Assembly: GCF_964204645.1 (NCBI RefSeq) | Contig: NC_134027.1 | Location: forward strand, 6,188,485 to 6,252,484 | Direction: 5' to 3' | Source: Tubulanus polymorphus | Taxonomy: Eukaryota > Nemertea > Palaeonemertea > Tubulaniformes > Tubulanidae | Length of the DNA: 64,000 nt | Shown here: positions 1 through 64,000 of the stretch, piece after piece | How positions within the stretch are numbered: the stretch's first letter is position 1 | Layout: every line of letters starts with the position of its first letter | Made by a program: the position numbers and the translations under genes | Notes under the pieces: model-generated | Database searches by the model: none | Seen by the model: the letters and a program-made list of their open reading frames with translations, nothing else | Told to the model about the DNA's origin: nothing

Positions 1-143
1 AATGTACATACAAAATCACTGTGTTGCAATGAATATGCATTGAAATGCGATACTTTTACGTGACGATAAGTAAAACAGGCACTGAACGCTTTTACAGTTC
101 ACCTGATTACCGATCGCGCCGGACCAATTGAGTGAGATCATCA

Positions 144-155
144 CCCCCCCCCCCC
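144..155. repeat. Poly-C tract (12 C)
   Basis: Uninterrupted run of 12 cytosines in the ATP6AP1 intron at the left edge; simple repeat, likely length-variable. Confidence 0.9.
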
Positions 156-260
156 ATACTTTTACATCATTTTTGGACTATTTGGAAAATTGATATTTTT
201 CAATACTGAAATCCGCGGGAAACCGCGGATCCGCGGGGAATTCTCATCTCTGCCATATAC

Positions 261-1418
261 CTGGGGCAGCAAAAGGAATATTGGCTTTTTTTTCATTATA
301 CTCAGAAAAAATAGAAAAAGAGTTTTGCCTACTCACCACTGAAGGTTCATTAGCAGTGTACATAGCAGTATATGGAATACCTAACTCTTTCAGCTCTTCA
401 ACTGTTTTTGAAATCTGCGCATCTGAAAAACCATTAAAACAATAGTGAGTAAACATTTAATTGCTCAATAAACATCAAACAATGCCAAGTAACTTACCAT
501 TTTTAGCTATTTGTTCAGCTGTGATTTCGTTATTAGTTACAGCAAGATTATACACGATTAGATTTCTGCCGGTAAGTTTGACATCTTTCAAAGACTGTCC
601 TGATTTCAAATGGTGGACCCGTCCCTGGAACATATCCTTTAGTTTCTTCAAGGCATCTGCTGGACCTTTCACTGAAGAAAGAGTCAAGGATGGCAAGCTT
701 TCCATATACTCCTGAACGTGAAACAACAAAGATTCATATATCAAGCATAAAGGTAACAAGGGAGATGTGATGACACTGTTGATCATTATTGAATACCTTA
801 ATATGAGGGAATGCTCCACCATTAGACTTATCACTGAACACATTTCCATATTTCGTTATGTCATCAAGGGATAGCTAAAAGATTTAAAAAAGCATGTAAA
901 AATCATTACCCAACTTAGGTCTCTTTTGGGTAATTTTCACAAAAGAATAAGACATCATAGGATGTGTTACCTTATCCTGGAGAAAAACGACTAAAGTATG
1001 TTTCTGGCAATCTTTACAGACTAATTTACGCAGATAGTCATTCCTAAAAACCTCCTCATTGATTGTATGGCCGGCTAACGGTGGTAACACATCGGCTAAT
1101 CTGAAAAGAAGTAGAGAAAGCATCAAATTCTACGCCTTGAAATAGGTTGGAAAAGGTAAAATAACTTAGATTTAGAATTCGGTGGCAAGATCAGCAGTAG
1201 GCAGGCAATAAAGCACATTTGTATTGGATTTTAGACGTTTTATCAGATAACACGAAGTATAGACCAAATATGATACAACAAAAAAGTGAGAATCGTAGCT
1301 TGACATTATCTTACTTGTGTGATGACCAAATTAACACTGGAATTTCGTGCGAAACCACCGAAATTGCCAGATAAAACAAACAAAAATTTGCAAATAGTAA
1401 TTTCATGATGGCGGCCAT
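261..1418 (-). CDS. ATP6AP1: V-type proton ATPase accessory subunit S1 (Ac45), 5' part, partial
   Basis: Luminal accessory subunit of the vacuolar proton pump that guides V-ATPase assembly and trafficking. Five exons read on the minus strand: 1418-1315, 1100-971, 874-797, 711-498 and 422-261, all with GT/AG borders and matching phases; the frame then leaves the window at a donor (261/260), so the later luminal part and the C-terminal membrane helix are not here. Exon 1 encodes Met plus a hydrophobic signal peptide (KLLFANFCLFYLAISVVS) followed by IPVLIWSS, matching the mature N-terminus of human ATP6AP1 (VPLVLWSS). Exons 2-3 give FLQDKLSLDDITKYG, and exon 5 gives VEELKELGIPYTAMYTA then a SVVSR stretch; both have clear counterparts in the human protein. 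The first ATG (1418) is preferred over the one four codons on because it lies just upstream of the signal peptide. Identification is from remembered family sequence, not a search. Confidence 0.9.
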
Positions 1419-1438
1419 TTTGTACTATCATGTGATCA

Positions 1439-1446
1439 TGACGTCA
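1439..1446. promoter_or_regulatory. CRE palindrome (TGACGTCA) just upstream of the ATP6AP1 start
   Basis: A full cAMP-response-element palindrome sits 20 bp upstream of the ATP6AP1 ATG, next to an E-box-like CATGTG at 1430-1435. The ATG itself lies in AAAATGGCCGCC, which resembles a YY1 site. The motifs are seen directly; function is inferred, and the short distance implies either a very short 5' UTR or a site inside the transcript. Confidence 0.4.
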
Positions 1447-1691
1447 TATTTGAGGATTTCCCTGGGAAACCCTACTGGCTATTTACCGCACTACAAAAAC
1501 TTCGAAAGTTTTTAACTACGTTCGTCTTTAGTAAGTAAGTGAGTAATTTCCTTATCACGAGTCATAGTAGTAACCATTAACACTCATATCTAATAAAAGG
1601 GGACAACCTGCTGCTGGGGTGCAAATAGTCACTACAAAAGTTTGAAAAAAGTTTACAAGCAGACTCCAAAAAAAAATAGTGTCACCACTGC

Positions 1692-3168
1692 CAGTCAGGA
1701 ACACTTTCCAAAAACGGCTTATTCTGCCAATTTCGGCGTTTTCCGCCAATAACGGCGGAATCAGCCATTTATGGATTACTCAGTTTTAAACTGCTTCTGC
1801 CAATTTAGCCGAAATCGGCGTTTTCTGCCATTTTTGGCTTGTTCTTAAAAAACGCCATTTCCGCTGTTTTCAGCTGTTACAGTTTTTAAAACTACATCGC
1901 CAGAAACGGCGTTTTAGCTTAGATAGTTTTACATGTGCTATTTATAGTGCTTAGTTCGATGGGAGTCCTTATTATGACATCATCGCTTTTCTGCTGGCAT
2001 ACATTTGTATATTTGCGCCGAAAAATGAATCTCATTGATCCATTCCAGGCTTCAAGAAAGAATTAAATATAAATGTACGGGTTTCCGATGGCAAATGTAT
2101 TTGAATTCTGTTCTTTCTTTATACCTGTATTCTATGTAATAAATATATACATACATGTATCCCAAATTGTTTCGAAAATGTCTGCTTTATTTTGTAATGA
2201 ATCTAGATAAAGCTGTATTGATTTTGAGTGTTGTAACGTCATCGGCCACCAATTCATTCAATCACTACCCATCACAAGTCCAATTAGCTGGGAGGCATCG
2301 AAGATCTTAATTACCTTCAATTAACCAACATCATATGCAGTCCAATATATCCCTCAACCATTCTATGCTTTATTAGGCAAGATAAGACCATGGGCAAAAC
2401 TTAAAACTAGATTTTTGATACACTAGTTTATACATCCATGATTGATTTGTCTTATGAGAACGATAATTATAATAATAATTTTATTTTTATTTTCAACATA
2501 TAATATTTACACATCCGTTCACCTCAGCAAATTAATTATTTTATTCCGAAAAAAAGTACCCTGTAGACACTAGGGAAAAAGTCTAAGCGGGTGGGGGAAT
2601 CCTCATAAATAACAAGTGGACTGCCAATAATGGCTTAATAGTTTATGATTATAAAACTAGCTACGCCAAAAACGGCGGAATACGCCAGAAATGGCGAATG
2701 TTTTTATGTGTACCCATGGCAACATTTAATTGAAAACTTTATAGTAGTTTTTAAAACTAGTTCCCAAATTTATTTTTAACAAAAATCATGATTAATAAAC
2801 TTGTTTCATGCTGTAGTAGTTTTGAGAGTTTTCCCAGAGTTTTTGGGCTGCATATGACGTAATCATTTAGAAAAACGTGAATTTGACCACTTTACCTAGC
2901 TCAAAAATTTCCATCCTAGCGTCATATTAAAGCTTATCGTCTGCTCGAGATTATGACGTAATCGGCAACATGCGCTAATTTGACCGGAAGTGCGCAAAAA
3001 ACTTTAAAGCAAAACTCGAAACTTAGTGAGCTGAAAGTGGCTGATTAAGCCATAAACGACTGTAAAAGTTTCAAAACTGAGTGATCCATAAACGGCTGAT
3101 TCTGCCGTTATTGGCGGAAAACGCCGAAATTGGCAGAATAAGCCGTTTTTGGAAAGTGTTCCTGACTG
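1692..3168. mobile_element. 1.48-kb foldback element with ~95-bp terminal inverted repeats, non-autonomous
   Basis: The left arm (about 1692-1786) and right arm (about 3074-3168) are reverse complements with about three mismatches. Both begin CAGTCAGGAACACTTTCC and run through alternating AACGGC/GGCGTT blocks. The 5-bp sequence ACTGC lies immediately outside both ends (1687-1691 and 3169-3173), which fits a target-site duplication. The interior holds further degenerate AACGGCG/CGCCATTT blocks (1800-1925, 2640-2700) and AT-rich sequence but no transposase-like frame. The two short minus-strand frames in the arms are mirror products of the repeat, not genes. The superfamily is not assignable from what I can see. 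Confidence 0.75.
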
Positions 3169-3189
3169 ACTGCTGGCACTGGTCACCCT

Positions 3190-6100
3190 AACTACTACTC
3201 AGAAGCAAGAGTGTGTGCAGCACTCCTAATGTTTGACCGAAGTATGTAGGAAAACAAAGACAGGCCACACCTAGAATCACCACAGCTGACTAACCCTATG
3301 TTTGTGATAGGTCTAGTAGAGCAGCAGAAGTGCCAACATAAAACAAACAGGCTGTCAGAGAAGAAAGGTGGTTAACCTGAAGTTGAAAATGTTGTCTTCA
3401 TTCTGCCAGAAACCCTTACACTTACTAATATTAGTTAATATATTATCTTACATTTTCTATAGGACTCCTTAGTATTTGATGGACTTGACAAGAGAGTCAA
3501 ACTTCAAAAGAGTGCCTGCATCCCCTGGTCAGTGCCTAACTTCAGAGAGGCAGAGTTATTAGGCTGTATCTTAAATGAATATTGCCAATGAATCCCCGGC
3601 ACATATAACCAGATTGTTTGAGAACATAGGGTTTCAGTGAGTTACTGAGAGTTCTGCTTGTCATTTAAATAGATTACATTATCTTAAACTTTGGATGAGA
3701 TGAGTGTGTCTGCAGTTTTCTGGCTGTTTTTCATTCAGAAATCTTTAAATAAGGGTCTGTGGACCTAAACAAAATTGATGGCACAGCTTTTTGGCTTTTT
3801 TAGCAAGAAGTCTTTAAAGTATTGATCTATGTTCTTTTAACGTCGAGAAGTTTTTTATTATGAACCTTTGTAGATCTATATGAGTCACATGTTACTAAGA
3901 ATAACTTGCCGAATTTTTTCTTAGCTATAAATTTCAAAAAGGAAGTAATGTCGCTTGAATTCATTCAGTAATTCAAACAAGTTCATCATGTGACTGATTT
4001 TCTTAAATAGAAAAATAAGATATAATAGTCACATTATTTCACTTTTTTAATGGAAATTTATAACTTTCTCTATTGAAACTGAAACTGTATGAATGTGGTT
4101 AGAATTATGAAGGTACATATTCAGTAGATTGAATACTTTCATACAACTCAACATGTACTTGTATCAGTAAGTACTGGTATATACCATAGCATATATCAGT
4201 AGCTAATGATAGGTCTAGATGAGATCTGTTATTTTGATACGAGGTAGGCCTACTGTATTAGTTTAACTGGAGAGGTGTACACCAGCTTGACTGAACCTTT
4301 CCTACTTTGTTTAACTTATTGGTGTCAATTACGAGCCATTAGTAGCAGTTCCGTCGTTGTTGCATCATTGTCATCATCACTGTGCCACTACTGCCTTTAT
4401 GCGCGTATATTAGTGTGGCTGAGCTAAATGTGGAAATTACACTTGCAGTAAGGTAGGTGCTTCTTGGATCACTGGGTATTTTCATCATGGTGATAAATTG
4501 CTGCCAGTGTCTATTTCATTAGCTAGGTCTATAATATCTTCTAATTGTAATCAAGATTTCATAGTGAATACAGTCTATTATCAGAGCTTCAATCGAATTC
4601 GGATTCTAATCGAATTCATTGTTTTCAAAAAGAAAATTGAGCTTAAAATTAAATGTACATACTTCATCTATCTATTTAACGTAATAACATCTTTCCTGTG
4701 ATATTTACTTGGTTTTGACTGCGAAAGATAAGAGGATTTTGGTATAATATTCTATGAACTGTATATATGTGTATGTACAGGTGATATTCATAAATGATAT
4801 TTAATATTATATTGAATCTAGCTTTTTTACTTATTCATGTAGAATGATGCATATACACCTGTGTTGCATGTTTCATGAGGATAAATAGTGAATTTATAAC
4901 ATGCATTAATATATTCCTGTATATTGCTTGCATTTAACAGCATACAATTACAGGCCTATATCATAGTACCAGCATAATAAGATGACGTTTATGAAACATT
5001 GTTCTTGGGGATGATTTTTGGGCTGCCAGAAATCTCTCTAATTATCCACAGGAATTATGTTATTATTGACACCATAAAGCTAGATTTGTTTATTTGTTTA
5101 AACCTCTGTCCCCAGCACCAAGTGAAATGAACGTTATCAATCAATTTTTGCGAATCACATGTATTACCTCTGAGGTATTCTTGTTTGATATAGTAACGAA
5201 AATGTGATTGTTTTTGTGCACTTTCCGTGGATAGAGACTCATCGCGCAATCGAGATATCGGTTTTCCGAGAGCTTCAATCGGTCATTAGAGACAGATAGA
5301 GAGAACGAGCCAGCAACAGGAAATAAAATCCTGTTGGGATATGAGATATGTCACGTAAATCAGAAAAAATTCTCTCAAACATAAAAACTATGGGCAGCGA
5401 AATTCTCTCTGAAATTCTATGATCATTTGGGAGTCGTTAATGTATATTTACATGATAATATTACAAATTCAAGATCCTAGCCTGCAGTGCATGTTTCTGG
5501 TAAAATATGAATTATTTGTTACTGAAGTACATCCAAATCGATTAGAATTAATTTCGTTTTTCGGCACGGACTCGTTTGAAATTAGTGCCTTCGTCCATTA
5601 TCTGAGTTTCGAGATTTAATAGAGAAACGTCTGCGCGTTTGCACACCCTCCAGTCACGCATTGTATCAGTCCATTACTAAAATCCATTACAAACTATGGA
5701 TCAGTGAAACTTCGACGATTTGCGACGAGAAATTGAAAGATTTTATCAGAGAAATCAATCTCAATATATACAACTAATACATTTCTTGTTAATGTGCCCC
5801 TTCTCTTTCTATTTCATTGTTAATAATTTATAATCATTTATATTTTCAGTTCCTGTGTTAACCTGTGACTGAATTACTGTGTACCGCTTCTTGCTTCTAT
5901 ATTCAACCATTAAAAGGTGAGAATGGAATAAACATTTTGGGAATCAGATGTATTGATTTTTCATTCATGTTGGGTATTGGCCAAATAATATCAAATTGTG
6001 TTCAAGTTCAATGTATTAGACATCTGTTTTAAACACATAAGATAGAATCAATGGCATTTTGTCCTGGGTACATGCGGTATTTGGTTGTGTTACCTATTTG

Positions 6101-9050
6101 GGAATTGTCCATATGCCTTTTGCCTACTGTATGTCTCTGCAGCAACTTAATTTTGCCTACCATCAAATATGACAACTCATGATTTGGCATTTTTACCTAA
6201 TCTGCATCTTATGCCACTCAACCAGTGTTGTCAGATTGATGCAGCAACAGTAAAAATCATTTCACAATTTGTTTTTGGATGATCTCTCTTTTACTGAATC
6301 AATGTAAACACATGTTCGCGTTCCCATCAGAATTAAGGTTTTTTTTTTTATTGTTGATAGCAACCTGCATTGAATCGCAATTGGCACAAACTAACTGCAA
6401 GTTATTGTATCTTATTGTTATCTCCCTCGGGTCTACTCTTTAGAAATAATTGTTGCTTGATGCGAGAAAAAAGATTTTTCACCTTCAAGGAAACTGCTAT
6501 TTCTGCATTCAATATGTCTCATGCATGCGCAATTTACAGTTCATAATTCACGTCGACTTCAAATACAGTATTTCTGGAATGAGTCCTCCCTAGCAGTTTA
6601 TTACAATGTGATTATTCAATTTACATTGATATGAGTTTGTCAACGGTAAAGTCAGTTATCGATATTATTTAGCAATTTCTTGATGAATCCAAAATTGCCA
6701 TTTACACATCAGTAATAAGATAACTCATCATCGCACGTATTCGCTACAACAAGCCACACAGTCTCGTCATAGATTCAACATCAATCTCTACATTATTTAT
6801 CCTCACAAATCCTGCTTTTATCAAAAAATGATTTGTGTCCTTTAATAACTTACTATCTCGGAACGACGGCCCATTATTTTAAACTTGCGCCTATGATCTT
6901 CCTTATACATTATCAAAGCGCATTAAATTCTCATTGTTAAGGACTGGGAGCTTGTTGGAATTGTACGCGACGCTTTTCGATGGTTAAACTGAAACATTGA
7001 ACAGGGTTTGTGTCACATTATTTTGCGATGATGGAATGGAATAAGTCCGTGTCAATTCGATGGATGTTCATCGCGCGTTGGATGCAATCAATCAAAAATG
7101 TTTGTAGGGTAAGAAAGTCGTCGTTTCGCGCGCGGTGATCAATGGCGTCGTGTAAGATTCTTAACCGCGATGAAGCAAATTTCTGCTCGCACGAGATATT
7201 ATCGTGAAATCTATTATTCAAAGTTAGTCAGGTATCGTATTATATCAGGAAAGCACCGCGGTGCCATTGAACGTTGAAAGCAAATGAAAAAAAAATCGAA
7301 ATCAAAAGTAATTTTGATCACTCGTTTTTTCATTTGTTTCTCGATGAAATGCAAATTATGTAATTTGATGAACATTTCACATGAGCCTGACGTGAATTGA
7401 TCGTGTGGAAATTAGTGTCGGAATAAGCATGTATATATATTTCTGACAATAGAAGAAAGGTTATGCCAAAAAATGATCTCACATTTAGCCAAGATAAGCT
7501 TACATCTTAGCTGAGCTAAAATCTTCTCCATCTTAGGAGTTAGATCTTAGCTGATTCTAACTTTTTGATAATCGTACGTATTTTTCGAGGCCATCTCGCA
7601 GGTTTTTGATTGGTATGTTATTCATAGTTAGAAATATTGTTGTTGCTATATAAACAGCAAACTGGTGATCGAAATGCTTGAAATCAACATCACTTTGTTT
7701 AAACAACTATGTCACTTCTGAGCAAACATTGCCAACTCCTTGAAATATAGGCACCTTAGCTTGTATATTGATCGCCAATGCTTTATTCAGACTAACCTTG
7801 CTCTGTTCAGATAAAAGTAAATCTACAGTGAATGTTTATACCATGAGTTGGAATGAACCAGGATTTAAACACTTAAATCTAAATGTGGAACTCAATCCTG
7901 TTAGTAAATTTTTTTTTCCAAATATCTTGTCTTCGAAATTTAATCTATTTACCATCACAGGGTGCAATGCAGGATCCTGCGCGGGCCTAAGTAGTCCTAG
8001 GTTTTATGATTAACTCTAAAACAGTAAGTGGTTTTATGAATGATATACTCTGAGCTTGAATTACTCTGGACAGTGCCTGGAGACCGATTATAGACTGAAT
8101 CTTTAATTGGAATTGCGCTTTTAGTTGTGTCAATTGAATTAAAACGACGCAATATTTTTTCCTGCGCTCATTCTACATAAATCATGATCCGTATTTTTTC
8201 AATTGGTGCTCGACCATTGTACTGTGTACATTGTGAAATACTCATGAGTGTAGGACTGGCTGTTCTAGTTTAGAGAATTTCCTCATACTCCATTAGCTAA
8301 AAAAGACTAATAATGTTATTATTCCCAGTTGAACAGTGAGACTTACCAGTATTAAATAAAACATAGGGTTGTTAGGATTTCTGTGAATATTATACCTCCA
8401 AAGTTAGATGTATTTTTCATTCATTCTCCCCTGAGGATGCTAACATAATTCATCATATTTTCTGCTTTATGGGTATATTTGTCTCAAAGGTATATTTTGA
8501 AAGATTTTTGTTCATTGGCCTGGATGCCTGGGTATAAGATATTGTTACCTCACGGGGGTCCTGAGTAGAATTAATATCACGATATCAACTGAGTCTTCAA
8601 AAGATATCAAAGGTTCTTTCTTATATATGGAAGCAGTCATATAAATGTTACACACTTTGCCTGAGATGATGTTAAGACTATGGATCCAATTTGACGGAGG
8701 TGTTTCGGCAGATATTCTATGAAGCCCCTCATAGATATTGCTAATCCCATCATAATATGAGATATGCCTGATAAGCATTGATAGAATTTGGCATTTTATG
8801 TATCACTGGTTGCAGGACATGATCTCTCGTAGGATTGGGATTAACCCTTGTACATTGTTCTCTCCACCAGGGGGAGTTGAGTATTCAAATATATGCAAGC
8901 TGTATTGCAAAGTTGATGATGTTCTAGGAGTGTGGCAAGTTTCTAGGTCATCGTCTTCTGGGTAAATTCACTAGGGGGTGTTGTATATTGATATTGTCTG
9001 ACTGTGGCATTACCAGTTCCCAAGTGGGCATAAGACAAGCTGCATAATCA
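3190..9050. other. Intergenic, no gene recognised
   Basis: AT-rich sequence with only short open frames lacking recognisable domains or convincing splice partners. A more CpG-rich patch occurs around 7020-7200. A possible non-coding exon ends at a GTGAGA donor near 5915, but nothing ties it to a gene. Confidence 0.5.
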
Positions 9051-9060
9051 CTGGCCAAGA

Positions 9061-9130
9061 CTATTGGTCTAGTGGTTAGCTTGCTTGCCTTCTACGTACG
9101 AGACCCAGGTTCGATCCCTGGAGTGCGCGT
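9061..9130 (+). repeat. tRNA-like sequence, probable SINE head or tRNA pseudogene
   Basis: Contains an A-box-like GGTCTAGTGGTTAGC and a perfect B box GGTTCGATCCC (9108-9118). The T arm is perfect: CCAGG, 7-nt loop, CCTGG (9105-9121). The anticodon stem is imperfect, and the bases where the 5' acceptor strand should be do not pair with AGTGCGC after the T arm. I read it as a tRNA-derived retroposon or decayed tRNA rather than a working tRNA. Confidence 0.55.
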
Positions 9131-9134
9131 AATT

Positions 9135-11090
9135 TCACTGTCACTTCCCCAATTGTTTCAAATGTCCCTGAAATATTCGTTTGTGCTCAAGGTTGGTGGT
9201 TTAAAGATATTGTACATTATTATTCATGTATCATGCATCTCTGGGCTAATCATAGAGGTGTGGTTAAATGAAAACCAGAGAAAGTATAACCTTTCAACAT
9301 ATCATGATTAACACGATCTGTTAGAAAGAATGGTATGAAACATGAGATGTTCAAAGACATTTTGCTTTTATATTTGGCAGAAATATGAACTCCGTCACAT
9401 AAAAAGAAACAACTTACACGTGATAGCAGTTTTTTTTCATTTGACTATCATACATGGAGACAGATGGACCACTTTTCAGATGAAAATATTCCGAAGTTAA
9501 TATTTTATGTATGATTATATCATGAATAAGCTAGTCTACCGTATGTTTTCCTAATTTAACTCAAGGGAAATTATAGTGAGTATAAAACATTATGATTACA
9601 AGATTACATGATAAACCTCAACTGTTCTTTATTTACACGTGAAATCCTTTAGCAGCCAGCCGTGAATAAAACTAATCTTTGCCGAGTATTTGTATAGCGG
9701 ATTTACTTTTTACACACTTTCACAGCAATTTCTTGGGGTTAAGTTTGAACAGCCCCTCAAACAAACAAACAACTCCCATTTGCAGAGAACAGCGTACCGG
9801 GAAAGAAAAAGAAACCAAACAAACACACGGGTTTCTCTTAGAAATTGGTTGGTCAATATTAGGTAATTCTTATATTCCAGTAGTTAAGCCTCAGTTACAA
9901 TTCCCCATCTGGAACATATATATTTGTATGTTAACAGTGATTTGTAAAATGGATGTCTCCAACATGAGCTTATCATTGATTTATCCTGTCTTATACCTCC
10001 ATGTCGAAAACTAATTCCGACTGATAGTAGTTTTTACAAGTACCTGCCACATGGATGAAATCGTAATTGCATCGGAGTCTGAAGAGACTGGCAATCATCC
10101 TCTCTCGGGTCATTGATGATGAAAACTACACATTTAAAAAATCAAGCTCATTAAACCGAAATGTACAGGGAATTTTGAATAGGTATTGCGCTCCGTACAG
10201 TGAACTTGTCACCTGAAGTCATTATCCCTTCACTTGATCTACGGGCGCCGTAATGAGCAAATTGCTTTCACTATATAACCATGGACTTATAACTTATTAC
10301 CACAGTGCTATTATTGTCTGAATAATAGTTTATTTCCGGTAGGGATCGTTGCCTCACTGAAGGTATATTAAGAAACGTATACATAGCGCACGCGACTGTG
10401 GCTTCTTTTTGAAGGTACACTGTTTTGAAATATTTTTAGTGCATAGAAATACTTTAAAAATAGGAAAAAGTTTGATTTTAGATTCGACCCACTGAATTTT
10501 TTTCGGAAGCAAATTTCACGGGTAATTTTAAAGTTTTTAATTTACGAAGTATACATGGTTGCGCTTTTCAGTCTATACAGTGTACTTATCTTTGTAGAAT
10601 ATGACAGTGCTGATGAGAATATTCTGCAACCTTTTGAAAGGTTTTAACGACAACTTAGAGCTTGTCGAGTTTTCGCTATCAATAACTTTCATTTCAACGG
10701 GGAGTAATTAGGTTTCACTTTTTCTCTTTTACTTCAAAGTGATTGCGCTATCGTTCTGCCTAGGGATTCTCTTGCTTGAAAAGATTTTTTATGAAATATC
10801 CATCAGACGAGATAAAGTCAGATCTGGTAGGAAAAGTCTTGTGAACTTGTAGCAGACTATAATTGCCATCGCTATCTCACACGTAGCAGTGGAGGCCGTT
10901 TCATTGCTGCTTCTCACAGGAATTAGAGAGCTCGTCTCCACGTCTCCACGCTGTTACGCTAAAGGTAAATATCTCTGAATAAGAGTGTATTTATTCATAA
11001 GAAAAACAATTTGCTAGATATATTCACTGTTACCTAAATCAGCTTTCCGTCTAAGCTAGTAAGACTGATATATATTGAATATAGCATAGG
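9135..11090. other. Intergenic, no gene recognised
   Basis: No domain-bearing frame. A stretch around 10880-10965 ends at a plausible donor (CTAAAG followed by GTAAAT) and could be a non-coding first exon of the downstream PKC gene; this is conjecture only. Confidence 0.4.
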
Positions 11091-11405
11091 TATGGTGGCT
11101 GATTCTGGCCAAAAAGAGAATGACGCTTAGTCTCCACAGATTCATTTTTCTTACTGCATGCCATGAAAACTCCATGTAAACCCAATTTTAGTAATAAAGC
11201 CACATTGAAACCAACTTTTCATTTTAACATGGTCTTTTTTGTTTTAACGCCACATTAACACCAACTTTTCATAATGTAGTAATTAATGTTAAAAAGACCA
11301 CACGAAACATTGGTTTCAATGCGGAGTTTTCATGTGATATAGAATAAAATGGTTGAGATTGAGTGTTAAAACCTTTTGTAAATGTGGCCTGAATCAGCCA
11401 CAGTA
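11091..11405. mobile_element. 315-bp foldback MITE with possible TA target duplication
   Basis: The left end GTGGCTGATTCTGGCC (11095-11110) and right end GGCCTGAATCAGCCAC (11386-11401) are inverted repeats with one mismatch. Inner blocks also mirror each other: TGAAAACTCC with GGAGTTTTCA, and ATTGAAACCAA with TTGGTTTCAAT. TA dinucleotides lie outside each end, compatible with a Tc1/mariner-type MITE. There is no coding capacity. Confidence 0.65.
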
Positions 11406-14400
11406 CATTAGAATTCTAAAGGTTTGTGCTTTTGAAAGAATTATTCTTGATATTTAGATGATCAAGATGATCAGCAAATCAGGTCGATATATAGGGTTGG
11501 TGCTTTTTATGTACCCTTTTTGGCTCAGTGGCCTTGCAATTTTCAATAATATTCTGCTGTCTATGTTGGTTTCCCATTTTTCACAGTAATCATTACGGAA
11601 AACAGTAATCCACTTAAAAGTACTACAAGTACTACCCTATATACTAGTGCACCCGTTTTCTAAATGCACCTCTGACTGTAGTAGTTGTCTGATGTTTGAG
11701 TTGTATATGTACTAAATTCATCAATCTGCTTCATATGAACTGGTATACCTATGTAAACAAGTTACAGGAATAACCTGTGCAATATTACTGTTCATTCCAG
11801 GTAGAAATTTACTACTGAAATATCATATAGGCATTCTTTATTCTGTTTCTACATAGATTGATTGCCTGGCTTTTGAAGCCTCTCTGTCATAATTTTTGTT
11901 CGATTCTGATGTGAAAATCCCTGTTGGTAGTTATGCCGTAATCTCGATTGTACCTAAATATTACTTAGTATTATCTTACGTTGCCGCACATAAACCTGCA
12001 GCTGTTTGAGATTAATGCGAAAAGAAATGTCGATAAAAATGCCAAAAATACTGACATTTTTCTAGCAAATATCAAGAGCTATACCACACTTATAGTTAGA
12101 CATCGTTATCTTCATCCTTCACATACCACAAGCAGCCTCATTTTATGATTTATGCGTTCGTACCTTCTTCGAATGTGATAACTCACATATTAGATTTGAC
12201 CTTTTCTAATGTTAAGGAAAAGACTTAATTATTCACCACGATTTGCCAGCAAAAGTCCTTTATCATCGATGTGAATTCTGCAATTTAGATTACCCCCAGG
12301 ATTCTCGTGCAAAATGATTGGATTGATATCGTAATTCATTCGCTTCTTTGATGATATTTTCTAAGGAATAATTTCTATTTTATACGACTGACAAAATGAT
12401 CAATTTCTCCGAGTTGATAACCGGCAGTGCATAAAGGAAGTTCCTATGCTTTAGTAGTTACAGGTAGTCAATTGAATTCAGCTTTTATGAAGATTTACTG
12501 TGAATTTCATCGAGCCACTTGATTCTCTTCGAAGTGAGCGACATGACAGTGGCTGTAAATTGTCAGAGACCAGCATCTGAAGACTTTTATATCATTATTC
12601 GCGTCTAGAACTTCTTTAATTGACTTTCTTACTTGAGCGCACGAGTTCGGGTTTCATCGTGCATATTACGGATTAATCGCTTCTTCCAGATTTTGACTTC
12701 GCGATTTCGTTTTTCTGACATGCAGAAAGGTGGTTGCCTTAGGCTAGATTGTAGTTCTGCTACTGTTCACAGAAAAAAAATAGAAAAGCTACAATATCCT
12801 GCCACAGCTGACAGGATGAGTTATTTTTATCATCATAAAGGATCCTACTGCATGATTCAACGTTTGAATTCCCTCCTCGCCTTGGGGTAACCGAGCTGAT
12901 TGAGACCTTGTTGACTGTTCTAGCATCTAAACATCGGTGATTTGTGGTGTGCTGATGTCGCTAATTAATTGCCAAGTTTTATTGTGACACTTCAGGGGGG
13001 AAAGCTTGATGAGGCTTTATGACAATGTTGTCGTCTTATCCACCATATATCTCGCGAATAATGCTCGGATGATTATCCCTCGAGGGGAGGCCACAATTTA
13101 CTAAGGGTTTTGTGGGATGGAAAGGTGGTTTATCATTTGAGGTGTGCGCATGAATTATGAATGCACGCCAAGCCATTTTTTCTGTAGGTAATCGCCTCTG
13201 GTTATGAATAATGATATGAACAAATAACTCGTTGTGCGGTGTCAATTTATGAAAATTTCGTCATCACCTGTCTCTCAAGGTGATCGTAATGTAGCCAGAT
13301 TTTGGATGTTCTAACCGATGCGCGTATAAAGAAAACTAACTTGACGCCAAAAAATAGCACATTGTCAGATCTTTCACTTCTTCAGCTGATGATAAGTATC
13401 AAGAATATGTCTGAGGCTGTAACTTTATTCCATGCACAGTTTGTGCTTTTCAATAAGTTTCTCCCCTTATGAATAACAAACGACGGGTTTAGAAATATCG
13501 ATTCGAAGCGACTCGTCTTTTTCAAAATATTAATAAATGCGAAGATCTAAGGCGACTGGATGATCGTCTGGTTGTCGATGTAAATTCATTGAATTTGGGA
13601 TTGAATTTCCTGCATCTGTTTCCCGCGTTTCAGTCGAGTTTAATAATCCCCTGATACCGAGAGCTTTATTAATTTGATTTCAGATCGTAGAAGTCATTCA
13701 GTCAATATAGACTACTACTACGTTCTTTGTATTTAAACTATTCCGACACGCAACGGGAAATAAAGAATGATTGAATTAAGCGCGTTCTGAATTCGCCCGT
13801 AGCGGCGTCAGGATGAAGAATTCAACCCTTCGTTGACGTATCATCTGACGGATGTGACGGGAATGAAAATCTTTTTGATCCTTGTTTGTATTTCATCGAA
13901 TGAGGTGGAAATGGGGACCGATGACAACATCAGCCACTGGACATTATCCGTATATGTACGTAGTACAGCTGAGTATCAGTAAAGATAACTACATTTTACC
14001 ATACGCATTCACACTGAACCTTGTGTTCGTGCTAGGCTCGAGTAGTTTCATCTCCGAGTTCTTCGCAGATTTTCTGGCGACGCAATGGACCTGAATGTGA
14101 TTGATGCGAAACGAATTGCGCTATAAAGCTGTGAAGTATCGTCGAGATTGGTAGAAAATCCTGAAAAAGCGAGCGTCATGATTCGAGAACTTCTTAAAAA
14201 GCAAAACGTTGTTACTAATCGACTCGTCTCGTAATGTAATATAGAATGTATCTATGTATATAAGGCAGGTTCTTCATAGATTGAATGTTCCCAACTGATT
14301 TGATTTACTGCATCGACTCTCAAGTGTCGCATCCATTTTTCTAAAGTGCTTCACAAATTGCTAGTACGGCGCTCAGTGTATCAGAAGTGTTAGAGAATAT

Positions 14401-15618
14401 AGTTAGGATAAGACGCAGGTCGCAATCATCGAGGGATACTACCAGCAACAAAGATGTGTTTTAAGGTGGTTTGCAAAGTTAATTGACTAGGGAACTAGAA
14501 GATGGAACCTATACACCTTGTAAGGTAGCAGAAATGTTAAGTTAATGTCAGGATATTAGGAAACCTTACTTGGGTTCTGTTAACTGAAAGCTCCTTCGAC
14601 CCGGTGAGGTGCACATTCAAGGCTAATTTTACCATGCCACCTGAGCTCAAATAATGTACTGAATCAATACTAAATCCATCAAGCAGCAACCGCGATAGTT
14701 TATGGTGTCAGGCATTAGATAAATGATGGATACTTTAAACTAAAAATGGAAATTGACAAATTGTTTGTTCTACAATAAGCCTAGCTACAAATGATTATCA
14801 TCCATTAGCGATCTTAACATCCTTGTCAGGTATTCTGTTTTGATATCGGATATGCTGTCTATCGAGGGCCTGGTATCTTTGAGAACAACATGGTTGCAAA
14901 CACTGCGATAAAAATCACGATTCAAGTCTGTGCAATCCACATCGAGATTTAGCTTGACAAAATATGGGCATTGTTCAAATCCTTGTTTTCTGACATTTTA
15001 GGATGGCAAGTCTTGATCTTGTATGACTTTGCTACCTAGAGCAGGGATCAAGTCAATGATCCCTGCTCTAGGACCTTCTAGTCTCAGTGTAGCCTGAGAG
15101 GTTTAATTTCTTAGCCGGGAGTGATTAATATAGGTTTAATGGTATTCACGTTCAGCCAATCTGTGCAGTCGTTTGGAATCTATTGGTCTATCATTTCCAA
15201 AGTCATGATCATATCGGGGACGTACGAACCTAACCTTTATCAATGCGGACTTTATTCAAGGCATTTCAATTAGTTTGGAACTCCAGCCACACACAGCATC
15301 TATACACTGATATCTGTGATGGATGATATTGTGAACATTTTTATCCAGTCCGTCCTTTTAATGAATTTTTACTTGTATATTGAAATTTGCATATCATTGC
15401 CATTTACAGTGAATTGGTATGAATTATGCAATACAGACCGACCCTCAAATGGTTTAAGAAATCGTTGCCTTGACAGTTCTTGTTTCTATAGTACCTTGAA
15501 TCTATAAATCCATGATAAGATGATTGAATATTAATAAGATGTAGAAGGACGCATTAGCGTAGACATATTTCACTAGCACTTGTCAATGTTTGATAAGAGA
15601 TAATCCTGCATGTTCGCA
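11406..15618. other. Intergenic, no gene recognised
   Basis: No supported exon. A relatively CpG-rich segment at about 13690-14200 differs from the AT-rich surroundings and could be regulatory. The hairpin at 15035-15072 is listed separately. Confidence 0.45.
15035..15072. repeat. Perfect 16-bp stem, 6-nt loop hairpin
   Basis: CCTAGAGCAGGGATCA, loop AGTCAA, then the exact reverse complement. No run of T follows and no larger element is visible around it. Function unknown. Confidence 0.7.
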
Positions 15619-16328
15619 TTAAAGCCACATTCACACTATCACTAGATGGGTCCCTACTGTACCAGGTACGTTCCAAATTTAGAACAGGCCAAATCAGAGT
15701 GTGCATTAATACACACCCAGCTGAATTGGCTACAGAGAGTTATCACAGGCCCCGCAAAATGTCGCCATGTGTATTTTACCCTGAAATGAATATCCAGATG
15801 ATAGATTTATCTTAGGCCTATGTGGCTGTTATTTATTCTAAAAATTTTGCTGACTGCAGTTTATCATCCTATCTGGACGCATGGTAAATTCTATGGTAAA
15901 TTCTAGGACATTTTCAAAACAATTAAAACGGATATTCCGCAAGCAACACATGCAATTGACAGATTTTATGATAAATGATAATCCTAAATAGCCTACATTA
16001 AAGTTTAAGGCAATAAAGAAATTGTATAAAATCTGAAAACTCTATAAATCTTGTAAATCAGCTTGATGATCAATGGGTGATCAGTTTATTAAAATTGAAT
16101 TCATACCGCAGAGTATGATTTAGAACGGACCTGGAACCAGTTTCTGTCCACACACAGATTTAGTCCATTCCAAAATTTAGAATGGACCTGGATCAGTCTT
16201 TTAGGTCGGTCCAAATTTGAACCGACTTATATGGAATGGACTTTGCAAGTATGAATGCTTGGTCCATACTAAATTGGAACGGGCCAAATTTAGACCAGTG
16301 TAAATAAGGTTGTGTGAATGCGGCTTAA
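15619..16328. mobile_element. ~710-bp MITE with TTAA borders (piggyBac-like signature)
   Basis: TTAA followed by AGCCACATTCACAC at the left (15619-15636) and GTGTGAATGCGGCT followed by TAA (completing TTAA, 16312-16328) at the right: a 14-bp terminal inverted repeat with one mismatch and a TTAA at each border. The interior has repeated GGACCTGG/GGTCCA/AAATTTAGA blocks at 15650-15690 and 16115-16305, partly in inverted orientation. No transposase frame is visible. A TTAA duplication is characteristic of piggyBac elements; the assignment rests on that alone. Confidence 0.6.
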
Positions 16329-16351
16329 GATAAAACAAAACCTTTAAACTC

Positions 16352-16365
16352 GGGGGGGGGGGGGG
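16352..16365. repeat. Poly-G tract (14 G)
   Basis: Uninterrupted run of 14 G 24 bp beyond the TTAA-bordered element; simple repeat. Confidence 0.9.
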
Positions 16366-16369
16366 AGGA

Positions 16370-19300
16370 AAATGGAAACCTGTGCAATTGAAAATTGAAA
16401 CACATAGCACCGAGGTCTCTATAACGAATAGCATAGTTTGTCTCGACTACTGACGACTGTGGGGAAAAATATAGATCGATTATCATGTATTCTTGTTCAA
16501 CAAGCACACGCTTGAGAGAGTTGATTATTACAGCAATCCTGGACTATGGAACCACTTCATAGTTAGAATGCATCATATCGGTGATTCTGATGATTCTGAA
16601 ATTGCCACTACTGAGATCGGAACTTACAGACCTGCACATTTTGCCATACAGATTATTGGCAATTACATGGAAAAATCTCAGAACTGCTATTGGAAAAGAA
16701 TAAGTTACTCGAGCGCTCCGGCGTTATGTGACAAGTTTGACGAACAAGTGTAGGCTCTTGTGAGTCTAATCTACGTGACTGAATTTCCCCGTATCAATTT
16801 AATCTTGAGAAGGAAATGTCGCTGATTTAGAGAGAAAAGGCATTAAACTTCCTTCCCGTATCAAGTTTCCCTTGTTGAAAAATGGTTCGTCATGTTTGAT
16901 CTAAATGCTGAACTTTTTTTAGAACTGATTCAGCTTCTAAAAAATCTTATGTTGACTTTCTGACATCTTCACGCATGGAAAACGACGTATGCGGGGATTT
17001 ACATCATCATTGTCTGGCGCATTTGAAATTAATGCCTATCGGTGCCATTTGACCGCGCAGGAATTCACTATCAGAATACGGTGGCTTAATATTCGCCGAG
17101 ATGGCAATTTTGATGGGCGCATTATCTGTGACGCGGCATTAACAAGCAGTACGTGGAAACTTCCACTACACATAAATCCAATCCGTGACTTGATTCCCTC
17201 TCGATGGAATTTATTTCAATATTGATAAACTTTGTGCCACTGGTAGTAGCTCCGCAATAATAAAGCTGTTGTCGCACGTAAAGCTCAACGCGCATTACCG
17301 AACATTTCCCTTAGAACTTTTTTCGCTGAGCGTCATCTGCGTGAGGTTATTTAAACCACCTCCGAACAGTATATATTGAAAGTGAAATGAAAAGTTGTAG
17401 TAGAAACCGGTTGTGCGACTCGTTCATGTATGACATTTGGATAACGTCGGCTAATTCGCGTGATCATTAGTTATACAAGACGCATTAGTAAGACGCATAC
17501 TCGATGGTTCTATAGTGGTACTCTTCCACGAGTCCTACAAATGCACATTAACGAGACAAAAATATCATTTCCGTCAAACACAGTGAACGCTGAATCTTGA
17601 ATCTGGTCGTATGATACCGAAAAGATTTCGAGATTGAAGTTAAATGATTTACATGAACATATTCGGAGAGTTGGAGCCTGATAAGAAATTTATCGTCTAT
17701 ATTCGTCTGGTAACGTGGCTCAAGTGGCCTCAGCTTATGTCAATCAGTCCGACGTAAGTGTGTGTACATTAGTTTGATGTATAGGATATTGGGACATCAG
17801 ATCCCATTTATGCGATGCCGATCTCTGATACTGTCACCTTAAGAAGATATATAACATGGAAATTGTGAATACTCTCTCTGTGTATAATGCATTTTGCCCA
17901 CATCTTCAAAACGTGTGCTGTAATTAATGGCTTAACTCTATACAAAATTGGCTCAAATATCTTCTGATCTTAGACATGACCACGTTTTAGGGATAACGTT
18001 AAAACTCAAGAAAGTCGAAAATTCTCTGCAGCATCGTTGAGAAGCAGTAAAAATGTATTCTTGTTATTGTGTTGTCTGACAGGTATAGACTCTCTCATAA
18101 CTTTTCATGCAGCTCTAAGCCGCGTTGGCAACTTCCGCATTTAACATTCGCTTAATCTGACTTCGCTGTGGAATCAAGGATATTCTTGGCAAGACTGTGC
18201 TATTCAAGTAGGCCTACTTTGGTGGTTTTATTAGGTAAGACAGGAACCTTAAGTTTGAATAATATAATGTGGTACTTGATGTGCTTACTTAGTGATCAAT
18301 TCTAATGTGGCAAAGAATGCAAAGATTTCTTTCAACCGCTGAAGTTTACTATGATTAAAATCTGAAGTATTCTTTAAATGCCTGCTGTATTTAGTATTTC
18401 TGACCATGAACTGACGAAAAATGAATAGAGCCTTCGTACATCAATTATTGATTGACAGAGTCTTGTGTTTTTCGATACCTCTGATGGGTGTTCATACTAT
18501 TCTCTAGAGAAATGAATATTTATGGATGGGACTCACTCTTAGGTCACGTATCGTAGAAAGCTTCTGTAAAAAATCAGAAGGGCTCGGAGTGTCTATATAA
18601 TGGTCATTTCTTGGATATCACAATGAGCCACTTGATGGATGATTACGTTTGAACTCTATTACTTACTAATTGAGCCATCAATTTTCTATTGAGCGATCAA
18701 AGTTACTTCACCGTGCCTAAGATGTGGCATGGTTATTAGTCACCCCATCATCAAAGCTAACCCCAGCACTCTATTCCCCTTATCGTTGGAACGTTTATCC
18801 ACTATCTCTGCCTGGAAAAAACCAGCTGCTGACTTGAATGAACTTTGCATCATTTGAGGTGAAACGACTTTGCTGGTAATTGCCATCACAGCTTGCTCTT
18901 CAAGTTTTTCGACATTTCAGGATATATGTTTAAATTAGCATAGATAGTAATTGTATCACCCCTAAAGGCGTAATTATCCCAGGAAATTGTAACATGTCTT
19001 AATTAATTCTGTCAAAATTATGCTATTACTTGGTTTTTGCTTTTGAGAAATAGGTAAAACCTGTATTGCAGTGAAGCTTTCTGTACTTTGTTTTCCCGGA
19101 ATACAAAATATCCCAGTTATTTGTCAGCTGCTAATGGTCGTTTCTTTGCTAGGACATAAAGTGTTCTTTGTTAAGAAACCTGTCAGTTAAGTGTGTGTCA
19201 TTCTGACTGATTCTCTTGGTAGAATGATATCCGTGACTGTTTAATGAGAACTGCTATCCCTCGCGGGTTTGCAGGTGTGAATGTAGTGGTGCTAAGATCT

Positions 19301-19740
19301 TCTACCGATTAGTTTTTCCAACTTTATCTGCATAAACTTGCTTGAGTTTGCTCCATCAATAGCAAATTACGCTATTACTACAAACCTACATCTGAGAACT
19401 AATGTGTGTAAGCTAACCCCAGGCCCAGGCCCTCATTATCACAAACAGTTCTTTCCACCAAAAGCAAAACTAGATCCTGATTCGAAATAAGTTTTTGACT
19501 CGGAAGAATTTCATTCTATAAAAGATGCATATTAGACTCTGCTATTAAAACTTGTAATTGTATAATTATATCCCCGCATGATGTGGGGGAATATTATGGT
19601 TTAAGCTGTACCATCGTACTGTGTTGGCATGAAGTAAGCATTACGGCAATAACTCAAAGACTGGTGCAAATAAAAATCCTTAAATCTTCATTTTTGGTGT
19701 GTGGTGGCATGAAAACGAACCCTTTTTAATTTGGAAGGAA
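16370..19740. other. Intergenic, no gene recognised
   Basis: No frame here shows a recognisable domain. A CpG-richer patch at about 16960-17350 stands out from the AT-rich background, as at 13690-14200; it may be regulatory or older sequence. Confidence 0.4.
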
Positions 19741-19750
19741 TCACATTGTC

Positions 19751-19950
19751 AAGATGGCTGACTGGCAGCCATCTTGGAATCCAAAAATGTACATTTTGGC
19801 CTATAACTGTGTTTTTTCATGCATGAGTATTGATATTTCACATGAGAATGTTAAATCACATTGTATATCAGTATATGGAGCTAGGTCATAATGCAGGTCA
19901 TTAAACCATCCAAGATGGTTGACTGGTGGCCATCTTTGATTCCAAAAATG
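19751..19950. repeat. Two copies of an AAGATGGCTG foldback motif
   Basis: AAGATGGCTG, 5 bp, CAGCCATCTT (19751-19775), followed by TCCAAAAATGTAC, recurs about 160 bp on as a diverged copy (19912-19948). CCAAGATGGC blocks also appear at about 21337 and 23387, so this is probably one interspersed family. Confidence 0.5.
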
Positions 19951-20911
19951 TACTTCTATTTCCTGAGCAATGATAGTTTATAAAATAGTTGATTTTCAAG
20001 GATTACCTGATGAGAAACTAAGTAACCGCCTAGCAATTTTTAACAACAACCAATGCTCATGCCAAACCTGGGTTTGGGGATATTCATGTGTTTGCACAAC
20101 ACTAGTTTTTATTCATATTTCATGATTCTTACATAGATAGTATCATATATGTGTATATGGTATTTGGTGCATTATTATGTACATGAATGTCAGTATATCA
20201 GCATTCAGGAGTAATATTAGACCGTGCGCTTGCAGGCAAACGTTTGAAAATGAAATGTTAGCGCTATCATTGTGTCATGTCCTTGCTCTTTAAGTCCATG
20301 CTAATCATATCGTCGATTGTCCACCTTCATGTAGCCAGCTTAGCAATATGAATAATATCATCACCCGTAATACTGTCACCGGCCCATATTGGCTTAACTC
20401 GATTAACTTTCATCTCATTCTCTTGCGCGATGGATCTTAGTTGAACTCTCTGTTAAGCTTGCATGGTAGGTAACTCTCATTCAATACGATGTAGATTCTA
20501 TACGCCTAACTGGAACTGTCTTGTTCGAGAAGCTTTGCTGTGTAGGACGGTTTATAAATTCTCTATATCATTTGGTCTAACATTTTTTGCCATTCATATC
20601 ATATTCATGGAGTAAGATTGTGCCTATCAGAAAGGAATATTTTCTTTAAAGCCCAACGCACACAACACAGGGAAACACAGAAATGAATATGTTTGATCAT
20701 GGAGGGGTCCATGAACCATGTTTCTCGTTTCTTGTAAATGTGCGTGATGCAAGGATACTCTTGGAAACATGTTTCTGTCTCCTGTTTCACTGTGTTCTGC
20801 ACGTTGGGCTCAAGTCACAGTTGATTCTCAAAATGAACTTCCATTTATTTTGCATGAAATGTTGACAAACTTGTAACCTGTACTGATTTTTTTATGGTTT
20901 TTGTTTTGTAG

Positions 20912-36675
<15,764 letters not shown>

Positions 36676-39330
36676 TCAAATCTAAAATTGTTGGAGTCAC
36701 ATATGCAAGGTGCTCCGGTGTATCAGTATAAATAAAAGAATTTGGGTAAGAAATTAGATTTCCATTAGTAACATGATAGTCAAATAATAGCCAATATTTT
36801 CTAAAAATTTGAAAAACTTGCAATGTGGCAACCAAGTCAAATAGATTAAGAAATGAGAACAAAATTTATGATAAACTTCTTCATTGATACAGAAATTCGA
36901 CTGATTAGAATAAGTTCCCTGCAATGTGTTTCCTACATATTTGTACATGTGTTTTCCCATGAATATGATATCTGCTGTTCTATAATTTTTCAAAGCTAAA
37001 ATTTTAACGATCTAATGAAATTGTACTTTAGACTCTGCTTAAGACAAATGTGTCAACTCAACCATGTCATCAATTTCTTGCCAATGCATATCCATCGAAG
37101 GTAGATATCATGGTGATCTTTGATGCATTTGTAATTTGCTAAAATACCTCACATTATCTTATATATTTAAATGTCTGTATGTATGTTTATATATTTTCCT
37201 AATCACTGAAACGGATTTATTTATCCATTTTTCATGGCTTGTTCCCAACTTGTTTTTTAAGTCGTCATCTAGTGAAAATTGGATTGCAAGTGTCTATTAC
37301 CAGTATCTATCAATTTACTAGTAAACTTGTTTAAGTTCTGGGCTGTACTGTGATACTACGAAATTTTCCCATTAATTTTCATGGTGCTTTTGCAAACCCT
37401 TCATAGTCTGCCGTAGTACTATATGTGGTAGGAATATTATCTAAATGCATGTTGTACTTGTTGAGCTGTATACCATAATTAGTTTCACTATAGTAAAATA
37501 GTTGTGTTATGCTTTGTATCACGTTTTAGTGATTTAAAAGTTCTATGTGATGTTGTGAAAGCTCAGCAATATCAGGAGATATATGCTTCCAATTAATACA
37601 TAAAGAACGAGACTAAGCTTCTGCTTAAATGAATTGATATTTTATTGAAATATATCTCTTGATTCTCTGGTTTCTGTTAAAAAATGTAATTGAATGTGTT
37701 ATAATCCTTTCTCGTATAATCGCTATTATACTGTAATTAGGATATCTTAAAGGCCAGTTTTCAAACTGGCGATTCAGAAAGTCTCTACTTTTTCAATCAT
37801 AACAATAAATGGAATGTGTATAACTTGAAAAATATTAAAACTGGAATTTGCCATCTGGGATTTAAGTACATATATCTATATAATATGTAGGATTAGGTAT
37901 CTGAATGTCTATGTATGGACCAACACAGGGGCCTGAAGAAATGTTTTAATGCAAAATTTATTTTTTGATGATGAAAATGTCATGTACAATTACATGAACA
38001 AAAACTGTGTAAGAAGGAGATATTTTCATGAGCCCATCATTAAGAGCCCATAGAGCAGCAGTTTTGTAAACTTCATGTCATTCTTATGGAAATGAGAAAG
38101 TTACGTAAATATTGAAGATTCATCGAGATAGAAATAGATCTTTATACATAAATGATATATTTAATCTAATTGTTAATTATTTATTTTACATATGTATTTT
38201 TATGTCATTATAACCATGTCAGTAAAACAAATCAAATCAATTACGTACCGGTTATATACCTACCTGGTATTAATGATATGTACATATTACATTATTTTGT
38301 AATTCTATTCTGGTTATACACGTGTAATGTTACCACATACATACTATGAAATTTATAATTCATTATTATCAATACCAGTATATTTATTGTTTGTTGTGAG
38401 TGAAGAACATAATTATAACAATAAGCAGTTGTTATTATCGACTTGTTGACAATTAAAGAATAATGTGAAGTGATCCCTTAAGATATGTTCTTCTTTGGTT
38501 TGCTGTATTTCTACGGCTTCATATTGTGTGGTGCGTTTTTAAGGCTTAATTTTTGTTGGTTTAAAAATACTAAGCAGCAAACTATTGTTTTGCTCAGCGT
38601 ATAAGTTGAGGTAAATATTTTAGTGGTAAAATCCACTTACATAAGCCGATATTCAACAGTTCCGGTAACGGCCCTACATCGGAAGAAGTTGCCAAGATTC
38701 AATATTCAGCCCCACCCTCTGATTGGTGATATCATATGAATTTTTAATCTAACAAATAAAATATTTTCACTATATGAAAAATATTTTTTCAAAATGTAAA
38801 ATAGTTTCCCCAATACCTACCAAATTTTGAAATGTATATTTTTGGCCACAAAATTATTCTTTGAAAAAGATAAAATACAATATGAAATAGAACTTTCAAC
38901 TAAAGAATTAAAAAGATTTTTCATAGGCAATGCCTTGCCAAACAAGCTCCACTTTGAAGGTAAACTACTTTGCCCATTGGTGATTTACTCTCCTTCCTAT
39001 CATGGCTGGCTTGATATAACACCGGATAAAAGGTGCGACTTATCCCTTCCTCGGTGTGACAAGAGATAGAGGATTATTGATGTACATGTTTTTGTTAGTG
39101 TAGTACATGTATGTATCTTAAAGTGGATTCCGAGCCGCGACAATTCTTCTGATGAGACAAAAGACAGTGAGATTGGAGGAACCACTGAAACCTTCCTCAT
39201 AACATACACAGCAATAAATGAACAAATATCAGAATTGAAGTTGATATTTTTTTGATTTCATAATTCTTTTATGTCCCCACATCTATGAAACTGAGCACTG
39301 TTGAGGATAAAGATCACCTTCTCAATTGCC
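36676..39330. other. PKC 3' UTR and intergenic sequence
   Basis: AT-rich 3' region. AATAAA occurs about 55 bp after the stop (near 36730) and ATTAAA near 38452 before a GT-rich stretch; which is used cannot be decided from sequence. The open frame at 38827-39069 has no support. Confidence 0.5.
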
Positions 39331-39339
39331 ATAAAATCC

Positions 39340-39425
39340 TGGGGCCGGTTTTATAGACAGATATCAACAATAAACCATGAGAAAATGAATAGAGTTAGCC
39401 CCCGCCAGTCTATAAAACCAGCCCC
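39340..39425. mobile_element. Small foldback MITE with GGGGCCGGTTT ends, element 1
   Basis: The left end GGGGCCGGTTTTATAGAC and right end GTCTATAAAACCAGCCCC are inverted repeats, 17 of 18 matching; 86 bp in total, lying downstream of the TAF8 stop codon. Confidence 0.65.
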
Positions 39426-39426
39426 T

Positions 39427-39560
39427 GGGGCCGGTTTCATAGTTGAGACTTAAGTCCAAAAGAGGTCTTAATTAAATCTTTAGACTGGTCTTAAGCTGTT
39501 AGATTAGCTATATAACTAAAAGAGTCTTAAGTCTTAAGTCATGACTATGGAACTGGCCCC
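39427..39560. mobile_element. Small foldback MITE with GGGGCCGGTTT ends, element 2
   Basis: Abuts element 1 with 1 bp between. It starts GGGGCCGGTTTCATAGT and ends ACTATGGAACTGGCCCC; inner GACTTAAG blocks mirror CTTAAGTC at 39520-39540. The shared outer ends show it is a relative of element 1. Confidence 0.65.
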
Positions 39561-39650
39561 TGAGCTCTTGGTATACATAGATTTGAATCACATGTATTCT
39601 GTGAGATAGATAGTTAAAGTTATTAGGCCTAACTGAGAAGAGTTAACTAT

Positions 39651-40526
39651 TCAGATGATAGATGTCATTGGATATTTTCGTTTAACAGTTGCTCTAGTGC
39701 GTGGTAATTGCACCGGACGCAGGTAAGGATTATCCATCAAATCGGCATCAGCATTTTCAGCGTCAATGAATGATTTACTAGTGTCCGCATCCGAACGCAT
39801 CTCGGAAGCTGCAGCTGCTGTCGATTGTTTTTGCTGCTGCTCTTTTTCATCCCTGTCCGCGGCGGATTCGTCCGTGGAATCGGTTTCGTTCTGATTCTGA
39901 TCCCTTGGTAACAGCGCGTGTAAATACGGTATCGCCAGCGGTTTATTAGCGATCAACGGAAACGAATTATCCTCGTCGAACAGACAATGCGTCTCTCCAG
40001 TTTTCGCGATGAAACGCGTCAATCCTTTTTCGACGTCGCGTTTTTGCGAGGCGATCTTCTCACGAATCACCTGATATTCGTTTAGCGGCTGTTTATGCGT
40101 CGGAGTTTTGATGTAAGTATGCGGATCGGGGAATTCCGGTAAATAATCCGGTATATGCGACGGGTGCGATTTACGTTGACCGGTTTGTAAAATGCGGTGC
40201 TGCCCCGTGTCGGATTTCATTGCCGGTGGCAACAGCATCATTTTATTCGTTCGTTTCGCGTAAGCCGGTAGCGATTCCACAGAAAATCCCATTTCGATTA
40301 AAGACAATACAACATCCCCCAATAATGGCTTAGTTCGACCAGCGTGTTCGCAGAAGTTATGTCCGCTCGTTGCGAGCTGGATCATGAAGCTTTGCATGAT
40401 TTCGACCAATGTTTCACACGCGGCAGGCTCAATTGAATTGAATCCGATTTCGCTGCATAGTGCAGCGACACAACTTTTGAGGACATGACGACGAGATGCT
40501 GCGTAGTTAGCCTCTTTAGACGTCAT
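39651..40526 (-). CDS. TAF8: TFIID subunit 8 (TAF8), intronless
   Basis: Subunit of TFIID that pairs with TAF10 through a histone fold. One uninterrupted 291-codon frame covers the whole protein: histone fold at about residues 8-85 (ALCSEIGFNSIEPAACETL, then LVEIMQSFM), a conserved MGFSVESLPAYAKR block, then FPDPHTYIKTPT, EYQVIREKIASQKRDVEKGL, RFIAKTGETHCLF and AIPYLHALLP, each with a close match in human TAF8. The C-terminal MDNPYLRPVQ, human IDNPYLRPVK, shows the end is intact. A Ser/Gln/Asp-rich low-complexity stretch (about 210-260) separates fold and tail. Length is close to human (310 aa). Human TAF8 has many introns and all other genes in this window are split, so the missing introns are notable. 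Divergent from the membrane-protein gene at 41396. Confidence 0.95.
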   Translation of the reverse strand: MTSKEANYAASRRHVLKSCVAALCSEIGFNSIEPAACETLVEIMQSFMIQLATSGHNFCEHAGRTKPLLGDVVLSLIEMGFSVESLPAYAKRTNKMMLLPPAMKSDTGQHRILQTGQRKSHPSHIPDYLPEFPDPHTYIKTPTHKQPLNEYQVIREKIASQKRDVEKGLTRFIAKTGETHCLFDEDNSFPLIANKPLAIPYLHALLPRDQNQNETDSTDESAADRDEKEQQQKQSTAAAASEMRSDADTSKSFIDAENADADLMDNPYLRPVQLPRTRATVKRKYPMTSII

Positions 40527-41395
40527 TATTTTCGGAAAGTGAGGACTACCACGAGATCTAACACCGACAACAAATGCTATTCGAGATCAACAACAGCCAA
40601 TCATTCGACTTATTTCTGCTAAAATCTGAAACATACCAAACGAGATATAAATAATAATGGTGCCTGAAGAAATCAGACCCGAGGAATTTCGACCTGTAGG
40701 TACTGAATCTTAGACCTGCACTCTGGCAGAAAGTCATTGTTAATGACTGACAATAATAATAAATAAAACGATATTTCAAACTTACGACGAATATTAGTTG
40801 AAAAGAGCCATTATCAAAGACAAATGAATATCATCTCGTCAGTCATAGACATAAATATTCATCATTTTGGGACAACACAACACCAACATACATTTAGTGA
40901 TTTTAGTGCCTATAATTTAGATGGTATATCTAACGAATATATTTTATTTGCCTTTATTCAACAATTCGAGAAAAAGGAAAACGCGGAAGTCGACGCCGAG
41001 CATATTACTCGGAGCCAACCTTTTTACCTTTTTTTCACTATAATGGTGGCGCTAGTGTACGGTGATTTTTGTATATTAGGCTGAGGGCTAAAAGGTAATT
41101 TGATTTATTTTGTCAGTACTTAATCTTTCATGAATATGATTCTTAAGATCGTGGAAAGGTTGTACAGTCGCTCCCTACTTTCTATTCTAGAAGTTGTAGG
41201 TGAATCAATGAGGAGGTGGTGAAATATAAACTTGAGTTGTTGAAAGACTGTTAGAGTTGCGCTAATTACCAAAAGAAACCTGTCCCTTGACTTATCTAAC
41301 ATCTATCTTTTTACAGGTGCTCATAGAGGTGAAATAAGAATACACGTGAATAAAGGGAGATCTTACGAACAAGTCAAAACTGCACATCTAAAGCA
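40527..41395. promoter_or_regulatory. Divergent intergenic region / likely shared promoter area of TAF8 and the 41396 gene
   Basis: The two start codons face away from each other 869 bp apart. A 3' splice site (TTTTTACAG, ending 41316) precedes the downstream ATG, and a matching donor AAAAG|GTAATT lies at 41094/41095, so a 5' UTR exon of the membrane-protein gene probably ends at 41094. Positions of transcription starts are inferred, not seen. Confidence 0.45.
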
Positions 41396-42569
41396 ATGTT
41401 TCAAGGTTATATGGAAGACAAGTTAAATCGACTTGATAGATCAGCTCGCGGGTTGAAATGGACAGATACGATGCTACCCGTCGGGATAGCACTCGGATTT
41501 CTAGTCCTTGTGCCATACCTTCATATTGGTAAGTTTTCAAATTTCCTCTGGTATGATGACAGATAACCGTTGAGAATAACTGGTTGTGACATAACAATTT
41601 CCTTGAGCTAGCACCAGTTTATTGAAAGCTTTGACTATATTCCTATACTCCTAATCTCCGACTATAGAATAAGTCGAAATGCTAACTCAAGGAAACATTG
41701 GAGAAATGTTGTTTATCATTATGATGAGGGATTGCATTAATCTGATTGATTTAATTGCAGGTGTTGTATATAGAATGTGGACACCAGATAAGGGACACAT
41801 AGACCGCAACAATTGTTCGTGTTCCTGTTTTGATACAGTATTTCGTGGTGAGTGCTACGTTGTAACTTTGGAAGTCTCAATTAAAGAAATTTCAATCAAA
41901 GGCAATTTTGGAATTAATTATTTCTTTGATATTTCAGGTGCCTATGAATACCCTATCAGTGGTTACAAACATGTGTATTTCAACGCTACAAATATAACGT
42001 TGAAAATCTTTGCATTATCTGTCGTATTCATAATCCTGGCGTATGAGTGCGTGCGTCACATCTTCCTCATCTATCGTTACAGTCGAATGTCATATTCGAT
42101 GCTCATAATCGTCCTGGCATCGATTTATCCTCATTATTACAGCTGGTGGTCGTATTTCAGCTATTTGAACGAGGAATACTACTGGCACTGGTATCACGAT
42201 ATGTTCTTCTCGTTGACCGAGGTTGTTACGTCCGTCATGGCACTGCACTTGCTCGATCGTAAGGTTGAAAAAACTACGCTGAAATTGCTCGTTATTTTCA
42301 ACATTAACACCGTACATGTTCTCGCGAGTGGCTTCGATCAGTTCATCGAACATGTCATTTTGAAAAAGGGCGCAAATTTCCAGATCTATCGCAACTGGGG
42401 GTTAATGATTCCCGATTTGATTTCGGTGATGGTCGTAATGTTCGAGTTCTACCGTATGATGCAAAAACGACGGAAAACTGTAAAAGAACTGTTTTACAAG
42501 GAGGAAATCCTTATGTCTGTTCTGTTTATTCTTTTAGGAACAATTTTGGTGGATTTAATTCAATACTAA
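41396..42569 (+). CDS. Multipass membrane protein of unknown function (283 aa)
   Basis: Three coding exons, 41396-41528, 41761-41847 and 41938-42569, each joined in phase 1 with GT/AG borders. Not recognised. A cytosolic-looking start (MFQGYMEDKLNRLDRSARG) precedes a first hydrophobic segment at about 27-46. Then comes a polar loop with a CSCSCFD cysteine cluster (about 63-69) and two N-glycosylation sequons, NAT and NIT (about 87-92), then further hydrophobic segments at about 95-115, 124-140, 160-180 and 262-283. The middle is rich in aromatics (YPHYYSWWSYF, YYWHWYHD), and a basic QKRRKTVKEL precedes the last segment. The protein ends in a membrane helix. The upstream ATG at 41679 lies in a repeat and would not be used. 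Clean splicing and amino-acid composition support a real gene; function cannot be given. Confidence 0.75.
41598..41700. repeat. Foldback repeat copy B (degenerate), intron of the 41396 gene
   Basis: TTTCCTTGAGCTAGCA near 41598-41613 pairs with TGCTAACTCAAGGAAAC near 41680-41696. The TTTGACTATA/TATAG...GTCGAAA core relates it to copies A and C. Confidence 0.5.
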
Positions 42570-43600
42570 GTTGATTATGCATATCTATAATCTAATGTAT
42601 ATAACTACCTAATCACAGAGGTCGGGAGATGACAAATCATACAATTGCTAGGTCATGTCTCTATAAAGACAGTACCAGAAAGTTTTACCCTTGCAGTGCT
42701 GACTAATTAATACCCAGAGTGCTGGAGACAATTTGAAAATTTTAAGAAATACCACCCCAGTGTTTTGAAAAACAGGCATACTGCGTTAGTGCATCTACAC
42801 CGTGGTGCGGTGTATCGTTGGCTATTGATATTTCACTATGTTTGACAGGTGCAGTCATGTTTCATTAGATGAATACCAATAACAAATAGCATCAATGCAC
42901 CGCAATTCGCTGTGGTAGCTAAGTCCATTACAGATTTATACACTTCACTATGGTGTAGATACACTGAATGGGTTAATATGGTTTTATCAGTTATGAAGTG
43001 ACGGCCTATAATTGATTATGACAATTGATTTTCAGTACCTAGTTATTTTAGAAATTATGTGTAATAACGAATAGATTGTAATGATTTGATGAAAACGTTA
43101 GATCATGAACAGCTTCAGTATTTGCAAATTAATTATTAGATAATCATATTTTATTCATTGATTAGTGATTGATTTTATTAGATGAATATGAGATCATTAG
43201 GTTACTATGATAATTAAAGTTTCAAATGTGCATATCTTTGTACCCCTAGCATTCCAATTTCTAGAAACATTCCAGTTTGATAGGAAATTGCTATTTAGAA
43301 ATCATTCTCAATTCTAGATTGTGTATATATATGTAAGCATGGTGTATGTTTTAGAAAATCATGATTCAGCTGGCTGAAAATATTTCAATGGTCCATCCAT
43401 CATTTGTTCAATCAACTTGTATGAAGTAAAAGATATGTATTTTGTGATAGATATTGTAAAACTATTTGAAATTATAAATAGTTTTTACTGTAATTATCTT
43501 TATGTATATAGATAAACACTCCTATTTTGTATTAGTGCACATCATTTTTTATCTTCAATAAAAGAATCTTATAAAACTTTAAGGCTGTCTTCGTTTTATC
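42570..43600. other. 3' UTR of the 41396 gene and short spacer
   Basis: No frame of note. AATAAA at about 43556, followed by GT/T-rich sequence, is a good poly(A) site, leaving about 0.3 kb before the HCF1 start codon. Confidence 0.55.
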
Positions 43601-43902
43601 TTCAATCTAAATTTATGGGACATCACAATCATATCATGCATTGGGTTCACCAAGAACCTTAGTGTCTCATGTACCACAGACTGGGTGTTTCGGTACACTC
43701 AAGATCGAGATCACGCAGAAACAACCACTGCTGCAGAGAGTTAACAAAATTATTTTCTCATTTTGGAGTTCCATAGAATTTCTCGGGGTCGAATGTACCT
43801 CTACCCGCGCAAATGGAGCCAACCGCAAAGGTACGAAGCCAACACTGGCAGTCGAGGAGTAATCATCATCCGGGACTCTCTTGACGCTTTCTGGGTAATA
43901 AA

Positions 43903-43914
43903 CAACATGGCGGC
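43903..43914 (+). promoter_or_regulatory. TISU element at the HCF1 start codon
   Basis: CAACATGGCGGC matches the TISU consensus SAASATGGCGGC at every position, with the ATG being the HCF1 initiator. In mammals TISU couples transcription initiation by YY1 with scanning-free translation from very short 5' UTRs. It supports this ATG as the start and predicts a short leader. Confidence 0.7.
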
Positions 43915-46900
43915 ACCCATCCTGAAGTGGAAGCGGGTTACAAATACCGCTGGGCCGTGTCCTAGGCCTCGGCATGGACATCGGGCGGTGGCAATTAGAG
44001 ATTTGATGGTAGTTTTTGGTGGTGGCAACGAAGGGATAGTCGATGAGTTGCATGTTTTCAATACAGGTAAGAAAATAGTCATTTTTTCTAGCGTTTAAAA
44101 ATCCAAGATGGCGGCTTTGTTGTTAATTGTCGTTGTTTCGGACTGGCGCTCAGAATTGCGCTTTAAATAAAGATGAAAACAGAAAAAAATAGTAAATTTT
44201 GTTAGTCGCCGAATGTTGTTGATCTATCAATGATTTAGCAAGCGTTTTTGATAGGTTCATTGTCTAGCGATCAGTTTTTTTCGTCAACTTTCAAAATTTC
44301 AAAATGGCGGCGCCCATCATCAATCGCCGCCGCGAGCCTGTAACCCGTGTTTTTATTTACATATTGCTGTCATGTTTGGTCGCATTGAACGACATTTAGA
44401 TGTTATCTGATTTTAAATTAACGTGAAACGTGATCGCATTCGAATTAACTTATATTACATGTTTGCTTGTATGCTCTACACCACTGCTCGAAAAAAGGAA
44501 TGAACAATATCTACACATAATTAACATAAATTTTCTCCCACAATCCTCCATCAAATGTAAACAAACCCACGTGCTTCTGTTATGTTTTGTATTCAGTCCG
44601 ATGATTGTTTGTTTTGATAATAGTCAGTAGTTTCGAAACCTGGATATAGAAATAGATGATTTATATAGATGATAATATTTAAATATAGAAAAAGGATATT
44701 TGATCTGTATGTTTTGTCCTGTATTGATGTTAATATTTTATTGCATGTATCTCCTGTAAAACTATTTAAAGCAATCAATGAAATCAAGTTCAAGATAATA
44801 GAAATAGAAATATTTAGAATGATTTAACAAACACAAATAGAACAGAAATTGAAATGATAGATCAGTAGATTCCTGCAATAATTGAATGACAACTAATTAT
44901 TAAGTTTATTAATTTTAGGATATAGTAGTTTTTCGGGTCGTTGCCACCTATTATCTAAATATTTCTATTTCTATTGTCTTGTCATTCGATTATTGTGGGA
45001 TTTTCACAGATATTCTGATCCACTGATTCATCCCACAATATTGTTCAAAGACTTTCAAAGGTCTATTTAAAATGCTAGTTATATTAGAAGGAAGGAGGAT
45101 GGTTGAATTATTTCTAGTATTGTAAGATTTCAACAAGTTTCAACAATTGTGGGATCTTGCATTTAATGAAAATTATAATTTATTTAGCCAGCAATCATTT
45201 TGTATTCATTGATTTGATCGGCATATAAAACTCTGGTCTATCTTATATGAATTATGTCAGCAGCTGAACTTTTTGGAGAGTAATATCCAAATGATTTTCT
45301 GAACTTCTGGCATATCTAATAGAAACATTGAATGGAGTAAGATATAGTTCTATTAATTGCAGCTACTGGTCAGTGGTTTGTCCCAGCTGTCAGAGGAGAT
45401 ATACCTCCTGGTTGTGCAGCGTATGGCTTTGTTTGTGATGGCACGCGAATTTTAGTATTTGGTGGCATGATAGAGTACGGTAAATACTCAAGTGACCTTT
45501 ATGAACTACAAGCTAGTCGTTGGGAATGGAAAAAAGTGAAGGCAAAGCCTCCAAAGAGTCAATCACCACCACCTTGCCCTCGCCTTGGTAGGTAACCGGC
45601 AAGTAATGTTGATATAAATAAGGCCTGCAAGCCTAGAGACCTTCCTCATATTTACAGTACTATTTCATTTATGATTCTTAATAGGACATAGTTTCACACT
45701 ACTGGGACAGAAGTGTTATTTATTTGGCGGTCTGGCCAATGATTCAGAAGATCCAAAAAACAACATACCGAGATATCTAAATGATGTGTACACTCTTGAA
45801 TTGAGACCAAATTCGAGCGTGATGTCATGGGATTTCCCACAGTGTATCGGTACAGCGCCTCCTCCACGAGAATCTCATTCTGCTGCTGCTTACTCGGGCA
45901 AAGATGGGAAGAAATCCCAACTTATCATTTATGGCGGAATGAGTGGATGTCGTCTCGGGGATCTGTGGATATTGGATGGAGGTATGGTTCAATGTTCTCT
46001 GTCTATTTTATGATAAATGAGTATCGCTATCAGCCCTGCAGTGTTAAACTACTATGTCGAATATCTGCCTGTTTTTTCAGAGACATATCAGTGGACTAAA
46101 CCTGTTGTGCAGGGGATCGCACCTCTTCCGCGTAGTTTACATTCAGCGACTGTAATTGGCTGTCGAATGTTCGTGTTCGGTGGTTGGGTTCCGCTGGTTA
46201 TGGATGATGTCAAAGTTGCAACTCATGAAAAAGAATGGAAATGTACCAATACACTAGCATCACTTAATCTCGGTAAGAGTTCTCATTTGGCATAAAGATC
46301 TGCCTGACTTGAACATAATAAACTATACGAAGCTCTCTTTGCATTTGAGAGAGTTATGTTTGTATTCAATCACATTGATATTTTTTCAGAAACAATGACA
46401 TGGGAGCCACTAGCGATGGAAGTATTTGAAGACGCATTGCCCCGTGCTCGTGCTGGACACTGTGCTGTAGCTATTCATTCTCGTTTGTATATATGGAGTG
46501 GTCGAGATGGTTACCGAAAAGCCTGGAATAATCAGGTATTTTTTCTATCAGCCCTTGAATCATTTATTGCATTTGACTAAGTTTTCATTGCAACTCCTCA
46601 TATTGATGTACTAGAGGGAATGGGACAATCTGTTCCTATTGATTTTATAATTTCATCATGTGAAGCCCTTTCTTTTGTGTAGGTTTGTTTCAAAGACTTG
46701 TGGTTTTTGGAGACAGGTAAGCGATTTTAAAACTATATTTCATTGATTTTAAAATTTTTGAGTGAATTTAAGAGATTGGAGAGATTTGTTTCGCATTGAT
46801 GTTCATGTACAGATGAATTGCTTGAAGTTGGAACTATTCAACATTATAGTTTATTTGATTTCAGAGAAGCCTCCACCTCCATCAAAGGTACAACTGGTAC

Positions 46901-49900
46901 GAGCGAGCACCACAACGTTAGAAGTAACCTGGGGTGCTGTGCCAACAGCCGATGCTTACTTACTACAACTTCAAAAATATGACATGCCACCTTCACAGGC
47001 GGCTACACCTCCTGGTATACCACAAAATGCTGGTAATCCGCTCGCGAAGGCAAACCTTCACCCAACAACCCCGACATCTGCTACTATCAGATTACCAGGT
47101 TCGTAAATAAAACCCATTCTTTAAAATATTTAATTGGATTTTTACACAATTTTTCAATTAAAATATTATTAAGGTACCTACCTATTGACGTTATTATTTG
47201 GTGATTGATTTAGGTGTGGCTGGTGTGCGACCCTCCTCGACACTTGCACAACTTGCTGGAACTCCACCTCATTCGATACGTGCACCACGAAAATCACCCA
47301 TTACAGTTACGCCATCTACAGGCACTGCGGTGAAAGTACTCAGCGCATCGCAGAGTGGTGGATCGCAACTGATCAGTCTTGCGAAACCAATCTCATTTGG
47401 TTCAGGAACACCGGTGAGCCTAGATATCATTCACTTACTTGTGTAGTATTCCTATTAGCGATGATATTCAGAATGATGTATTTCTGCAAGTCACGACGTT
47501 GAACTATAATTTCAGTCATCTGGAAGTGGAATGAGTGGAATAGCAGCACTTGCTGCAGCGGCAGCGGCTACGCAGAAAATTACAACTAACGCCAGCACAA
47601 CTCCAACATCTACTTTAACGAGTCTGTCAAGCGGTATTAAAGTCGTCACGCCTACGATTGTTACACCATCCGGTATCAAAGTAGCACCGGTGCAAGGTTC
47701 GCAGACCGGACAAGCTGTCCGCTTGAACACACCAGGCGCGACAATTCTGAAAGCGCATCCTTCCGGGCAAGGCAAACAGATCATAACCGTACATAAGACT
47801 GGAGCGGTAACGTCTCAGCCTCAGATTGTAACTCTCGTAAAGACGACACAGGGAATGACTGTAGCTACAGTGAGTCATCAAACTATTTGCATGATTATGA
47901 TTGAGATTAACCAATGGTACAAATTGGATTCGTCATAGCACCTTTGAAATTGTTATTTTTCAGACAAAGTCTGGCATTCCCCAGGGCGCTACAATTGTCA
48001 AACTGGTTACATCGCAAGCCGGAGCTAAACCCACAGCGATTTTATCTAATCAGGGAGGTGGTTCAACACCATCTACTATTCTAGGCATCAGTAGTGTTCA
48101 GCCTCATATAAAGGTACAAAAAGTATGAAAGTATGAAACATTGGTTTTTGTCGGATTCTTTGTTTGCGTTATATGCATCTGTTGTTGAATTCTTGGGATT
48201 TTTACAGAATACGCAAGCTGGAAAAGCAATGATTAAAACTATCCCGACATCAATGATCGCAATGGCTAAAGCTGGCCTCGCGTCGGGAACTACAACGACT
48301 GCTAATATCGGCGGTAAACAGACGATTGTCATCGCTGCGCCAAAAGGATCGACTGGTCACGGAATCACTCCGGCGAAGATTATTACGACAATGCCTAAAC
48401 TCGGCGGTTCATCAACTGGACAAACTCAGTTCATCGTCGTCAATACGCAGGCTGGTGGAACTCCCGGTGGTGTTACTGTTAAAACTGTTTCCGCTTCATG
48501 TAAGAACTGACGCATAACTCATATAAATATATATAGTCATGAAGTGGCTTGTGTATTTTGGCATTATCATGCATATGTTCTCTTTTTAGCATTAGCTGGT
48601 ACATCATTATCTGGAGCTGGTACTGCTGGGACATTAAGTCAGCTAGTCGGATCACAAACTGGAACTAAACCAGTTGTAAGCATTATATCTGGAAATGGAA
48701 AAGGTCAAAGTAAGTTAAAGTAACCGTTCAATCTTTTTTCTTTGAGCTATTTTCTTCATTCACGATTTTATATATGAAATGTGTTTTTTCTATTTTCAGT
48801 CGGTCAGAAGACTGTTATGATAACAAAACCACTGTCATCGTTAGTTAGTACAGCTTCATCTCCGAATATTGTCACTGTTAGTCAACCGACTATTACTCCC
48901 ATTGTAGTGTCTACAACTGCATTGCCTACGGCTCTGACACAAAGGGCTGATGTGCTGGCTGCTGCGACTAAAGTTACTCCGGCTGTAACATCCGTCATTT
49001 CAGCAACACAAGCACAGCCGCTTGTGTCTGGTGAGTGCTCTGATGGCATCCATTGTGGGGAAGAAAAGGCCGAGTGTACTGATGGCATTCATTGTGGGGA
49101 AGAAAAGGGTGAATGTACTGATGGCATTCATTGTGGGGAAGAGAAGACTGAGTGCACTGATGGCATCCATTGTGGTGAAGAAAAAGAGTGCACTGATGGA
49201 AAACATTGTGGGGAAGATAAACAAGAATGTACTGATGGAAAGCATTGTGGGGAAGAGAAGGCTGAGTGCACGGATGGCATTCATTGTGGTGAAGAAAAAG
49301 AATGCACTGATGGAAAGCATTGTGGGGAAGACAAAAAAGAATGCACTGATGGTAAGCATTGCGGGGAAGAGAAGGCCGAGTGCACTGATGGCATTCATTG
49401 TGGTGAAGAAAAAGAATGCACTGATGGAAAGCATTGTGGTGAAGACAAACAAGAATGCACTGATGGAAAGCATTGTGGGGAAGAGAAGAATAATTGTACA
49501 GATGGGAAACATTGTGGTGAGGGCAAAGATTGCACCGATGGCCTCCATTGTGGTGAGGAAAAGGAATGCACTGATGGTGTTCATTGTGGTGAAGAAGATA
49601 AAAAAGAATGCACCGATGGAAAACATTGTGGTGAAGGAGAAGAAACATCTGCTGAAAAATCTGCTGGCGAAAATAATGAAGGAAAAGATGAAAAAGAAAA
49701 TAAACAGGCAGACACTGGTGTTTCAGTGGAGAAGCCTGATGAATCTCAAACAGTAAACCCTGATGCAGCTGTGGCCAGCACTTCAAAAATGGATGAATCT
49801 CAGACGAAGTTGGATGAACCGGAAGCAATGGACACGTCCGCCGTATTCGATGTGAATGCTGAATCAGCTGAAATGAAACTAGCAGAACCTACTGTTGAGC

Positions 49901-51492
49901 CTAAAGAAGAGCCAAAAGAGGAAGCAATGGATACTTCATTAACAACAGCTTCTTCTTCTGAGGCTTCTGGTATGTAGAAGAATGTTCGAGGACTATCACC
50001 TGTGGGGCAAATGCCTTGTGTGTGTTTTGCGGAATTGGTATATTCCATTAAACAGCTTTTATATCCTCATTTTTAGATCCTCTTTCGACCCTAGCAACAG
50101 CTGCAGCAGCTGCCACTAATATGACTACAACTATGAATATTCCAATAATGTCAGAGAATAAATTTAAGTCAGAGAATGGAATAAAAACGGTAAGCATCTT
50201 ATGAGGCCAGTTCTAGACATAGCTGGTCGTGGACCACATTATGGTTCTTAAATACTGTATATTATTTCGATAGCTGACAAATTTGAATGATTCGAATTTA
50301 AGGTGTATCTAAGCAAACCTTTGTATGTTTTTCAGGAAATCAAGCCTGAAGGGGAGTCACCAGCTAAGATGGTAACTGTCAAGAAGGAAACTGGTAATCA
50401 GTGGTATGATGTCGGTATTATTAAGGGAACCTCATGTATTGTCTCGCAGTATCATCTTCCATCAGAAGCCAGCCAGGGAAATGGAGATGTAAGTTGCATT
50501 AGGAGTGAAGTATTCGCTGAATCACTTTACTGGTAAATTTCTATTTGTTTTCCATATTTATTTGTTTTAGGATATCGATGTGGTCAGTGTACCAGACCAC
50601 AACATATTGAAACGCCAAGAACTGCTTCCGGGAACAGCCTATAAGTTTAGAGTTGCAGGAATTAATGCTTGTGGTCGTGGCGCCTTCAGTGAGGTGTCTG
50701 CCTTTAAGACTTGCCTTCCAGGATTCCCTGGAGCTCCATCTGCTATCAAAATTAGCAAGGTATGTATGGTTCTGTGATAAATTTGTGCGTAAAATTACTC
50801 GGTAATTCAAAAAGTTTCATTTTGATCTGTTGTTTTAGAGTCCTGAAGGTGCCTGTCTGTCTTGGGAACCACCACAGAACACAGCTGGTCGTATAACAGA
50901 GTATTCAGTGTATCTGGCTGTTCGAAACTCTGCAGCAGTTGAACAAATGCCAGGAACACCGGCACAGCTGGCATTTGTACGTGTTTATTGTGGACCGAGT
51001 CCCTCTTGTATTGTCAGTAATAGCAGTTTGGCTTCAGCTCACTTGGATTATACAACTAAACCAGCCATAATATTCCGTATTGCCGCCCGGAATGAGAAAG
51101 GCTATGGTCCTGCTACACAAGTCAGGTGGTTGCAAGGTAAGAAAACTTTTTTGGGCTTTCTATCAAAAGACAAAATTGAAAATATTCTTACTTATAATTC
51201 TAAAATTCATTAAATATAATTCTTTAAATTTGGCCTTATTTGTAATTCATTGTAGATGCTGCAAGTCCAGCTGCTAAAGTTGCCATAAAAAGACCTATAA
51301 ATGCCGATGGGTAAGGAATTATTCACTGCCATCAGTTCAATAGTTCTATTTACTTCTCATTGATGTTGTCTGTGAACATCATATACAAATAGAACTAGAA
51401 ATAAATTGAGGAATATAATTTGTTTTAGAAAACCAGTGCTGGTTGGAAGTCCATCAATTGCAAAGAGAATCAAACCTGATGAAGATTCATGA
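43907..51492 (+). CDS. HCFC1: Host cell factor 1 (HCF-1), 1,481 aa, with a novel central repeat array
   Basis: Chromatin-associated transcriptional coregulator. Exons: 43907-44066, 45363-45587, 45685-45981, 46081-46272, 46390-46535, 46683-46716, 46865-47098, 47214-47413, 47516-47869, 47964-48113, 48208-48499, 48590-48709, 48800-49969, 50077-50189, 50336-50488, 50571-50759, 50839-51136, 51256-51310, 51429-51492; phases all agree. The N-terminal Kelch propeller (about 1-345) includes [28 protein letters not shown]-like and [20 protein letters not shown] strings nearly identical to vertebrate HCF-1. Next is the self-association/Fn3 segment ([14 protein letters not shown], about 352 on), then a Thr/Gly/Ala-rich basic region with [13 protein letters not shown]. 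Residues 880-1083 are 16 tandem ECTDGxHCGEEK units, then an acidic stretch with two EAMDTS motifs. The C-terminus has the Fn3 pair ([37 protein letters not shown]) and a basic tail. Vertebrate HCF-PRO repeats are absent. Exon 7 uses a GTTCGT donor, the only one that keeps phase. Confidence 0.96.
49033..49644 (+). repeat. Tandem array of 16 coding units, 36-42 bp each (HCF1 exon 13)
   Basis: Each unit encodes E-C-(T/S)-D-G-(I/K/V/L)-H-C-G-E-(E/D/G)-K with 0-2 extra residues. Units 5-7, 8-10 and 11-13 repeat as a triplet ([21 protein letters not shown]), about 114 bp, with the last triplet diverged. DNA is also highly similar between units (TGCACTGATGG, CATTGTGGGGAAGA). All indels are multiples of three, so coding is maintained. 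Large open frames in the other frames and strand across this array are by-products. Confidence 0.97.
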
Positions 51493-53551
51493 AGATGAGT
51501 GCACCTGACCTGATATCATTTAAATGTGCAATGTTCCTGCCAGTTGTATTTTGTGCTCGAATGTTTGATGAGAAGAAAATCACAAGATTTTATTGCATAG
51601 ATTAATACCTGCCACTGAATGCCCGATGGTTCCTCGATACTCAATAACGATTGTTATGAATTTCAAACTTTAGACTTAATGGTACTGACATGTGGTGTGA
51701 CGGGTGTCGCAGATACATATTGTATGTAATCAATCGCGACATCTTAAGAGAAACAAGAAAAATTCAATGAGTTCCATGAAAAATAGTTCACGAACATTTT
51801 GTCAACATATTAGGGTAGATTTTTAATGAATGCTGAAAATGTGCCATACTTCATATATGATATTTTGAGTTTACAGTGGAATTATCAACAGTTTTTTGGT
51901 GAGACTTAATGTTGATAATGTGTGTATATAGGAACAAACAAAATTGCTGGCTTGAAATACCGAGCCACTAACCCAACAAACTGCCTAAGGTAATGATTTC
52001 CAGAATTGTTGTAACTGTATTTTGAAAATTTGTTTTCTTTGAAATAATCAAAATTAAGTTTGTAATGTTCTTGATGCATCTAATTTGCATGTTCTACATT
52101 GCATACTGGTAATGAATACATTTTGGCAGCCATTTAAATTTGTTTAAGTGGACACAAATAGAATTCCTCTGTAATATTTATTATTTGTGTATGTTTTATG
52201 TAATGGTAGCAACAACATCCTTTCATATTTCTCATCTGTACATAAATCATTTACTTGTAGTATGCCACTCTAATGGATTATATTTCCTTCGGAACTTCAT
52301 GAATGATATAAATATGATACGTATTATTGTACATAAATCATAGATATTTATATAAAGGGTCTATTTCAAAAGAACACTACTTCCTATTGAAGCAATAATT
52401 GTTATTATAGATAGTTCTATTTGCACCCTGTTAAGTATATATATATATAACATTTAATATTATGCTATTGGCAGTGTTGAAAGAAGGCTAGCCTTACCAA
52501 GAAATAAATTTCGAGTTAGGTATATTACCCGGTTAATATTTCTATTTCAGAAAATCGTATATTGTTCTTCTCAAAAAGATTTTGTATGTTATAATTAGGC
52601 TACTTGGTTGTATACCGGTAATTGCTCTTCAAAGCCATGCAGCATTTATCTGAATTTTCAAGCAGAGATTGATTTTACAGCCAAGCTGTCTGGTGTTCAC
52701 CAAATAAGGGAATGTTTTTGTGCTGAAAATTGATATATGTCACTCATAGATTTATGCCGAGTGTTCGGGAATGAGCTAGCAGCTCGGGTTTTTGTAGAAA
52801 AATAAAAAGAAGAAAGATGGAATATATATAAAAAGTACATGTGCATGTACATGTATTCACACACTGAAAGCCCTCGTATATTTTAACAATATATATATAG
52901 CTGTGTATTGTTGTAAAAATATTTTCGTAAATGTATAAGTACAAGTGGCATTTAACGTGAGATATGTTGTAGTTCATGTATATTAGCTTTCATTGTAATT
53001 AATGACGATTGATAAAAAATGTGCGATTGCATTATTGTATGGTTTGTGTAATATCTGATAATAAGCCAACCATGATGCATTCCTTCAATTGATCGTTTTT
53101 GTGTATTCGAAAATATTTACTGTGTCTCCATTTGAATTCGTTGAAATAATTCAATATCTTATGTTTTAAACCATGATATAACACGTTTCAAATAAAACAA
53201 TTTTACTTTTTTGGAAGATCTTTCTTTTCTCGAGTTATTGACCATTAGTGTACTTACTATCCTTGTCGACAAGTGGCCAAAATGTACCTTTCAATGGTCG
53301 GAGAACACTCAGTACTGGAACTTTCACAATTTCATCTATATTGCCCAATCGAATAGGGATTGAATGAACCATGGTGTGGCAGCTCCTCGTAACAAGGTTC
53401 CCATTGAAAACAATGAACAATAGAGGAATTAGGAAGTTTCAAAGGTTCTTATCGTATTGCATTAGATTTTATTTTCTAAGGTTTTTGAAAACATGGTAGC
53501 TATACAGAGTATAATACATATGTACAAAATGCAAGCCTATCACTAGTTGTG
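51493..53551. other. HCF1 3' UTR and spacer between convergent genes
   Basis: No supported frame. AATAAA at 53191-53196 followed by T-rich sequence is the best distal poly(A) signal for HCF1, giving a 3' UTR of about 1.7 kb. SNAPC5 ends at 53552 on the other strand, so the two 3' ends are within a few hundred bp. Confidence 0.5.
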
Positions 53552-54465
53552 TCAATATTGTCCAAGAGTTTGATTGTTTTCATGCAATTGTTGGATTAAG
53601 GCTGTCAAATCATTCCTGTCCTCTCCATCATCATCATCTTCCTCTTCTTCGTCCATATCTGGATCCATTTCTATAGAAATTGAAATGAAAGGCAATTCAT
53701 TTAAAGACTGCTTACCCATATATATCAAAGCCAATATTGAGAGTTTGATCCGATCACGATTCGTAGAACACTATATCCGTGTTGACGCGATGAGGAGAGA
53801 ATCCCACAATGATAATAAAAAGTCTGAAAATGAAACTTCGAGATAGTAGTTTATTTCAACGTTTCGACTATATCCTAATAGTCATCTTCATTATTCCTGA
53901 AGATGACTATTAGGATATAGTCGAAACGTTGAAATAAACTACTATCTCGAAGTTTCATTTTCGGACTTTTTATTATCATTGTGGGATTCTCTCCTCATCT
54001 TTGATCCGATATTCTTACCTTCTTCTCTCCTCATATTGCCAACACTGAGATCCAGTTCTTCAACACTCTCCTCAGTCAAGCTAGCTACACTGGGTGGCCA
54101 TGAATAATTTTGCTATAAGATGAAACATACAAGCACTTATGAACTGCTGGAAGAAGTTTCTTGAGAAAAATCAACTCTAATCTTATATCAAATGTACCTC
54201 TTCTCTGATGTAATCTGAAATCACAGATGATTCTTCTTCACCTTGTTCATGTTCTTCGCGAATCTGGTTAATCAGTGCCAGCTCCTCTACCTAAAATATT
54301 TTTACCATTGATAAAGCATTTTCCTGGAAGGAACAGGAATAAATATTGTGTAACTACCTTAAGTCTGTTAAGTTGATCTTGTAGTTGTGTAGCAATTGCC
54401 AGTAAACTCTTTTCTTCCTCTTTCAACACTTGTAGGTCATTTATGGAAGACATCGCCAACAACAT
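53552..54465 (-). CDS. SNAPC5: snRNA-activating protein complex subunit 5 (SNAP19), 137 aa
   Basis: Small subunit of SNAPc, the factor that binds the proximal sequence element of snRNA promoters for RNA polymerases II and III. Four exons on the minus strand: 54465-54358, 54290-54198, 54112-54019 and 53670-53552, in phase throughout. The N-terminal leucine-rich coiled coil LKEEEKSLLAIATQL, QDQLNRLK and VEELAL across the exon 1/2 junction matches human SNAPC5 (KEEETLLRLKAAL, HDQLNRLK, VEELAL) closely. The C-terminal part is acidic (DMDEEEEDDDGED), as in human, but is followed by a short non-acidic tail ending TLGQY. It is longer than human (98 aa) by an acidic/serine middle. Translation may start at the ATG at 54465 or, four codons on, at 54453. 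Intron 3 carries a large palindrome. Confidence 0.88.
53756..53999. mobile_element. Foldback element copy C: near-perfect palindrome, 102-bp arms, in SNAPC5 intron 3
   Basis: Arms 53789-53890 and 53898-53999 are reverse complements with a single mismatch around the 7-nt spacer TTATTCC. The core AACGTTTCGACTATA...CGAAACGTTG is shared with copy A. The 11-bp TTTGATCCGAT occurs at 53745-53755 and again at 54000-54010, directly after the right arm and 33 bp before the left arm, so it may be a target duplication with an extra left segment. The near-identity of the arms points to a recent origin. Confidence 0.85.
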
Positions 54466-56665
54466 TCATCGCTGAAAATTTTGAAAATATTCGAAAATTG
54501 TTTAGAATTACTTTGCTATGAAACGACTTTGAGTGGCAAAATATTTCATCCTGCATACTATTATTAGTCATGTTTTATATACTGTAGACATGTAGTGTAG
54601 TGAAAACTTTGTTGTTGGGCTACAAGCATTTTGACAGTAAGAGACCAGAGTAAGTCTTGACTTGTTGAGACTGTCGATGGTTGATAATGAGGAGCGACTA
54701 CACTTTAAGGTGTCCCTACTAATGGTTATGTACCTAACCTAACCATAACACTATCCTTTAAATAACACTGTACTGTAGCGCCACACTTGACTTGACATGA
54801 CTAACTTGACTTGACTCATGACTGTTCAGCGTTTGAGGTAGTTAGTTACCTAATCGTTGGTGGTAAGCTTTTTATAATCGGATGGGCTTATACCAACTAT
54901 GTGGTTTGTGAAAATATCCGATCGTGAAACATGTGAAACTAAACCACAGACACAGGTTACTGACTACGTTTGTTGAGGCCAATTGGAGCCTGTTCGCCGG
55001 TCTGGCTAACACACAATGGAAAGGTGACCCAAACTGCAGTTAGACCAGCTATAGATATAACTGATCACCACTCAGCATCATACTTACATTCATTTTTATA
55101 TGAGAACAAATATTTTAAGTGTATACAATAAAGTTTTATTGTATTGAATTGGCCATAGACTACAAAAGAGAAATCACGGAATCGGACTCGGAATAGAAGA
55201 CGGACTATTTCTATTCCTATTCCGTGATTTATCTAATACCCACCCGGAAATCAAATAAATTGGAAATTGATTGAGTGAGGTACTCCCGAAAAACCATCGA
55301 TGTTCGGCGAATAAATTAAGGAATCCAACTTCCTTGTGACTTGTCATTAATTACTTTACTCCAGAGAATTAACAGGTAGGTAATCTAATGTGAACCTATG
55401 TTATTGCATAAAAGTTATGTATTGCCACCATATGGTATTTTTAAGTTGTCGTTCGTGAATGCAGAAAGAAGCAGTGAAACCAACTTCTTGTGAATCAGTG
55501 AAGAAGGATGACCCAAACCTACCCCATTTCACATCACATGTCATTTCAGAGTATTCACTTGTAAACGATGTAAGAAAGTAGTCTTTAGTAGGAGCGTATT
55601 TTGATTGTCGATAAGTGTGAAATAGTAAATTTTAAAAACCACAAATCAAATAGGCCTAATGTCAAACCAAAGTCCAAACGTCATTAATAAAGGCTTAACA
55701 TGATCGCTGAATTTATTCTTTAAACAGCTGTTCAATGTACTGAAATGCGTTCTATCCCAACAGAGATATCAATTGTCTATAGCTAACTATAGGTAGCATT
55801 CATATCACCATAGTCACATAGCTGACAATAATATTCCTCATCTATATGCTGTTTTATAGGCCTACAGTACATGTTTTTATTTTCATACAGATATCAATTG
55901 TCTAGCTAGCTATAGATAACATTCATATTACTGCAGTCACATAGCTGACAATAATATTCCTCATCTGTGCTGGTATACATGTTTTATTTTTGTACAATGT
56001 CATCATTATTTCAGAATGTAGCTTACGAGTTTTTAGTTAACTTTTGGCTCTGAGAACTGATTGGAGAAATTCCCTAAGAACTATCACAAGAATAAAACAA
56101 GCGTAATCTTCACTTTTATAGAGATTGATTTAAAATGTGTCTTTTCCGAAATTTCATGAAAAAATAAATCATCCTCCTACAGAAGATCAGATGGCCGTTC
56201 ATAGCCTACATGTACTAGTCAAATTTGAAATCTTATAGACCTTATATTAATCACTATTTAAAAAGTCAACTTTTTTCATGACTTCGGCATTGGGGGTAAT
56301 AATTCGCTTGAATTAGTCATATGACTGTTATTAAACACTCACTGGTAAATGCCTGAAGGTAAAATTACAAATGAATAATGTATTTCTGATGAACTGTAGT
56401 TTCATGTGTAAAATGTGGCTGACAGGCCTGCTTTCTAGAATGTTCCAATGATTCATTGTCACGCGGTATGAAGCACTGTGTATGAAATTATCTTCTTCAG
56501 CATTTTATTTAATATTGAAAGTTTTGACTACAATCAAATAGTATTCATTAGCATGAACAGATCAGGTTGTTGTATGGGTTATCAACTGACCTTCGTGTTA
56601 TCTAGCCTCGATAAAGGTTTTCAATATTATTATTGTGTGTCAATTGTTCTGCCCTTATTTTTCAG
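54466..56665. other. SNAPC5-SLC26 intergenic region
   Basis: Divergent spacer. No supported coding exon. It holds a small inverted repeat at 55171-55222 (AATCACGGAAT with ATTCCGTGATT) and the tandem duplication at 55765-55990. One or more non-coding first exons of the SLC26 gene probably lie here, because a 3' splice site ends at 56665. Confidence 0.5.
55765..55990. repeat. Two-copy tandem duplication, ~125-bp period
   Basis: GATATCAATTGTCTA, the CATAGCTGACAATAATATTC block and TCCTCATCT recur in the same order at an offset of about 125 bp; copies differ by small indels. Confidence 0.75.
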
Positions 56666-59600
56666 ACTTGTCTGAAATGCTCGCGTCGTAGCAGAACGTG
56701 CGAATTGTGTATAATACTAAACATTGGAAAAGTGAAATATGGAAAATCAGTGTTACGCTCCATCTACGAATATAAGCCGTGCGCCGTCTTCGAGTTCGCT
56801 GCATCAGCGAGTATTAGTTCACAGACCGGTCTATAATCAACCGAAATTTGACGAAGGATACGAAATCACGATATGGCAAGAGAAAACATTTCGAGAAAGA
56901 CTTTCGAGCGCTCGTAATAAATTGACCTGCTCGAAAGATGCGCTACGACGATTCTTCTTGCTACGTTTTCCATTTATCGGAATCTTAAAGAAGTATTCCA
57001 AAGACTTTATTGCCGGCGACATTATAGCCGGAATAACTGTAGCTATCATGCATATACCACAAGGTAGGTAGACCAATGTTTTGTGAAGGTAAAAAATCAA
57101 TCAAAACATGATCAAGAACATGTATTTATGTTTATCATACTACAGTCCTATATACAGGGTGGTACCAAAAATGCCACCTCATACTTCTCTTCTACTTATT
57201 AGAATCCTTCAATATTCATATAGATCGATAGCAAATTATGAGTCAGTTGGAACACTCTGGGCTAGAGTAAAGATGGCAAAGCCTCAGTACTCCATCAGTA
57301 CTGAAATTTATTGTGATGATATCCTTTCCTTGTATCTAATAGTGACAGGGTAGTGATAAATGAAAAGAAGTATACCTAGAGCAAAATCATGTCAACAGGT
57401 TGTTGAGGCTTGATTTTTTAAAGCCATTTGATATAAGGATTCAAAATATAAAAGAGTGGAATAAATAGTGTGAATGTGTAGGCTACAAATTGATGAACAT
57501 TATTAACTTAAAATTCAGAAGTTTTTGCACCGGTATTTTTCTTTCATTTAGGAATGGCGTATTCATTGTTGGCTTCATTACCTCCAGTGTATGGTTTATA
57601 TGTATCGTTCTTTCCTGTGATATTTTACTTCTTCTTCGGTACATCTAGGCATATTTCAATTGGTAAGTTTGTCAGTTTATCTGTTTATTCAACTGTGAAA
57701 ATGTTTTCAGATTTAATGGGGATGAAGTAAGGAAAATAGGTTGTTTTAATGTATAGTAATATGATGTGTGTTTTCAGGTACATTTGCTGTAGTATGTTTG
57801 ATGATTGGTAGTTCAGTTGATCGGTTAACTCATGACTTTCAGCCTCCTCTATTCAACTCCACAAATAGTGATGACAATGTTACAGATATTGCGAGAAAAG
57901 CTGAATATGAACAGTTACTTATCGAAGAAAAAGCATCAATCGCGATGCAGCTTTCCTTGATAACAGGATGTGTCCAGGTAACTTGAAGTTCTTACCATAC
58001 TCGATTATTTGAATTCATTTACTTGAGCTATTTTAGGTTTGATCTGATATAAATGTAATACTTTCAAAATCTTTTTCAGTTAGCAATGGGTTTCTTGCAG
58101 TTGGGATTTCTCACTATTTATCTATCAGATCCATTAGTTAGTGGTTTCACAACAGGAGCTGCAATGCATGTATTTACAAGTCAAGTGTCACATATCTTTG
58201 GAATCAAAGTTGAGAAATACAGTGGAGCTTTACGCTTGATATATGTAAGCACATTTCAGAATTCCATTTCCTATCTCAGTTCTTACCGTAATACCTATTC
58301 TGTTGGGTTTGTCTTTGGCTATTGTGTTCACTTTTCATTCAACTGGCCATGGTGTCCCTGGACCCCATAGTTACTGTAAAAACTTGAATTGTTCATTTGC
58401 TATTTTCAGACATATATTGATTTATTTGCTAAGATATTGGAGACAAATCTTGCGGCGTTAGTCATGTCGTGTGTGTGTATAATTATTCTCATCCTCGTTA
58501 AACAATGCATCAATGCACGTTTCCAAAATAAGATGAAAATGCCTGTTCCAGCTGAGATTATTGTGGTGAGTTTTAACAGCATTGAAAGGAGACTCATTCT
58601 TTATACTTTTTCATTGATAAACAATGAATGCTATACACAGCTAAAATCATAATCAATTATGTTTGTTTGTGATGTTGATTTTGATATTTAGGTTGTTGTG
58701 GCGACGATCATTTCACATTTTGCAAAATTCGAAGCAACATATGAAATGGATGTCGTAGGAGATATACCAACTGGGTTAGTTGACATTTTTTAAGCAATTC
58801 GCCGTAATGCAGTCTCTGTTCCTCAGCATTAATCCATATTGTCGATGATTTTTCAGGATTCCTGTACCTCGGATACCCAAATCAAACTATATAAAGAATG
58901 TGTGGATCGATGCAGCGATTATAGCGATTGTTTCATACGCCGTTTCAATGTCAATGTCAAAAATATTTGCGGCCAAGCACGGATATGAAGTAGATTCTAA
59001 TCAGGTGGGTACAACTAAACTGTCCTTTAGAAATTCTGGCATTTACTTCATTTGTGTGAATATATCAATTGATTATATTTGAAACTATTTCGATATCTAT
59101 ACAGGAATTACTCGCTCACGGAGGTGTGAATATTCTTGGCAGTTTATTCAACTGTTTTGTATCATCTGCTTCACTGTCGCGGAGTCTCATTCAAGATTCG
59201 ATGGGTGGCAAAACTCAGATCGCTGGCATCGTTTCATCCGGTTTAATGATCATCGTTTTATTACTCATCGGGCCGCTGTTCTATTCTCTACCAAATGTAA
59301 GAACGATACCCTTTACATTTAATACAGGCCTTCTCACGGTTTTAAACCTGATTGCATCAAAGCTACGATAGGAAAACCCTGTGAATTCACATCTATCGTC
59401 ATCAAATTTTTTCCAGTGTGTCCTAGCAGCAATCATTATCGTGAATCTGAAAGGAATGTTTTTACAGTTCAATCAACTTAAACGACTGTGGCGAATATCG
59501 AAATTCGATTTTGTAAGTGCTCAAATCTGTCTGTCAATACTTTTTGAAACTGGTTATCACATTTTGAAACTTTCATTTTTAGGCCATTTGGATTGTCTCA

Positions 59601-62600
59601 TTTCTGGCTACTACTTTTCTGGATGTAGATCTGGGGCTTGCGACTGCCCTGGGGTTTTCATTGCTCACGGTTATAGTGAGAACTCAGAATCCCTATTCCT
59701 GTATTCTTGGTCGCATTCCCGGTACTGATATCTATCGCAATGTCACTTCATATAAAGCTGTAAGTATAAGTCTTCAGTAAATAAATAGTAGTAGATTTTG
59801 ATTTTTCATTGCTGATATTTCTTCAACGAGGGCTTTTGTTTTCCTGTCAGGCTGAAGAAGTAAAGAATGTGAAGATATTCAGATTTGAAGGATCGCTGTA
59901 TTTTGCAAACGCTGAAAACTTTCGCGATAAGATTTACAAGAAAACTAGTATGAATCCCAGAAAACTGGCCATCAAACGAAAAAAGATGGAATCGGCCATC
60001 AAGCGTGAAATCAAAGAAGCTGAAAAAGTCTGTCTTGAGAAAGAAAAGAAACTAGCATCGTCATCAGTAAGTTTAAGTGAAAAACGTTTAGGATTCCAAA
60101 TAAGATTCTGCACTATACTACATGTACTAATACAAAAACAGTCAGAGCGAAAATTTCTATTGTGGGCTGAACCATGTCGCCCTGATTGATTGGATTCTGT
60201 AAATTCGATTACCAAGATTATTTATTGTGTCTATCGTAGATACAAAATAATGGACACGTAATGGTTGACAACCAGGCTCCTGATGTCATCAATGACAATA
60301 TACCATTAGAGATGCACATACCAGAGGTAGAACTGGCACCGAAATCTGACCACTGCGACATTAAGCAATACCCAGGCTGGCCCTGTTTTGATGTTCATCA
60401 TATAATCCTAGATTGCTCAACGATGGGTTTCATGGATGCGGTGGGAGTAAAAACATTGACTCAGGTATGTGTGCATTATCAAAAAGATAGATTCATATTT
60501 CATTTTTGGAGGTTGCGTGATTTCCTTTCAAATATTTTTCGCAGGTTATTGATGAATATAGGAATGTTGATGTTACAATATTTTTAGCAAATTGCAAAGG
60601 TAAGCGTGAAAAGATATCCTTATGTTTCTGTCATCCACCCGTGTATAATTGTGGCCTAAATCTATCAAAATGTTGGATTGTTCAATGAAGAATTTTTCCT
60701 TTATTACAGGTAACGTACGAGAGACATTGCATGCAATGGGATTCTTTGAGAAGAATAAACAGGAGCATTTATACGTGTCCATCCATGATGCTGTTGTGGC
60801 AGCTCTCGAGAATGATCCAGAAATACTGAACGGGGTAGGTATTGTGATTACATACTCTCGATGTTGTTGATCTTGTTTCAGGAATTTGATTTACCCTTCT
60901 CATTGGATTCTGTCTTTTGAGCTGGTTAAACAACAACACATATTTCAGTGCGGCCTACATGAAATTGTTTCACGAGAAGAGGTCTCATCAAGATTCAATG
61001 ATATCAATTTTACTGGCACCTACGAGTTCAATGATTGATTCCTTTTACTTTTTAGACCTCATCATTTTCTCACGTAAGCTTTGGGTTGAGGCTCATAAAT
61101 TCCCTGGGAATGGAACCTATTTAGCGATTTAGTTGGCTCGATTGATACCATGTTTGGATAGATATTTCTAATGCTAAAAAACCAGGTTTTTCACATAATA
61201 CAATTATTATTTTACAGTGGTTGAAGACTTCCCCGTTCTCTAAGGTATATTAAAAGATTGTATGCACACAAATGCTGTATAACTACACAATCTGTGTGTA
61301 CTGTTTTTATTTGATTATTTAGATTGGAATGGGATATATGTATTCAGAAACTGGGTACTGGCAAACTTCAAAACAATCGTCTTTCAAGCTGATATAATCA
61401 TTCACTATGCAATTATATCAGTGCTGTGTGCTGTGCAAATAGCTATTTTTCCAACCTTGAACACAAATAACCACTGTTTATGTAGCTAATATTAAACTCT
61501 TAACTTAAAATAGGAGAGCCTTTGCATAAAAGATGACCCTTACCAAATGCATTCTCTATTTGCTAGTCTCCTCTATGTACAGTAGGTTTTAGAGTTCAGT
61601 TGAAATCTATCATATCAGATACAGTTTAACCATACTTCCTTCTCTAACTGATGTTAACATTTTAGTGTCACCTTCTATAAAATGCTAGTATAGACACTGC
61701 TTAAATGAATTAACATACCTTTCACCACTTAAACATTTTCATGGTAGAAAAGAGAATTTGAAACTGTATCATGGCTCAACTGGTCATGGCTCAAACAGAA
61801 TGTTGTCCATCAAGAGGCCGTAAATACTACATTGGTCTGTAATGAGTCAATAAGGACATATGAAAAGGCTAAGAAGCCTACAACATAGTGCATAGTATCT
61901 GCTTTGAAATACAAATGTATTTTTTTACTGCATGTTGTTTGCATGACCAAATATTAATCACTGCTGGTTTCTATGAAAACTGATTATAAATTATTTCTGT
62001 ATCTCGGTTGCCGGCGTTCTATGGAATTCATGTAAAATCTCTCTTGAACAATTGAAAACAAGTCTGAAATGTTTCCTCGAGCTAATTTTGACGGCATCCT
62101 AATCTTCAAGAATACTGAATGTTGGAGTATTCCCCTGATGATGTTTATTATGTCGTGGAAATGCTGAATTAGATAGCTCTGCTCAAGGAAATATTTCAGC
62201 ACTCAAAGAAACTTTCATTTCGTAATAATTTGAACCTTACAACACCAGTGACAGATATTTCCAGGCTGTGTGTTATGAAGTTTAAAGATATTTTGTCTCT
62301 GCGATATTCATGCTCTTTTTAAATGTGCCGGTTTCGAAATTTCTATTCCAGATTCTGTTAGACGCTCACCCTTCTCCGTCGCTGTTGGAAACAGAGGAAA
62401 TAATGCCCTCGGAAGATGACGGTCAAAATAATCCAAACTGCGAAATTAACATTGAACAAGAAGTAGAAGACCGCACAGAGGTATAAAAATGATTATTATA
62501 CAATCATCTTTTTTTGCCCATAAATCACTGATAAGTGGGCAAATATGAAAAAAACTATTTGGGAAATTCTTGATTTCTTAATTGCATGCTTAGATATTCC

Positions 62601-62879
62601 ATTTTTTTGCTTGATTTCTTGTACCTATATAGTGATGAATGTTTTTCCCTATGTTTAACTCCTTCATGCAGTAGATCATTTTAATATCATCTACACTCAT
62701 TGCTACTCTTTTAATCCTTTACCGGTGCTTTTGAATTTTTTAATGGCTTACAATTCACATTTTCCCCATGTTTTACACAAATGCTGTGATTTTAGTTTTG
62801 GTTTTATGGTTTGAATTTTGAACCCTTGATTTTTATATCCTCTTATCACATGTAGGATGATGAAATTACTCACTTTTGA
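56666..62879 (+). CDS. SLC26-family anion transporter (SLC26A5/A6-like), ~808 aa
   Basis: Multipass exchanger/channel for anions such as chloride, bicarbonate, sulfate or oxalate; the closest resemblance I recall is the prestin/SLC26A6 group. Coding exons: 56739-57063, 57552-57662, 57778-57977, 58080-58244, 58410-58565, 58692-58774, 58857-59004, 59105-59296, 59417-59512, 59583-59759, 59851-60066, 60240-60464, 60545-60599, 60710-60834, 62352-62480, then 62856-62879. The N-terminal cytosolic part leads into membrane segments with the SLC26 string [12 protein letters not shown] and [26 protein letters not shown] carries the Arg (about 422) that aligns with the anion-site Arg of prestin. The cytosolic STAS domain (about 552-745) begins [19 protein letters not shown], has a lysine-rich inserted loop, and resumes with [19 protein letters not shown]. 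The 56739 ATG is the first in frame after an acceptor at 56665. Alternative C-termini are possible. Exact paralogue assignment needs a tree. Confidence 0.92.
62060..62212. repeat. Foldback repeat copy D (degenerate), SLC26 intron
   Basis: CTGAAATGTTTCCTCGAGCTA at about 62063-62083 pairs with TAGCTCTGCTCAAGGAAATATTTCAG near 62175-62200. The outer ends match those of copies A and B (GAAA-TGTTTCCTTGAG), while the centre differs. Confidence 0.5.
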
Positions 62880-64000
62880 AAGGTTTGTATGTGGATATTT
62901 TTTGAGAATGCAACAGAACATAAATCAGGAATGAACTTTTTCAGGTTTAATTTCTTTTGATTAACGATATTTTAAACACTTATTGCAATAAGATTATTTC
63001 ATAGCACAAATCAAATTATACCATCAATTCCATTTGATTTATTTACATTCATTAAGTCATTAATTGCAAATTATGAAGCATTTTTACATGACTGGTAGTT
63101 AATTCTCTATTTCTCAAATTATGCCAATCATTTACGATAATCTTTCAAGTCACAAATTTCACTTCTGATTGAAATTTCAGTTTTTTTCATCAGTGAGAAA
63201 AACTGGAGAAAATTGTCAATGTTTCGAATAGCTTTGATTCTTGTTTGCGTTAGTTTTTGCGAATCGTATGCCTTCGACTTTTTGTATTATGTTTCTTATG
63301 TATTAGAATATATTTACCTACAGAAACCATGTTTATACCGGACTTAACTAGCGATGGGTATATCCATTTTTTTGGATGCTACAAACCCCAAATGCCGGAA
63401 AACTGATAATTTACAAATATAACATTGCCTTATGTTAACCCATAACGGCATTTTATGTTACTTGCAAAATACCATTTATATATGTCTAGGTGATAGATGT
63501 TTTAGAATTTCTTCTCTTTTCCCTCTTTTGCATTGCTTTATGTGATATATATCGTAGCCCATTATTGCATACCGCATTTACCCATGTAGTATTTTAAATT
63601 ATATCGGCTGCACATGTATTGTATATATTCATTTATTAATGATCATTATTATAATATTATCATAACATACATCTATGTAGGTTTGATAGTGTAAAAATGT
63701 GTTGGGTCGATCTCATATTTTTCCCATATAGATATTAGAAATTAATTAGTTCTTTTTACTTTATTTTCAGCTATTGAGACCATAATAGAACTTAATTGAT
63801 TGTTAAATACCTGCGAGCTCTTCCCTTTTGTACTGCTGGATGATGAACGAGGAAGTATTGCATATTTCAATGGGTTTTCTGACTGGGAAATACATAAAAT
63901 CTCAAAACAGCATTGCTTTTTTGGAATATTATGATTCAATATTTTCGAAGAATAATGTTGAATGTGGAATGAAGTTTGAATACTGAATATGTATTGGATG
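62880..64000. other. SLC26 3' region and right edge
   Basis: AT-rich. A good 3' splice site (TTATTTTCAG, ending 63770) is followed by CTATTGAGACCATAA, which would give the short in-frame end LLRP-stop if joined to the exon ending at 62480. Otherwise no frame is supported. Confidence 0.45.

Follow-up and report, generated by a model that had tools for sequence, protein, structure and literature searches.

The HCF locus

The window, by which the whole analysed stretch of 64,000 nucleotides from Tubulanus polymorphus is meant, contains a gene that is clearly identifiable as HCF from its predicted domains (Table 1). The HCF-type Kelch domain scored well over the cut-off of 113 for its profile, and the C-terminal Fn3 self-association segment was matched to that of human HCF-1 over query residues 16-230 of 252. 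The splice sites of the gene model were picked by hand and all 18 introns run from GT to AG; the exon ends are inferred, and exon 10 may have an alternative end. No second HCF gene was found in the assembly using the Kelch_HCF profile: it matched eight stretches, five of them in this gene (four marked as over the cut-off), with the three located elsewhere all scoring below it. Two neighbouring open frames, examined by eye, are taken by us to be TAF8-like (39651-40586, minus strand) and SLC26-type anion transporter-like (about 56700-57990, plus strand).

Table 1. Features of the HCF gene in the window of T. polymorphus DNA
Feature	Position	Strand	Description and basis
HCF gene	43907..51492	+	19 coding exons, 1481 aa; hand-made model
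HCF exons 1-6, Kelch domain (residues 7-350)	43907..46716	+	Pfam PF13854 Kelch_HCF, 644.9 bits
HCF exons 7-12 and start of exon 13	46865..49032	+	Ser/Thr-rich basic region without Cys, after a probable N-terminal half-Fn3
HCF exon 13	48800..49969	+	1170 nt, phase 1 to phase 1; whole array and acidic region
16-unit array, consensus ECTDGxHCGEEK, residues 880-1083	49033..49644	+	in exon 13, within a 399-codon open stretch
Array units 4-12	49150..49491	+	38-residue triad (12+13+13) present in three copies; unit alignment
HCF acidic region, no Cys	49645..49969	+	charge and Cys counts
HCF exons 15-18, C-terminal Fn3 segment	50336..51310	+	PDB 4go6 chain B, E 5.4e-97

The N-terminal half-Fn3 is presumed from its position and from the usual layout of HCF proteins. 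Residues 401-879 of the predicted protein are basic and Ser/Thr-rich (K+R 34, D+E 1), while residues 1084-1191 are acidic (K+R 10, D+E 28), and Cys is absent from residues 343-880 and 1079-1262. A C-terminal KR...KRIKP, recognised by eye, is a suitable-looking candidate nuclear localisation signal.

Exon 13 begins and ends in phase 1, so it could be skipped in frame. Two donor-like sites were also identified within it, one after 49030 at the start of the array (CTG/GTGAGT, score 8.2) and one after 49351 in array unit 9 (ATG/GTAAGC, score 8.9). The 18 modelled donors of the gene score 5.5-12.1 (3.0-11.5 on leave-one-out), and a score of at least 8.2 is reached by 40 of the 3702 GT dinucleotides on the plus strand of the window. 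Both sites are in frame with exon 14, so isoforms with a shortened array or none would be possible.

A tandem array in exon 13

The sequence-only reading of this DNA had described 16 tandem units at residues 880-1083, encoded in exon 13 and lying between a basic and an acidic region of HCF. The hand-made gene model confirms the units and their location, and the charge counts given above place the array between the basic and the acidic part. Its first codon, at position 49033, encodes the Glu that opens unit 1. Tandem Repeats Finder reported the array in three overlapping rows (49036-49636, period 39; 49032-49644, period 114; 49033-49636, period 153), the 114-bp period being that of the 38-residue triad formed by units 4-12. 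The triad copies differ from one another at 8-10 positions per 114 nt.

The core C[TS]DGxHCG is present in all 16 units, which are spaced 12-14 residues apart. Unit positions 2, 4, 5, 7, 8, 9 and 10 (C, D, G, H, C, G and E) are invariant, so that all 32 Cys and all 16 His of the array are kept, and position 3 is Thr in fifteen units and Ser in one. Variation is found at position 1 (Glu 14, Asp 1, Asn 1), position 6, the x of the consensus (Lys 8, Ile 6, Leu 1, Val 1), and position 11 (Glu 11, Asp 3, Gly 2). The array is strongly acidic (K+R 25, D+E 64; net charge -39), with a Ser plus Thr fraction of 0.08. Its Cys residues are separated by spacings of 5, 6 or 7 only, with no CxxC and no CxC. 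From the open frame, the splice sites and the codon pattern, we infer that the array is encoded as protein.

Apparent constraint on the repeat unit

The pattern TGYNNNGAYGGNNNNCAYTGYGGNGAR, a DNA rendering of C-x-DG-x-HCGE, was searched across the assembly of 267,791,593 bases, with masked stretches and gaps read as N. It has 16 matches, all in the array, and its reversed control has none in the same number of bases. When the x codon is set aside, the units show 48 base differences from their consensus, distributed over codon positions 1, 2 and 3 as 2, 2 and 44. The confinement of the pattern to the array, the empty control and this third-position bias together argue that the array is not a product of chance.

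The differences outside the x codon lead to eight amino-acid changes, compared with 33.1 +/- 2.9 under random placement (5000 runs, lowest 22). With each distinct variant counted once, allowing for the shared descent of the units, 12 of 16 possible silent variants and 6 of 69 possible replacement variants occur (Fisher p 1.9e-7). In the HCF frame the units have a pN/pS of 0.138, which falls to 0.073 when the x codon is left out; the overall pS is 0.60. The values for the five other frames are 2.7, 2.6, 8.9, 0.29 and 2.7: replacement constraint is absent in four of them, and the value of 0.29 belongs to the reverse frame that shares its third positions with the HCF frame. Long open frames overlap the array at 48989-49756 (plus strand, another frame), 48995-49888 (minus strand) and 49000-49722 (minus strand).

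Silent variation is nil at the Asp (GAT) and His (CAT) codons of unit positions 4 and 7 in all 16 units; in the rest of the HCF gene GAT and GAC occur 33 and 7 times, and CAT and CAC 13 and 5 times. Recent common descent would thus account for part of the sameness of the units, and since the units are duplicates of one another, the number of independent events is small. Taken with the codon statistics, the protein motif of the array appears to be kept by selection.

Searches for relatives of the array

No Pfam or NCBIfam profile matched the array at an E-value of 1 or below. A phmmer search of the PDB sequences at E up to 10 returned no HCF-1 peptide and only the Tenebrio antifreeze protein 1ezg; a control query did find the HCF-1PRO peptides in this sequence set. 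AlphaFold2 predicted no fold (mean pLDDT 41.4 for the array alone and 38.2 when its own windows served as the alignment), a result that says little for a metal-bound orphan repeat.

Searching the assembly with tblastn gave 46 matches to the array, 45 of them outside it. Fifteen of these 45 outside matches (in L002, L003, L011-L015) were inspected: all fifteen lie in short-period tandem repeats, and no coding relative was recognised among them. Three to six of the six frames are open over the middle of each, as in non-coding minisatellites; 12 of the 15 have no internal stop, so stops do not rule out coding. The HCF array is set apart from these minisatellites by its third-position pattern and by its place in a modelled exon. 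Translations of the minisatellites include the Cys-containing VLCTDGVLCPDG, FRHCGEF, CVEGERCTEGE and TYWLKCGNHE, and some of them are open across hundreds of codons in several frames.

The peptide pattern of the unit matched 12 stretches in prokaryotic contigs and three in viral contigs, none of which was confirmed, and the degenerate DNA pattern had three single viral matches of one motif each, with no array. The Kelch exon of HCF likewise matched three viral stretches with none confirmed. PHROG 12226 (unknown function) gave an E-value of 0.00028 for the whole protein with no single stretch passing, which is read as probably an effect of composition. A text search of the literature available did not find CTDGKHC, CTDGIHC or ECTDGKH, and among the literature matches listed there was no report of repeats in invertebrate HCF. 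The array would seem to be a lineage-specific repeat in the HCF linker, built from a unit that is unmatched in Pfam or NCBIfam.

Comparison with known HCF cleavage sites

The same interval of HCF holds the HCF-1PRO repeats in vertebrates and a Taspase1 site in the fly (PMC4840301 and PMC6582346, in the text available), as the sequence-only reading had proposed. In the available text of PMC4840301 and PMC4549301, HCF-1PRO repeats are reported from vertebrate HCF-1 only. Each is 20-26 residues long and combines a cleavage region containing PPCE with a THE linker and a region rich in Thr (PMC6240873, in the part available). Like them, the array consists of tandem units between the Basic and Acidic regions, contained in one large exon and without relatives found elsewhere in its own genome (compare the available text of PMC4840301). 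It differs in unit length (12-14 residues) and in unit count (16, while human HCF-1 has six HCF-1PRO repeats), and it has none of the PPCE-THE-TGTTNTATTAT parts described in the available portion of PMC6240873.

Neither PPCE nor CE[TS], which would mark the cleavage region, and neither THETG nor TGTTN, which would mark the Thr-rich region bound by OGT, occurs in the modelled HCF protein. The earlier statement that an HCF-PRO-like Thr-rich tail is missing therefore holds. The loose echo of CxxxxCE that had been suggested alongside it does not, as the Cys spacings are 5, 6 or 7, the second Cys is followed by Gly in all 16 units and there is no Thr-rich tail. Judged on these motifs, the array is not an HCF-1PRO repeat. 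An OGT gene was identified at a single place on contig C5, covering profile positions 1-516 of 543 except 281-285. Two partial OGT-like stretches (G000:C5:8647956-8648374 and G000:C5:8661270-8661688) lie about 42 and 55 kb from this main locus; their scores are near-equal and they are perhaps recent duplicates.

The Taspase1 consensus has been described as Q3 [I,L,V]2 D1 / G1' V2' D3' D4', for which similar residues fail to rescue and Asp is required at at least one of two interdependent residues, taken here as 3' and 4' (PMC3102056, in the text available). In this numbering the units read C3 T2 (S2 once) D1 G1' [IKLV]2' H3' C4'. The D1-G1' pair is present in all 16, an Asp-Gly in each unit in the same interval as the Taspase1 site of Drosophila HCF. 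They differ from the consensus of PMC3102056, as far as its available text gives it, in that they lack Gln at P3, any aliphatic residue at P2 and Asp at either P3' or P4', where His and Cys stand in every unit. Nor does Q[FILMV]DG occur anywhere in the modelled HCF, in agreement with the claim that no Taspase1-like site was to be seen.

A Taspase1 gene is present, with the reading of one exon best matching threonine aspartase 1 (E 2.1e-21) and further exon-like pieces recognised by eye. At the TFIIA locus, an open frame (L019, base 8542, G000:C1) that lies between exons matched by Pfam contains ILQLDGAHDSSSDDDDD, which is taken as the putative TFIIA cleavage site, the exon itself being without a Pfam match. 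This frame reads ILQLDGAHD and then an acidic run, thus giving Q3, L2, D1, G1' and D4' with His at 3'. The units share with it the D-G pair and the His at 3' and fail at 3, 2 and 4'. The His at 3' in the TFIIA site weakens one argument against cleavage of the array. The genes for both OGT and Taspase1 therefore exist in this genome, and the modelled HCF has a canonical site for neither.

Interpretation of the array

Our tentative preference is for the array as a lineage-specific, acidic metal-binding linker between the two halves of HCF. A unit of 12-13 residues would have expanded in tandem inside exon 13, between the Basic and Acidic regions. Relatives of HCF are nuclear, and HCF is expected in the reducing environment of the nucleus. 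With 32 Cys, 16 His and 64 acidic residues in such a protein, binding of metal, probably zinc, would be the likeliest role, with Cys, His and possibly also Asp of each unit or neighbouring pair as the ligands. Acidic and organised by metal, the array would then serve as a linker or docking surface, holding the halves together or recruiting partners, and it may respond to metal or redox state. The residues that are invariant are Gly, which permits tight turns, and the potential metal binders Cys, His, Asp and Glu, while the charged positions 1 and 11 drift, which argues against a mere spacer and for metal or thiol chemistry; the nuclear location of HCF would make metal the likelier of these two. 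The invariance of Cys and His, the 2/2/44 codon bias, the Cys-free flanks and the finding of no second HCF gene speak for a metal-binding linker. The spacing of 5-7, the lack of a Pfam or NCBIfam match, the absence of an AlphaFold2 fold and the invariant GAT and CAT codons speak against it, and Cys spacings of 5, 6 or 7 are not known to us from zinc fingers.

The array could also be a spacer that only extends the acidic region, its motif being uniform as a side effect of duplication and gene conversion in the recent past. The net charge and the adjoining acidic region are consistent with this, as are the recent duplication recorded in the 114-bp triads, the Asp and His codons without silent variation and the in-frame skippable exon 13. 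Homogenisation should, however, erase silent differences too, yet pS is 0.60 while Cys and His are invariant, and we regard a simple spacer as somewhat unlikely. Cleavage within the units to give N and C subunits, whether by OGT, by a Taspase1 of shifted specificity or by some other protease, with the array as a functional counterpart of HCF-1PRO, is less probable again and in our view clearly unlikely. It would suit the position of the array in the interval of the known cleavage sites and the presence of both enzyme genes, and the only Asp-Gly pairs between HCF residues 400 and 1231 are the 16 of the array, one per unit. Asp-Gly is the P1-P1' pair of Taspase1, and with the pairs so distributed the array could conceivably have grown out of an old Taspase1 site. 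The QLDGAHD of the genome's own TFIIA site is similar to the units in its D-G and its His at 3', and this HCF keeps the C-terminal Fn3 segment, through which the cut halves of human HCF-1 stay together (PMC6582346, in the text available). Against cleavage, the units depart from the Taspase1 consensus, as the available text of PMC3102056 gives it, at all but D1 and G1', they fail the TFIIA site at three positions, and PPCE, THETG and TGTTN are absent from the modelled protein.

A solenoid stapled by disulfides or switched by redox state, in which each unit's two Cys would bond to one another in the manner of the beetle antifreeze protein, is very improbable. This protein (1ezg) was the only PDB sequence retrieved; its repeat TCTxSxNCxxAx with C2-C8 bonds (PMC8038014, in the text available) has a 12-residue period and agrees with the unit at C2, T3 and C8, and at position 5 the unit has the small Gly. 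The match itself (E 0.076) is not significant, its bias of 28.8 exceeding its score of 15.7, and homology to the antifreeze protein is rejected. The units depart from the antifreeze repeat at positions 1, 5, 7 and 11, the Thr at 1 being replaced by Glu and the core-facing Ala at 11 by Glu, Asp or Gly; they also alternate between 12 and 13 residues and lie inside HCF. The reducing nucleus in which HCF is expected also argues against such bonds. Quite improbable, too, is a metal-gated module, a second and independently acquired processing or regulatory array at the HCF junction in which metal on the Cys/His units would decide whether the halves are cut or held.

Origin of repeats in the HCF linker

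Kapuria and colleagues noted three marks of HCF-1PRO repeats: they are restricted to vertebrates, they are absent elsewhere even in degenerate form and they generally lie in one large exon (PMC4840301, in the text available). The origin of these repeats is described there as unexplained, and a sudden arrival, perhaps from a viral source, was proposed from the three marks (same text). The array described here shows the second mark as far as its own genome is concerned (15 of 45 weak outside matches inspected), as well as the third, and its 114-bp triads are traces of local stepwise duplication. Since the second and third marks are seen here in an unrelated array at this position of HCF, they need not mean an outside origin.

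The interest of the array lies in its place in HCF and in the constraint on its sequence, with its function a candidate one. By the modelled protein, this gene is a case of an HCF without either known cleavage site. Were the array indeed a second, metal-gated one, repeat arrays could arise at the HCF junction by local expansion, with no viral donor.
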